DNA from: a virus | DNA: 41,886 nucleotides | Direction: 5' to 3' (one strand) | Virus record (IMG/VR): IMGVR_UViG_3300031553_000010 | Location: 1 to 41,886 of that record | Shown here: positions 1 through 41,886 of the stretch, one piece after another | Layout: each line of letters opens with the position of its first letter | How positions within the stretch are numbered: the first letter of the stretch is position 1 | The notes under the pieces: generated by a model | The model's input: only the letters and a program-made list of their open reading frames with translations | Told to the model about the DNA's origin: nothing | Databases searched by the model: none | Made by a program: the position numbers and the translations under genes

Positions 1-11
1 GATCAATGAGG
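1..11. repeat. terminal repeat marking circular closure
   Basis: The 11 bases GATCAATGAGG open the window and also close it (41876-41886). A chance match of this length is very unlikely, so the window is probably a circular molecule cut at an arbitrary point. The early gene order then runs unbroken across the junction. It does not look like a cos or long terminal repeat, because it lies inside a reading frame. Confidence 0.75.
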
Positions 12-19
12 CTCGATAG
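1..19 (+). CDS. last codons of the gene that wraps around the circle
   Basis: If the 11-base end repeat is merged, the reading frame that leaves the right edge (begun at 41583) continues here and stops at TAG 17-19 after reading Ile-Asn-Glu-Ala-Arg. The finished protein would be about 105 residues. This short tail is only weak evidence for the join by itself; the exact repeat is the stronger argument. Confidence 0.55.
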
Positions 20-129
20 TCGTGTCCGGATAAATTTTAAAAACGGAATGGAATATGGAATGTATTTGGTGGGTTGGGTAAAAAATCGCTTTTTCCTGCA
101 GGCGAAACGGCGGGTGAAAATGGCGACCA

Positions 130-2520
130 GTGGGTAAAGCATTGTCGTTGACGGAATCCGATCGTGAGTCGATCGCCCGGGAGTTGTTCGATGTCCGTGG
201 CGAACGGCAGGGGGATGAGCTGCATGGTCTGTGCCCGTTCCACGACGACAAGGATCCGTCGTTTTCGTACAATGTTGTCAAGGATGTGTATAACTGCTTC
301 AGCTGCCAGGTGCGCGGCGATCTGATCAGGCTGTGGTCGAAGGTCAAGGGGACCGGCAACGTCACCGATGATTTCAAGGAATTTTGTCGCAAGTATGGAC
401 TGCGGCTGGATGCCGAGCACGGCAAAAATGATGCGGCGGCACCGGCGGCGACCGGCGCGCAACCGGAAAAGAAAAAGCAGGCGGGCAAGCGGATCAGCCA
501 GGCGCAGATCGATGCGGCCTGGGCCGCCATGCCGGCGTTGCCGGAGGCCTGGATTGCCAGGCTCCAGGAGCAACGCGGGTGGACGGCCGATGCGATCAAC
601 GGGCTGGACCTGCGCATGCAGACGCGGCGGTGGGACAAGCGCACCGGTCAGGTGGCGGAGATCGAGCATGCCGACCGGATAGCCATCCCCGTGCGCGACA
701 GTGATGGGAAGCTGCGGAATATCCGGTGCTACAAGCCCGGCGCCCGGAAAATGAAAATATTTTCTTTTGGTCCGGGGATCGGCGGCGCCCGGCTGTTCCC
801 GGCCCGGCCGGCGCTGCCGGACAGTGTCGTGCTGGTAACCGAGGGCGAGGTGGACGCCATCTGCGCCGTCTCCCATGGATTTGACGCGATCACGCAGACC
901 AGTAAAACCAAGTTCTGGCCGGCGGATCAGGCCGCCGTCCTGGCCGGGCGTGACGTGGTGATTTGCTACGACTGCGACCAACCCGGCCAGCGGTACGCCG
1001 TGCATGCCGCCGAGAGTCTGGCGAAGGTTGCCCAGCGGGTCCGGCTGCTGACCTGGCCGAACTGGATGGGCCGCCAGGCGGACGGGGAATGGCCAAAAGA
1101 CCACGGCGAGGACCTGACTGATTTTTTTGTGAAACACGGCAAAAGCGCCGCCGACCTGCGGGCCCTGATCGATGCCGCCGAGCCGGTGGTCGTCGAGGAG
1201 ATGCGCAACGCCTGCGCGCTGGATTTTTTCGACAGCGGGCCGAACGGGCGGATGTCGTTTAAACCGCGGCTGCTGGCCGACCGGCTTTGCGCGGAGCTGG
1301 AGATCATCAGCGAGCCGGACACCGGTTTGATCCACCGCTGGAACGGCGCGTTTTTTGAGCGGTTCCCGGAGGATCATCTCGACGCCCGCGGCATCACCCT
1401 GCTGGGCGACGAGGCGCAGCAGTCGCGGGTGCGCGATGCTGTTTTCATGGCCAAACGGTTGTCCACGATGCCCCACGGCCGGACGCTCAACGACCGTGAA
1501 AACTGGGTGTGTACGATCAACGGCCAGCTCAACCTGCGCACGCTGGAGCTGGTGCCGCATCGCAAGGATTTTTATGCAAGCTACCAGTTGCCGGTGCGGT
1601 TCGAGCCGGACGCCGCCGGCCGCTGTGAGAGGTTCCTGCAGTATTTGGATGAGACCATCCAGACCCCGGGGCCCATCGCCCAGGTTCAAGAATTTTGCGG
1701 GTATGTTCTCACCCGGGAAATCCGCTTTGAGAAAGCCCTACTGTTATTAGGACCCGGCGCCGACGGCAAATCCAAGCTGATGAGCGTTTTAGAAGCATTG
1801 ACCGGGCCGGAAAACTGCTCGGCGGTGTCGTTCCAGGATCTTGAGGATCAGTTCCACCGGAGCAGCCTTTACGGCAAGATGCTCAACATCTCCACCGAAG
1901 TCGGCTCCAAAGCCATGGAGAGCGCCTATTTCAAAGCGATTGTCTCGGGCGATCCGATTTCGGCGGCCTTCAAGCATCAAAATGCCTTCCAGTTCCGGCC
2001 GTATTGTAAGCTCGTTTTCGCCGGCAACCGTCTCCCGCGGATCCTCGACAACAGTGACGGGCCGTTCCGGCGGTTGTTGCCGATCTCATTCAAGCGCCAG
2101 TTCTTAACCGACGGCGATCCGGATTTGCTTGAGAAGTTGATGGCCGAGCGGTCTGACATCTTTCAGTGGGCGCTGGTTGGATTACACCGGCTGTGGGAGC
2201 AGGGCGCTTTCACCGATTGCGACGAGACCCGGCAACTGATGATGGATCACCGGCGGGCCAACAACCCGGTGCTCTGTTTTGTTGAGGATGCCTGCATCAT
2301 CGACGCCAGGCAAACCGTTAAAAAACAGGAGCTTTACAAACAATATAAGCGATATGTCGACAGCAACGGCTATTCGATCATGGGCCGTGAGAACTTTTTT
2401 AGAGAGCTGTATTCGGCGGTGGCCAATCTCAAGCAGCATCGGCCACGCACGGCGACCAACGGGCGTGAATGTTACATCAACGGGATCGGGATCGATTTCG
2501 CCGACCAGGAGAACGGGTGA
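130..2520 (+). CDS. phage primase-helicase (CHC2 zinc finger, Toprim, D5/SF3 helicase)
   Basis: A 796-residue replication protein. Residues 35-60 hold a CHC2-type zinc finger (CPFHDD, then CFSC) that binds template for primer synthesis. Residues 232-285 are a Toprim core (VTEGEVDA and later YDCDQPG), the metal-binding primase active site. From about residue 400 there is a D5 N-terminal region, then an SF3 helicase with Walker A GPGADGKS near 541-548 and FAGNRLP and FRRLLPISF near 625-650. This order is that of P4 alpha-like and other phage primase-helicases. The start is GTG 130; TTG 142 is an alternative and neither has a strong ribosome site. The repeat array just downstream is a natural candidate for its origin, as in P4 where the alpha gene lies close to iterons. 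Confidence 0.95.
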   Translation: MGKALSLTESDRESIARELFDVRGERQGDELHGLCPFHDDKDPSFSYNVVKDVYNCFSCQVRGDLIRLWSKVKGTGNVTDDFKEFCRKYGLRLDAEHGKNDAAAPAATGAQPEKKKQAGKRISQAQIDAAWAAMPALPEAWIARLQEQRGWTADAINGLDLRMQTRRWDKRTGQVAEIEHADRIAIPVRDSDGKLRNIRCYKPGARKMKIFSFGPGIGGARLFPARPALPDSVVLVTEGEVDAICAVSHGFDAITQTSKTKFWPADQAAVLAGRDVVICYDCDQPGQRYAVHAAESLAKVAQRVRLLTWPNWMGRQADGEWPKDHGEDLTDFFVKHGKSAADLRALIDAAEPVVVEEMRNACALDFFDSGPNGRMSFKPRLLADRLCAELEIISEPDTGLIHRWNGAFFERFPEDHLDARGITLLGDEAQQSRVRDAVFMAKRLSTMPHGRTLNDRENWVCTINGQLNLRTLELVPHRKDFYASYQLPVRFEPDAAGRCERFLQYLDETIQTPGPIAQVQEFCGYVLTREIRFEKALLLLGPGADGKSKLMSVLEALTGPENCSAVSFQDLEDQFHRSSLYGKMLNISTEVGSKAMESAYFKAIVSGDPISAAFKHQNAFQFRPYCKLVFAGNRLPRILDNSDGPFRRLLPISFKRQFLTDGDPDLLEKLMAERSDIFQWALVGLHRLWEQGAFTDCDETRQLMMDHRRANNPVLCFVEDACIIDARQTVKKQELYKQYKRYVDSNGYSIMGRENFFRELYSAVANLKQHRPRTATNGRECYINGIGIDFADQENG

Positions 2521-2645
2521 TGTGGTCCAAATCCGACGGCGTGGAGGTTGATTTGGAGGATATACATGGCAAGAATTTACCACGAAACATCCCCGGTCAG
2601 AGCCAGGACATTTTTGGTCAGAGCGGGGTAACCAAAAATGTGTAA
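2520..2645 (+). CDS. small 41-residue protein coupled to the primase gene
   Basis: The ATG overlaps the primase stop (TGATG), a usual sign of translational coupling. The 41-residue product is polar and acidic at first (SDGVEVDLEDIHG) and shows no domain I know. Its second half is written across two GGTCAGAGC elements of the downstream repeat family, giving GQSQ and GQSG. It could be a real micro-gene or just an open frame left by the repeats. Confidence 0.4.
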   Translation: MWSKSDGVEVDLEDIHGKNLPRNIPGQSQDIFGQSGVTKNV

Positions 2646-2949
2646 TAATATCAAGCGCCGGTCAGGGTGGTCAGGGTGGTCAGGGGTATCTCGGCTTATC
2701 GCGCACGCGATCGCATAGCGCGCGCGTTATAAACGCGCATGTGTGCGCGCACATTAGCGCGTGTGCGCGGGAAACGCGCGTTTAAACGCGCGCGCTATGT
2801 GCGCGCGCGTCACACATTTCCCAGAAGCTATTTTATTGAAAATACCCCTGACCACCCTGACCAAGTAGTGGAAACGTTCGAAATCATAGGTTGAAATCCG
2901 GTCAGGGTGAAAAGTTTTCACCCTGACCAAAAATGTCCCCGCCCTGACC
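2595..2949. repeat. GGTCAGGGT repeat cluster, candidate replication origin
   Basis: Ten copies of a 9-bp word related to GGTCAGGGT. Direct copies start at 2595, 2616, 2660, 2669, 2678 (the last three in tandem) and 2900; inverted copies start at 2845, 2854, 2920 and 2941. They form nested inverted repeats: 2606-2621 pairs with 2923-2938 (16 bp), 2669-2689 with 2842-2862 (21 bp, perfect), and 2900-2928 is a 29-bp palindrome. The cluster lies right after the primase-helicase gene and encloses a CG-rich palindromic core. By analogy with P4, where the primase-helicase binds short iterons, this could be the lytic origin. Binding is inferred, not shown. Confidence 0.6.
2700..2820. repeat. CG-rich nested palindromes (possible cruciform or Z-DNA)
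   Basis: About 120 bp built almost entirely from alternating purine-pyrimidine words such as GCGCGC and TGTGCGCGCACA. Perfect elements include GCGATCGC 2707-2714, TGTGCGCGCACA 2742-2753, an 18-bp palindrome 2775-2792, and 15-bp arms 2714-2728 with 2785-2799. The segment is non-coding and flanked by the 21-bp inverted arms of the GGTCAGGGT cluster. It could extrude as a cruciform or form Z-DNA. Confidence 0.75.
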
Positions 2950-3020
2950 GGATATTTTTTAGACAGGGCCAAACATGGTCGTGGAAATAATTGGAACATA
3001 GGTGGAAACAGGGCCAAACC

Positions 3021-3173
3021 ATGCCAAAGCGGGTCTATCCGCCCTGGTCGATCGACCGCGCTGCTCCCGGCGCCCGGCAATCCAGGGATCCGGCCCCGCG
3101 GGCGTGGTGGTTTGGTTTTGGGCGGCGTGGGCTTGATATGGGGCAGGGGGGCGGCGGCAGGTGGCTGATATGA
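3021..3173 (+). CDS. small 50-residue protein, hypothetical
   Basis: An ATG at 3021 opens 50 codons of a basic, Arg- and Gly-rich product (MPKRVYPPWSIDRAAPGAR at the start). The stop overlaps the next start codon as ATGA, which suggests coupling and is the main reason to list it. The ribosome site is weak. A TTG at 2991 would lengthen it by ten residues. Its leader repeats the word CAGGGCCAAAC (2962 and 3008). No family is recognised. Confidence 0.35.
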   Translation: MPKRVYPPWSIDRAAPGARQSRDPAPRAWWFGFGRRGLDMGQGGGGRWLI

Positions 3174-3574
3174 ATCCGCTGGAAAAAATACGGCAAAAAT
3201 ACGGGCCGGCGGCGGGCGGTCCCGGGGCGGACGAGGATGACGGGCGGGAAGACCGGCATGCGGCTGATGATAAAAATGTTGTTGTGGCGAACGGATGGCG
3301 GGCGTGTGGCTCGATCGTCGCGTTGCGCGAGTATCTGGATGGGCACCCGGAATTGGGCGCCGTGGTCGGGCTGTCCGGCGGCGGCGTGGTAATCCGGTTC
3401 AATCCCGGCATCGACAACAGCAACGGCGGCGAGCGGATGCGTGCGGCATTCGAGGCGGCGGCCCTGCTGGTGGATGCCAAGCAAGACATCTTGCGGCTGG
3501 TGGCGGCCGGAGAGATGCGGATTCGCCGGTTCGATGAAATTGGTAAAACAAGCAAACCAAAGGAAACATCATGA
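3170..3574 (+). CDS. hypothetical early protein
   Basis: 134 residues from ATG 3170, chosen over GTG 3161 because AGGTGG sits five bases upstream. The first 40 residues are acidic, Gly/Ala-rich and probably disordered. The rest (from about residue 40) looks folded, with a possible helix around ALREYLDGHPEL and beta-rich VVGLSGGGVVIRFNPG. It ends with TCATGA overlapping the next open frame, so it belongs to the early operon. I do not recognise the family. Confidence 0.7.
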   Translation: MNPLEKIRQKYGPAAGGPGADEDDGREDRHAADDKNVVVANGWRACGSIVALREYLDGHPELGAVVGLSGGGVVIRFNPGIDNSNGGERMRAAFEAAALLVDAKQDILRLVAAGEMRIRRFDEIGKTSKPKETS

Positions 3575-3618
3575 GCGGAAAAAACATTGTAACTCACAAC
3601 AAAAAAAAGGAGAACAAA

Positions 3619-3987
3619 ATGAGAGAAATTAAAATTAAAACAACGAGGTTCACAAGAATTTTTGTAGCAGACGAACCTGGACAAGATGGTGCTTGCCACG
3701 AATATTACGTGCGCGATAACCATCCGGCAGATGATTTCCAGGGTGCAATGCCGTTCGCCGAAATAAGATTCCAAAACGGGCCAGTGAAAGAGTTCGGTGT
3801 GAATGGCTGTCATCAAGAAGACCTGATTGCCATCGTTATTGACCGGCTGCAATCATTCCAGGCCGGTGAACTTTCCTGCCGTGAAAATGACCTGGCGCTT
3901 ATAAAACTTGAAGAGGCCATGCAATGGCTGAACCATCGAACTAATGTGCGTATTGCGCGGGGCGTTGAAGGCACAAACAAAAAGTGA
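3619..3987 (+). CDS. tad1-like: Tad1-like anti-Thoeris protein (Acb2/Tad1 hairpin family)
   Basis: 122 residues from ATG 3619, preceded by AGGAG at a six-base spacing; the frame is open from 3571, but those 16 codons are low-complexity Lys/Asn. The N-terminal half is beta-rich (HEYYV, AEIRFQNGPVKEFGVNG). The C-terminal half is two helices, EDLIAIVIDRLQSF and then a long helix around residues 87-115 containing CREN, KLEEAMQWLNHRT and RIARGVEGT. That pattern matches my memory of phage Tad1 proteins, which bind the cyclic ADP-ribose signals made by Thoeris ThsB and so block ThsA. The assignment is from memory of the family, with no search. Its place in the early operon, expressed before defence acts, fits. 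Confidence 0.62.
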   Translation: MREIKIKTTRFTRIFVADEPGQDGACHEYYVRDNHPADDFQGAMPFAEIRFQNGPVKEFGVNGCHQEDLIAIVIDRLQSFQAGELSCRENDLALIKLEEAMQWLNHRTNVRIARGVEGTNKK

Positions 3988-4133
3988 GCCACAACGAAGT
4001 CCTTTTTTTGGGCGGCAAACCGGATTCCAGCCAGGAGCGCCGGCGGAATCCGGTCGACTATCCCGAGGCGTCAGGATCGGGGGGGCCTGCACCGCCCGCC
4101 GCAACCGTGGACGATGACGATATCCCGTTCTGA
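3984..4133 (+). CDS. 49-residue peptide ending in an SSB-type acidic tip
   Basis: GTG 3984 overlaps the stop of the Tad1-like gene (GTGA). The peptide is Pro/Gly-rich and apparently unstructured, and ends in VDDDDIPF. That tip is the hallmark of single-stranded-DNA-binding protein, the tail that docks RecQ, RecO, PriA, ExoI and the polymerase chi subunit. There is no OB fold here and none elsewhere in the window that I can see. It could be a free-standing SSB tail mimic that recruits or blocks host repair enzymes, a tail in search of a missing domain, or the remnant of a recombination protein. Confidence 0.55.
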   Translation: MSHNEVLFLGGKPDSSQERRRNPVDYPEASGSGGPAPPAATVDDDDIPF

Positions 4134-4160
4134 CGAGGACAACCCATGGACGAGAAAAAT

Positions 4161-4658
4161 TTACGGCTGATTGCCTGCCTCAAGTTCGCCTCCCAGAAGT
4201 GGCTTGCAATGGTCATCAATCGCCCCGGCGTCCTGATAGTCTACGCCTCCCCGCCATCCGGCCGCCCATATTTCCAGGCAAATGATCTGGAAACGGGTCA
4301 GTCCCGCTATTTTGGCATTCATCGCGCCGGACTGGATATCCCATTTTTCCTCGAACTGGCCGGGATACAAGTTAAAAGAATCGTGCACGGAAAACGGGAG
4401 GTGTTGCCCGGCCAATCCGTGCGATCCATATGTCATCAGCGCGGCGACGCCGTTCAGTACATCGATCATCATGCAAAGCTCGCCCCGCGTGAATTTGCCG
4501 CGCATTTCCGCCAGGGACTGCCGGTAAATGATCGGGAGGGATTCCAGCGTCCAGGTAGCGCCGGCATTGAGGGTGTTGAAGTGCCGCTCATACCATTTGG
4601 CGGTGTTGATGTTGATTTTCGGGGCCGTGGCCCGCATTTCATCGGATTTTTTTTGCAT
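4161..4658 (-). CDS. conserved phage protein of unknown function
   Basis: 165 residues, leftward, with GAGAGGAAT in front of the ATG at 4658. The sequence TLNAGATWTLESLPIIYRQSLAEMRGKFTRGELCMMIDVLNG (in two parts, residues 28-70) is helix-rich and resembles conserved proteins I have seen in proteobacterial prophages, none with a known role. It follows the 344-residue gene on the same strand with a 69-bp gap and probably shares its promoter at 5850-5878. An overlapping rightward frame of 566 codons on the other strand is treated as a shadow. Confidence 0.75.
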   Translation of the reverse strand: MQKKSDEMRATAPKININTAKWYERHFNTLNAGATWTLESLPIIYRQSLAEMRGKFTRGELCMMIDVLNGVAALMTYGSHGLAGQHLPFSVHDSFNLYPGQFEEKWDIQSGAMNAKIAGLTRFQIICLEIWAAGWRGGVDYQDAGAIDDHCKPLLGGELEAGNQP

Positions 4659-4727
4659 GATTCCTCTCTTTCGTTAGTATCCGCATTGGCTGCAGATGAT
4701 TTTGATCGCCATTCCCGGGCGCGTGTA

Positions 4728-5762
4728 TCAATCACTGGTGGACATTCCACGTTCGGATCGCCTGGCAATTACGATGCGGCGCCAGCAGGAGCCGTCCAGG
4801 TAGATCGGCGGGTGTTGGCCGGCGGTGTGGATCAGGAAACCGCTGCGAACATGCAGGCTTCCGTTGTCGTAGCACTCACCAACGAAGCGGTGGCGGGAAT
4901 GCCCACCGCCGATCGGGATATCACAATCATCACCGGTGACGTTTTTCAGGTGGCTGGGCGCCACGCCGACGTCCCCTTGGCGGGCGATAATGACGGCGCC
5001 GGACCAGATCCAGTTATGGGCGCCGGCGACGGTGACGACATTGTGGCTGACTTGGTGGGCAAATGCTGTGCCCGAATCGTTTTGGCCGATCAAGTAGCGA
5101 TCCGATCGATAACCCGGAAACCAAGCGGACGATTTTGCGTAAACACGTTTGCGGGCATGTTCGACCACGGCCAACACCGGCGGCAGGCCGTTGTAAAGGG
5201 CGAGACCATCGCCGTAAATGATATCTATGACATGGATTTCGTGGTGGTCGCCGCGGCCGGAATCGAAACCATCATTGGCCAGGCCGGCGCAATGGGCGAT
5301 GGTGACCGCTACTTGCCGGGCTTCATAATCGGTCATCCATTTGCGACTCGGTATTCTTGCCACCGGCCGGGACGTGGCAATCGCCCGCTGTTTAGCGATT
5401 TCGGCCAGGCGGTTATAGGCTGCATCGGCGGACGGGGTGGGGTTTTTCACCAGCCGTTTTTCCTCGCGCCGGCACGCGGCCAGGAATTTTTGCCGGTAGT
5501 TTTTATCGTCCCGGGCGCGCTTGGCCGCGGGGTTGGATTTGCGGGCCTGGACCGCGTTTTTCCAGGATGTTTCAACATTCCACCCCGATCGCCGGACCCC
5601 GCCATCGTATTCGCGCAGCGGCTGGAATCGTTCGTGGTCGCGTACAGGCCGGTGGGCCAGCAAATATTTAATTGCTCCCTTGCGGGTCGTTGCCGTGCTG
5701 CCGGCGGCCTGCGCCTCGCTGACCATATCTCTTGTTTTGTTGCTGATATCGATGCTATTCAT
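4728..5762 (-). CDS. conserved phage protein with a C-terminal GHSHR-type domain
   Basis: 344 residues, leftward, with AGGAGG eight bases before ATG 5762. The first 120 residues are basic and helical. The middle (YLIGQND, AHNWIWSGAVIIARQGDVGV) and the end (GGGHSRHRFVGE, then HPPIYLDGSCWRRIVIARR) resemble a domain found in many phage and actinobacterial proteins where a GD(V/I) strand is followed by a GHxH element and an H-PPI-L-G strand. I know no established function. Promoter, leader and ribosome site all lie upstream on the same strand, so this is an independently controlled cassette between the early and late modules. Confidence 0.75.
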   Translation of the reverse strand: MNSIDISNKTRDMVSEAQAAGSTATTRKGAIKYLLAHRPVRDHERFQPLREYDGGVRRSGWNVETSWKNAVQARKSNPAAKRARDDKNYRQKFLAACRREEKRLVKNPTPSADAAYNRLAEIAKQRAIATSRPVARIPSRKWMTDYEARQVAVTIAHCAGLANDGFDSGRGDHHEIHVIDIIYGDGLALYNGLPPVLAVVEHARKRVYAKSSAWFPGYRSDRYLIGQNDSGTAFAHQVSHNVVTVAGAHNWIWSGAVIIARQGDVGVAPSHLKNVTGDDCDIPIGGGHSRHRFVGECYDNGSLHVRSGFLIHTAGQHPPIYLDGSCWRRIVIARRSERGMSTSD

Positions 5763-5802
5763 GGGTTTAGCCTCCTGTTCCCCAAAATGGGGGGCCGTTT
5801 GT

Positions 5803-5837
5803 GCCCCGTCCGGGTTGGATCCGGCCGGGGCTTTTTT
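5803..5837 (+). terminator. intrinsic terminator, rightward
   Basis: An 11-position stem with one mismatch (5803-5813 with 5821-5831, GC-rich) and a seven-base loop is followed directly by six T on the plus strand. It would stop rightward transcription coming from the early module, antisense to the leftward cassette, before it reaches the terminase genes. On the minus strand no T-run follows, so there it is only a leader hairpin. Confidence 0.75.
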
Positions 5838-5849
5838 ATCGTATAGCCC

Positions 5850-5878
5850 AATATAGTAAATGTTTTAAACATTGTCAA
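5850..5878 (-). promoter_or_regulatory. sigma-70 promoter with palindromic operator in the spacer
   Basis: Read leftward: TTGACA (5878-5873), a 17-bp spacer, then TATATT (5855-5850). The spacer and part of the -35 box carry the palindrome AATGTTTAAAACATT (5859-5873), well placed for a dimeric repressor. It should drive the two leftward genes ending at 4161. A promoter of identical boxes and spacing, also holding a palindrome, lies at 13099-13127. Confidence 0.8.
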
Positions 5879-5895
5879 GCATTTTTTTAAATAAT

Positions 5896-6669
5896 ATGCA
5901 AATAAGCGTCAAATACATAGAATCGTTAAAAGATAAAATATCGGCCGATGATTACACGCGGGTGGCGGCGCTGTTCCAGGGCGAAGTGGACGCCATGAAA
6001 CGGCATATCGCCGACAACTCGCCGGCCAACCTACGGGCCTGGCAGGCGGCGCGCAACGCCCTGGAAAAGATGCTGCACGGTCTGGGGCTGGATGATGTCG
6101 ATCAATCCGGACCGGAGGTCATCGGGTCCGTGGCCGATCTGGCGCGCTGGTTGGCCGATGAGGGGTATTGCGCCGCCGGCCGGGACGTGCCGATCAAAAA
6201 ATCCAAGGTTTACGTGGATCAGAAAAAGGGGTTGCTCAAGGCGACGGACACCAGGGCCATCACCATGACCGAAGCCATGGCGTATGTGGCCCGGGCGATG
6301 CTGTCCAAAACGACGGTGACCCGGGCCGACGAGACCGAGGATCTGGCGGTGCAGAAAATGCGGGCCGAGCTGCGGATATCCATTGCACGTTACGAGCGGT
6401 ACGAGTGGGAAAACGAGCGGGACCAGGAGCGGTATCGTAAAATCGAGGACTTCGAGCTGGAGCTGGCCATGCAGACGGCGGCCCTGGATGCCGGTTTCCG
6501 GCATTTGGTGCGACAAAGCGCGGCGGAGGTGGTGCAACTTGTGGGCGGGGATGTGAAAAAGGCGGATCTGATCCGCGAGTATTTTTATCCGCGGTTGGAT
6601 GAGTTGATGGATGCGTTCGCGCGGATGAAGGAGCTTAACATCGTTGTCGACCGGCAAATAGGGAGCTGA
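5896..6669 (+). CDS. terminase small subunit (putative)
   Basis: 257 residues from ATG 5896; no good ribosome site is visible, and the frame is open from a TTG at 5872. The segment VADLARWLADEGYCAAGRDVPIKKSKVYVD (about residues 78-107, in parts) looks like the winged-helix DNA-recognition region of phage small terminases that begins with a W/LADEGY helix, followed by a long charged helical region with many Glu/Arg. Small terminase recognises the packaging site and hands DNA to the large subunit. Position, just before the large terminase gene with only small genes between, supports the call. Confidence 0.65.
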   Translation: MQISVKYIESLKDKISADDYTRVAALFQGEVDAMKRHIADNSPANLRAWQAARNALEKMLHGLGLDDVDQSGPEVIGSVADLARWLADEGYCAAGRDVPIKKSKVYVDQKKGLLKATDTRAITMTEAMAYVARAMLSKTTVTRADETEDLAVQKMRAELRISIARYERYEWENERDQERYRKIEDFELELAMQTAALDAGFRHLVRQSAAEVVQLVGGDVKKADLIREYFYPRLDELMDAFARMKELNIVVDRQIGS

Positions 6670-6670
6670 A

Positions 6671-6943
6671 ATGGAAAAGAGAAAATACGTGCATGGTTTG
6701 GTTTGCAAGTGCGGGAAAATTTATCCGCAACACCATCCGTTTTGGCCATTTCCTCCACCGGATTTTTGCCCATGTTGCGGAACAACTCGAGCAGATATGT
6801 CCCGGGAGGTTGTTGTCGAAGTTTGGTGGCAGACAGGAAGGTTTTACAAAACTGATCGCGTCATCTACGAGAAAAAAGGAGCTGAAAAAATGACCAAAAT
6901 CGAGACAAGTGTGGAATTTGGGAAAAAGTACAGGGATGTGTAA
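6671..6943 (+). CDS. small zinc-ribbon-like protein
   Basis: 90 residues, GGGAG just before ATG 6671, one base after the previous stop. CKC (residues 12-14) and CPCCG (33-37) could make one zinc knuckle. The rest is beta-like with many aromatic residues. No function is known; small Zn-binding genes of this kind are common between phage terminase subunits. Confidence 0.6.
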   Translation: MEKRKYVHGLVCKCGKIYPQHHPFWPFPPPDFCPCCGTTRADMSREVVVEVWWQTGRFYKTDRVIYEKKGAEKMTKIETSVEFGKKYRDV

Positions 6944-6986
6944 CTATCTGTATGCGCGAGTGCAGCAATTTTAGAAAGGGGGCAAT

Positions 6987-7127
6987 ATGTTTTTCCGTCG
7001 TCTCGCTTGTCTGTTCGGGTTTCACAACTGGGGGGGCTGGTCGGAAGTCCGCGATGTGCGCGACGGCCGCCGTATATTCCGGCAGCGTCAATGCGTGGTC
7101 TGCGCGAAAAAAGATATCGCTTGCTGA
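6987..7127 (+). CDS. small 46-residue phage protein
   Basis: ATG 6987 has AAAGGGGG at good distance. The start MFFRRLACLFGFHNWGGW followed by a basic stretch and CVVC near the end is typical of a widespread family of tiny phage proteins (hydrophobic start, GFHxW, C-terminal CxxC). Function unknown. The same bases are also open in the large-terminase frame from 6952, but that extension lacks a ribosome site. Confidence 0.6.
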   Translation: MFFRRLACLFGFHNWGGWSEVRDVRDGRRIFRQRQCVVCAKKDIAC

Positions 7128-7146
7128 AATCATGAGGACTGATCAC

Positions 7147-9078
7147 ATGCCCAAGACCAATCCAACAATCCTACCCGGCAACACCCAACCCCTCCCGGTC
7201 CGGCCGGTATGGTTCACGCCGGCGCAACTGGCCCGGCTGGAATCGTTCCCGGCGCCGCGGATCCCACCGGCGCAGAAACGGATCATGCGCAAGCGCAAGA
7301 TGATCCCGCCCTCGGTATGGGCCGAGCGTTACCGCAAGCTGCCGCGTGATGCCGCCGAGGCCGGACCGTGGCGCAACGCCCAGGTGCCGTACCTGGCCGG
7401 GATTATGGATGCGTCATTCTACTCGTCGGTGCAGGAGATCGTGGTCTGCGCGGCGCCTCAGACCGGCAAGAGCGAGATGAACTACACCTGCCTGGGCTAT
7501 GCCGTGGACATGCGGCCGGGTAACGCGCTGGTGGTGTTCCCGGACGAGGACACGGCCAAGACCAATTGCACCGACCGGATCCAGCCGATGATCGAGGACA
7601 GCCGGAAGCTCGCCGAGTATTTCACCGGCGTGGCCGATGATGTCGGCGCCAAGAAAATCCGGTTGAAAAGCGCGATCCTGTACATGGCCTGGGCCAACAG
7701 CGCATCCCAGCTGGCTAACAAGCCGCTGCCCTACGTGGTGCTGGACGAGGAGGACAAATATCCGGTCACGGCCGGCAAGCGCGAGGCGGGACCGGCGGAT
7801 CTGGCGAAAAAACGGACGAGGACCTTCGTGCACATGCGCAAAGTCTGGCGGACCAGCTCGCCGAGCATCGAGACCGGGCCGATCTGGACGGCATTGACCA
7901 GGGAATGCCAGCTGGTATTCGATTTTTGGGTGTGCTGTCCCTTGTGCGGGGCGGCTCAGAAAATGGTTTTCGATCAAATCAAATGGCCGGAGGATTTGCG
8001 CGACCCGCTGCGCATGAAGGCCGAGCAAGCCTGCTGGTATGCCTGCGCGCATTGCGAGGGCAAATGGGACGATGCGGACCGTGATCTGGCGGTGCGCGCC
8101 GGCGGGTGGCGCGACCGTGAGCAGAATCAGCCGATCGAGCTGGCCCTGGCGCGGATCCGGCCGATCACCATCGGGTTTCATATCCCGTCCTGGCTGTCGC
8201 CTTTCGTGAAGCTGTGGGAGGTGGCCCACGCTTTCCTGGCCGGCCTGCAGGATAAAAACAAGCTGAAGGATTTTTTAAACGGCCACGCCGCCGAGCCGTG
8301 GCTGGCGCTTTCCATCGAGCGCAAGGAGGAGAGCATCCTGGCCCTGGCCGACGACCGGCCGCGGGGCGTTGTGCCCGGGGGCGGCGTGGTGGCCTGCCTG
8401 CTGGCCGCCGTGGATACCCAGGACGACGGCTTTTACTACGAGATCCGGGCCTTCGGTTATGGCCTGGAGCGGGCCTCCTGGTGCGTCCGGGAGGGCAAGG
8501 TGCCCACCTTCGACGCCCTGGCCCGGGTGTTGTGGGTCGACCAATGCCTCGATGCCGCCGGCACCCGCTACCCGGTGCGGTTGACCCTGCACGATGCCAT
8601 GGGCCATCGCACCAGTGAGGTTTACGATTTTTGCCGGCAGCATCGCGGGCTGATTTTGCCCACGATGGGCAAGCAGACCATGGCGAGCCCCTTCGCCTAC
8701 TCCAATATCCAGTTTTACCCGGGCATGAAAAAACCGATCCCGGGCGGGATGCAGTTGATCCGCTGGGACACCAACTATTTCAAAAATCAATTGGCGGGGA
8801 TCCTGGAGATTTTGTCCGGCGATCCGGGGTGCTGGCATTATCACAGCCAGATCACCCAGGATTGGGCCAGGCAGATGACCGTGGAGGGGATCAACGATAA
8901 AGGGATATGGGAGAACCCGTACAACCGGGCGAATCATGCCTGGGACTGTGCTGCCCAGCTGCTGGTGGCGCATGAGATCCTTGGCGTGGCGTTCTGGCCC
9001 AAGCCGGGGCAGGTGTTGGCTGTTGGTCCGTCCCGGAAACGGGATAAGGCGGAGACATCAAAAGCGAGGCGGTGGTGA
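7147..9078 (+). CDS. terL: terminase large subunit, lambda gpA family
   Basis: 643 residues from ATG 7147, chosen because GAGGA lies eight bases upstream; ATG 7132 is the alternative. Residues 102-109 (AAPQTGKS) are the Walker A of the packaging ATPase, VVLDEEDKYP (197-206) the Walker B, and CPLC (about 260) with CAHC (about 300) look like the zinc-binding pair usual in this family. The C-terminal half holds the nuclease: AAVDTQDDGFYYEI with the metal-binding Asp, and LHDAMGHRTSEVYDF. The protein cuts and pumps DNA into the prohead. It pairs with the lambda-type portal, though unrelated small genes separate them. Confidence 0.93.
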   Translation: MPKTNPTILPGNTQPLPVRPVWFTPAQLARLESFPAPRIPPAQKRIMRKRKMIPPSVWAERYRKLPRDAAEAGPWRNAQVPYLAGIMDASFYSSVQEIVVCAAPQTGKSEMNYTCLGYAVDMRPGNALVVFPDEDTAKTNCTDRIQPMIEDSRKLAEYFTGVADDVGAKKIRLKSAILYMAWANSASQLANKPLPYVVLDEEDKYPVTAGKREAGPADLAKKRTRTFVHMRKVWRTSSPSIETGPIWTALTRECQLVFDFWVCCPLCGAAQKMVFDQIKWPEDLRDPLRMKAEQACWYACAHCEGKWDDADRDLAVRAGGWRDREQNQPIELALARIRPITIGFHIPSWLSPFVKLWEVAHAFLAGLQDKNKLKDFLNGHAAEPWLALSIERKEESILALADDRPRGVVPGGGVVACLLAAVDTQDDGFYYEIRAFGYGLERASWCVREGKVPTFDALARVLWVDQCLDAAGTRYPVRLTLHDAMGHRTSEVYDFCRQHRGLILPTMGKQTMASPFAYSNIQFYPGMKKPIPGGMQLIRWDTNYFKNQLAGILEILSGDPGCWHYHSQITQDWARQMTVEGINDKGIWENPYNRANHAWDCAAQLLVAHEILGVAFWPKPGQVLAVGPSRKRDKAETSKARRW

Positions 9079-9599
9079 TGCAAATAATAAAAAAAACTGC
9101 TGAAGTCTATGAACTGCGCAACGGTTTTGAGTGGGGGCATATCGCAATTATCCAAACGGGTCCTGAGTCTGTTGATGTTGTAATTAACTCTGATTATGGC
9201 AGTTACGCATATTTTTGGACTCACTGCGGAAAGGACCCTAAAAAGTTTCTTTGTAAAATCGATATGCACTACGCGATGAACAAATTTACGAATGGCAAAA
9301 TGTATGAACCGGACCCTGATAAATATTCAGATCAGATCAAGCGAACAATAATAAATTTAAGAAGAGATGGCGACTTGAACGAACAGGATGCAAGAGATGC
9401 CTGGGATGAGTTGTTGGAAATAGTTGAAGAATATCACAAGGGAGATATTCTGTTTCATAAACTTGTTTATAGCGATTGGTTTGAAAAAGTATTCAAAGAT
9501 TACGATGGGCTGCCAAATGCGAAACGTATCAAATCAGAAGTGAGCGGTTTTTGGGAAAAAATATGGATTCCGTTTATAGACGAATTGAAAAACGAATGA
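9078..9599 (+). CDS. AT-rich conserved phage protein, unknown function
   Basis: 173 residues from ATG 9078 (TGATG overlap with the terminase stop). It is clearly richer in A/T than the terminase gene. The early part (ELRNGFEWGHIAII, SDYGSYAYFWTHCG) and FLCKIDMHYAMNKF resemble a family seen in many phages, where a Trp/Tyr-rich sheet precedes a helix. The C-terminal half is helical and acidic. No role is assigned. Base composition suggests late acquisition. Confidence 0.7.
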   Translation: MQIIKKTAEVYELRNGFEWGHIAIIQTGPESVDVVINSDYGSYAYFWTHCGKDPKKFLCKIDMHYAMNKFTNGKMYEPDPDKYSDQIKRTIINLRRDGDLNEQDARDAWDELLEIVEEYHKGDILFHKLVYSDWFEKVFKDYDGLPNAKRIKSEVSGFWEKIWIPFIDELKNE

Positions 9600-9607
9600 G
9601 GTTACAA

Positions 9608-9943
9608 ATGATTGAGCTATACAAAGATGGCGATTCAATGGCGATTGTCACGGATGCAAAAGACGAAAGCAACATGAAACTATACCGGCCCAGCAACGGC
9701 ACCGAAGGCATGTGTTTCATGGATGGTTGGTGTGCCCATTGCCATTACGAGCAAGGCGGCAGGGAGTGCAAGGTCTTAATGCGGACCCTGATATTCGACG
9801 AATACGACGATGAATACCCGCGGGAATGGTGCTATCGGGACGGGGTGCCGGTTTGTACCCGGTTCAAGGAGCCGGAACAAGGCCGTCGCAAACTCGATTA
9901 TCAAGACCACCGGCAAAGTTTGTTGTTTGATGAGAATATATAG
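9608..9943 (+). CDS. conserved Cys-rich phage protein, unknown function
   Basis: 111 residues from ATG 9608, with GAGG six bases before; ATG 9596, overlapping the previous stop, is also possible. YRPSNGTEGMCFMDGWCAHC (residues 20-39) followed by CKV, EYPREWCYRDG and PVCTRF is a pattern I know from many phages, with four to five Cys that probably bind zinc. The gene is usually found among early or moron genes. Role unknown. Confidence 0.75.
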   Translation: MIELYKDGDSMAIVTDAKDESNMKLYRPSNGTEGMCFMDGWCAHCHYEQGGRECKVLMRTLIFDEYDDEYPREWCYRDGVPVCTRFKEPEQGRRKLDYQDHRQSLLFDENI

Positions 9944-9944
9944 A

Positions 9945-9995
9945 AGTACTCAAAAAGTACTCCTTGAGTACTCTATGAGTACTCACTAAGTACTA
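9945..9995. repeat. five AGTACTC repeats at exact 11-bp period
   Basis: AGTACT begins at 9945, 9956, 9967, 9978 and 9989, always 11 bp apart; the unit is AGTACTC plus four variable bases (the fifth ends in A). It fills the gap between a stop (TAG 9941-9943) and the next ATG (10008). Stop triplets within it fall in all three frames. It could be a tandem operator, since OmpR/PhoB-type regulators bind 7-bp repeats at 11-bp spacing, a partition site, or a translational insulator. Confidence 0.8.
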
Positions 9996-10007
9996 ATGGA
10001 AGTATTT

Positions 10008-10148
10008 ATGGCCATATCGGGAAAAAACAGGAAAACCGGCGGGCGGGCAACGGCGCTGCTTAGCGGCCTCCTGTTCGTTGCCGGCGCGGTCGCGGTTTTT
10101 TGGGCGACAATTTTCGGGATAATAATTTTCGTGATCGGGGGTCATTGA
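10008..10148 (+). CDS. small membrane protein
   Basis: 46 residues: a basic start (SGKNRKTGGR) and then an almost continuous hydrophobic stretch from residue 15 to the end (ALLSGLLFVAGAVAVF, IFGIIIFVIGG), enough for one long or two short membrane helices. It starts 13 bases after the 11-bp repeat array and its TGA overlaps the next ATG. Its role is unknown; a host-envelope or exclusion function is possible. Confidence 0.55.
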   Translation: MAISGKNRKTGGRATALLSGLLFVAGAVAVFWATIFGIIIFVIGGH

Positions 10149-10357
10149 TGCAAGAGTCTGAAAACAATATTCTTTGCGGCATCAACAACATTCGCCCGGT
10201 TCTTGGCAACGCTTCCGAGCACACGATCATGAAGTGGAAGCGGGAATATCAGTCTTTTCCGATCCGCAAGCTGGGCGGTCAGTGGGTGTCGCATCGAACC
10301 GAGCTGGTGGAGTGGTTCCGGCGGTTGGCGGCCGGGGATTTTGAAAATAAAGACTGA
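10148..10357 (+). CDS. small helix-turn-helix DNA-binding protein
   Basis: 69 residues from ATG 10148 (TGATG). GNASEHTIMKWKREYQSFP followed by IRKLGGQWVSHRTELVEWF is the layout of a winged helix like MerR/excisionase or AlpA proteins: turn, recognition helix, a short wing with GGQW, and a last helix. It may control late or leftward genes or act in packaging. A hairpin repeat follows 12 bp after its stop. Confidence 0.65.
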   Translation: MQESENNILCGINNIRPVLGNASEHTIMKWKREYQSFPIRKLGGQWVSHRTELVEWFRRLAAGDFENKD

Positions 10358-10369
10358 CACCGGACTTCT

Positions 10370-10429
10370 CGTTCCCATGCTCTGCGTGGGAACGCACAAG
10401 CCAACATTCCCACGCAGAGCATGGGAACG
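10370..10429. repeat. REP-type inverted repeat (REPIN-like)
   Basis: Two 23-bp perfectly inverted arms (10370-10392 and 10407-10429) around a 14-base loop. Each arm begins or ends in CGTTCCCATGCTCTGCG or its complement. A single 27-bp copy of the same palindrome lies at 35566-35592. Such palindromes are common as dispersed chromosomal repeats, so this one likely came from a host genome. It may also cap or fold the mRNA ahead of the low-GC methylation genes. Confidence 0.85.
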
Positions 10430-10443
10430 GGACAAGGACAAAT

Positions 10444-10935
10444 ATGATTTTAAAGAAATTAAAAATTGCAGATTTGAAACCGCATCCGATGAACTACAAT
10501 ACTCACCCAGAAGCACAGATCAGAGAAATTGAAAAATCCCTTGAACAGTTTGACCAGTTCAAAAATATTGTTGTTTGTCAAAATATCATCCTTGCAGGCC
10601 ATGGACTTGTAGAAGCTGCAAAACGAAAGGGCATGACTGAAATTTATGCTTTAATTCGAGATGATTTAACAGAAAACCAACAAAAAGCCTTGCTTGTCGC
10701 AGACAATGCAATTCCATTTGCTAATCTTCCCGATACTCATATATTGGGAGAACTTCTTGGATCTATCTCAACAGATTTCGAAATTCCGGGCATGACAGAT
10801 GAATGGCTGCATAATATTAATTTTTCAGATAATTTAAATGATATTGAGTTCAATGAATATGACGAATCAATAACAGATGATATCGAACTTTGTCGATGCC
10901 CACATTGCGGTCATGAACATGCCAAAAAGAAATAA
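10444..10935 (+). CDS. ParB/Srx-like domain protein linked to methylation
   Basis: 163 residues; AAGGA stands before ATG 10444. Residues 1-100 follow the ParB-like nuclease (ParB/Srx) pattern: LKIADLKPHPMNYNTHPEAQI, then a helix, VVCQNIILAGHGLVEAAKRKG, and LIRDDLTENQQKALLVADNA. The GHGL element corresponds to the GHxR-type motif, here with Leu in place of Arg. It ends in a zinc finger (CRCPHCGHEH). In phages this domain normally precedes a DNA methylase, sometimes fused to it, and here it overlaps the C5 methyltransferase by 23 bases. Low GC matches its partner and differs from neighbours, so the pair probably moved in together. Confidence 0.8.
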   Translation: MILKKLKIADLKPHPMNYNTHPEAQIREIEKSLEQFDQFKNIVVCQNIILAGHGLVEAAKRKGMTEIYALIRDDLTENQQKALLVADNAIPFANLPDTHILGELLGSISTDFEIPGMTDEWLHNINFSDNLNDIEFNEYDESITDDIELCRCPHCGHEHAKKK

Positions 10936-11932
10936 CTATATTAAGATATTAGAGGAATCATGGAGTGCGCATCTTGTTCCACGAAAACCGGCCGCCCCAA
11001 CTGTTATCAGTACATTTGCCGGATGTGGAGGATCATCTTTGGGATACTCGATGGCAGGATTTAAAGAACTTTTAGCCGTTGAAATAGATCAGAATGCTGT
11101 TGAAACATTCAAATTTAATTTTCAATCTGTACCGGTTTATCATGGCGATATTGCTCAACTATCTGTATCTAGATGTCTGGAGTTAGGCGGATTGATACAA
11201 CCAGGACAGCTTGACGTGCTTGATGGATCTCCACCGTGTCAAGGATTTAGTACTGCCGGAAAACGTGAAATTTCTGATAATCGAAATCTGTTATTTCGTC
11301 AGTATGTCAGATTGTTACGAGGGCTGCAGCCAAAAGTCTTTATAATGGAAAACGTATCGGGGATGGTAAAAGGAAAGATGAAATTCATTTTTGCTGACAT
11401 TATGAGAGAATTGAAATCAAGTGGTTATGATGTATCGGCTAGGTTGCTGAATGCTAAATATTTTTATGTTCCTCAATCTAGGGAGCGTATAATATTCATA
11501 GGCGTTAGAAATGATATAGGTATAAAACCAAGTCATCCAAAAGCACAAAACTATCCATTTACAGTCGAAAATGCTTTTGATTCTATCAGCCAAACGGAAA
11601 AAGATATTTTGCCTGCCAGGTTAAAGGAAACATGGCAGATGTTTAGAGTTTTGACTGGTAAAGAAAAGAAAAAACATTTTGGCCTTGTACGTATTAAATG
11701 GAAAAAACCTAGCAATACCATTATAAAATCTTTTGGAAATACAACATCGGGAACGATTCATCCGTTTGAAAATAGACGTTTGACGATTCCAGAAATAAAA
11801 CGTTTAGCATCTTTTCCAGATACATTCAAAGTGATAGGCAATTACAGACAACAATGGGAACGGATCGGAAACAGTGTTCCTCCTTTGTTTATGCGTTCTA
11901 TTGCTCAGCATATTCGAGAAAAAATTTTATAA
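10913..11932 (+). CDS. DNA (cytosine-5) methyltransferase
   Basis: 339 residues from ATG 10913 (ATG 10919 also fits; neither has a clear ribosome site, and coupling to the upstream gene is likely). All key motifs are present: I FAGCGGSSLGY (about 37-47, AdoMet loop), IV DGSPPCQGFS with catalytic Cys 109, VI FIMENVSG, VIII with VPQSRERIIFIG, and X GNSVPP near the end. The target-recognition region is short, typical of a monospecific enzyme. Without a nuclease partner nearby it most likely protects phage DNA from host restriction. Its low GC and A-rich codons contrast with the late genes. Confidence 0.95.
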   Translation: MNMPKRNNYIKILEESWSAHLVPRKPAAPTVISTFAGCGGSSLGYSMAGFKELLAVEIDQNAVETFKFNFQSVPVYHGDIAQLSVSRCLELGGLIQPGQLDVLDGSPPCQGFSTAGKREISDNRNLLFRQYVRLLRGLQPKVFIMENVSGMVKGKMKFIFADIMRELKSSGYDVSARLLNAKYFYVPQSRERIIFIGVRNDIGIKPSHPKAQNYPFTVENAFDSISQTEKDILPARLKETWQMFRVLTGKEKKKHFGLVRIKWKKPSNTIIKSFGNTTSGTIHPFENRRLTIPEIKRLASFPDTFKVIGNYRQQWERIGNSVPPLFMRSIAQHIREKIL

Positions 11933-11953
11933 TATGACTGCTCTGCTTTGAAA

Positions 11954-12259
11954 TCAATCAAAATATCGGTACAACGCCCGCAAAACCAACTCCCGTAACG
12001 ATATTTTTTTTTCGAAAGCGGCTCTGTTCATCTGCTCGCGCAATTCCGCCGGCACGTCGCGGATCTGCAGGACGCCAGGCTCACCGTTGATTTCCCGGAA
12101 TTTACGCTTAGCGATGTGCAAAACATTGACCGGTTTCCCCGCCGCGCGCAATTCCTCCATTTCCGTGATGACATCGTAATTACATTCCCGGCAGATCAAG
12201 GCGCCGCCCATACTGATGCCGCCGTTGACCGGTTTGCCGCATGCGTCGCATATTTTCAT
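11954..12259 (-). CDS. zinc-ribbon plus ribbon-helix-helix-like regulator
   Basis: 101 residues leftward; ATG 12259 is preceded by AAAGG. The start CDACG...CREC (residues 4-26) is a two-knuckle zinc ribbon. The end (VLQIRDVPAELREQMNRAAF, then SLRELVLRALYRYF) looks like an Arc/MetJ ribbon-helix-helix. It is the second gene of a leftward cassette driven from 13099-13127, and may be the protein that binds the palindrome there; that is inference. Confidence 0.65.
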   Translation of the reverse strand: MKICDACGKPVNGGISMGGALICRECNYDVITEMEELRAAGKPVNVLHIAKRKFREINGEPGVLQIRDVPAELREQMNRAAFEKKISLRELVLRALYRYFD

Positions 12260-12303
12260 TTTCAAGCCTTTCCCGCGTGATTGGATGCGCGGCCCCCGGG
12301 TGA

Positions 12304-13059
12304 TCAATCTTTGATGCCGTAATACATTTCACCGACGGCGCCCTGGAAGTCGCGCGCGGCTTTGAACATCGGGTCTTTTTGGTAGTTTCCGCAATCGCCA
12401 AAACAATACGATTCGCAATTGAAACAATAGCCGGTATCAATTTTGTGTTGGATATCCTGGTCCGCCAACTGCCGGTTGACTTCTTTTTTTGCGGCTTTGC
12501 CGGCTACGATCTGCGCCGTCAATTCTTTGATTTGGATCCATTCTTTTTCAGTGATCGTCCACGCCCGATTCGTGCAACCCAAAAACGCGCCATCCGGCCG
12601 GCGGCCGGCAACGACCTTCAAAACCGCCTGCACTTCGACTTTTAGCGCAGGTCCGCATGCAAACCCGATCATGCCTACCTTTCTAAACCAATCGGAATAT
12701 TTTGCTTGCTCGGTTTCGGTTAAGCGCCGCGCCCATTGCAGGTCCGCCCCGTATTGATCGGCGATTTCGACGACCCGGAAAGCGGTCCCCGCGGCCCTGG
12801 CAGACTCAAAAACGGCTTTCTCTTCAGCCTGCCGGATCGCCTGCCGTTCGTCCGCCAGGTTGACGACATCGCCCACTACCGCCTTGACTTCCGCCATGGG
12901 TTTATTTTTCAGGCCGGCTCGCAGCACTTTGGCGTTGACGGTTGCGCAAACGTATTGATTGATTCCAGGCATGCCGGGTTCGATTTCTACAATGTGGCTG
13001 ACCTGCGGTTTTCCGGCTGCGTATGTTCTGGCTTCGTCGATACTTTTAAATGTGTTCAT
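12304..13059 (-). CDS. hypothetical protein with C-terminal Cys cluster
   Basis: 251 residues leftward from ATG 13059, with AAGGGA eleven bases upstream. The frame is open further upstream to 13302, but the promoter lies within that stretch. The protein is mixed alpha/beta, with helical segments such as LADERQAIRQAEEKAVF. Near the end TGYCFNCESYCFGDCG gives four Cys spaced C-x2-C-x3-C-x3-C, suited to zinc or an iron-sulfur centre. No family is recognised. With the next gene it forms an independently promoted cassette lying against the late genes. Confidence 0.7.
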   Translation of the reverse strand: MNTFKSIDEARTYAAGKPQVSHIVEIEPGMPGINQYVCATVNAKVLRAGLKNKPMAEVKAVVGDVVNLADERQAIRQAEEKAVFESARAAGTAFRVVEIADQYGADLQWARRLTETEQAKYSDWFRKVGMIGFACGPALKVEVQAVLKVVAGRRPDGAFLGCTNRAWTITEKEWIQIKELTAQIVAGKAAKKEVNRQLADQDIQHKIDTGYCFNCESYCFGDCGNYQKDPMFKAARDFQGAVGEMYYGIKD

Positions 13060-13098
13060 TTTCTGGTCCCTTGTTTGGTTGTCTGCATTGATACATAC

Positions 13099-13127
13099 AA
13101 TATAATACATGTATTGCATGGTGTCAA
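13099..13127 (-). promoter_or_regulatory. sigma-70 promoter with palindrome in the spacer
   Basis: Leftward TTGACA (13127-13122), 17-bp spacer, TATATT (13104-13099). The perfect 12-bp palindrome AATACATGTATT (13104-13115) overlaps the -10 end and spacer. It faces the two genes ending at 11954. Boxes and spacing are identical to the promoter at 5850-5878, but the palindrome differs, which suggests two regulators or a relaxed one. Confidence 0.8.
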
Positions 13128-13210
13128 GTAAATAATGTGCCCAGAAGAAGATATTTCTACCGTAGGCAAAAAAAACCGGCGTAAACCCCCTGTCAAGCGA
13201 AAAACAATAC

Positions 13211-13265
13211 CAAATAACCGCAAATATCCGCAAATAAGGATCAAATAACCGCAAATACCCGCAAA
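13211..13265. repeat. CCGCAAATA repeats
   Basis: Two near-identical 24-bp copies (13211-13234 and 13242-13265) each made of CAAATAACCGCAAATA plus a C-rich end, so the decamer NCCGCAAATA appears about four times at near 10-bp steps. They sit upstream of the leftward promoter and of gpW, on the same face of the helix. They may be a regulator array; no known binding site is recognised. Confidence 0.7.
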
Positions 13266-13337
13266 CCACCAAACCCCCAAAAACCCCATGATATGGTCCC
13301 ATAATCAGATGGCGCCAACCATATCTTGGGGTTTTCC

Positions 13338-13550
13338 ATGCAAATCACCGTAGACGAGTATAACTCATTCCGGGCCGCGTTGATCCAGCTCGGCACGAGC
13401 GGCGTGGCACGGGTGACGATACCCGGCGGCAAAACGATCGAATACCGCACCGACCAAATCCCCTGGCTGGAAACTCAGATATCCAACTACGAAATGGCCA
13501 ACGGCATCGGGTCGATCCGAACCTATGCTCGCCAGATCAGGCGGCGCTGA
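13338..13550 (+). CDS. head-tail joining protein, gpW family
   Basis: 70 residues from ATG 13338 (GGGG upstream at seven bases). FRAALIQLGTSGVARVTIPGG and IEYRTDQIPWLETQI follow lambda gpW, a 68-residue protein: helix, beta-hairpin with a Gly-rich turn, and a second helix. gpW closes the filled head beneath the portal and prepares for tail joining. Its place right before the portal gene is exactly as in lambda (W-B). The basic end QIRRR fits DNA contact. Confidence 0.85.
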   Translation: MQITVDEYNSFRAALIQLGTSGVARVTIPGGKTIEYRTDQIPWLETQISNYEMANGIGSIRTYARQIRRR

Positions 13551-15133
13551 TGGCAATCGCGCGCAAGCTCGGTGAAGCCATTGATAACGCCATCGGGATT
13601 GTCTCACCAAAGCGCGGCCTGATGCGCCGCAAAATGCGGTCGATGCTCTATGCCGCCGCTAAAACCACCAAATCCACCGGGGTCTGGTCGCCGGTAAATT
13701 CCAATGTGAATGTGATCATCGGCGCCTCATCGGCCAAGATCCGGGCCAGGGTCCGGCAACTGGTGCGCGATTTTCCCTATTTTGCCCGGGCGGTGAATGT
13801 ATCCGTTGATTATGTCGTGGGCGACGGCATCAAATTCCAAAGCCGGATCCAGAAACCATCCGGGGATCTGGACCAGCGCCGCATCCAGCAGACCGAGGAC
13901 GTCTTTAATTTTTGGGCGGACGAGGCGGACTACGCCGGCAAACTGCATTACTACGAGATCATGCGCCTGGCCAAGCGGCAGGACGCCGAGTGCGGTGAGT
14001 TCCTGCTGGTAAAACGCTATGACGCTAAAACAAAATCCCGTTACCTGCCTTACTGCCTGCAGACCATCGAGCCGGACTGGTTGACCGATTACAACACCAC
14101 GCCCATGGGCAAGACCGGCGCCAGCATCATCGATCAGGGCATCGAGTATGATTTGGACAGCGGCCGGATCATCGCTTACCACTTCCGCAACCCGGACACC
14201 TGGAGCCCGTCGATTTTGGGACGCACGGAGCGGATCGCGGCGGCCGACGTGATCCACGGCTTCGATGTTTTGCGGCCCGGCCAGCTGCGCGGCGTCTCCC
14301 CGTTCGCGCCCGGCGTGCTGGTGGCCGACGACCTGGCGATGATGATGGATTCCGAGATCGACAGCGCCAAGATGGCATCCAAATACCTGGCCCTGGTCAA
14401 AACCATGGATCCGATCAGCCGCCAGGCCGCCGCCGGGGTCCAGGACGGCGATTACGGTGAGAAGATCGAGGATTTGGAGAATGCCATCATCGAATACCTG
14501 CGGCCGGGGGAGGATGTCGAGCTGACCAGCAACCCGCGGCCGGGTGCCAACTTCATGCCCTTCGTGCGTCTGGTGCTGTGCATGTTCTCGGTCACCACGG
14601 GGCTGCCCTACGAGTTGTTGTCCGGTGACTACCAGGGCATGAACTACTCGACCGGCAAGCTGGTGCGCAACGATTTCCGGCAGGCCCTGCGCCCGCTGTG
14701 GGGCCGCCACATCCGCCATTACTGCACGCCGACCCTGACCCCCTTTTACAATTCGGCAGTATTGACCGGCAAACTGACCTACCCGGGTTACGCGAGCAAT
14801 CCATACCGCTGGCAGCTGCGCGAAATGCAACCGCCGGGCATGGAGAGCCAAGACCCCTTGCGCGAATCCAAGGCCAACATCGACGATATCGCCGCCGTCT
14901 TGAAATCACCCCAGGAGATTATAAAAGCCCGCGGCCGGGATCCCGAGGCGGTGGTCAAAGAGGCGGCGGCGTTTAAAAAACTTTGTGAGGAGAACGGCAT
15001 CAGCGTGGCGGATGTCTCCACGGCGCTGGCCAACAACCCGGCGGCGGTCACCGGCCAGGACGCGGGCGTGTCCGGCCGGGCCGCCGATTTCGAGATCATG
15101 GACCTGCTTGAGAGCATTTCAGCGAGGGTTTGA
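13550..15133 (+). CDS. portal protein, lambda gpB family
   Basis: 527 residues, starting within the stop of gpW (TGATG). The order FPYFARAVNVSVDYVVGDGI (about 65-85), the LLVKRYDAKTKSRYLPYCLQ stretch, HGFDVLRPGQLRGVSPFAP (about 230-248) and GLPYELLSGDYQGMNYST (about 350-367) are hallmarks of lambda-type portals. Twelve copies would form the vertex ring through which DNA passes. The Ala/Gly-rich tail after residue 460 is probably disordered. Confidence 0.95.
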   Translation: MAIARKLGEAIDNAIGIVSPKRGLMRRKMRSMLYAAAKTTKSTGVWSPVNSNVNVIIGASSAKIRARVRQLVRDFPYFARAVNVSVDYVVGDGIKFQSRIQKPSGDLDQRRIQQTEDVFNFWADEADYAGKLHYYEIMRLAKRQDAECGEFLLVKRYDAKTKSRYLPYCLQTIEPDWLTDYNTTPMGKTGASIIDQGIEYDLDSGRIIAYHFRNPDTWSPSILGRTERIAAADVIHGFDVLRPGQLRGVSPFAPGVLVADDLAMMMDSEIDSAKMASKYLALVKTMDPISRQAAAGVQDGDYGEKIEDLENAIIEYLRPGEDVELTSNPRPGANFMPFVRLVLCMFSVTTGLPYELLSGDYQGMNYSTGKLVRNDFRQALRPLWGRHIRHYCTPTLTPFYNSAVLTGKLTYPGYASNPYRWQLREMQPPGMESQDPLRESKANIDDIAAVLKSPQEIIKARGRDPEAVVKEAAAFKKLCEENGISVADVSTALANNPAAVTGQDAGVSGRAADFEIMDLLESISARV

Positions 15134-15139
15134 GTAAAC

Positions 15140-17224
15140 ATGAAAAAAAATAGTTTGACGACACGATCAACAAGAGAACCCCGTCTGGCCTACCGCACCA
15201 TGCGTCTGCTCACCGATGCGACCGGCGCGCCCGCCACCCTGGACGAGCAGAACCGTTCGGTCGAGGTGGTCGGCGTTACGGAAAACCCGGTGGAGATTTT
15301 CGATTATGAGCGGTTCGAGGTCGTGCCCGAGATTCTACTCATGGCCGGGCTCGAAATGCCGGACAGCCGGCAGGTGCCGCTTTTGGATACGCACAATCGC
15401 TGGGATGGAACCGTCAGCGTCCTGGGATCCTATCGCGGAATGAAGCGCGAGGGGGATCAGCTGGTGGGACGGGCCTATTTTTCCAGCGTCCCCGAGGCGG
15501 AGGGACCCTACACCAAGCTGCGTGAGGGCCACTTGACTGACTTCTCCGCCGGCTATCGCCAGATCGAGTCGACCTGGGTGCCGGATGGCGAAAGTACTAT
15601 CGTCAAAGGGAAAAAATACCAGGGACCGGTCCGGGTCACCAGCCGGTGGCGGATCAAGGAGCTGAGCATCTGTCCGATCGGGGCGGATGAGCTGGCCAGG
15701 GTGCGCGCCGCCAACCTACCAGACAACCACAACGTGCCGCAACCCAAGCGGGAGCGGGAAAGGACAGAAGCAATGAACAAGAAATTGAGAGAATGGCTTG
15801 AAAAACGCGGCCTTCCCGCCGACGCCGGTGAGGACGATGCCTGGGCAATGTATGTCCGTGAGCTTGAGAAACTGCAACTCGGAGAAACCGCGCCGCCGGC
15901 CGTTGATCCGCCTCCCGACGTCGATGCCGCGCGCGCCGAGGCCGTCCGCCTGGAGCGTGAAAGAAGTACTGAGATCAGGGCCATGTGCAATGTGCAAGGC
16001 TGTCCCGAGCTGGCCGACGATATGATCAGCCGGGGAGACGATCTGGAAGTGGTCCGCGCCAAGCTGCTCGACCATCTGGCAAAGACCCGTGACCCCAAGT
16101 TCGGTCACCGCGGACCGGCGGGCGTTGAGGCCGATGAGCGCGACAAATTTCGCGCCGCCGCCGAGGACGCCCTGATCATCCGTGCCGGCGTCATGAGCAT
16201 CGAGAAACCGGCGCCCGGCGCCAATGATCTTACCGGTTACACATTGCGCGAGCTGGCCCGCCACTGCCTCCAGGTGGCCAACTGCAAAACCGGCGGCAAC
16301 CCCATGGAGATGGTCGGCCGCGCCATGTTGACATCCGATTTTCCGTTTCTGCTGGCCAACGTGGCCAACAAGTCGATCCAAATGGGCTGGGACACCGCTG
16401 GCGAGACCTGGCAGGTCTGGGTCGGAACGGGTTCGGTTTCGGATTTCAAAACCAACTACGCGCCGCGGGCCTCGGAGATGTCCGACCTGGATGAGATCCC
16501 GGATACCGTGCCCTACAAATACGGGGCGCGCGGCGAGGGTCAGGAGGGTTATTCGATCGCCACCTACGGCAAGCTGTTTGCCTTGAGCCGCCAGACCATC
16601 ATCAACGACGATCTCGGCGCCCTGACGGACATCCCCATGGCGCATGGCGAGGCCGCCGCCCGCAAGGTCGGAGACGTGGTTTACGCGGTGCTCACGGCCA
16701 ATGCCGTCATGGGCGACGGTCTCGCACTTTTCTCCACCGACCACGCCAACTATGTGTCCAGCGGAGCGATTCCCGGCATCGAGACCATGGCCGCGGCTAT
16801 CCTGGCCATGAAATACCAGCTGGATATTCTCGGCCTGCGCCGGTTGAATATCCGTCCGCATTTTTTCATCGCGCCGGCAGCTTTGGAAGGCACAACGGAA
16901 GTATTTTTCCGGTCGGAAAGGTTTGTTGATTCCGACACCGTGGCCACCGATTCCAGTCTGGCGGCTACCCGCGCAAACCCCTACGCCGGCAATTATTTCA
17001 CCCGCGTCTATGAGCCGCGCCTGGACGATGACGATCCGGCCGCCTGGTATCTGGCCGCCGCCAAGGGCAAGACCATCAAGGCTTTTTTCCTCAACGGCGT
17101 GCAGAAACCGTACCTGGATAGCAAAGACGGCTGGAGCGTCGACGGCGTCGAGTACAAAGTGCGCATCGATGTCGGCGCCAAGGCCATGGATTGGCGCGGG
17201 CTGTTTTTGAACGACGGTAATTAA
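15140..17224 (+). CDS. fused prohead protease - major capsid protein
   Basis: 694 residues. Residues 20-190 are an HK97-type prohead protease: LLDTHNRWDG with candidate catalytic His 85, and TDFSAGYRQI with candidate Ser 136. Residues 205-320 are helical and charged, a built-in scaffold. From about residue 390 a HK97-fold major capsid protein follows (FPFLLANVANKSI, IATYGKLFALSRQTIINDDL, HFFIAPAALEGTTEVFF). Protease-capsid fusions are known in several phage groups; the protease must later free the shell domain by cleavage. Met 211 (ATG at 15773, after AAAGGACAGAAGCA) has a possible ribosome site and could also give a separate scaffold-shell product. Confidence 0.92.
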   Translation: MKKNSLTTRSTREPRLAYRTMRLLTDATGAPATLDEQNRSVEVVGVTENPVEIFDYERFEVVPEILLMAGLEMPDSRQVPLLDTHNRWDGTVSVLGSYRGMKREGDQLVGRAYFSSVPEAEGPYTKLREGHLTDFSAGYRQIESTWVPDGESTIVKGKKYQGPVRVTSRWRIKELSICPIGADELARVRAANLPDNHNVPQPKRERERTEAMNKKLREWLEKRGLPADAGEDDAWAMYVRELEKLQLGETAPPAVDPPPDVDAARAEAVRLERERSTEIRAMCNVQGCPELADDMISRGDDLEVVRAKLLDHLAKTRDPKFGHRGPAGVEADERDKFRAAAEDALIIRAGVMSIEKPAPGANDLTGYTLRELARHCLQVANCKTGGNPMEMVGRAMLTSDFPFLLANVANKSIQMGWDTAGETWQVWVGTGSVSDFKTNYAPRASEMSDLDEIPDTVPYKYGARGEGQEGYSIATYGKLFALSRQTIINDDLGALTDIPMAHGEAAARKVGDVVYAVLTANAVMGDGLALFSTDHANYVSSGAIPGIETMAAAILAMKYQLDILGLRRLNIRPHFFIAPAALEGTTEVFFRSERFVDSDTVATDSSLAATRANPYAGNYFTRVYEPRLDDDDPAAWYLAAAKGKTIKAFFLNGVQKPYLDSKDGWSVDGVEYKVRIDVGAKAMDWRGLFLNDGN

Positions 17225-17245
17225 TCGGCAGTACTCAAATAACAA

Positions 17246-17268
17246 CGGTCCCGGCCACACCGGGACCG
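17246..17268 (+). promoter_or_regulatory. intergenic hairpin after the capsid gene
   Basis: A perfect nine-pair stem CGGTCCCGG/CCGGGACCG with a five-base loop, 22 bases after the capsid stop. No T-run follows, so it is more likely an mRNA stabiliser or processing element than a terminator, helping capsid mRNA to build up. A lone AGTACTC lies just upstream at 17230. Confidence 0.65.
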
Positions 17269-17295
17269 GTTTAAGAATAAAAAGGAGATTCGATC

Positions 17296-17691
17296 ATGCA
17301 AAGCTCACCGCTTGAAAATAACTGCCGCGTGGCCAGTTATCAGTACGATTTCACCAAACATGGCGGCGCGATCGGCGCCATCGAAGTATTAGGCGACGGT
17401 ATCCCCAAGGGCGCCGTTATCCTGGACGGTATCGTTCATGTCAATGTCGCGGCGACCTCGGAGGGCTCGGCGACCGTGGCCGTCATGGCGGTTGGCGCCG
17501 GCGATATTCTGGGGGCGACGGCCGTGGCCAGTTTGACCCTGGCCGCCCTGCTCGACACGGTGCCGGTGGGGACCGCGGCGACGGCTATCAAGCTGACCGC
17601 CAGCATCAATAAGCTGACCTTTACGGTTGCCGTCGCGGCCCTGTTGACCGGCAAGATCACGGTTTCCCTGCGCTATCTGATGGTGGAGTAG
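17296..17691 (+). CDS. probable head decoration/stabilisation protein
   Basis: 131 residues; AAGGAG is nine bases before ATG 17296. The protein is rich in Ala, Val and Thr and appears all-beta (GAVILDGIVHVNVAATSEG, KLTFTVAVAALLTGKITVSLRYL). Position straight after the capsid gene and before the gpFII-like gene is where lambda-like phages place decoration proteins. I infer the role from position; the sequence itself is not diagnostic. Confidence 0.6.
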   Translation: MQSSPLENNCRVASYQYDFTKHGGAIGAIEVLGDGIPKGAVILDGIVHVNVAATSEGSATVAVMAVGAGDILGATAVASLTLAALLDTVPVGTAATAIKLTASINKLTFTVAVAALLTGKITVSLRYLMVE

Positions 17692-17694
17692 TCA

Positions 17695-18024
17695 ATGAGT
17701 TTCGATGATTCCGCAAAAGCCGCCCTGGTTGATATTTACGCGACGTGCATGATGGGTGTCGAGGCTGTTTTCTCGCCGCTGATCGGGGATAATATCCCGT
17801 TCAACGTGATTCTGGACATTGACAGTAATTATCAGCCGGGCGGATCCGTCCAGGTGGCCGAGCCGCAAACCACGATCAGCTACCAACGGGCGGACCTGGA
17901 CCGCAAGGTCAAACGCGGGGAGGCATTCACCATCGGCGGCACGGTTTACACGGTGCGGTCGATGGCGGACTATCCGGATGCGTGGACGGCATACGAGGGC
18001 ATGGCATCGGTGGAGACGAATTAA
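17695..18024 (+). CDS. head-tail attachment protein, gpFII-like
   Basis: 109 residues, three bases after the previous stop. The segment ISYQRADLDRKVKRGEAFTI followed by GGTVYTVRSM is very like lambda gpFII (117 residues), where a strand-turn with RGD/E-x-(L/F)TIGG leads to the last strands. gpFII binds the completed head and docks the tail. Gene order here (decoration, FII, Z, U, tube) copies lambda. Confidence 0.75.
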   Translation: MSFDDSAKAALVDIYATCMMGVEAVFSPLIGDNIPFNVILDIDSNYQPGGSVQVAEPQTTISYQRADLDRKVKRGEAFTIGGTVYTVRSMADYPDAWTAYEGMASVETN

Positions 18025-18642
18025 ATGCAAGTCAAGCTGGACAAAACGAGTTTGAGTCAAACCAAGCTGATGCTCGACGGCGTCAAGGACGGGTTTCCCA
18101 AGGTTTTTTCCCGGGCCCTGAACAAGACGGCCGCCAACACCAAAACCGCAATGGTCACCCTGGTCCGCCGGGATTACAACTACAAGGCCGCGGCCCTGCG
18201 CAAGCGGATCTCTATCAATAAGGCCACCTATGCCAATTTGACCGCATCCATAAAATCCACCGGCACCAACGTCCACATGACGGACATCACCGGCACCCGG
18301 CAGACGACAAAGGGCGTGTCCGTAAACGTCAAGAAGTCGACCGGCATCAAACTTATTCCGCGGGCCTTCAAGGCATCCGGCCGGCAATCCGGCAAGGACA
18401 TCATTTTCCGGCGGCCCGGCGATCCGCGCGGCCAGCATGTAAAACTTTATGGGCGGTACGGCCCGCCGGGCAGTGGCGGCAAGACCGGGTCGCGGGCGCG
18501 GCTGGATACGTTCTCGGCGCCTCATCCCGAGATCGTCTACAACACGCCGGAGAACTGGGCCAAGCTGCAAAAAGACGCCGGCGAGAAACTCAATACCAAT
18601 TTCGCGCATGAGGTCGACGTGGTCCTGAAAGGCATCGCCTGA
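18025..18642 (+). CDS. minor tail protein, gpZ-like
   Basis: 205 residues, directly after the gpFII-like stop. FPKVFSRALNKTAANTKTAM and LVRRDYNYKAAALRKRISI match prophage minor tail protein Z: a basic N-terminal helix, a central beta region and a C-terminal helix. gpZ helps finish tails so they can join heads. It is highly basic. Its stop overlaps the next start (TGATG). Confidence 0.8.
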   Translation: MQVKLDKTSLSQTKLMLDGVKDGFPKVFSRALNKTAANTKTAMVTLVRRDYNYKAAALRKRISINKATYANLTASIKSTGTNVHMTDITGTRQTTKGVSVNVKKSTGIKLIPRAFKASGRQSGKDIIFRRPGDPRGQHVKLYGRYGPPGSGGKTGSRARLDTFSAPHPEIVYNTPENWAKLQKDAGEKLNTNFAHEVDVVLKGIA

Positions 18643-19157
18643 TGGCTGACACGATCCGCGAGAAGATCATCGCCGCTATTGTTGCGACGCTGGACACATA
18701 TACCGGTTTCACGACCATCGCCTCTCCCTCGGTGGAGCGGGGTTATGAGAATTATGACCCGGATGTCGATCCCCTGCCGATCATCGCCGTGATGCCGCGC
18801 AAGGAAAACGTCGAGCGCAACGAGTATCAGATGCACGTCTGCACCATGCAGGTCGATATTTATTGCCTGATCAAGATCGGCGCCGCCAACCCCTCGGTGC
18901 TTGCCGAAGCGGTGCTGGGCGAGCTTATCAAGGCCACGCTAAGCGCAACCCCGTCCGATGCCTCCGACATGGCCTATATCAACGGCGGCCCCGATCAATA
19001 CATGGATCTATCCAAAACCGTTTTAGTGGTCGGCATCTCGATCGAGGTGGAATACAAAACCGATATCGGTGATCCGTATAATTGTTTTGACGGCTCTTAC
19101 GAGGCGCGCGTCGAGGAAGTAATCGGGTTCAACGAAGAAACCGGCGGAGCGGTTTGA
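18642..19157 (+). CDS. tail terminator, gpU-like
   Basis: 171 residues. The N-terminal helix (REKIIAAIVATLDT) followed by RGYENYDPDVDPLPIIAVM and MQVDIYCLIKIG fits the gpU/tail-terminator fold, which forms a hexameric ring that stops tube growth at the head-side end. Position between gpZ-like and tube genes is exactly lambda-like. The acidic C-terminal part is longer than lambda gpU (131 residues). Confidence 0.75.
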   Translation: MADTIREKIIAAIVATLDTYTGFTTIASPSVERGYENYDPDVDPLPIIAVMPRKENVERNEYQMHVCTMQVDIYCLIKIGAANPSVLAEAVLGELIKATLSATPSDASDMAYINGGPDQYMDLSKTVLVVGISIEVEYKTDIGDPYNCFDGSYEARVEEVIGFNEETGGAV

Positions 19158-19189
19158 AATAAAACTTTACCACACAGGAGAACTTAAAA

Positions 19190-20215
19190 ATGGCAACTTC
19201 CCAACGAGGCAAAGTACAGATCGAGCTTGGCCGGGTGCTGACGGATTTCGCCGTCATGGTCGACAGCGGGGATCATCAGGTGTTCACCGCGGGCACGCTC
19301 TATTCCGGCAAGTCCGGTTTTGATCCGGATATCCGGCCCAACGGCATCGTTACCGGGCAACGGCTGTTGTCCGTCCATGCGACGGATGACACGGTGACCA
19401 TCGCCGCGTTCACGGCCTACAGCAAAGGCGTATTGCAGGAGGTATCCGCTGCCAGCCTGGCATTGGTCCGTCCAAGTGTCAGTGATTTCAAAATCAGCAG
19501 CGTGGTCATGACCGATGCCGGGGTCATCGATGAAATAGAGGGCACCGAGGGCACCGAGTTTTCGGAGGTCCGTGATGCCGCCGGCGGTCCGCCGCTGATC
19601 CCCGTGGATGCGGTCGAAATCGGCCAGGTCCGTTTCAGCTCACAGACCCCCGCCGCTATCGCCGCCACTGAAATTTATCAGGACATCGGCAACCATGCCG
19701 AGTATGCCGATTATCCGATACCGGAGACGTTTAACATCGGTCAGGGGTCCTATGCCGCCGTATCCGCCGAGAAAAACGCCCACGTCAAATTCAACGAGGC
19801 GTTGCCGCTGATCCATACCGCCGCGGTGCCCAAGCGGATCTACATCAAATACTACACGCCGTCGTTTACGACTCTGCCGCGGACGGCGGATTTCAAGGCG
19901 TCCGAGATGGGTGTCAGCAAATCGAGCGAGTCCGTCTACGAGGGATCCGGGGTTTCCGGCGCCATCGGATCGATGAAGGCCGATTCGGTTGGTGATTGCT
20001 CATTTACGGTGTTTGCCGACGACGGTATCACGGATAGAATCCTCAAGGAAAAAAACGCGATGGTGACGATTAAGTGGTTTACGGATGCCAATAAAACGCC
20101 CTACATGCTTAGCCAGGGCATGCTGGGCGTGGTTCGCGATTTCCCGGCGGGGGCCCAGAATAAAATCACCTGCACCGTTTATTGCGAGAAACCAAGCGTG
20201 GAGTTCAGCTCCTGA
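19190..20215 (+). CDS. major tail tube protein
   Basis: 341 residues, with AGGAG nine bases before ATG 19190. It is almost wholly beta-rich, starts MATSQRGKVQIELGRVLTDF, and lies between the terminator and the assembly chaperone genes. The protein is longer than lambda gpV (246 residues) and may have two tube-like halves, or an added domain, for example residues 110-200. The size suggests decorated tails. Assigned from position and composition. Confidence 0.7.
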   Translation: MATSQRGKVQIELGRVLTDFAVMVDSGDHQVFTAGTLYSGKSGFDPDIRPNGIVTGQRLLSVHATDDTVTIAAFTAYSKGVLQEVSAASLALVRPSVSDFKISSVVMTDAGVIDEIEGTEGTEFSEVRDAAGGPPLIPVDAVEIGQVRFSSQTPAAIAATEIYQDIGNHAEYADYPIPETFNIGQGSYAAVSAEKNAHVKFNEALPLIHTAAVPKRIYIKYYTPSFTTLPRTADFKASEMGVSKSSESVYEGSGVSGAIGSMKADSVGDCSFTVFADDGITDRILKEKNAMVTIKWFTDANKTPYMLSQGMLGVVRDFPAGAQNKITCTVYCEKPSVEFSS

Positions 20216-20673
20216 TGAACCTTGATAAATTCAAACAGGCGGAATTCGAAAGGCGGACGGCGGTGATCCCGGTGCCGGGGCTGTCCGCTTTTTTCGATGA
20301 CGGTCAAAAAGCCGAGCTGACCGTGCAGGGGCTGACCGGCCATGAAGTGGCCAGGGCCCGGGACCGGGCCAAGCAGAACGCGGCTATCCATGAGCTGGTG
20401 GAGAAGATTGTCAGCGAGAAGGCCTCCAGCAAGATCCAGGGCATCCAGCAGGCCCTGGGCCTGTCCGATGACGTGCCGGATGACCTGGTCTATCGGATCG
20501 CGGTGTGTGAGTTCGGGGTGGCCTCGGTGAAACTGGCCCAGGAAGATTGCGTAAAACTGGCCGATGTCTCCCCGGAGGACTTCTACCAGATCACGACCAG
20601 GATTTTATCCCTCACCGGCCTGGGGCAGGTGCCGCTGGGGGAATCGAACGCCTCTGGAACGACCAGCGGGTAA
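20215..20673 (+). CDS. tail assembly chaperone, gpG-like
   Basis: 152 residues from ATG 20215, overlapping the tube stop (TGATG). The product is helical and acidic (FERRTAVIPVPGLSAFF, ELVEKIVSEKASSKIQG). Near its end the codons CTG GGG GAA include a five-G run (20637-20641) at which a -1 slip gives the longer product ending at 20819. Together they would coat the tape measure and recruit tube subunits, as lambda G and GT do. Confidence 0.8.
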   Translation: MNLDKFKQAEFERRTAVIPVPGLSAFFDDGQKAELTVQGLTGHEVARARDRAKQNAAIHELVEKIVSEKASSKIQGIQQALGLSDDVPDDLVYRIAVCEFGVASVKLAQEDCVKLADVSPEDFYQITTRILSLTGLGQVPLGESNASGTTSG

Positions 20674-20819
20674 AATCGGCACTCGCGCTTTGTTCCAGGG
20701 GCATGGGCGGACAGCGGTTCCTTTTCGAGACCATCCCCGATCTTTTCCCGCAAGGCTTTCTGACTGACATCGAGCTTGGTTTATGGGCGCGTTATTACAA
20801 CGAGCAAAAAGGGCAGTAG
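20215..20819 (+). CDS. tail assembly chaperone long form, gpGT-like (-1 frameshift)
   Basis: Same start as the short form, then a -1 shift near 20637-20641. The new frame reads GGIERLWNDQRVKSALALC, then MGGQRFLFETIPDLFPQG and ELGLWARYYNEQKG, and stops just before the tape measure start (20820). This 60-residue extension has natural codon use and no start of its own. The G of GT binds the tape measure and the T part binds tube protein in lambda. Coordinates are given as one span; the true reading has one base re-read. Confidence 0.8.
20637..20641 (+). other. candidate -1 ribosomal slippage site (five G)
   Basis: In the short frame the codons are CTG GGG GAA. A tRNA-Gly on GGG can slip back one base and still read GGG, so the next codon becomes GGA and then ATC. 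It is simpler than the GGGAAAG heptamer of lambda. No downstream pseudoknot was worked out. Confidence 0.65.
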
Positions 20820-23405
20820 ATGGCCGACCTCAAACGCACAATCGAAATCCTCTTCGAGGGGCATAACAACACCGGCACCGCTATCACGGCAGTGGGCCGC
20901 GGACTCGACAACCTCAATTATCAAGTGGCGTCCGTGGCCCAGCCGTTCGCCGATTTCACCGGCGCCGTGGTCAAGCTCGATGCCGCTTTGGCCGGTCTGG
21001 CCGCCGCCGGCCTGGCTTACGCCTTCAACGAATCATCCAAGCTGCAAAGCTCCTTCACCGAACTCAAAAAAGTAGCCGGTGACAATGTCGACGTCCTGAA
21101 CATCGCCAAGGCCGGCGCCAAGGATCTGTCCAACACCTACGGCACGGCGGCATCGGACATCCTCGCCTCGACGGCCAACTATGTCCAGGCCGGATTCAAT
21201 GTCCAGGAGTCGATGGGCCTGGCCCGGACCGGCATGGACCTGGTCATCGCCGGCGGGGTCGATGCCTCGCAGGCCAGCGAAATTCTGATCGCCTCTCTCA
21301 AAGGTTTCCGCGAGCCGGCCACCGAGGCCGCCCGCCTGCTGGATATCCTCAACGAAGTCTCGAACAACTACGCAACCGATACCGAGCAGCTGGGCATCGG
21401 CATGGCGGCGTTGTCGCCCATCGCCCGCACCATGGGATTCTCCATGGAGGAGACGGCCGGCATCTTGACGCCGGTGATCGAGATTTTCCGGTCCGGCGAC
21501 GAGGCGGCGATGGCCCTTAAAACCGGTCTGTTGAAATTGATCGACGATTCCGCACCGGTCAAGGCCGCGCTGGCATCGATCGGCGTGTCCCAGACCGACG
21601 CCAACGGCGCCCTGCGATCCGGCAAGGATATCCTGCAGGATGTCAGCAAGGCATTTTTGACCTTGGACGGCAACCAAAAGCTGTTCGTCACCCAGCAACT
21701 GGTGGGGATCAACCAGAGTGCCCGCATGGTCGAGGTGTTCGACAACCTGGGCAAATCCTCGGAGATCACCGCCGTGGCCATGAACGCCGCCGGATCGGCG
21801 GCCAAGGAGGTGGCGGTCCGCCTGGCGGATCCCGAGGTGGCCGTCAACCGGCTGATCCAGGGGTTCAAAAACCTGGCGTCATCGGTGGGGGATGATTTCC
21901 AGGTGGCCGGCACCGGCGCGGTCAACGGGATCACATCGATTTTCAACGCGCTGGAGGGCGCCGTGGGTGAGGGGGCCTTCGATCCTTTGCTCGATGCGCT
22001 GAACCATTTCCTGGAAGGCGTCGGCACGGACCTGGAAGCATTCGCCGAAAGCCTGCCGGCGGCCCTGGAGGGGGTGGATTATACCGGGTTCCTGGACTCG
22101 TTGGGAGAACTCAAGGACGTGATCGGCGGGCTGTTCGACAGTATCGATTTCGACAAACCGGAAACCTTGACGGCCGCCATCCAGAAGGTGGTCGACACAT
22201 TTGAGAGCATTACCCGGATGAGCGCCGGAATCGGCAAGGTTTTTGTCGATATCGGCGGGTATATCTCATCGTTGATCGGCTGGTTCGACGGGCTGGATGA
22301 GGACACCAAAACGCTGATCGGCACCGTCTCCGGGGTGGGCGCCGCCATATCCCTGTTGAGCGGTCCGATCGGCACCGCGGCAATCGCCATCAAGGGATTG
22401 GGCGCCGCCGTCAGTTTGCTGACTGCGAGCCCCGTTGTGGCCGGCGTCCTTGCGGTCGGCGCGGCGGTGTACGGGATCACCAAGGCATCCGATGCGGCAG
22501 CGGATGCGATGGCCAGGTGGGCCGGGAAAAACGAGCTGGCCAAGGAATCGCTGGCGTTTGCCAAGGAGACCGATGAGGACATCGCGAGGATTTACGCCGA
22601 GGCGAACAAAGTCATCCCGGCGATGGAGGGCATGGGCAAGGCTTCCTATGCCGGCAACCTGGCCATCGTGCAGGGCATGGGTGAATCCTACGACGCAACC
22701 AAAAGCCTGACCGAACAGATGCGCGACCTTGGCATTTTAGTCGAGGAAAAAAAGACAGTCAACATCGACACCAAAGAGGCCGAGCAAAAGCTCCAGTCCC
22801 TCGAAATCTGGCGAGAATCCACCGGCACCTGGGAGACCATCAAAGTGCCGGTGGACACCACGCAGATCGATAAGGCCAAGAAGGCGATCGACGAGATCCC
22901 GGCCGCCAAGCGCCTCGAAATCGAAACCGATTTCCAGATTGCCGTGATCAAAAGCCAGGCGGAGGTTATCCAATCCGCGCTGAAATTCAAAGCCGAGGTC
23001 GACGTTGCCGAAATCCAGGCCGCCGCCGAGGTCACCAAGGCCGTGGCCGCCAATATCTCGGATATGTTCGTCGACACCGGGAAATCCATAAGCAGTCTTT
23101 TTTCCATGTTCGGCGGTGATAATACCATCAGCCAGGACAACGCCATTTACCGGGCCATCTCCGAGGAAACCGAAAACCGGAAGGCGCTGCTGGCACAGCA
23201 GAAAGAGCTGAACGATGCCAACGTTAAATACCTCAATGCGAAAACCAAAAAAATGCAGTCCGGCGATGCGCTGATTACGGTCAACGGCGACGGTTTGCAG
23301 CCGCACCTGGAGATGATCATGTGGGAATTGTTCGCCGCGATCCAGATCCGGACGGCGGAGGATGGGCTTGATGCACTTCTCTTTCCGGGGAGCGTTGCGC
23401 CATGA
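20820..23405 (+). CDS. tail tape measure protein
   Basis: 861 residues, first base after the stop of the long chaperone. It begins with basic coiled helices (TIEILFEGHNNTGTAITAVG), then the tape-measure core AFNESSKLQSSFTELKKVAG and YVQAGFNVQESMGLARTGMD (about 60-140). The middle has hydrophobic stretches (ISLLSGPIGTAAIAIKGLGA and VVAGVLAVGAAVYGI, about 515-555) that could enter the membrane. The end (680-760) is coiled-coil. It sets tail length and assists DNA entry. No lytic transglycosylase motif is visible. Confidence 0.92.
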   Translation: MADLKRTIEILFEGHNNTGTAITAVGRGLDNLNYQVASVAQPFADFTGAVVKLDAALAGLAAAGLAYAFNESSKLQSSFTELKKVAGDNVDVLNIAKAGAKDLSNTYGTAASDILASTANYVQAGFNVQESMGLARTGMDLVIAGGVDASQASEILIASLKGFREPATEAARLLDILNEVSNNYATDTEQLGIGMAALSPIARTMGFSMEETAGILTPVIEIFRSGDEAAMALKTGLLKLIDDSAPVKAALASIGVSQTDANGALRSGKDILQDVSKAFLTLDGNQKLFVTQQLVGINQSARMVEVFDNLGKSSEITAVAMNAAGSAAKEVAVRLADPEVAVNRLIQGFKNLASSVGDDFQVAGTGAVNGITSIFNALEGAVGEGAFDPLLDALNHFLEGVGTDLEAFAESLPAALEGVDYTGFLDSLGELKDVIGGLFDSIDFDKPETLTAAIQKVVDTFESITRMSAGIGKVFVDIGGYISSLIGWFDGLDEDTKTLIGTVSGVGAAISLLSGPIGTAAIAIKGLGAAVSLLTASPVVAGVLAVGAAVYGITKASDAAADAMARWAGKNELAKESLAFAKETDEDIARIYAEANKVIPAMEGMGKASYAGNLAIVQGMGESYDATKSLTEQMRDLGILVEEKKTVNIDTKEAEQKLQSLEIWRESTGTWETIKVPVDTTQIDKAKKAIDEIPAAKRLEIETDFQIAVIKSQAEVIQSALKFKAEVDVAEIQAAAEVTKAVAANISDMFVDTGKSISSLFSMFGGDNTISQDNAIYRAISEETENRKALLAQQKELNDANVKYLNAKTKKMQSGDALITVNGDGLQPHLEMIMWELFAAIQIRTAEDGLDALLFPGSVAP

Positions 23406-23749
23406 TCTATATTTCAAAAATAACAGCCGATCCGAGCGGGTTGCTGCCGATCAGAAATTATCAGTTGTCGGGCGATTACGACAGCACGGCCAGGATATCG
23501 CGGACCGCGTTGCTCGACGGCACCAGTTATCTCGCCAATTTCGGCGTGAGCGACACCGACCGCGATTTTGTCATCGATTGCCGCGTCACCGCCGCCGAAG
23601 CGATCCGGCTGAGGGCGATGTACGAAGCCGCCGAATTGATTCGGCTGAGCTTTTGGGAGGGCAGTTATTTGGCGATGATTTACAGGCTTTTCGTCAAGAG
23701 GAACGGCGAAACCAATATTACCTTTTATTTCAAGGAAAAATTGACATGA
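23402..23749 (+). CDS. small minor tail protein
   Basis: 115 residues; the start overlaps the tape measure stop (ATGA). Sequence is beta-rich, with ITADPSGLLPIRNYQLSG and an Arg/Phe-rich end (YRLFVKRNGETNITFYF). It is in the slot of distal tail or minor tail genes after the tape measure. The family is not recognised. Confidence 0.65.
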   Translation: MIYISKITADPSGLLPIRNYQLSGDYDSTARISRTALLDGTSYLANFGVSDTDRDFVIDCRVTAAEAIRLRAMYEAAELIRLSFWEGSYLAMIYRLFVKRNGETNITFYFKEKLT

Positions 23750-24336
23750 GAAATTCCAAAATGCTTTTCGGAAGCGTCGCCGGGGCGGTAATCGAGAGAA
23801 TTAAAAACGCTTTGGGGCAACGGCAAAAAATCAAGATCGGATCGATCTGGACCATCCAGCATTGGCGCGCCGGCGTCATGCTCGCCGAACGGATCGAGGA
23901 GAACCTGGTGCCGGACGAGTTTATCAATCACGTCCTGGATGTTGTGCTATCCGGGGGCACGCCGATCACGGCCTGGTATCTGGCTCTTTTTTCGGACGAC
24001 CACACGCCGGTGGCGGGCGACACTTACGCGGTGCCGGGGTTTACCGAGGCGGACGGATATGACGAAGCGACCAGGCCGGCCTGGCAGGAGGCCGGTGTGG
24101 CAGCCAAATCGATTACCAACAGCGCCAGCAAGGCCACGTTTACCATGGACGGCACGGATGCGACCATCTATGGTGCCGCTTTGGTGGGTGGTGGGACCGA
24201 CGCCGATACCAAGCTCGACGCCGCCGGCGGTGGGGTGCTGGGGCCGGTGTCCCAATTTACAGGCGGCGCGATTACCGGTATTTTGGACAATGACATCGTC
24301 AAGGTTTACATGACCGTTACCGGCAGTGACGTGTGA
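23746..24336 (+). CDS. tail-associated structural protein
   Basis: 196 residues from ATG 23746, overlapping the previous stop by ATGA. The frame is open upstream of this start, but there it only shadows other genes. Central words VVLSGGTPITAWYLALFSDD and AVPGFTEADGYDEATRPAW resemble a small family of phage virion proteins with a beta-rich core. GTDATIYGAALVGG suggests the strand that follows. Probably part of the tail tip. Confidence 0.6.
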   Translation: MRNSKMLFGSVAGAVIERIKNALGQRQKIKIGSIWTIQHWRAGVMLAERIEENLVPDEFINHVLDVVLSGGTPITAWYLALFSDDHTPVAGDTYAVPGFTEADGYDEATRPAWQEAGVAAKSITNSASKATFTMDGTDATIYGAALVGGGTDADTKLDAAGGGVLGPVSQFTGGAITGILDNDIVKVYMTVTGSDV

Positions 24337-24357
24337 ACAAAAAAATAGAGAACGTGC

Positions 24358-25743
24358 ATGTCTTTTACCTGGGACCCCACAAAATGCCATTCTGACTTTT
24401 CACTTAGCAACGGGAATCGGACCGTTACGTGCATCGTCACCGGGTATGACCACAGCGTCGTTGCTAACTGGGCGAAAAGCAAGGGAAAATGGTATTGGGA
24501 AATCGTTTGCGACGCGATATCACCCACCTGGTCTATTTACTCGACGTGGGGCATCTGCGACCAGGACAGCGGCACGAATTTTACCACCGCGACAAGCGCC
24601 GGATGGCTTGAATCCTGGGCCGGCGCGGCAAATAATTATAAATTCCATGATGGCCAAAATTCCATCAATAGTTTTGATGGTCTCATTGTCGGCGATGTCC
24701 TGCAATTCGCTCTGGATCTCGACAACCACATGCTGTTTTTTGGGGCCAACGGCGCATGGCTTAACAGTGCAGATCCGGTAACGCTTGCCAATCCCCATTT
24801 TGACGATGCAACCATCGATGCCGTAATTGCCGCCTGCCTTTCGATGTATGCCGTTGGTGACATTTTTACCTCCTGCTTCGCCGCCGCCGAGCAGACCTAT
24901 TCGCCACCGGCCGGGTATTTGGCGCTTGACGACGGGGCAAAACCTGATACGGCAACTGGTGCCATCGGCTTTGCCTGTACTACTTTCGGCGGAGATGACA
25001 AACTTGCCGAGGCACCGTCAACGCTTGGTTTCACGGGAGTCATCGGCAAACTGGTTGACTATTCGCGCGGGGTTGGTCCCGCCGTGCTGGGCTTGGCGGT
25101 AACTGTCGGGGCCGCCAGATACGCCCAATTTTTTCCGGCGATATCAGATGGGATTGCATTCGCGAATGAATCCGAAGGAATAAACTACTCTGCCTGGTTG
25201 CGCCAAAATCGTGACCTGGCGGTCTATCGCTACCACGCGACGATCACCGGCGGCGCCGATGGTCTCGACGACTATGTGTTGACGGCGCCCAAGTCCATCC
25301 AATTTCGGATGCGCGGCGGGGATGCCAAATCGTATCTGTCTTTTGTGATCCCGTACACGGTTGACGACCTGGCGGCGATCAACGCCCGGCAGAACGGCGA
25401 ACTTGTCATCGACATGGCCGCCATTGTGGGCGGGGTCGAATCGTTGCGTGAGGAGCTGCTACGGGCCGATTTTTATTCGGTCCGATTCGACCGCGGGCCG
25501 CGCAGCCAATCGATCACCCTGGTGGGATACAAGGCGATCAGCTTCGGACCCGGCACGGTGACGCTGGAGAATGTTTTGCTGGAGACCATGACCGCCGAGG
25601 GGTTGTTGAGCTACCGGTGCGCGGTTCCCGATTTTTATCTACGGCCCGGGCATACCGCGAAGTATGGCGCCAACGAATTCATCGTCGATACGGTGGGTTG
25701 TTTTATCGGCGATAAAACGCAGTACATGGAGGTGGCCGAGTAG
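24358..25743 (+). CDS. tail tip protein with N-terminal SPRY-like domain
   Basis: 461 residues. Residues 1-175 have SPRY/B30.2-like features: GKWYWEIVCD (43-52), WGICDQDSG (64-72), and GDVLQFALDLDNHMLFFGANGA (110-131, in parts), which is the typical GD-x-(I/L)-x-x-x-LD...F..NG strand pair. Such domains bind proteins or sugars; in virions they occur on receptor-binding parts. The remaining 280 residues (from GAIGFACTTFGG) are beta-rich and look like the distal-tail or hub proteins seen after the tape measure. A surface-binding role at the tail tip is inferred. Confidence 0.7.
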   Translation: MSFTWDPTKCHSDFSLSNGNRTVTCIVTGYDHSVVANWAKSKGKWYWEIVCDAISPTWSIYSTWGICDQDSGTNFTTATSAGWLESWAGAANNYKFHDGQNSINSFDGLIVGDVLQFALDLDNHMLFFGANGAWLNSADPVTLANPHFDDATIDAVIAACLSMYAVGDIFTSCFAAAEQTYSPPAGYLALDDGAKPDTATGAIGFACTTFGGDDKLAEAPSTLGFTGVIGKLVDYSRGVGPAVLGLAVTVGAARYAQFFPAISDGIAFANESEGINYSAWLRQNRDLAVYRYHATITGGADGLDDYVLTAPKSIQFRMRGGDAKSYLSFVIPYTVDDLAAINARQNGELVIDMAAIVGGVESLREELLRADFYSVRFDRGPRSQSITLVGYKAISFGPGTVTLENVLLETMTAEGLLSYRCAVPDFYLRPGHTAKYGANEFIVDTVGCFIGDKTQYMEVAE

Positions 25744-27524
25744 TGGGCAAGGCCGTGATCATAAGCGAGGCCGGCGACGGCCAGTACACCATCAGCACGT
25801 CGTTCGATACGACGGCGGCCAATGTCACGCTGGCCAAGCTGCAGGCCATCCTGGCCGGTGTGCAGGCCGAGATCGACGGCGGCGCCGATGATGTGCGCCT
25901 GATTTTACTCAATGCCCGGAAAACAGCCTTGAACAAACAGATTGCCCGCATCTCCCGGGCGGCCGCCATGACCCGTGAGATGTCCGCCTGGTGCGCCGAT
26001 CTGACCACCGGGTTGACCGGCGAGGTGGGCACCATCGAAATCGGCACCGAGGCCGCCAACGGTGTGAACATCAAGCCGGGATACGGCGGCGGCCAGGCCT
26101 ATTCGCCGGCCGGCGATGGCATCGAAACGCCTTTCCTCACCCTGCCGGTATCGACGGCGATGATGAATTTTGCCGTGCTGCCGGGGATCCAGAAATGGCG
26201 GCCCACTTATCGATACGGGATCGTCTCCAATATCGACAAGGTTGCCGATACCGCCACGGTCACGGTGTCCGCCTGTCATAGCAGCATTCAAAATCTCGAC
26301 ATCAACCAGGCGTCTGTTTTAAACGATGTGCCGGTTGAGTATATGGCTTGCAATGCGGCGGCCTTCGAGGACGGTGATGCGGTGATCGTTAAGTTCGAGG
26401 GCTTTGCTCAGGCGAGTCCAAAGGTTGTCGGGTTTAAGGACCATCCGAAGGCTTGCGGCGTGAATATCAAACTTTTGTCGATCAACGGCGTTCCCTTTCC
26501 CGGCACCTACGGATATTCATTGCGGCTGACGCAACCGATCCAAACGTTGATCGATCATCCGACAAAGGGCGTTTACACGGAAGATTTTTTAGTAATCGGA
26601 GAGGGTCCGGTTGATAGTTCAGGAGTTGCTGAAATCCAATTTTCAGAGGGTGTCTCTATCGATCCGGATTATCCTATACACGTGAGTATCAAGAACTCTA
26701 ATCGGTGGACGTATTTTTCAACCGATTGGCGCGGTTCGGTGCCTGATAGGGGATATAAATGGGGGGCCGGTACTACGGGATTGACATGGTATCCCGCCGA
26801 TTGGGCTACCGGCGGGTATGATTTTTTGGTCGACGTCGTCGAGTATGCTCAAAACGGCACGCTCGATCTGCGCGCTGAATTGAAAGAAAGTTTTCAGAAT
26901 GCAAGCGGAAAAGTGGTTTCCGGTTATGCCGTTGCCTTCGATGGAATCAAGTTGCTCCAACGCAACTACTCGAGGTCTTATTTTTCGAATATTGAAACGC
27001 ATGAGTATTTAAATAAGACGGTAACGAGTACAAGAATAAAAATTTATATCTCTCGCACAATGGATTATAATGATCGGTATTACAAATTGCCCATCTATTT
27101 TGCGGAACGTTTACCGGTGTACGCCGTGACGCGTACGTTTGTATGCAGGGCTGGAGACAGCGGCTTGGCTTTCAAGATGTTTTGGAATCTTAATCCATAC
27201 GCCCCCGGGGTACTTTGGCAAGAATCGAAAATGGATCCGTTTATAAAGTCCGACCGATCCGGTCGAAACCTTATTTACAGTCAAACCGACGCCAGGATTG
27301 AAGCAGTTGGTGATTATCGATGTAATTGGATTTGGGCGGAGTCGGTGGGTGGTTATTTTTGTGCTAACCCTCCAAGATGGGATGCTGCTGCCTGTCAACC
27401 TGGTGAAGGTGTCGATGTGTCCGGTGACCCATGTGGTGGTCCCTACGATACCGTTACGTGTACCGAAGGGGCAATAGACATCGATGAAAGTTTTGTTTGG
27501 GAGATGGTCGATTTGACAGAGTGA
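25743..27524 (+). CDS. large tail tip protein
   Basis: 593 residues, GTG 25743 sharing a base with the previous stop. Residues 20-85 form a coiled-coil helix (LAKLQAILAGVQAEID). The middle is beta-rich with an OB-like run (YGIVSNIDKVADTATVTVSA, near 160-180; VEYMACNAAAFEDGDAVIVK near 200-220), similar to hub-domain proteins. After about residue 280 base composition becomes more A/T-rich and the chain adopts many Tyr/Asn (RNYSRSYFSNIE), as receptor-binding parts often do. The C-terminal 60 residues carry several Cys. The switch in composition suggests a replaced tip domain. Confidence 0.65.
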   Translation: MGKAVIISEAGDGQYTISTSFDTTAANVTLAKLQAILAGVQAEIDGGADDVRLILLNARKTALNKQIARISRAAAMTREMSAWCADLTTGLTGEVGTIEIGTEAANGVNIKPGYGGGQAYSPAGDGIETPFLTLPVSTAMMNFAVLPGIQKWRPTYRYGIVSNIDKVADTATVTVSACHSSIQNLDINQASVLNDVPVEYMACNAAAFEDGDAVIVKFEGFAQASPKVVGFKDHPKACGVNIKLLSINGVPFPGTYGYSLRLTQPIQTLIDHPTKGVYTEDFLVIGEGPVDSSGVAEIQFSEGVSIDPDYPIHVSIKNSNRWTYFSTDWRGSVPDRGYKWGAGTTGLTWYPADWATGGYDFLVDVVEYAQNGTLDLRAELKESFQNASGKVVSGYAVAFDGIKLLQRNYSRSYFSNIETHEYLNKTVTSTRIKIYISRTMDYNDRYYKLPIYFAERLPVYAVTRTFVCRAGDSGLAFKMFWNLNPYAPGVLWQESKMDPFIKSDRSGRNLIYSQTDARIEAVGDYRCNWIWAESVGGYFCANPPRWDAAACQPGEGVDVSGDPCGGPYDTVTCTEGAIDIDESFVWEMVDLTE

Positions 27525-27560
27525 GAATAAATTGAGAAGTATGTGAGAACAAAGTGAGAA
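27521..27560 (+). repeat. four GTGAGAA repeats at exact 11-nt period
   Basis: (G/T)TGAGAA begins at 27521, 27532, 27543 and 27554, with four variable bases between; the ATG of the next gene is at 27562. Each unit has a TGA, and because 11 is not a multiple of three the TGAs fall in all three frames. The first is the stop of the preceding gene. The period and position match the AGTACTC array at 9945, though the sequence is different. Confidence 0.8.
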
Positions 27561-27561
27561 A

Positions 27562-28479
27562 ATGATAATTTTACCTAAAGATATCTGGCTACTGATTTTA
27601 ACCGCGCTGATCACCGCCGTCTGCGCCGTCTGCGTGCCGCCCCTGCAGGCCGCCGAACCAACGACCATCCACGCCGAGGATTATATTGCCGGCGGCGAGG
27701 GCACAGCCTACCATGATTCCGATGCCGTCAACCGCGGCAACACCGCGCTCCGGCCGGATGAGGGCGTGGACCTGTGGGTCGATGCTACGGGCGCCGTCAA
27801 GGTCGGCAGTGTCAAAACCGGGGAGTGGATCATCTATCCCGTGGCATTGCCGGTCGAGGGGAATTATTTGTTCCAATTCCATTTGTCCACGCCGCAAGCC
27901 GCCGCGACCGTCGATCTTTTTATCGATGATCAGAAAATCGGCATGCTCACGGCGCCGGTCACCGGCGGTTACCAAACCCCCGCGGTTGTCGACCTGCTCG
28001 CCACGGTCCCGGCGGCCGGCCAACACAACCTTAAAATCGTGTTCACCGGGCCGTCGGTCGATTTGTACGCCATCGATTATGCGCCCAACCCGGGCCTGGC
28101 GTCCACGGGGTTCAGCCTCCGGGATCGCGCCACCTATATCGGCACCACGGACAGACCGATCAAGGTGAGCTGGGATTTGCAACCGGAAGCGGATTATTTC
28201 GAGGCCGTGCTGCTCAGTGTGGATCGCGCCGTCGAAACCCCGGCCGGCATCGGCAAAACCCCGTCCAATCTGATCACGTTCCGTCTGCCGCATGCCGGTC
28301 TGTTCAGGGTCAAAGTTCGTGCTTGCCTGGCCGCCGTCGCGCCCGAGCCGCCGATATGTTCGGAGTGGACCCTGTCCACCGATGATAAAATGGCCATGGT
28401 CGACGGCGTCAACCGCGGCTGGTGGCTGTATGGTTACATCTCCCCGCCCGGGGCCATCGATATATTTCAAAACGAGTGA
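27562..28479 (+). CDS. secreted protein with CBM6-like carbohydrate-binding domain
   Basis: 305 residues. The start has a Sec signal: MIILPK, a hydrophobic helix LLILTALITAVCAVCV and a likely cut after LQA (about 30). Residues 32-170 follow a CBM6-type fold: IHAEDYIAGGEGTAYHD, then VDLWVDATGAVKVG, TGEWIIYPVALPVEGNY and a LFIDDQKIGML strand. A fibronectin-like segment follows (VSWDLQPEADYFEAVL). CBM6 domains bind beta-glucans and xylans. A Sec signal is odd for a virion part, so it may be secreted by the host or anchored to it, or be a tail protein exported before assembly. Confidence 0.75.
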   Translation: MIILPKDIWLLILTALITAVCAVCVPPLQAAEPTTIHAEDYIAGGEGTAYHDSDAVNRGNTALRPDEGVDLWVDATGAVKVGSVKTGEWIIYPVALPVEGNYLFQFHLSTPQAAATVDLFIDDQKIGMLTAPVTGGYQTPAVVDLLATVPAAGQHNLKIVFTGPSVDLYAIDYAPNPGLASTGFSLRDRATYIGTTDRPIKVSWDLQPEADYFEAVLLSVDRAVETPAGIGKTPSNLITFRLPHAGLFRVKVRACLAAVAPEPPICSEWTLSTDDKMAMVDGVNRGWWLYGYISPPGAIDIFQNE

Positions 28480-28501
28480 CAAAAAAAAAGGAGTACTACT
28501 C

Positions 28502-28810
28502 ATGCCGGTTAAAAACGTGACGATCAAGTTTCCCGCGTCCGGATCCCCGGACGTCATCGGCTACAAACTGTACATCTCGGAGCAACCCACCCCGCTGGAC
28601 TACGCCAGCGAAAGCATGGACCTGGGCAACGTCACCGAGGTGGATGTTTCGAAACTCGCCGGTATGACGACCAAATCCGGGATCTATGACATCGGGATCA
28701 CGGCCGTCGATGCCGCCGGCAACGAGTCGTCCATGTCCATTAAAGGAGGGGTCGCCATCGACTTTGTAGCGCCGGACCCTCCCGGGCCGATCGTCGTCGA
28801 GCGATCCTGA
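28502..28810 (+). CDS. small fibronectin-type-III-like protein
   Basis: 102 residues from ATG 28502, with AGGAG nine bases before. The chain (VTIKFPASGSPDVIGYKLYI, GIYDIGITAVDAAGNESS) is a single FN3 domain by pattern: an early Lys-Phe strand, GYKLYIS for strand C, and the ITAVDAAGNES strand F-G typical of such repeats. It has no signal peptide, unlike the gene before it. It may be an adhesive subunit of the tail tip. Confidence 0.65.
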   Translation: MPVKNVTIKFPASGSPDVIGYKLYISEQPTPLDYASESMDLGNVTEVDVSKLAGMTTKSGIYDIGITAVDAAGNESSMSIKGGVAIDFVAPDPPGPIVVERS

Positions 28811-28823
28811 AAGTGATAGCCGA

Positions 28824-29030
28824 ATGGCTGAAGCGGATCAAATTTTGGAGGTCGTGAAATCGATCTGGCGGGTCGGTCGGCGGCCTATGATAACGGGCAA
28901 TGTGCATATCGACGTCGCCCGGCTACCGCTCAGCAGAAAGTTTTTGGCGCTGTTCGTGGTGCCTGATCGGTCGTATGTCGACCCGGTAGAATTGGCCTAC
29001 CGGGCGCTGGTTAGGATTTTGGAAAACTGA
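28824..29030 (+). CDS. small hypothetical protein
   Basis: 68 residues from ATG 28824. The sequence EADQILEVVKSIWRVGRRPM is a basic helix and the rest (HIDVARLPLSRKFLALFVVP) is mixed. No signal, Cys or known motif. It stands between an FN3-like gene and the next secreted protein, and I cannot assign a role. Confidence 0.5.
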   Translation: MAEADQILEVVKSIWRVGRRPMITGNVHIDVARLPLSRKFLALFVVPDRSYVDPVELAYRALVRILEN

Positions 29031-29133
29031 GGAGAGAGAGAAATGGCAGCTCGGCCGGAGGGATCCGATAGTGTTGGCTTTTGACTACTTTCAAACCTGA
29101 AGGATTGGGTTTCACGACCTAAAGGAGACGACG

Positions 29134-29598
29134 ATGAGAAAAATATTTTGCTTGACGGTTTTTTTGATTTTGGCCACGGCTTATCCGATTCTGGCGGCCT
29201 GCACCATGGCGCCCGGGGACCGGATCGAGTACACCAGTAAATTCGGATCAATGACGACCCTGCCGCTGGTCTGTACCTGCGATGGCGCCGGCGGGGCGAT
29301 CGCGGCCACGGCCATCCCGATCAATGTCGTCGGGGGGGCCCAGCTGGTAGAGGTCCAGGTTGTCCCCGGTGCGACCTGCGCCGCCGTCGCCGCGACGATC
29401 CGGGACAACCGGATCGGCCCGGATTCGCTCGGCACCAAAAAGTGGGGCATCGATGCGATCGACACGACCATCGGCAAAAATTACGGCGGCCATATCATCG
29501 ACGGCGTGTTCCCGGTCATGGACGCCCCGTGGTTTTTCACGGCCGGGGACCTGGGCGCCGATGGCTCGGCGATCTTTTACCTTAAATTGAGCAAGTAG
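29134..29598 (+). CDS. secreted tail-region protein
   Basis: 154 residues; AAAGGAG nine bases before ATG. N-terminus MRKIFCLTVFLILATAYPILA is a clear Sec signal with a cut after LAA or ILA (about 21-22). The mature part is beta-rich with Cys pairs (ACTMAP, VCTCDG, ATCAAV), and the run GGHIIDGVFPVMDAPWFFTA is hydrophobic. It starts with the same MRKIF as the next gene, so the two signal peptides may share an origin. Role unknown; likely an exported tail-tip or surface protein. Confidence 0.65.
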   Translation: MRKIFCLTVFLILATAYPILAACTMAPGDRIEYTSKFGSMTTLPLVCTCDGAGGAIAATAIPINVVGGAQLVEVQVVPGATCAAVAATIRDNRIGPDSLGTKKWGIDAIDTTIGKNYGGHIIDGVFPVMDAPWFFTAGDLGADGSAIFYLKLSK

Positions 29599-29608
29599 GG
29601 GTGGCGCC

Positions 29609-30391
29609 ATGAGAAAGATATTCCTTGTCGTTCTGCTTTGTTTGATTTCCACAATCGCGCTGGCCGGCAACAAAACGCCTCCGCCCGTGATGGGCACCGG
29701 ACCGGCATCAGACGTCAGGCCGATGTATGAGCCTGCCACGAAAACCACTTACCTGCCCGGTGGTCTCGTAATTGGTGGAACCGAAACAATTGACGGAGCT
29801 ATATCAAGCGTTAACCTTGCGACCTTAGCGGCACTGCAGGCATACACGGGCAGCGACACAACCGTTTACGTACAGGGGCGCATAGCGGCCGGTGATGGCT
29901 ATGAGGGTGTGTTTAATTATCTAACCGGTGATTACTCGACTGAAGCCACAGCGGATACTCTCCATGATAATTATGTTGCAAAGTCTGGCGTGGCTACTTC
30001 TACCGGGTGTTGGGTGAGAAGTAAGGCTGTGATTTCGGACAGACTTGAACTTACTACAGACACAGTTCTTACAACATCGCAGTTGTTATTATATAAATAT
30101 ATTACAAATCAGGGGGCTGCGTCGGAGATTGATTTGACCTTACCTGCCGTAAGTTATTCAATAACGCGAGCAATTATAATAGAAGAATCTCAAAATATTG
30201 AGATAAATCCACCTTCCGGGGAGTTATTCGATCTCGATGGAACTCTTCTTGATGCAGATGATTGTGTTGACTCTGATTCTGTTGTCGGTAGCAAAATTAT
30301 TGCTACTAGAATGAAAATAGCTGATGGATCATGGAGATGGAGCCTTGATACTGTTAGAGGGACTTGGGTTGATACCGGAGCAAGTGACTAA
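29609..30391 (+). CDS. tailspike-like protein with Sec signal
   Basis: 260 residues. Signal peptide MRKIFLVVLLCLISTIALAG (cut about 19-20). Residues 65-135 (VNLATLAALQAYTGSDTTVY, GRIAAGDGYEGVFNYL, STGCWVRSKA) match the head-proximal domain of many tailspikes, where an (A/S)TLAALRA helix leads to a GD-G-G strand and a final W-R. The C-terminal part (RMKIADGSWRWSLDTVRGTW) is also typical of spike tips. GC falls from about 29.76 kb onward, which suggests imported sequence. The signal on a spike-like protein is unusual. Confidence 0.7.
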   Translation: MRKIFLVVLLCLISTIALAGNKTPPPVMGTGPASDVRPMYEPATKTTYLPGGLVIGGTETIDGAISSVNLATLAALQAYTGSDTTVYVQGRIAAGDGYEGVFNYLTGDYSTEATADTLHDNYVAKSGVATSTGCWVRSKAVISDRLELTTDTVLTTSQLLLYKYITNQGAASEIDLTLPAVSYSITRAIIIEESQNIEINPPSGELFDLDGTLLDADDCVDSDSVVGSKIIATRMKIADGSWRWSLDTVRGTWVDTGASD

Positions 30392-30393
30392 TC

Positions 30394-32301
30394 ATGAAAT
30401 ATTTACTATTAGTCTTTATTTTAATGTATTCGCAATTATCGTTAGCTACTACATATTATATCCAAGCAAATGGAGATAATACGGACCCGGACTGCTCAGA
30501 AAGTACGCCTTGCTGTTCTGGGGCAATGGATATGTCCGACTTCAATGCAGCGAGTTTTAGTGGCGATGATGTTGTCTACGTGTGCGATGATAATGGTGTT
30601 TATTATGCTCAGATGAACCTGCCTACAAGTGGGGCATCTGGACATCCGATAACTCTCTCCGCCTATCCTGGAGATCTCCCAGTAATAAACGGGAGCGATT
30701 CAGTTTCTGGAAGCTGGGCTGACCAGGGATCTAATATTTGGAGAAAAGATACGGGAGCCATAACCCCATGGTTAGTTGTATTCAATACCACTAATATAGG
30801 TATCGAAAATGACGTTGGGCCGGCAGCGGATTATGAATGGCGTTTTTCAGGATCCAATTTGTTCGTTTACGCCGAGTCCGATCCTGATGTCTATTACTCA
30901 TCAATTGAAATAGGGCAAAGGATCGGCATAAATACAAATGGTAAGGATTATTGGGATATTAGTGGCGTCCATATCACTAAATGCCAATGGCTTTCCGAAA
31001 ATGGTTCATGGGTTGGCGGAGGTATCCGGTTACAAGACGACGGTGCGGACGATCAGTCATCTCATATAAACATTACTGGTGTAACCGCTGATTATATGCA
31101 GGGTTTTGGAATAAGCATAAGGGGTTCGAGCTACGTAAGTGTGAGTAATTCAACATTTGACAAGATCGAATGCCAGCAGATTGGGAGTTGTGGAGATGGA
31201 ATTTTAATAGGGCAGGACAAAACTGATTTGACATCTTCGAGCAATATCGAGGTAACTGGTTGTACATTTGGCAGCGGGGCTGACTCTATCGACCGCTGGT
31301 CGATTGGGGTGATAGATGGAGACGATATCTCTATCCACGATAATAATTTCCTTGGCGGACAAGCCGCTGTGGATGTTGAGCCAAATACTGATTGGGTTGT
31401 AAACAATTTAGCTTTTTACAGCAATACTGGAAGTTTGTACCAAAATACGAGAGGCGCAGACGAACTTTTTGCAATAATTCTAACCGAGACTTCGGGGGGC
31501 ACTATTAATGGAACAATTAGCATAGAAGATAACCAATTTGATATGAACAACGCCACTCAGGGAACTGCTATCGATCTTTTGGGCGGTGGATCAACAAATA
31601 CCATAAATAACAATACCATGTTAAATTGTAGACATGGTATATTTGCTAACGACGACTGCTCAATAAGTAGAAACTATCTCACCGGTGGTACTTCTGCTGT
31701 CGATGGGATAAAGCTGTTGAATGGTGTTATAAATGCCAAATTTAATGTCGTAAGTGGTTTCCAATATGCCGTCTATGATGATGGCGATGGCGACCCGAAA
31801 TTTTTATATAACAATAGTCTATATGATTACGAAACTGGTTTCCATATAACCTTGGCGCCAACTCCAACGGTCACGATGAAAAATAATATTTTCGGTGGGA
31901 CGTCAGCAACTTATCAGATTAGAAAAAGAGGCGCCGGTTCGACGATAGTATCTGACTACAATATCTTTGCCGAGGATGGTAGTACTCATTTCGATTTCGA
32001 AACTACCCAATCAGATTTTGCTGGATGGAAAACAAATTCGGGGCAAGATGCTAATTCTACCGTTGCAGATCCATTATTTTCAGATGCCCCATCTGGTGGT
32101 TTTCAATTAAAATATGGTTCACCGGCAATAAACAAGGGTGTGAATCCCTTTGTCGATGGAGATGGAGACCAAACTGACTTTGCAGGCGTAAGAGTATGGG
32201 ACGATGTTATAGATGCTCTTATTGGTGGGTGGTTTGACGGCACTGAGATCGGGGCGTATGGAGTAATAAAAGGGAAACCAGAAACAATGATGGGTTTATA
32301 A
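30394..32301 (+). CDS. secreted right-handed beta-helix protein (spike or adhesin)
   Basis: 635 residues, two bases after the previous stop, low GC. The start MKYLLLVFILMYSQLSLA is a Sec signal. The body (about 160-480) is a right-handed parallel beta-helix with many NITGVTADY, SVSNSTFDKI, IEVTGCTFG, SIHDNNFLGG turns, each about 22 residues, as in pectate-lyase-like spikes and adhesins. Early Cys (CSESTPCC) may form disulfides, which again fits export. The C-terminal part (NPFVDGDGDQTDFAG) resembles a calcium-binding or anchor module. Probably acts on or binds surface polysaccharide. Confidence 0.8.
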   Translation: MKYLLLVFILMYSQLSLATTYYIQANGDNTDPDCSESTPCCSGAMDMSDFNAASFSGDDVVYVCDDNGVYYAQMNLPTSGASGHPITLSAYPGDLPVINGSDSVSGSWADQGSNIWRKDTGAITPWLVVFNTTNIGIENDVGPAADYEWRFSGSNLFVYAESDPDVYYSSIEIGQRIGINTNGKDYWDISGVHITKCQWLSENGSWVGGGIRLQDDGADDQSSHINITGVTADYMQGFGISIRGSSYVSVSNSTFDKIECQQIGSCGDGILIGQDKTDLTSSSNIEVTGCTFGSGADSIDRWSIGVIDGDDISIHDNNFLGGQAAVDVEPNTDWVVNNLAFYSNTGSLYQNTRGADELFAIILTETSGGTINGTISIEDNQFDMNNATQGTAIDLLGGGSTNTINNNTMLNCRHGIFANDDCSISRNYLTGGTSAVDGIKLLNGVINAKFNVVSGFQYAVYDDGDGDPKFLYNNSLYDYETGFHITLAPTPTVTMKNNIFGGTSATYQIRKRGAGSTIVSDYNIFAEDGSTHFDFETTQSDFAGWKTNSGQDANSTVADPLFSDAPSGGFQLKYGSPAINKGVNPFVDGDGDQTDFAGVRVWDDVIDALIGGWFDGTEIGAYGVIKGKPETMMGL

Positions 32302-32302
32302 A

Positions 32303-32398
32303 ATGAAAACAACAATAGTAATAGCACTGCTTTTATTGGCCGCAACAGCTTGGGCGCCGCGGCAACGGCGGCGTTATCTTGTAACCAAAAAGTTTTGA
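32303..32398 (+). CDS. 31-residue peptide resembling a signal sequence
   Basis: ATG 32303 begins one base after the previous gene's stop. MKTTIVIALLLLAATAWA is a hydrophobic Sec-like helix and the tail APRQRRRYLVTKKF is strongly basic. It could be a tiny membrane peptide or the stump of another secreted protein, cut before its body. The ribosome site is unclear. Confidence 0.35.
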   Translation: MKTTIVIALLLLAATAWAPRQRRRYLVTKKF

Positions 32399-32413
32399 GG
32401 CTTTTGCATTAGA

Positions 32414-32863
32414 GTGCCCGCTAAACCAACCACGCAACACGATCGTCGCTACCTGATCCGCCGCGACAACGACCACGCCCCGGGCATCAACCGGGACGAC
32501 TTGTCGTTGCTCATGGAGAGCTATCGCAATACGATCGAGCTGACTACCACTCTGCTCCAGCGCCAGGACAAATTGAACATCGCCCTGGAGGAGGTGGCCC
32601 GGCAGCTTACGGTGTTGGCCTCCAGCCAGACCGATGTCAATGCCGGTATCGGCCGCCTGCCCGGGGTCTTCGATGAGATGATCAACGTCTTGTGCGTCGG
32701 CGTTGCCGGTCGCATCGAGGTCTTGAGCAAAACCATCGACGGCAACCGCAAGGAGGAAACCGCCGAGCATAATGCCCACACCCTGCGCCTGTATGTGGCT
32801 TATGGCGTGCTGTGCACCATCATTCTGGCCTTGATCGGCCTCGGGATAAAAATATGGCCCTGA
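32414..32863 (+). CDS. coiled-coil protein with C-terminal membrane anchor
   Basis: 149 residues from GTG 32414. The first 25 are basic. Residues 28-110 are helical with heptad character (LSLLMESYRNTIELTTTLLQ, LNIALEEVARQLTVL). The end YVAYGVLCTIILALIGLGIKI is one membrane helix. The layout recalls XhlA-type holin partners. It overlaps the REC-PAS gene by 10 bases, so the two are co-expressed and perhaps membrane-linked. Confidence 0.6.
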   Translation: MPAKPTTQHDRRYLIRRDNDHAPGINRDDLSLLMESYRNTIELTTTLLQRQDKLNIALEEVARQLTVLASSQTDVNAGIGRLPGVFDEMINVLCVGVAGRIEVLSKTIDGNRKEETAEHNAHTLRLYVAYGVLCTIILALIGLGIKIWP

Positions 32864-33690
32864 CCATCACCACGCCCCAATATTTTGTTTATGTGCTGGA
32901 GGACGAGTCACAGATTATCAATGTGATTCGTGGCTTTCTCATTACTCGTCCGGAAATCGTGGTGCGGTCCTTCACCCATTTGGAACCGCTGCTGGCCGAT
33001 GCCAACCTGGCGCACGCCGATCTATTTATCCTTGACATCAACCTGGACGATACCCTGAGCGGATTTGATGTTCCTGATCGGCTGCCCATGCGTTGCCGTT
33101 TCGCGGGCTTCCTTTTTATCTCGGGTTACCCGGTTGAATCCGAGCAATACAATCGGGCCGCGGGTCTGCCGCTGTTTGATTTTATCGCCAAACCGTTTAC
33201 CATGCAGCAATTCAAGCACCGCGTCGATTTGTTGCTGGCGGCGCGTTTCAAGATCCCGCCGGGGTTGAATGATCGCCTGATCGCTCAGTGGGCCCGTGAA
33301 TCATTTTTGTCCGTTGTGCTGGATGCGGATAATAATGTCCGTCTGTGCAACCGTCATTTGGCTTTGGCCCTGGGCGTCAAGCATGTCGATGAAATTATCG
33401 GCCGGCCGTGGGCCGAGCTGATCCCGATTATCGACCGGCCGCCGGATCCCGCTGCGGATGCGGATGAGGCTCCGCGTTTGCGCTGGGTGCGATCCGATTT
33501 CGAGAGCGTCGACGGCGCGCCCATGACGCTCCTGTTGGGTGTCTATACCGATGCCAAGGATCTGCGCGCCGAACGCCTGCGCCGTTTTTACCAGGAAATC
33601 CTGCAGGCCGATCGGGCCGCCATCCAGTCAATACAACCCCTGCCGCGGATCGACACGCCGGTCAGGAAACCAAAAAAGGATGCCCCGTGA
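32854..33690 (+). CDS. REC-PAS signalling protein (response-regulator-like)
   Basis: 278 residues from ATG 32854. Residues 10-125 are a receiver domain with every key residue: acidic pair Glu16-Asp17 (VLEDES), phospho-acceptor Asp61 (FILDINLD), Ser90 (LFISGYP) and Lys113 (IAKPF). Residues 150-255 look like a PAS sensor domain (FLSVVLDADNNVRLCNRHLA, GVKHVDEIIGRPWAELIPII, MTLLLGVYTDAK). There is no kinase, HTH or output enzyme. It is flanked by a coiled-coil membrane protein and the M15 endolysin, overlapping both, so it is part of the lysis operon. It could let host phosphorelay or redox state act on lysis, or sequester a host signal. This is inference. Confidence 0.85.
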   Translation: MALTITTPQYFVYVLEDESQIINVIRGFLITRPEIVVRSFTHLEPLLADANLAHADLFILDINLDDTLSGFDVPDRLPMRCRFAGFLFISGYPVESEQYNRAAGLPLFDFIAKPFTMQQFKHRVDLLLAARFKIPPGLNDRLIAQWARESFLSVVLDADNNVRLCNRHLALALGVKHVDEIIGRPWAELIPIIDRPPDPAADADEAPRLRWVRSDFESVDGAPMTLLLGVYTDAKDLRAERLRRFYQEILQADRAAIQSIQPLPRIDTPVRKPKKDAP

Positions 33691-34109
33691 GACCCGACCA
33701 GTGGAGGAAAGTCGATTATTTCTCCCCGGATGAGAACTGGGGCGACCCGGCAAAAATGGTGCCCGAGCTGGTATTCATCCTTGATCGCCTGCGGGGCTAC
33801 CTGGGCGTGCCGATAATCGTGCATTGCGGCTATGAACCGCGCGATGGCAAAGGTTATCATCCTCGCGGCATGGCCGTTGACTGCCACGCCGTGGGCCTGA
33901 ACGTCATTCAGTTTTTTATCGGGGCGATGCGTTTCGGCTTCAACGGCCTGGGCGTTTACACTTGGTGGAATAATCCCGGGTTGCATCTGGATGTCCGGCC
34001 GTTGCCGGCGGACGGACCCCGAGCCATATGGGGATCGCTTGCTAAAAAAATGTATGTGCCCTTTGATCTCGATTTTTTGCAATTTGCAACAAATGACCAA
34101 TCTGCATGA
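33687..34109 (+). CDS. endolysin, M15 peptidase
   Basis: 140 residues from GTG 33687 (GTGA overlap). The M15A/VanY-like zinc site is visible: His58 (GYHPRGMAVD), Asp65, and His100 (GLHLDV), with YEPRDGKGYHPRG beforehand. It cuts peptide stems of peptidoglycan, freeing progeny. No signal peptide or wall-binding domain, so it needs a holin for release; candidates lie at 34545 and 32414. The final codons run over the first copy of an 18-bp direct repeat. Confidence 0.85.
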   Translation: MRPDQWRKVDYFSPDENWGDPAKMVPELVFILDRLRGYLGVPIIVHCGYEPRDGKGYHPRGMAVDCHAVGLNVIQFFIGAMRFGFNGLGVYTWWNNPGLHLDVRPLPADGPRAIWGSLAKKMYVPFDLDFLQFATNDQSA

Positions 34110-34130
34110 TTTATTTTTTGCAATTTGCAA
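34072..34130. repeat. 18-bp direct repeat across the endolysin stop
   Basis: ATTTTTTGCAATTTGCAA occurs at 34072-34089, within the last endolysin codons, and again at 34113-34130, just ahead of the phospholipase-like gene. The core TTGCAATTTGCAA is itself nearly palindromic. It may be a duplication scar or a regulatory pair. Confidence 0.8.
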
Positions 34131-34143
34131 AAATGGGAGCAGC

Positions 34144-34629
34144 ATGATGATGAAACTATTGACGCCGGAGGGTTTCGACCAGCTGACCCCCGAGCAGATC
34201 ATGGCCAACACGAACGGCTGAGGTCCGGCGGGCTGGGGCTGGTTGGTCCCGAACAAGCTGTGGTGGATTGGGGTCGATTTTTATATCGCCTGCGTCATTC
34301 ACGATATCTGCTATTGGATGGGGATCGACAAGGCTGATGCGGATAGAATGTTCCTCGGCAATCTGCAGTTGATCGTGGCCGAGCAGGCCTGGGAAATAGT
34401 CAAGCCGGTGGCCTACCATTATGCTTTTATCTATTACCTGGCGGTCAAGAACGGCGGCGCCGGTTTTTATCAACGGGCCATCGCCATTGCAATGCTGGAG
34501 ACAACCGAACTGATCGATTCAACCGGAAAAGGTGAGAATTCAAAATGGCCGGTGACGAAGTCGATGTGGTCCTCGAAAAGGATCTTGGAGAACAGAAGCA
34601 GATCGGCATGTGGGGCTCGCTGTGCCTGA
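34144..34629 (+). CDS. phospholipase A2-like protein with in-frame UGA (candidate selenoprotein)
   Basis: The frame ATG 34144 to 34629 is one run of 161 residues interrupted only by TGA at 34219-34221. Across it the reading is ANTNG-UGA-GPAGWGWLVP, then ACVIHDICYWMG. Phage relatives as I remember them read NGCGP...(F/V)P...ACNIHDxxY with Cys at the UGA site. That region is the calcium loop, and C-x2-HD-x-C (residues 50-56) is the phospholipase A2 catalytic motif. A codon change from TGC or TGT to TGA is what a Cys-to-Sec replacement looks like. A hairpin 16 bases after the UGA could serve as SECIS. Alternatives are a nonsense mutation or a base error. The last 28 codons overlap the next gene and may not be used. 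Confidence 0.55.
34238..34258 (+). promoter_or_regulatory. candidate bacterial SECIS hairpin
   Basis: GCTGGTT (34238-34244) pairs with AACAAGC (34252-34258) in six of seven positions around the loop GGTCCCG, which starts with GGU as in known bacterial SECIS loops. The loop begins 23 bases after the UGA, inside the distance normally allowed. The stem is short and holds one G-A mismatch, so it is suggestive, not decisive. Confidence 0.4.
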
Positions 34630-35021
34630 TCGTCGCGGCCATAGCGCACACCATGGCCACTGCTGATGTCGTCGAGATGACTAATTTTTTCCGGAACCTG
34701 TTTCGGATGTTCCTGGCGCTGATCATATTGATCGGCAGCGGTTGGGTGGTTTACCGGATTTCCATGGTAAAAGAGGCTGACCTCAACCAGTATGCCGGCG
34801 TGATCATCGGTTTCGTGACAAGCTCGGCACTCATGGCGGTGATCGGTTTTTATTTCGGCGGCCAGGATCGATCCAAGTTGCCGGATGAAGATGCGGCCGG
34901 CAAGGTTGATCAAACCCAATCGAAAACAGACGCCGCTTTTCTCGCGATGATAGATCGAGTGAAGGAAGAAGAGGAACGCAAGCGGGTGGAGGCGGAAAAA
35001 ACAAAGGCCATGGAAAAATGA
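34545..35021 (+). CDS. holin-like membrane protein
   Basis: 158 residues. Three membrane helices are likely: GMWGSLCLIVAAIAHTMATA (21-40), MFLALIILIGSGWVVYRIS (55-73) and YAGVIIGFVTSSALMAVIGF (83-102), then a long charged tail of Glu and Lys. Size, three helices and a charged end fit a class I holin. It follows the endolysin and phospholipase-like genes. The start overlaps the end of the previous frame; AAGGTGAG lies in front. Confidence 0.7.
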   Translation: MAGDEVDVVLEKDLGEQKQIGMWGSLCLIVAAIAHTMATADVVEMTNFFRNLFRMFLALIILIGSGWVVYRISMVKEADLNQYAGVIIGFVTSSALMAVIGFYFGGQDRSKLPDEDAAGKVDQTQSKTDAAFLAMIDRVKEEEERKRVEAEKTKAMEK

Positions 35022-35083
35022 TCAGAGGTATGGAAAACTTACTAGCTTGTTAGTTTGCGTTGCTGAGAAGAGAGGATCTAAAG

Positions 35084-35386
35084 ATGAAAAAGAAATATAT
35101 TGCCACCTTTCCACCATTTTACGGAGTTGACGCTATTAAGTGGGATGGAAAAGACAGCACATTGCAACAAATCATAAGGATGATTGGACAACATGTTTCT
35201 GCTCGACATTGGAAGTGGGATGAATACTGTGAAATAGTTAAAAGAGACGGGCTGAAGATATTTACTAGGTTAGGAAGTGAAAAGGTAGATATTGGAAATA
35301 TAGTTGCAATAGATGATCTAAACGGTGATTTGTTCCAAAAGACAGAAACAGCATTTAATCTTATTTTTAAACCACAAGCAAACTAA
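35084..35386 (+). CDS. AT-rich hypothetical protein
   Basis: 100 residues from ATG 35084 (GAGGA nine bases before; TTG 35060 is a poorer start). Base composition is far more A/T-rich than the holin gene. WDGKDSTLQQIIRMIGQH and WKWDEYCEIVKRDG suggest a small alpha/beta fold. The end (IGNIVAIDDLNGDLF, ETAFNLIFKP) resembles phage proteins with a GD-x-I strand near the end. Likely a moron gene. Confidence 0.55.
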   Translation: MKKKYIATFPPFYGVDAIKWDGKDSTLQQIIRMIGQHVSARHWKWDEYCEIVKRDGLKIFTRLGSEKVDIGNIVAIDDLNGDLFQKTETAFNLIFKPQAN

Positions 35387-35406
35387 CATACGGCTCATGC
35401 GTAGTA

Positions 35407-35526
35407 GGGCGGACACGCCCCGGGCAATCGATTTTTTGCCTGTAGCTCAAGCGAACCGGCAAGCTGCTTAGCAGCTTGTGCTCTTCTCTTGAGAAGCCCC
35501 TGGGTTTCAACCCTGGGGAGTGTCAC
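35407..35526 (+). mobile_element. IS200/IS605-type right-end remnant (TnpB omega-RNA-like)
   Basis: Hairpins follow each other: 35407-35420, 35423-35440, 35460-35478 (eight pairs around TTA), 35483-35496 (CTTCTC/GAGAAG), and 35497-35518 (CCCC-GGGTT/AACCC-GGGG), then AGTGTCAC. The order TTGAGAAGCCCC, hairpin, GGGGAG-TGTCAC is how I remember right ends of TnpB-bearing elements, whose transcript is the omega-RNA. No tnpA or tnpB frame is present. The first hairpin could be the left end, making a 120-130 bp non-autonomous element. The assignment is from memory of the motif. Confidence 0.55.
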
Positions 35527-35565
35527 GATTGTAGTTGTCCTGTGACTGCTCCCGGCTTTCTACTC

Positions 35566-35592
35566 GCGTTCCCATGCTCTGCGTGGGAACGC
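35566..35592. repeat. REP palindrome, single copy
   Basis: 27 bp with nine-base arms GCGTTCCCA/TGGGAACGC, the same unit as each arm of the hairpin at 10370-10429. It ends 16 bp before the lipoprotein ATG. Two sites of one host-type repeat in one phage point to repeated acquisition or to a role in the mRNA. Confidence 0.8.
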
Positions 35593-35608
35593 ATAACAAA
35601 GGAAAAAA

Positions 35609-35941
35609 ATGAAAAGAAAAATCGCAGTCTTGTCGATTATCATCATGGCCCTGTTCCTGGGCGCCTGCGCCACAGCCAACATCGACACCCCGGAAAAGAA
35701 ATATCTGGTGGCCAGATCGGAGCTGAACCTGTTGCTCGAGCAGTACATCGGCATCCAGGACAAGTTCAAGCCTGCCGATCAGAAAACCATCAAGGAGGCT
35801 TTCTACACATCCAAGATGGCGCTGGATGTTTGGGAGATCAACATCTCCACCATCGGGTACGATTTCACGACGGATTATAAGACCTGGCTGGCGGCCAAGT
35901 CTTTGATCCTCAAAACCATCAGGGAGGCGTACCATGAATAA
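35609..35941 (+). CDS. lipoprotein, possible outer spanin
   Basis: 110 residues, AAAGGA before the ATG. MKRKIAVLSIIIMALFLGAC gives a lipoprotein signal with lipobox LGAC and modified Cys20. The mature part is helical and mixed-charge (YLVARSELNLLLEQYIGIQD, IKEAFYTSKMALDVW). A small lipoprotein at the end of a lysis region can be the outer spanin, joining outer membrane and wall. No inner partner is obvious, unless it is the next gene. A lipoprotein implies a host with a lipoprotein pathway, probably diderm. Confidence 0.7.
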   Translation: MKRKIAVLSIIIMALFLGACATANIDTPEKKYLVARSELNLLLEQYIGIQDKFKPADQKTIKEAFYTSKMALDVWEINISTIGYDFTTDYKTWLAAKSLILKTIREAYHE

Positions 35942-36107
35942 TGAAAATTTGGGAAATGTAATCGATATTGCCGATGTCCTATCGAATATCCTGATTTTAA
36001 CAATGCTTTTGATCCAGCAGGTGTCTAACAGAAGCCGGGAGGAGGTTTTGGCATCCATCGCGATTGAGAGTTTGAGGACTGAGGAGTTGCTGGAAAAACT
36101 GAAGTGA
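35934..36107 (+). CDS. small 57-residue protein, end of the late operon
   Basis: ATG 35934 lies within the lipoprotein stop region, with GGGAGG eight bases before. The middle IADVLSNILILTMLLIQQV is hydrophobic, perhaps one membrane-seeking helix, followed by a charged helix SREEVLASIAIESLRTEELL. It may partner the lipoprotein. It is the last rightward gene before the convergent repA-par operon; no clear terminator separates them. Confidence 0.55.
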   Translation: MNNENLGNVIDIADVLSNILILTMLLIQQVSNRSREEVLASIAIESLRTEELLEKLK

Positions 36108-36147
36108 GCTACATTTTTTGGTTCCGGTTTCGCCGGTGCCGGCCTGA

Positions 36148-36927
36148 CTATTTCAGATGCGCCAACTCGGCCAAAGAAAACGCGCCGATCTTGTTATGTT
36201 TAATCTTTTGGAGTTCGACAATCGCGTCACGCAAACGCCGTTGCAAATTTGCATTTTTACGCTGTTTTTCCTCTATCTGTTCAAGTAATCGGCCGTTCAG
36301 CCGGTTGCTTCTTTCGTTCTTTGTTTCCAGGTCGTCGTTGCGAGTTTTTAAAAAGATGATACTGCGGGTATGATCGTCTAATTTTTCTTTTAACTTGCTG
36401 ATCTCTTGCAAGAGGTCGGGCCGTTCGGCCGGCGCCGGCGGATCCGGGGCGGGAGCCGTTTGCTTGCTTGTGACGGCCGCTTTGTCCGGCGGTTCATCCG
36501 GCGCCCGGACGACATCGATAACCGGCCGATCCGGCCCGCAATGTTTGCCAAAGTTCAACATGATCTGCTGTTCCAAGTGCGGGGCCGCATCAGTGTAGTT
36601 AATCATATTATGCAAGTTATACAAATAGAAATCCGGGGCCAGCGTATAGACGACCGGCCGCGTACCCGACCCGGTTATGCAACCTACTTTTTTTAAGCGG
36701 TTAATCAGTTCGTAACAAGATTGCCTGACATTTGCCACGCTCAATGGGCCGCATTTTTCCATCTCATGGATGATATATTCGATCGAAAAATTTTCGAGGC
36801 CGGTCGCCACCGCCAGGAATCGCCCGGCCATGGTTCCGCTTCTGTACTTAAAAACCCGCCGGTCCGCGCCTTCATAGACTGTGTCGCCGGCGCCGACGGA
36901 TCCGTATCGACTGCGGCGCCGTTCCAT
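36148..36927 (-). CDS. winged-helix and coiled-coil protein (possibly second half of a split gene)
   Basis: 259 residues in the leftward frame. MAGRFLAVATGLENFSIEYI, then SVANVRQSCYELINRLKKVG and the turn ITGSGTRPVVYTL look like a winged helix (about 33-97). A Pro/Ala linker and a long coiled coil (170-240, LLQEISKLKEKLDDH, NRLNGRLLEQIEEKQRK) follow. It overlaps the upstream gene by 187 bases in the -1 frame. The start at 36927 has no good ribosome site and the true start may be Met at 36831, or the protein may be read by frameshift from the gene before it. Confidence 0.65.
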   Translation of the reverse strand: MERRRSRYGSVGAGDTVYEGADRRVFKYRSGTMAGRFLAVATGLENFSIEYIIHEMEKCGPLSVANVRQSCYELINRLKKVGCITGSGTRPVVYTLAPDFYLYNLHNMINYTDAAPHLEQQIMLNFGKHCGPDRPVIDVVRAPDEPPDKAAVTSKQTAPAPDPPAPAERPDLLQEISKLKEKLDDHTRSIIFLKTRNDDLETKNERSNRLNGRLLEQIEEKQRKNANLQRRLRDAIVELQKIKHNKIGAFSLAELAHLK

Positions 36928-37145
36928 TGCCGGAAAAGGGTCCGCCGCCCGGCAACCTTCCCGACCCGGTCGACATATCCGGCATTGACCAAGTCGCGCC
37001 CGATCGCCGAGTAAAACGACGATTCTTTAAAACCGTTGCCGTTCTTACCGGCCGCCTCAATCACGTCTCGGACTGTAAACGCCGCGCCGTTTTTCCCGTC
37101 GATAATTCGCTTGATCTGTTCTTTTAACGGACTCTCCATATCCAC
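36741..37145 (-). CDS. winged-helix protein (possibly first half of a split gene)
   Basis: 134 residues leftward from ATG 37145. Residues 1-75 read as a winged helix: LKEQIKRIIDGKNGAAFTVR, DVIEAAGKNGNGFKESSFYSAIG and LVNAGYVDRVGKVAGRRTLF. After about residue 90 the sequence becomes Trp/Pro/Arg-rich and looks like noise, while the -1 frame there reads well (GDTVYEGADRRVFKYRS). I suspect an indel or slip near 36888-36892, making one 330-residue protein with two winged helices and a coiled coil. Confidence 0.65.
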   Translation of the reverse strand: MDMESPLKEQIKRIIDGKNGAAFTVRDVIEAAGKNGNGFKESSFYSAIGRDLVNAGYVDRVGKVAGRRTLFRQWNGAAVDTDPSAPATQSMKARTGGFLSTEAEPWPGDSWRWRPASKIFRSNISSMRWKNAAH

Positions 37146-37160
37146 GTTTCCTTTTCCGTT

Positions 37161-37463
37161 TCAGAGTCCTATTAATTCGGTCATGTATTTTTCAATAACT
37201 CCCTGAAAAGAAATCTTTTTTCCCACCGTCAACTGCTTTAGTTCGTACTTTTTCCATTGCAGATACATTTCCTCTGTCATGTAGTACGTCAGGCGTTTAT
37301 TTTTTGGCGTTTTACCTGTTTCACGTTTTTGTATTATAACATTATCGCGTTTTTTCGCTATACCTGTTTTACGTTGTTGCGTTATAACGTCAATTGATTC
37401 GGCGTTATCGATAAATTTATTTGCCATTTCCAGGTCAATTTGGGGTTTTTTTGTGACGGCCAT
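37161..37463 (-). CDS. parG-like: ParG-like ribbon-helix-helix partition protein
   Basis: 100 residues leftward, four bases after ParA stop. The C-terminal half RLTYYMTEEMYLQWKKYELK... SFQGVIEKYMTELI is a ribbon-helix-helix: strand, helix, turn, helix. The N-terminal half is a flexible basic tail with an inner duplication, DVITQQRKTG (25-34) and NVIIQKRETG (41-50). In type Ib systems (ParF/ParG of TP228) a protein of this size binds the centromere and stimulates the ParA ATPase through its tail. Position right after ParA supports the call. Confidence 0.75.
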   Translation of the reverse strand: MAVTKKPQIDLEMANKFIDNAESIDVITQQRKTGIAKKRDNVIIQKRETGKTPKNKRLTYYMTEEMYLQWKKYELKQLTVGKKISFQGVIEKYMTELIGL

Positions 37464-37467
37464 CTTC

Positions 37468-38091
37468 TCACTCCTTGGTGTAATTCATGATTTCCTTGTA
37501 CAGGTTTTTGACTTCCTCGACGGCTTTTTTATCCGCCATCTCGACAACTCCTTTCCCCTCTGCGAAAGCATTTTTATAGACGATTCTGGAGCAAAGAGGC
37601 GACGATAAAAGGCCCGCGTCTTTCTCAAAATATTGCATTGCTGCAATGATTTCGACCGCCAGGCGTGTGTTGTGAATCACCTGGTTGAGCACAAAAAAAG
37701 CCGGTATATCCCGGTAGGTTCGTGCCTCCCGCAAAATTTCGATGACGTCCCCAGCCGCCCAAAAGTCCACCGCTGACGGCAGACAGGGGATGAGTAAAAG
37801 ATCGGCCGCCAGTATGGCGGACCTGAAAGCCTTGCTGTCACGCCCGCCGGCGTCGATGATTATCAGATCGTGGGTAAATTGATGCAGATCCTTGTGGATG
37901 GTGGGCGTGGTGATCTGGATGGCCTGGATGTCATCGCTTTCCCGCGATGCACGAAAAGCGATTGAGGTCCCTTGTGTGTCCGCATCCACGATCAAGACAG
38001 ACCTGCCGCTGATGGCTGCCATGACGGCCAGGTTGCAGGCAATGGTTGATTTGCCGACCCCGCCCTTTGTCGATCCTACCGTGATTATCAT
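37468..38091 (-). CDS. parA: ParA-family partition ATPase, type Ib (ParF-like)
   Basis: 207 residues leftward. Deviant Walker A KGGVGKST (residues 9-16), ADTQGT switch (about 37-42) and LIIIDAGG (about 74-81). It lacks an N-terminal HTH and has the length of ParF, so it is a small ParA. The gene lies between repA and a ribbon-helix-helix gene, exactly the plasmid pattern. It ratchets plasmid copies to daughter cells. A promoter lies in the 70-bp gap before it. Confidence 0.92.
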   Translation of the reverse strand: MIITVGSTKGGVGKSTIACNLAVMAAISGRSVLIVDADTQGTSIAFRASRESDDIQAIQITTPTIHKDLHQFTHDLIIIDAGGRDSKAFRSAILAADLLLIPCLPSAVDFWAAGDVIEILREARTYRDIPAFFVLNQVIHNTRLAVEIIAAMQYFEKDAGLLSSPLCSRIVYKNAFAEGKGVVEMADKKAVEEVKNLYKEIMNYTKE

Positions 38092-38125
38092 ACCGCCGCG
38101 CCTGTTTAAGTTTTAATAAATAAAT

Positions 38126-38153
38126 GATATAATGCCATCGCGTTATATGTCAA
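38126..38153 (-). promoter_or_regulatory. promoter for the par genes
   Basis: Leftward TTGACA (38153-38148), 16-bp spacer, TATATC (38131-38126), between repA stop and parA start. Partition genes normally control their own promoter, so the partition protein may bind here. No clear repeat array is seen in the 70-bp gap. Confidence 0.65.
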
Positions 38154-38161
38154 TAATTTTT

Positions 38162-39328
38162 TTACTCCGCCCGTCGAATTTTACCTTCCTGGATCAGCTT
38201 TATTATCGGGCCGGCCGTTAAACAACCGCCGGATTCCGGCCAAATACAATCATTTTCATCGATGGTGTACTCCTGATGCTGGTAAACGATTTTCATGCCG
38301 GCTGCTATCATCGGCGGCGTGTCTATTTCGGGGAAAAGGCGCAATTGTTTGGGGTTGAACTTGGCGCCCAGGTCTTTTTTTAGGACAGTTCCCAAATAGG
38401 CGGCAAAATCAACCGGGTTACGATATTTGGTATAGGCGACGCTGCGCAGCACATAGTTTTCTCCATGACTTTCCAAATAGTCTGTGATGTCTCTCAGGAT
38501 GTCGTGATGGCAGCGTAATTGTTCGGGCACATGCTGGAGGATATCCTCGGGGATGTCTAACATTATTGGGATCCCGGTAACGTCAATTTCTTTACCGCTG
38601 CCATTTTTAATGAATGTTTTTTTCAGGGGTTTGATGGTGAACCGGAGCCACTTTACGGTCCGGCCTTGTTTGATTTGTTTGTAAGTGAAACTGATGTCTG
38701 TTTTTTTGGGTAGTTCTCTTTTTGCTACCTCGATTGTGAATTTTTTAAAGTTGAAATATTGGACTAATTTATCATCGGGAACGCCCAATTTATTGCGCAA
38801 TTCATTGAGTTCGAATGTTCTTTCTTTGGTTTCGGTATTCGCATACTGCTTGAGTAGTTCGTACAGTCTGATGCTATACACGGAACGCATTTTCATCACG
38901 TTCCCGATCCGGTATCTCGTGAACCGTCCCGTTGCCTTGAGCTGTAACAAATAAGGCCGTAATTCGGGGGGGAAACTAAAGCCGATTGTTTTTTCCGATA
39001 GTTTTTCGACGGCGGTGACGGCAAAGGGGATATTGAGCCGCACGTCGTTTTCCGCGTCATAGACCTCGATATCCGTTTTCCTTAGTTCGCGCACAGCTTC
39101 GACCAGCTCTTTGAAATAGTCTGTCCGGCCTTTGATGCCTGCCAGTTTTTTGTAATCATCAACATTGATCATGTAAAATTTGAAAACATCGTCATCAGGC
39201 TGGATCTGCGCAATGGCATAGAGCATCGTTTTTTTTGCATTCAACTTTAAACGATAGATCCCCTCGATCAGTGGGTTGCCTTGATAGACCAGGTGGTGCT
39301 TTTTAATTTCCTTTTGCGGTTTTTCCAC
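38162..39328 (-). CDS. repA: plasmid replication initiator, Rep_3 family
   Basis: 388 residues leftward. The start is GTG 39328 because AAAGGAG lies five bases upstream; the frame is open to ATG 39376 without a site. HHLVYQGNPLIEGIYRLKLN, LYAIAQIQPDDDVFKFYMIN and VYSIRLYELLKQYANTETKE mark the two winged-helix domains of Rep_3 (RepE/Pi-like) initiators. It would bind the iterons at 39380-39479 and recruit DnaA and helicase. The last 100 residues are less conserved. Confidence 0.9.
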   Translation of the reverse strand: MEKPQKEIKKHHLVYQGNPLIEGIYRLKLNAKKTMLYAIAQIQPDDDVFKFYMINVDDYKKLAGIKGRTDYFKELVEAVRELRKTDIEVYDAENDVRLNIPFAVTAVEKLSEKTIGFSFPPELRPYLLQLKATGRFTRYRIGNVMKMRSVYSIRLYELLKQYANTETKERTFELNELRNKLGVPDDKLVQYFNFKKFTIEVAKRELPKKTDISFTYKQIKQGRTVKWLRFTIKPLKKTFIKNGSGKEIDVTGIPIMLDIPEDILQHVPEQLRCHHDILRDITDYLESHGENYVLRSVAYTKYRNPVDFAAYLGTVLKKDLGAKFNPKQLRLFPEIDTPPMIAAGMKIVYQHQEYTIDENDCIWPESGGCLTAGPIIKLIQEGKIRRAE

Positions 39329-39379
39329 GGCGGCTCCTTTGAATAGATTATAATTTGAGTTTTCCCGAATATACATAAA

Positions 39380-39499
39380 AAAGGTTTTATTGCAAAGGTT
39401 TTATTGCAAACCTTTTTTAAACTTCCTAAAAACCTTGCTTTAATTCCTAAAAACCTTGCTTTAATTCCTAAAAACCTTGTTTTTACGTTTTTATCCACC
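39380..39499. repeat. plasmid origin: iterons and DnaA box
   Basis: Two 14-bp tandem AAAGGTTTTATTGC copies (39380-39407) face three 21-bp tandem copies (39423-39443, 39444-39464, 39465-39479 partial) that hold CTAAAAACCTTG, so the core AAGGTTTT is present in both directions. TTATCCACC (39491-39499) matches a DnaA box in eight of nine bases. The whole lies next to repA in A/T-rich DNA. The smaller inverted set overlaps repA's upstream region and may autoregulate it. Confidence 0.85.
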
Positions 39500-39549
39500 T
39501 GTAATTTCAATAAGTTACAGAGCCTAAAGGAATGAAAGGATTGAAAGGA

Positions 39550-39619
39550 AACAACAACAAGTATAGGAGCCTGGTCAAAAAGGGGGGAATTTACGGAATA
39601 TTTTGTTGTTGTTGTTGTT
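39550..39619. repeat. AAC/GTT inverted repeat in the origin-repressor gap
   Basis: AACAACAACAA (39550-39560) is complementary to the GTT run 39603-39619. It could form a long-loop hairpin of 11 pairs. Simple triplet runs like this can also be slippage products. No other feature is seen between 39500 and 39643. Confidence 0.6.
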
Positions 39620-39643
39620 TTTAAAAACCTGCAAAATTTTTTA

Positions 39644-39673
39644 TTGACGTTTTACATAATGTCAAAATATACA
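39644..39673 (+). promoter_or_regulatory. repressor promoter with inverted TTGAC half-sites
   Basis: TTGACG (39644-39649), 18 bp, TATACA (39668-39673), ending six bases before the repressor's ATG 39679, so the mRNA is probably leaderless. TTGAC (39644-39648) and GTCAA (39661-39665) form inverted half-sites, which would let a dimer cover the -35 box. Confidence 0.65.
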
Positions 39674-39678
39674 TATAC

Positions 39679-39900
39679 ATGATGATGAAAACCCAGCTTG
39701 ATATCGCAAAAGACGCCGAAATATCATCAGCCTTCCTGAGTTTAATTTTAGCCGGATTACGCCGGCCATCCTGGAAAACTGCAAAAAAATTAGCATCCGC
39801 CACCGGTACTACCCCCGAACTTTGGCTTGAAAGGGACCCGGCGGAAATCAAAATATCCATAGGCATCCCGCTTACTCAAAAAAAAAGGGATTCTTCTTAA
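39679..39900 (+). CDS. Cro/C1-type repressor (XRE family)
   Basis: 73 residues. The helix-turn-helix is plain: QLDIAKDAEISSAFLSLILAG with RRPSWKTAKKLASATG following (8-44), then TTPELWLERDPAEIK, a dimer segment typical of short Cro or HigA-like proteins. Three ATG in a row begin it and no ribosome site exists, matching a leaderless transcript as in lambda cI. It sits between the plasmid origin and the early operon and is the best candidate for the lysis-lysogeny switch. No toxin gene is next to it. Confidence 0.85.
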   Translation: MMMKTQLDIAKDAEISSAFLSLILAGLRRPSWKTAKKLASATGTTPELWLERDPAEIKISIGIPLTQKKRDSS

Positions 39901-40128
39901 AATGTATTAATAGTCTTTCTGTTGATCCTCTCTTTCTTGGTTCCATTTCCGGACGCCTTGTCTTTTTACTGTTGCCTCTGCGTGTACTGCTCAAACTGCT
40001 GTAGCTACGTCGTTGACCACATAAAAAAAATAATTGCTTTCGGCTTTGGACAAGCAGCGGCTGCCGCTTGTGTGTCCAAAACCGATACATAATATCCTAT
40101 TTGCCGCGTTCATTGCGGAGAATTTTGT
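39901..40128 (+). other. early-operon leader region
   Basis: 228 bp with no convincing gene. A hairpin is seen near 40051-40070 (GCGG-CTG-CCGC and a CAA/TTG outer stem). TTGACC at 40013-40018 might be a -35 box, but no good -10 follows at 17 bases. An early promoter should lie here, because genes from 40129 run across the junction, but I cannot place it. Confidence 0.5.
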
Positions 40129-40293
40129 ATGGAAATCCAACGTATAGCCGTCGAAATCATGGAAATTCAACGTCGTATGGATGAGCTGATCGAAAAATGG
40201 GAATCCGGTGAACGGGCGGCGTTGCAGGAGAAGCTGCTTGACGATCTTCTGGAACTGAAGCGGGCCAAGGATCGCCTTTACGATAATATCTAA
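40129..40293 (+). CDS. small coiled-coil early protein
   Basis: 54 residues, GCGGAG nine bases before ATG 40129. It starts MEIQRIAVEIMEIQRRMDEL, with EIQR twice at ten-residue distance, and continues as one charged helix (LLDDLLELKRAKDRL). A short coiled coil of this sort is common before phage replication genes. No function is known. Confidence 0.6.
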   Translation: MEIQRIAVEIMEIQRRMDELIEKWESGERAALQEKLLDDLLELKRAKDRLYDNI

Positions 40294-40307
40294 CCAGGGG
40301 GGGACGG

Positions 40308-40703
40308 ATGGCAATCAATATCAGTGATACGAGGCTATCGCTCGCCAATCTCGGCGCCGGCGCGGCGATCGAGCGGTTCGACGACGAGCTGCAGGCGGTG
40401 CTCAACAACATCGCCGATCCTAACGCTGCTGAAAAGGCCGCCCGCGAGGTGGTGCTCAAGGTCAAGATCAAGCCGGAGGATCGCAATTACGCAAAAATCG
40501 AAATCGTCTGCGCCTCGAAATTGGCGCCGGCCGAATCCTACGCGACCAACATTTACATCGGCGCCGATGTTCGCGGTCGGGCCGAGGCCTTCGAGCATAA
40601 TCCCGAGCAACTCAAATTCGATTTTGAGCGGCGGCAGCAGGAAAAAGCCGATTCCCGTCAAAACATAACACCAATCAAGAGGAGCGGAGAATATGATCAG
40701 TAA
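40308..40703 (+). CDS. replication-terminator-like phage protein
   Basis: 131 residues, GGGACGG before ATG 40308. DTRLSLANLGAGAAIERFDD and LQAVLNNIADPNAAEKAARE followed by VVLKVKIKPEDRNYAKIEI and ASKLAPAE match a family named replication terminator protein in Firmicutes phages; that name is a database label without proof of role. It is paired with the next gene in those phages too. The C-terminal 30 residues are charged and likely loose. Confidence 0.7.
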   Translation: MAINISDTRLSLANLGAGAAIERFDDELQAVLNNIADPNAAEKAAREVVLKVKIKPEDRNYAKIEIVCASKLAPAESYATNIYIGADVRGRAEAFEHNPEQLKFDFERRQQEKADSRQNITPIKRSGEYDQ

Positions 40704-41409
40704 AGCCATTGATAAACTCATCGAGATCAGCAAGCCGGTAGAATTCCAATTCGATGGCCGGACATATGTCTCCAAGCAGATCCACCCCGTCAAACTTTCC
40801 GAGCCCGCTCTGCTCAAAATCAATACGCTCACCGGCCTGGCGGACTATTTGCACGACAACAACGACAACCTGGATACGTCGCGGCTGGTTTTGCACATCG
40901 TTTCCCACGACATGGTGTCTCTGCTCGGGCCGATTTACGGACCGTTCCTCCAACGTAACGAATATATTCGCGCGACCTGCCATCCAGACACGTTCCCGTT
41001 CGGATTTTTCATTGACCCGGAGAGCTTCATAATCAAATTGCAGGCCATGTTCCAACAGGATGACACCATGCGCGCTCTGCTTGCCGTTGTCGGCAACATC
41101 AAGGACGAGCGTAACGTCACCATTGGTGATGATGGTATCAGCCAACAGATAACCGTCCGCGTCGGCATCGCACGGCTGGAAAACACCAAGCTGCCCAACC
41201 CGATTACTCTGATACCTTACCGGACATTCGCAGAGGTCGAACAACCGGCCTCCCAGTTTGTCCACCGTATCCGTTCCGACGGCGCCGATACGTCTGCCGG
41301 CCTGGCCCTGTTCGAGGCGGACGGCAGCCGCTGGAAACTCCAGGCCATCCAGAACATCAAAGAGTGGCTGACCAAGCACGTCGATGTTCCCATCCAGATA
41401 TTGGCATAA
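40693..41409 (+). CDS. conserved phage protein, partner of the terminator-like gene
   Basis: 238 residues, overlapping the gene before by 11 bases. KINTLTGLADYLHDNNDNLD (about 40-60), FPFGFFIDPESFIIKLQAMF, VVGNIKDERNVTIGDDGISQ, TLIPYRTFAEVEQP and ALFEADGSRWKLQAIQNIKE recall a family found beside the terminator-like gene in Firmicutes phages. Its fold is mixed alpha/beta and the role is unknown; a replication or recombination helper is likely from position. Confidence 0.75.
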   Translation: MISKAIDKLIEISKPVEFQFDGRTYVSKQIHPVKLSEPALLKINTLTGLADYLHDNNDNLDTSRLVLHIVSHDMVSLLGPIYGPFLQRNEYIRATCHPDTFPFGFFIDPESFIIKLQAMFQQDDTMRALLAVVGNIKDERNVTIGDDGISQQITVRVGIARLENTKLPNPITLIPYRTFAEVEQPASQFVHRIRSDGADTSAGLALFEADGSRWKLQAIQNIKEWLTKHVDVPIQILA

Positions 41410-41413
41410 TCAA

Positions 41414-41596
41414 ATGCAGATGCCGTGTGGAGCGTTCAAGGGCCGGGATATCGAATTGTTGCCGTCCAGGTATTTGCGCTGGGTGGCGGAAAACTGGGCG
41501 GAATCAACCCCAAAAAACAAAGCTATTTGCGAGGCTGCCGACAAAGAGTGGCGGTATCGGGAAGAGAACGGGTGCCACTTCGATGAAACCGATTGA
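41414..41596 (+). CDS. DUF3820-like small protein
   Basis: 60 residues from ATG 41414. MPCGAFKGRDIELLPSRYLR is the family pattern MPFGKYKG...LP..YL.W, followed by WVAENW and an acidic helix. DUF3820 proteins are small and frequent in phages; a nucleic-acid link has been suggested but no role is proven. In usual members the third position is Phe-Gly-Lys; here it is Cys-Gly-Ala. Its end overlaps the next gene by 14 bases. Confidence 0.7.
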   Translation: MQMPCGAFKGRDIELLPSRYLRWVAENWAESTPKNKAICEAADKEWRYREENGCHFDETD

Positions 41597-41886
41597 TGCC
41601 CAGCTTGTTGCGGGATTTCTCTTGCGGGAGCAGGTACGGTTTTTCACGTACCTGAACGATTGTTCGATCGATCCTACCGAGGGTACGGTGATCATCGAGG
41701 ATATGCTGAGGGAGGCCGACGACCAGCGTGCAACCTGTATCGATCATTACATTGGTGAGAAAAAGAGATACCAAAAAAAAAACCCCTGCACCCCAAAGGA
41801 TAGTCGGACCAAATTTATAACCATCTGTTATCATTACGAAAAAAATGGGTCCTTTTTCGAGGTTTTAACCATACGGATCAATGAGG
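41583..41886 (+). CDS. hypothetical early protein, cut by the window edge
   Basis: From ATG 41583, 101 codons remain open to the edge. MKPIDAQLVAGFLLREQVRF is followed by TYLNDCSIDPTEGTVIIEDM, then a basic middle (IGEKKRYQKKNPCTPKDSR) and CYHYEKNGSFFEVLTIRIN. Joined with the left edge it stops at 17-19, giving about 105 residues. No family is recognised. It is the last gene before the primase-helicase. Confidence 0.6.
   Translation, partial: MKPIDAQLVAGFLLREQVRFFTYLNDCSIDPTEGTVIIEDMLREADDQRATCIDHYIGEKKRYQKKNPCTPKDSRTKFITICYHYEKNGSFFEVLTIRINE

Follow-up and report, generated by a model that had tools for sequence, protein, structure and literature searches.

A candidate cassette of Sec-signal-bearing fibre- and spike-like genes behind a phage tail hub

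Genes downstream of the tail hub

The window, as we call the whole 41,886-nt stretch of viral DNA under study (IMG/VR record IMGVR_UViG_3300031553_000010), carries a run of genes behind its tail hub, several of which join a Sec-type signal to a fibre-, spike- or CBM-like module (Table 1; genes are named by their start positions). The hub has relatives at 33 IMG/VR loci and 20 genome loci; single-protein IMG/VR scans returned none for it, nor for most of 29609.

Table 1 Genes and features from the tail hub to the end of the signal-bearing run (positions in the window).
Feature	Position	Strand	Remarks
Tail hub/tip protein	25743..27524	+	last tail gene common to relatives; conservation in the N-terminal ~240 aa
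Secreted-type CBM6 protein, 305 aa	27562..28479	+	likely signal 27562-27651, weak n-region
Signal-less small FN3-like protein, 102 aa	28502..28810	+	weak phrog_382 match (0.0037)
Small ORF, 68 aa	28824..29030	+	searched for relatives, none found
Small exported-type protein, 154 aa	29134..29598	+	signal 29134-29199; lipobox Cys codon 29200-29202; SD AAGGAG
Exported-type fibre-tip protein, 260 aa	29609..30391	+	signal 29609-29665; tip domain about 30044-30388
Exported-type protein, probably a right-handed beta-helix, 635 aa	30394..32301	+	signal 30394-30447; mature N-terminus TTYYIQANGD
Signal-like ORF, 31 aa	32303..32398	+	probably truncated gene start at right import junction
Imported low-GC segment	29912..32336	.	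change-point fit; left edge in 29609, right edge in 32303

The CBM6 protein, 27562, matched Pfam CBM_6 (PF03422) at 1.4e-11, with 45.2 bits against a cut-off of 28.9, and the FN3-like protein at 28502 had relatives at loci L134 (3.2e-5) and L148 (0.046). For 30394, profile A9 of the beta-helix matched PDB 3vst at 3.8e-13, and a low-confidence AF2 model (pLDDT 55.6) gave structural matches to GH, PL and tailspike folds; its C-terminal choice-of-anchor-Q match fell below the cut-off, and the window protein itself lay under the Pfam cut-offs. The AF2 model of 29609 was unusable (pLDDT 33). Protein 29134 had no family match in Pfam or PHROG searches and no relatives by single-protein IMG/VR scan or in annotated phages; a small protein of L158, likened to it by eye, was rejected at a BLAST E of 73.

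None of 27562, 29134, 29609 and 30394 matched an outer-membrane barrel at E<=1 in Pfam or PHROG, and PADLOC and Rfam searches gave no result. When the listed genes of the window were run by tblastn against 116 loci, nothing matched 27562-32301; the same search missed the L006 tip, which phmmer picked up later. Searches of 345 genomes from one phylum, run without a positive control, matched neither 29609 nor 27562.

Sec-type signals and translation starts

Signals were scored with a home-made, rule-based caller that looks for a positive n-region, a hydrophobic h-region and either A-X-A or a lipobox; it found 10 of 11 known signal peptides and made false calls on 1.8% of 10,800 residue-shuffled proteins. 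Within the window it called 29134, 29609, 30394, 32303, the Rz1-like lipoprotein at 35609 and one terminase, whose ORF start probably lies too far upstream. The cuts fell between MRKIFLVVLLCLISTIALA and G in 29609, between MKYLLLVFILMYSQLSLA and TTYY in 30394, and between MRKIFCLTVFLILATAYPILAA and C in 29134, where an L-A-A-C lipobox also fits (called LIPO). Cut between LAA and a Cys at +1, 29134 is probably a bacterial lipoprotein, as predicted from its N-terminus; an SPase I cut is also conceivable. The N-terminus of 27562 (MIILPKD IWLLILTALITAVCAVC VPPLQA, then AE) drew no call from the rule-based caller because the n-region carries no net charge. Judged by eye, it looks like a signal, with a likely cut at residue 30, and the CBM6 match to a solved structure (PDB 2y8k) starts just past this, at residue 34.

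Both 29609 and 30394 display the n-, h- and c-regions, the A-X-A and the matching start codon of an SPase I-type Sec signal. SD-like sequences lie upstream of the starts of 29134 (AAGGAG), 29609 (GGTG) and 30394 (GGAG). The sole alternative start ahead of the mature N-terminus of 30394 is an ATG within the signal, and a search for a strong-SD internal start near that N-terminus found none. The preliminary description, which is upheld for the most part, had given Sec-type signals to five products: they are good on 29134, 29609 and 30394, weaker and uncalled on 27562, and signal-like on 32303, which is probably a cut-off remnant. Its wider claim, that fibre, spike and CBM proteins with Sec-type signals lie in the tail region, is supported.

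A low-GC segment at the end of the run

The best-fitting low-GC segment, 29,912-32,336, has a GC of 0.417 between flanks of 0.580 and 0.577 (log-likelihood gain 70.8). It takes in the last ~60% of 29609, the whole of 30394 (GC 0.422, GC3 0.365) and the first part of 32303, where GC is 0.349 against 0.547 in the second part. In the window, tip and beta-helix lie together in low-GC DNA of foreign origin that has been spliced into a signal-bearing gene already resident there. The fall in GC noticed earlier was confirmed and the DNA import read from it is supported by this segment, whose extent is not exactly the last two large genes to which the import had been assigned. The 31-residue peptide proposed at 32303 fared less well: a truncated gene start at the import junction explains the ORF better, and 32303 is probably the beginning of a further gene, not a peptide gene.

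Homologues with and without a signal

The tip and beta-helix domains are present in other phages both with and without a signal. The tip of 29609 occurs without one in tail-fibre-like genes directly after the hub in L006 (phmmer 1.3e-5) and L031 (hmmsearch 2.4e-34); taking a tail-fibre domain to be one common to fibre genes at the same place in relatives, these two loci mark the tip as such. Its closest copies are in the phage contigs L240 and L241 (61-67% identity), in both of which a beta-helix gene related to 30394 follows immediately, giving the same order of tip and beta-helix as in the window. The tip gene of L240 (67% identity to 29609) and its beta-helix gene are both signal-bearing, and the L240 protein also bears a polysaccharide deacetylase domain; the L241 tip gene is broken by a frameshift. 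L242 has a 29609-type tip in a signal-bearing gene. On the related A4 tip, a signal was found in 5 of 62 proteins with a readable N-terminus, so export is the minority state for this tip.

Among 11 loci of the beta-helix family, the signal cut falls just before '(A)TYYMRADG' in four (L249, L251, L252, L256), and the initiator codon lies at the TYYMRADG motif in four others (L250, L255, L257, L258), where an in-frame stop upstream is too near to leave room for a signal. The motif is internal in L253 and L254, and L248 has a short uncalled leader. The signal cut site in this family is the initiator position of the signal-less homologues. Of 345 genomes from one phylum, 12 had chromosomal relatives of 30394, several of which bear signals. 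By eye, these relatives adjoin apparent exopolysaccharide genes.

Recurrence and position relative to the hub

Runs of signal-bearing genes recur at L249 (four in a row), L145, L156, L158, L251 and L256. Signals were called on 22 of 219 genes after the hub, a count that includes L118 genes and spanin-like lipoproteins, and on 12 of 500 upstream of the hub (Fisher p 2.5e-5, only a guide since the rows are related). On L118, a 5.7-kb MAG piece, three genes behind the hub combine a signal with a PEP-CTERM-like end; this contig may be host DNA.

In the nearest relatives the tail module stops at the hub, and lysis or accessory genes follow directly in L039, L041 and L042. The check proposed earlier, a look for the same set of genes beside the tail genes of related phages, gave a positive result in unrelated phages and not in the nearest ones, and the tail-fibre place given earlier to these proteins is not established, the nearest relatives having no gene there. 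At L279 a collar-domain protein with a signal (PF07484, 5.9e-23) directly follows the hub, and the tail operon holds two further signal-bearing fibre-like genes. An 838-aa signal-bearing gene of L286, considered as a core tail protein, was dropped, as it had no PHROG match. Going by gene names read by eye, a terminase-like gene precedes the cassette in L241, and connector-like genes surround it in L240.

Discussion

The secretion signals on these fibre-like and sugar-polymer-binding proteins argue that they are probably exported and not built into the particle. On balance, and judging from sequence, we favour the reading that these genes form a mobile cassette, encoding derivatives of fibres and spikes that would be exported through Sec to act on surface polysaccharide and would not be normal virion parts. 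The cassette has its site between the tail hub and lysis genes, and its proteins would be produced late in infection and cross the inner membrane via Sec ahead of lysis, 29134 probably as a lipoprotein. They would act at the envelope of the producing cell rather than in the virion, and there the CBM6, fibre-tip and beta-helix modules would bind surface polysaccharide or cleave it. The most probable gain, which is also the least certain step, would be that the phage's own receptor or exopolysaccharide is cleared or masked, so that progeny could leave freely and secondary infection would be blocked. This reading draws on the signal calls with their SD sites, the excess of signals after the hub, the homologues with and without a signal, the recurring pairs and runs, the signal-bearing chromosomal relatives of 30394 and the matches to polysaccharide-enzyme folds. 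Against it count the home-made caller, the uncalled 27562, the L279 collar protein, the minority of signals on the A4 tip, the frameshift in the L241 tip gene and promoter predictions no more frequent than in shuffles.

Single exported phage proteins encoded near tail genes have been described before. T5 Llp, a phage lipoprotein, masks the receptor that the phage itself uses; the likeness of 29134, a predicted lipoprotein, to Llp is confined to the lipobox. Tailspike depolymerases and tail-collar fibres resemble the cassette in fibre-tip and collar domains and in what is probably a right-handed beta-helix with a polysaccharide-enzyme fold, but the known ones are virion parts without a Sec signal, whereas here a signal precedes the domain. 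Bacterial choice-of-anchor-Q/DUF5123 beta-helix proteins likewise have a signal, then TTYY(V/M), a beta-helix and a weak C-terminal choice-of-anchor-Q match; 30394, however, is phage-borne and adjoins a signal-bearing fibre tip. Prophages of Porphyromonas gingivalis also carry uncharacterised genes with Sec signals, proposed to alter the host surface; the section on them in PMC10367356 does not tie them to fibres, spikes or a cassette.

If the cassette reading is true, fibre tips and beta-helix spikes switch between signal-less and exported forms at an exact domain boundary in several phage types, and phages would be turning parts of their own receptor-binding apparatus to use on, or against, the surface of the host. 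Annotators are warned, too, that a gene labelled 'tail fibre' but bearing a Sec signal need not encode a virion part.

The alternative that survives best, which we consider unlikely, is that these are virion fibres or spikes that take a detour: they would be exported to the periplasm, fold there, possibly forming disulfides, and attach to the particle as the cell lyses or afterwards. At L279, the signal-bearing collar protein occupies the very position at which one would expect the tail fibre of a virion, which agrees with a virion role, and the two other signal-bearing fibre-like genes share its operon; the signal-less homologues of L006 and L031 hold the same post-hub position. The mature proteins contain 4 Cys in 29134 and 10 in 30394, but per residue the hub, which has no signal, is as rich in Cys as 30394. 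Moreover, tailed-phage fibres are assembled in the cytoplasm, the cassette turns up in unrelated places such as those of L241 and L240, and the nearest relatives have no need of a post-hub fibre gene. Rather improbable, taken jointly, are the general propositions that some tailed phages route receptor-binding parts via Sec for periplasmic folding and attachment to virions outside the cytoplasm, and that signals are added to or removed from fibre and spike genes precisely where the mature protein begins; such two-compartment assembly is not known for tailed phages.

It is also rather doubtful that the genes serve lysogenic conversion, with a resident plasmid-like prophage making proteins that the host uses as surface adhesins or matrix. 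The window's plasmid-type genes, a Rep_3 initiator (Rep3_N 7.1e-31, Rep3_C 3.5e-15) and a ParA-type ATPase, suggest a plasmid-like lysogen, and the exopolysaccharide genes that appear to adjoin the chromosomal relatives of 30394 would suit such a role. Lambda Lom, as described in PMC12309495, offers a precedent: it is a signal-bearing gene flanked by tail genes, its product goes to the host envelope, and lysogens express it. Lom, however, is an outer-membrane beta-barrel, whereas the cassette consists of fibre-tip, beta-helix and CBM6 proteins, in runs, with and without signals. Production by the lysogen, which the preliminary description had suggested, was not established: predicted promoters (11, against 9.9 with sd 3.4 in shuffles) and terminators (15, against 10.3 with sd 3.2) were not above chance in 25.5-34.5 kb, and the genes continue from the late tail operon.

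Very improbable is a reading in which the hydrophobic N-termini do not act as signals, or translation truly starts farther downstream, and the proteins are ordinary cytoplasmic fibres. The weak signal of 27562 and the many signal-less homologues speak for it; against it, the beta-helix cut site coincides with the initiator of signal-less homologues, and the SD sites lie upstream of the signal starts with no strong-SD internal start near the mature N-terminus of 30394. We give hardly any credence to 30394 as a passenger, a host secreted-enzyme gene gained by recombination and useless to the phage, as its GC and GC3 and its secreted chromosomal relatives might suggest, since the pair of tip and beta-helix recurs in other phage contigs.

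Signal peptides and an import in the window

Sec-type signals had been attributed in the preliminary description to four tail-region proteins and a 31-residue peptide. We built a rule-based caller that recognised 10 of 11 known signals (PhoA was missed) and called 1.8% of 10,800 residue shuffles. It confirmed the signals of the small putative lipoprotein at 29134 (in lipobox form), the fibre-tip protein at 29609 and the beta-helix protein at 30394. The CBM6 protein at 27562 was not called, having no net charge ahead of its hydrophobic stretch, but a cut between LQA and AE fits a signal and is compatible with the CBM6 domain beginning at residue 34. Signal starts in the window are preceded by SD-like sequences.

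The reported GC drop is real, and the segment that fits it best is 29,912-32,336. Its left edge lies inside 29609, so that a resident signal-bearing gene acquired a foreign C-terminal tip. Its right edge falls inside the 31-aa ORF at 32303, which is therefore best interpreted as a truncated gene start, even though its signal was called.

The region after the hub

We surveyed 53 distinct post-hub stretches, each of at least 1.5 kb, among loci with a conserved hub. In the closest relatives (L039, L041 and L042) lysis-like or accessory genes, named by eye, directly follow the hub, and the tail module of Marinobacter phage PS3 likewise stops there; 27562-32301 is thus extra. Among genes of at least 80 aa, signals were called in 22 of 219 after the hub versus 12 of 500 in the 9 kb before it (Fisher p 2.5e-5, with rows related by kinship). 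Counted among the 22 are a few spanin-like lipoproteins, along with three genes from L118, a MAG piece and possibly host DNA. Of the 12, five represent a single small VYKWT protein that recurs between tail chaperone and tape measure. This signal-bearing protein, DUF4124-like by eye, occurs in the relatives L002, L018, L020, L025 and L113.

Recurrence of the set was borne out in other phages: a 29609-type tip is directly followed by a 30394 relative in L240 and L241 (tblastn 5.9e-12 and 4.1e-18). L249 has four consecutive signal-bearing genes (128, 351, 759 and 701 aa), of which the third and fourth match Pfam Beta_helix, and L145 has three, the third called by eye at the second ATG. Two lie within the tail operon of L251/L279, where a signal-bearing collar-domain protein (PF07484, 5.9e-23) directly follows the hub; L156, L158, L242, L256 and L008 have runs of at least two. 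The surroundings of these runs vary (gene names mostly by eye), which argues that the set is mobile. Another run, in the L241 contig (L284), includes a protein with a Golvesin C-terminal domain. The L286 phage encodes several signal-bearing proteins, one of 838 aa directly after a tail-protein-like gene; a family search with this protein gave no match.

The same domains with and without signals

The first post-hub genes of L006 (284 aa, start MAKYKLNHTKAEIDAILNKV, SD AAGGAGG) and L031 = L035 (676 aa, start MAFKQVINPLTGKFDL) lack a signal, and their C-termini are homologous to the 29609 tip, at about residues 146-260 (phmmer 1.3e-5 for L006; 2.4e-34 for L031, using a model built from the window and L006 tips). 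Scanning IMG/VR with the window, L006 and L031 tips gave 8 loci. Signals were called in L240 (67%) and L242; in L241 (61%) the tip is out of frame with the signal ORF; and L243, L244 and L245-L247 (three copies of a single sequence) lack a signal. A4, a related tip, is signal-bearing in L144, whose protein matches a PHROG tail fibre (3.1e-10), and in L145. A scan of 69 A4 loci gave 62 rows whose N-terminus could be read: 5 bear a signal (4 distinct, one being L144) and 57 do not. Six others are open at a contig end and one has no start. In cultured Microcystis phages the A4 tip has no signal.

The N-terminal stretch shared by the beta-helix family was found at 11 loci. In four (L249, L251, L252 (= L240 contig) and L256) a called signal ends at (A)TTYYMRADG, and L248 (= L241 contig) has a short hydrophobic, uncalled leader. 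In another four (L250, L255, L257 and L258) the initiator codon is at the motif, and an upstream in-frame stop leaves too little room for a signal; in L253 and L254 the motif is internal. One domain thus appears to be used both exported and unexported, joined at the cut site.

Chromosomal relatives of 30394 occur in 12 of 345 sampled genomes that share a phylum with a Desulfobotulus genome. One (L224/L237; 712 aa, phmmer 7.9e-19) has a signal followed by TTYYVDATNGND and adjoins exopolysaccharide and exosortase-like genes (by eye). Another, in L236, adjoins a Mu-type major head-like gene and exopolysaccharide genes (by eye), a possible prophage scar. The beta-helix profile matches xylosidase 3vst (3.8e-13), and a low-confidence AF2 model (pLDDT 55.6) matches glycosidases, capsule lyases and phage tailspikes. 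In L240, the protein has a polysaccharide deacetylase domain as well (3.5e-13).

A proposed mobile, exported cassette

Signals, recurrence, signal-bearing and signal-less states of the same domains, and foreign DNA were all shown, and underlie our reading of a mobile cassette of Sec-exported fibre and spike derivatives between tail hub and lysis genes. The proteins would be made late from the tail operon, exported by Sec and act on surface polysaccharide. The favoured benefit, and the least certain step, is that the phage's own receptor or matrix would be cleared or masked before release and further phages excluded. T5 Llp is a comparison system. The main rival readings would put the exported proteins to work in conversion of the lysogen, or have fibres assembled in the periplasm.

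Our literature search, covering few subscription papers or preprints, found no published account of fibre or spike cassettes that bear signals. Comparison material came from papers on Lom (PMC12309495) and others (PMC10367356, PMC3556154, PMC12210884, PMC12946066 and PMC6102473).

Phage genome and lifestyle

The 41,886-base IMG/VR virus record carries terminase, portal, head-protease fusion, tail tube, tape measure and hub genes. Given its Rep_3 initiator and ParA-type gene, it is probably a phage-plasmid and may live as a plasmid. Hub relatives (20 loci) come from Desulfobacterota-type MAGs, Desulfobotulus, Marinobacter and Halomonas, among others. At its two ends the window has the same 11 bases (GATCAATGAGG), and the molecule may be circular or redundant. 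A palindromic repeat of the GTTCCCATGCTCTGCGTGGGAACG type is present in two copies. The lysis region contains an odd accessory gene for a response-regulator receiver plus PAS-like protein (receiver Pfam 6e-9), flanked by a holin-like gene and one for an M15-like endolysin.

Coordinates of features in the window and in other loci
Feature	Sequence	Positions	Strand
Best-fit low-GC segment	window	29,912-32,336	
Response-regulator receiver + PAS-like protein	window	32812-33690	+
ParA-type ATPase + Rep_3 replication initiator	window	37468-39376	-
Identical 11-base ends	window	1-11; 41876-41886	
30-base palindromic repeat	window	10367-10396; 35564-35593	
Small VYKWT protein	L002	19528-19941	
Chromosomal TYYMRADG beta-helix gene	L236	6381-9326	
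Run of signal-bearing genes	L284	8772-12210	
838-aa signal-bearing protein	L286	11800-14316

Follow-up and report, generated by a model that had tools for sequence, protein, structure and literature searches.

Known bacterial selenoproteins (PMC1088965, PMC13188914) are mostly cellular redox enzymes, and a 2026 review on them names no phage, virus or phospholipase (PMC13188914). According to the bSECIS model of that review, a hairpin is expected at a distance of 16-37 nt after the UGA codon, with a stem of 4-16 bp, a loop of 3-9 nt that has a G in its first two positions, and an MFE of -7.5 kcal/mol or lower. An earlier hint of phage selenocysteine (Sec) biology comes from Basilisk-like Bacillus phages, which carry a tRNA-Sec gene and for which no selenoprotein was reported (PMC6145125). 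In the literature searched, no description of a phage selenoprotein was found; as only open-access papers were covered, this is no proof of novelty. On the protein side, the closest described systems are the phospholipase A2 (PLA2) of Streptomyces violaceoruber (PF09056, PDB 1faz) and the PLA2-domain proteins of Vibrio phage 1.097.O (AUR87155.1) and a Thiohalocapsa phage (WBC28526.1).

The locus analyzed here lies in the IMG/VR record IMGVR_UViG_3300031553_000010, whose 41,886 bases are referred to as the window and include terminase, portal, head-protease fusion and tape-measure genes. Like bacterial selenoprotein genes, it combines a UGA at a Cys column, found in at least two different sequences, with a downstream bSECIS-like hairpin, whereas its product would be a phage-encoded hydrolase with Sec in a structural bond. 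Compared with the Basilisk-like phages, the window harbors a putative selenoprotein gene, but neither tRNA-Sec nor any other tRNA was found in it (ARAGORN); records with UGA genes likewise yielded no tRNA, and tRNA-Sec was not found in six of them (Rfam model). The likeness to the Streptomyces enzyme rests on a profile match and on the aligned catalytic motif and later Asp; in contrast to PF09056 proteins, the phage gene has no evident signal peptide, adjoins endolysin-like genes and carries UGA at the first Cys. The Vibrio and Thiohalocapsa phage proteins belong to the same family as the window protein, but have Cys where the window has UGA. We consider it very likely that the window phage encodes a PLA2-like selenoprotein of the lysis module in which UGA is read as Sec, although this decoding is inferred and not shown chemically. 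With the same reservation, these genes are likely to represent the first family of bacterial-virus selenoproteins, lysis-module phospholipases in which Sec repeatedly replaced one Cys of a structural Cys-Cys pair.

The in-frame UGA and its column in the family

34135-34139, plus strand: GGGAG, probable Shine-Dalgarno sequence, judged from the sequence
34144-34629, plus strand: gene of the proposed PLA2-like selenoprotein, read through UGA; 161 residues, ending with TGA at 34627-34629
34219-34221, plus strand: proposed Sec codon (TGA) at residue 26, in frame; most relatives have Cys here, seven other members UGA
34291-34293, plus strand: codon of Cys50 (TGC), which is proposed to bond with residue 26, based on joint loss in L003, L008, L022 and L109
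34300-34305, plus strand: His53-Asp54, catalytic His and calcium Asp of PLA2; invariant in 46 sequences and aligned to the HD of 1faz

The TGA at residue 26 is in frame with the ATG at 34144, the frame then remains open up to the terminal TGA, and this interruption of a PLA2-like open reading frame is a real observation. The conserved domain reaches to about residue 110, and the last 85 bases of the gene are shared with the next gene. Both halves of the frame form one protein. When the read-through protein was searched against phages (tblastn), the relative from Thiohalocapsa phage LS06-2018-MD03 aligned across the TGA site with 35% identity over residues 17-108 and showed Cys at the UGA column. 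A second early relative came from Vibrio plasmids. Searches with the window protein alone gave no matches in viral and genome collections, and the family became reachable only after the phage and plasmid matches supplied an alignment. Seeded by these three sequences, it retrieved 69 loci in IMG/VR and 16 in genomes, many of the latter from Desulfobacterota. None of approximately 88 relatives from the protein search has an internal stop within the domain; flags for an internal TGA in G722, G603 and G840 were rejected, as they mark terminal stops of Cys-type genes. No family match came from the records of terminase relatives of the window phage, many of which are fragments. Counting the pattern GGNTGAGG locally was uninformative.

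Relatives have Cys in the UGA column. Counted together with column 50, 67 rows were Cys/Cys and three Ala/Ala; one further Leu/Cys row was not inspected and is assumed to be a misplaced motif match. The exceptions at the UGA column are L003, L008 and L022 with Ala and L109 with Met, and possibly L110 (NECG), where the alignment is uncertain. In the first three the Cys preceding His-Asp is likewise replaced by Ala, and in L109 by Gly. That both are lost together points to a disulfide linking positions 26 and 50, and such a bond is the likely state of the Cys pair in the relatives, although it is inferred from co-loss only. We take the pair to be the conserved PLA2 disulfide linking the calcium loop to the position three residues ahead of the catalytic His, a correspondence that is untested. 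The original prediction of one frame and one protein across the TGA, with UGA where relatives have Cys, held on both points, since relatives align across the site and most of them possess Cys. Its motif C-x2-HD-x-C failed in part: the second Cys (residue 56) does not fall in a conserved column, and the conserved partner is Cys50.

IMG/VR was also scanned with DNA patterns consisting of a fixed TGA-GG, a gap and C-x-x-H-D-x-x-Y. Accepted matches were in frame and also contained conserved blocks of the family that the pattern did not include; those out of frame, or not resembling the family, served as background. These scans revealed seven further distinct members with an in-frame TGA at exactly the column of the window (L115, L185, L199, L250, L281, L261 and L283). 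For L185, two more contigs from the same sample are identical over 410 bases, giving three identical contigs in all. The tripeptide U-G-P is common to all UGA members of the family, its P being required only by the last scan pattern. L151, a distant PLA2-like relative with UGA, is a ninth UGA gene and is counted apart from the family, both for its distance and because TGA stops are rare in its record. It spans L151:4057-4323, starts with GTG, has UGA as its sixth codon (MRKDYUGPFWFP) and shows a hairpin loop AGUUA. Thus the question raised with the prediction, whether other relatives carry UGA, is answered positively by seven distinct members and the distant L151. Because these seven members have UGA in the same column, the in-frame UGA of the window is beyond chance, and at least eight distinct phage members of the family, window included, would use Sec where most relatives use Cys; the use of Sec itself is inferred. 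On a tree of 69 rows the distribution of UGA requires four changes, at least two of which are forced by well-supported branches. The window clusters with L250 and L281 (support 91/91), but the branches are long. All UGA members are metagenome sequences, and their TGA codons are without demonstrated read support.

Relationship to phospholipase A2 and gene neighbourhood

The family profile matched solved PLA2 structures (1faz, E=1.8e-8; 4aup, E=3.9e-7), and PF09056 was matched by 37 of 49 family members at E<=1 (best 1.5e-5), the window protein alone giving no match to this model. The family aligns with 1faz in PD-x-x-x-G...A-C-x-x-H-D-x-x-Y and in a later Asp. The window protein contains the C-x-x-H-D-x-x-Y helix and the second Asp (Cys50, His53-Asp54, Tyr57 and Asp67). 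Its predicted structure (pLDDT 87.7) had as best match in a viral structure library an annotated phage PLA2-domain protein (E=6e-5, TM 0.68), and a fold search of the PDB with the model gave no PLA2 match. These results show that the family to which the window protein belongs is related to prokaryotic PLA2, whereas its enzyme activity is inferred. Hence the prediction of a PLA2-like protein held, on the basis of the family profile and the catalytic motif, and the gene adjoins an endolysin-like one. DUF1353, matched weakly by 41 of 49 members, may be distantly related to this PLA2 family. PLA2-like domains carrying W-C-G-S-G or a motif resembling it were also observed in the bacterial proteins L172, L174, L180, L291, L292 and L310, some of which are very long, with open frames of up to 2439 aa.

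33687-34109, plus strand: M15-like peptidase, probable endolysin, directly upstream; PHROG 894 endolysin (E=4.9e-6), weak Peptidase_M15 matches
34545-35021, plus strand: membrane protein, apparently with transmembrane segments, whose gene overlaps the PLA2-like gene at its 3' end; judged by sequence only, no Pfam match

The M15-like endolysin of the window shares 35% identity with the gene that precedes the UGA gene of L281. The upstream genes encode NlpC/P60 in L261, Amidase_3 in L115 and, by inspection, probable peptidases in G415 and G416, so that cell-wall-hydrolase genes precede most UGA genes. This arrangement makes a role of the PLA2-like protein at lysis likely, but the role remains an inference. 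The overlapping membrane protein could be a lysis partner, a possibility inferred from sequence alone. The Cys relative of Vibrio phage 1.097.O adjoins a terminase, and the endolysin linkage is therefore not universal. L080, the closest endolysin relative, has no family gene adjoining its endolysin; a DUF1353-like gene (L080:5597-6004), recognized by inspection, adjoins this homologue of the window endolysin.

Further features were observed in the window. Directly upstream of the endolysin-like gene, the phage gene at 32812-33690 (plus strand) encodes a response-regulator receiver domain (E=6e-9) with a weak PAS match. The near-palindrome TTTTTGCAATTTGCAA occurs in two copies 41 bases apart (34074-34092 and 34115-34133), just upstream of the putative selenoprotein gene; five matches were observed on both strands of the window versus 0.8 expected by chance, and the element may be an operator. 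On the minus strand, a ParA-type ATPase (CbiA/ParA, E=2.8e-14) at 37468-38091 is encoded next to an initiator of plasmid replication of the Rep3 type (E=7e-31) at 38162-39376. Due to this pair, the window virus may be a phage-plasmid, which we regard as a possibility only.

Hairpins downstream of the UGA codons

34234-34251, plus strand: hairpin proposed as the bacterial SECIS, with a 7-bp stem (UGGGGCU/GGUCCCG) and the loop GGUU at 34241-34244; minimum-energy fold

The hairpin of the window is located 19 nt after the UGA and folds with -19.2 kcal/mol. The hairpin originally proposed (34238-34258) is a possible pairing, but the one given here is that of the minimum-energy fold and fits the SECIS model better, so this claim held in part. 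Across the UGA genes, the minimum-energy fold satisfied the bSECIS model in eight of nine cases, compared with 12 of 76 Cys relatives (Fisher p=2e-5). The loops of the eight fitting genes are GGUU (three), GGCU, GGAU, GGUC and AGUUA (two). The ninth gene, L115, has a stable hairpin without a G starting the loop and fits the model only as a suboptimal fold. In hairpin energy the UGA genes rank near the top among the Cys relatives (Mann-Whitney p=4e-5).

The hairpins were separated from the protein sequence by redrawing synonymous codons from each phage's own usage. The resulting p values were 0.018-0.13 across the seven family members having a model-type hairpin. With L115 set to 1, combining them gave p=4e-4; when only the weaker one of each close pair was retained and L151 omitted, the combined value was p=0.005. 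Cys relatives, used as control, were uniform (Fisher p=0.44). The codon choice is visible in the peptide GDWLVP, for which UGA genes use GGG for Gly, CCT for Pro and GTC or GTT for Val, producing codons that pair, whereas the Cys genes L028, L033 and L071 encode the same peptide with codons lacking such pairing. Taken alone, the window hairpin does not exceed what chance would give (synonymous-codon p=0.13; dinucleotide shuffles z=-0.86), and significance emerges only across the set of UGA relatives. Covariation was not significant across six hairpins, Rfam gave no real match at the UGA/hairpin site, and relatedness is not fully corrected in the hairpin and UGA statistics.

Host, alternative explanations and meaning

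Terminases at most 49% identical to that of the window phage, over most of the protein, were found in Desulfobacterota genomes. SelB, the only component of the Sec machinery considered there, exceeded its curated cut-off in all 11 of the Desulfobacterota genomes examined for it, each of which contains related phage genes. This agrees with the original suggestion that a Desulfobacterota host may have the machinery, but the host of the window phage is unidentified and any assignment is inferred. Only Cys forms and no UGA form occurred in the approximately 1,000 Desulfobacterota genomes searched, and therefore no UGA phage could be linked to a host with Sec machinery.

Three alternatives to Sec decoding were considered. 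Programmed readthrough or stop suppression could insert an ordinary residue such as Trp or Cys, perhaps limiting a dangerous lysis enzyme. A conserved UGA with a downstream hairpin is also compatible with this explanation, and Sec machinery is unshown for these hosts. However, the UGA lies exactly at the Cys column, the partner Cys is retained, and the hairpins have the position and the G-containing loops of the bSECIS model, which leaves ordinary readthrough very unlikely.

A nonsense mutation in a dead gene, or a sequencing or assembly error at a Cys codon, was named as the main rival in the original prediction. It requires a single step from TGC or TGT to TGA, the window is a single metagenomic record, and its hairpin could be due to chance. 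Against it, TGA recurs in the same column in seven other distinct members, including three identical contigs of one sample, and the relatives show no internal domain stop. In addition, conservation persists on either side of the UGA, and the hairpins go with the UGA. The recurrence weakens this rival to a very improbable one.

A changed genetic code with TGA as an ordinary sense codon is all but ruled out, as TGA ends 24 of 46 window open reading frames, including both flanking genes (the endolysin-like and the overlapping membrane gene), which excludes genome-wide reassignment for the window, and is a common stop also in G013, G415, G416 and G417; only for L151, where TGA stops are rare (3/76 open reading frames), is it not excluded.

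Sec decoding thus remains the preferred reading, and the original interpretation is supported by a stronger case than its reader could know. In the proposed mechanism, host SelB would bind the hairpin and bring Sec-tRNA to UGA26. Sec26 would take the place of Cys in the N-G-C-G motif, close to the calcium loop, and its probable bonding partner would be Cys50, three residues before His53-Asp54, with Asp67 as the second catalytic residue. The enzyme would probably attack host membrane phospholipid at lysis, alongside the neighbouring cell-wall peptidase. A selenenylsulfide forms more readily than a disulfide and withstands reduction better. It is a matter of speculation that such a bond may suit sulfidic, anoxic hosts, or that slow Sec insertion may delay a dangerous enzyme until late.

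If this reading is true, phages exploit the Sec decoding of their hosts, and the production of a lysis-module enzyme would depend on selenium supply. Standard gene calling would truncate such genes at the UGA and thus overlook them. Sec would then serve in a structural bond of a hydrolase, outside redox catalysis, where its benefit would be directly testable.
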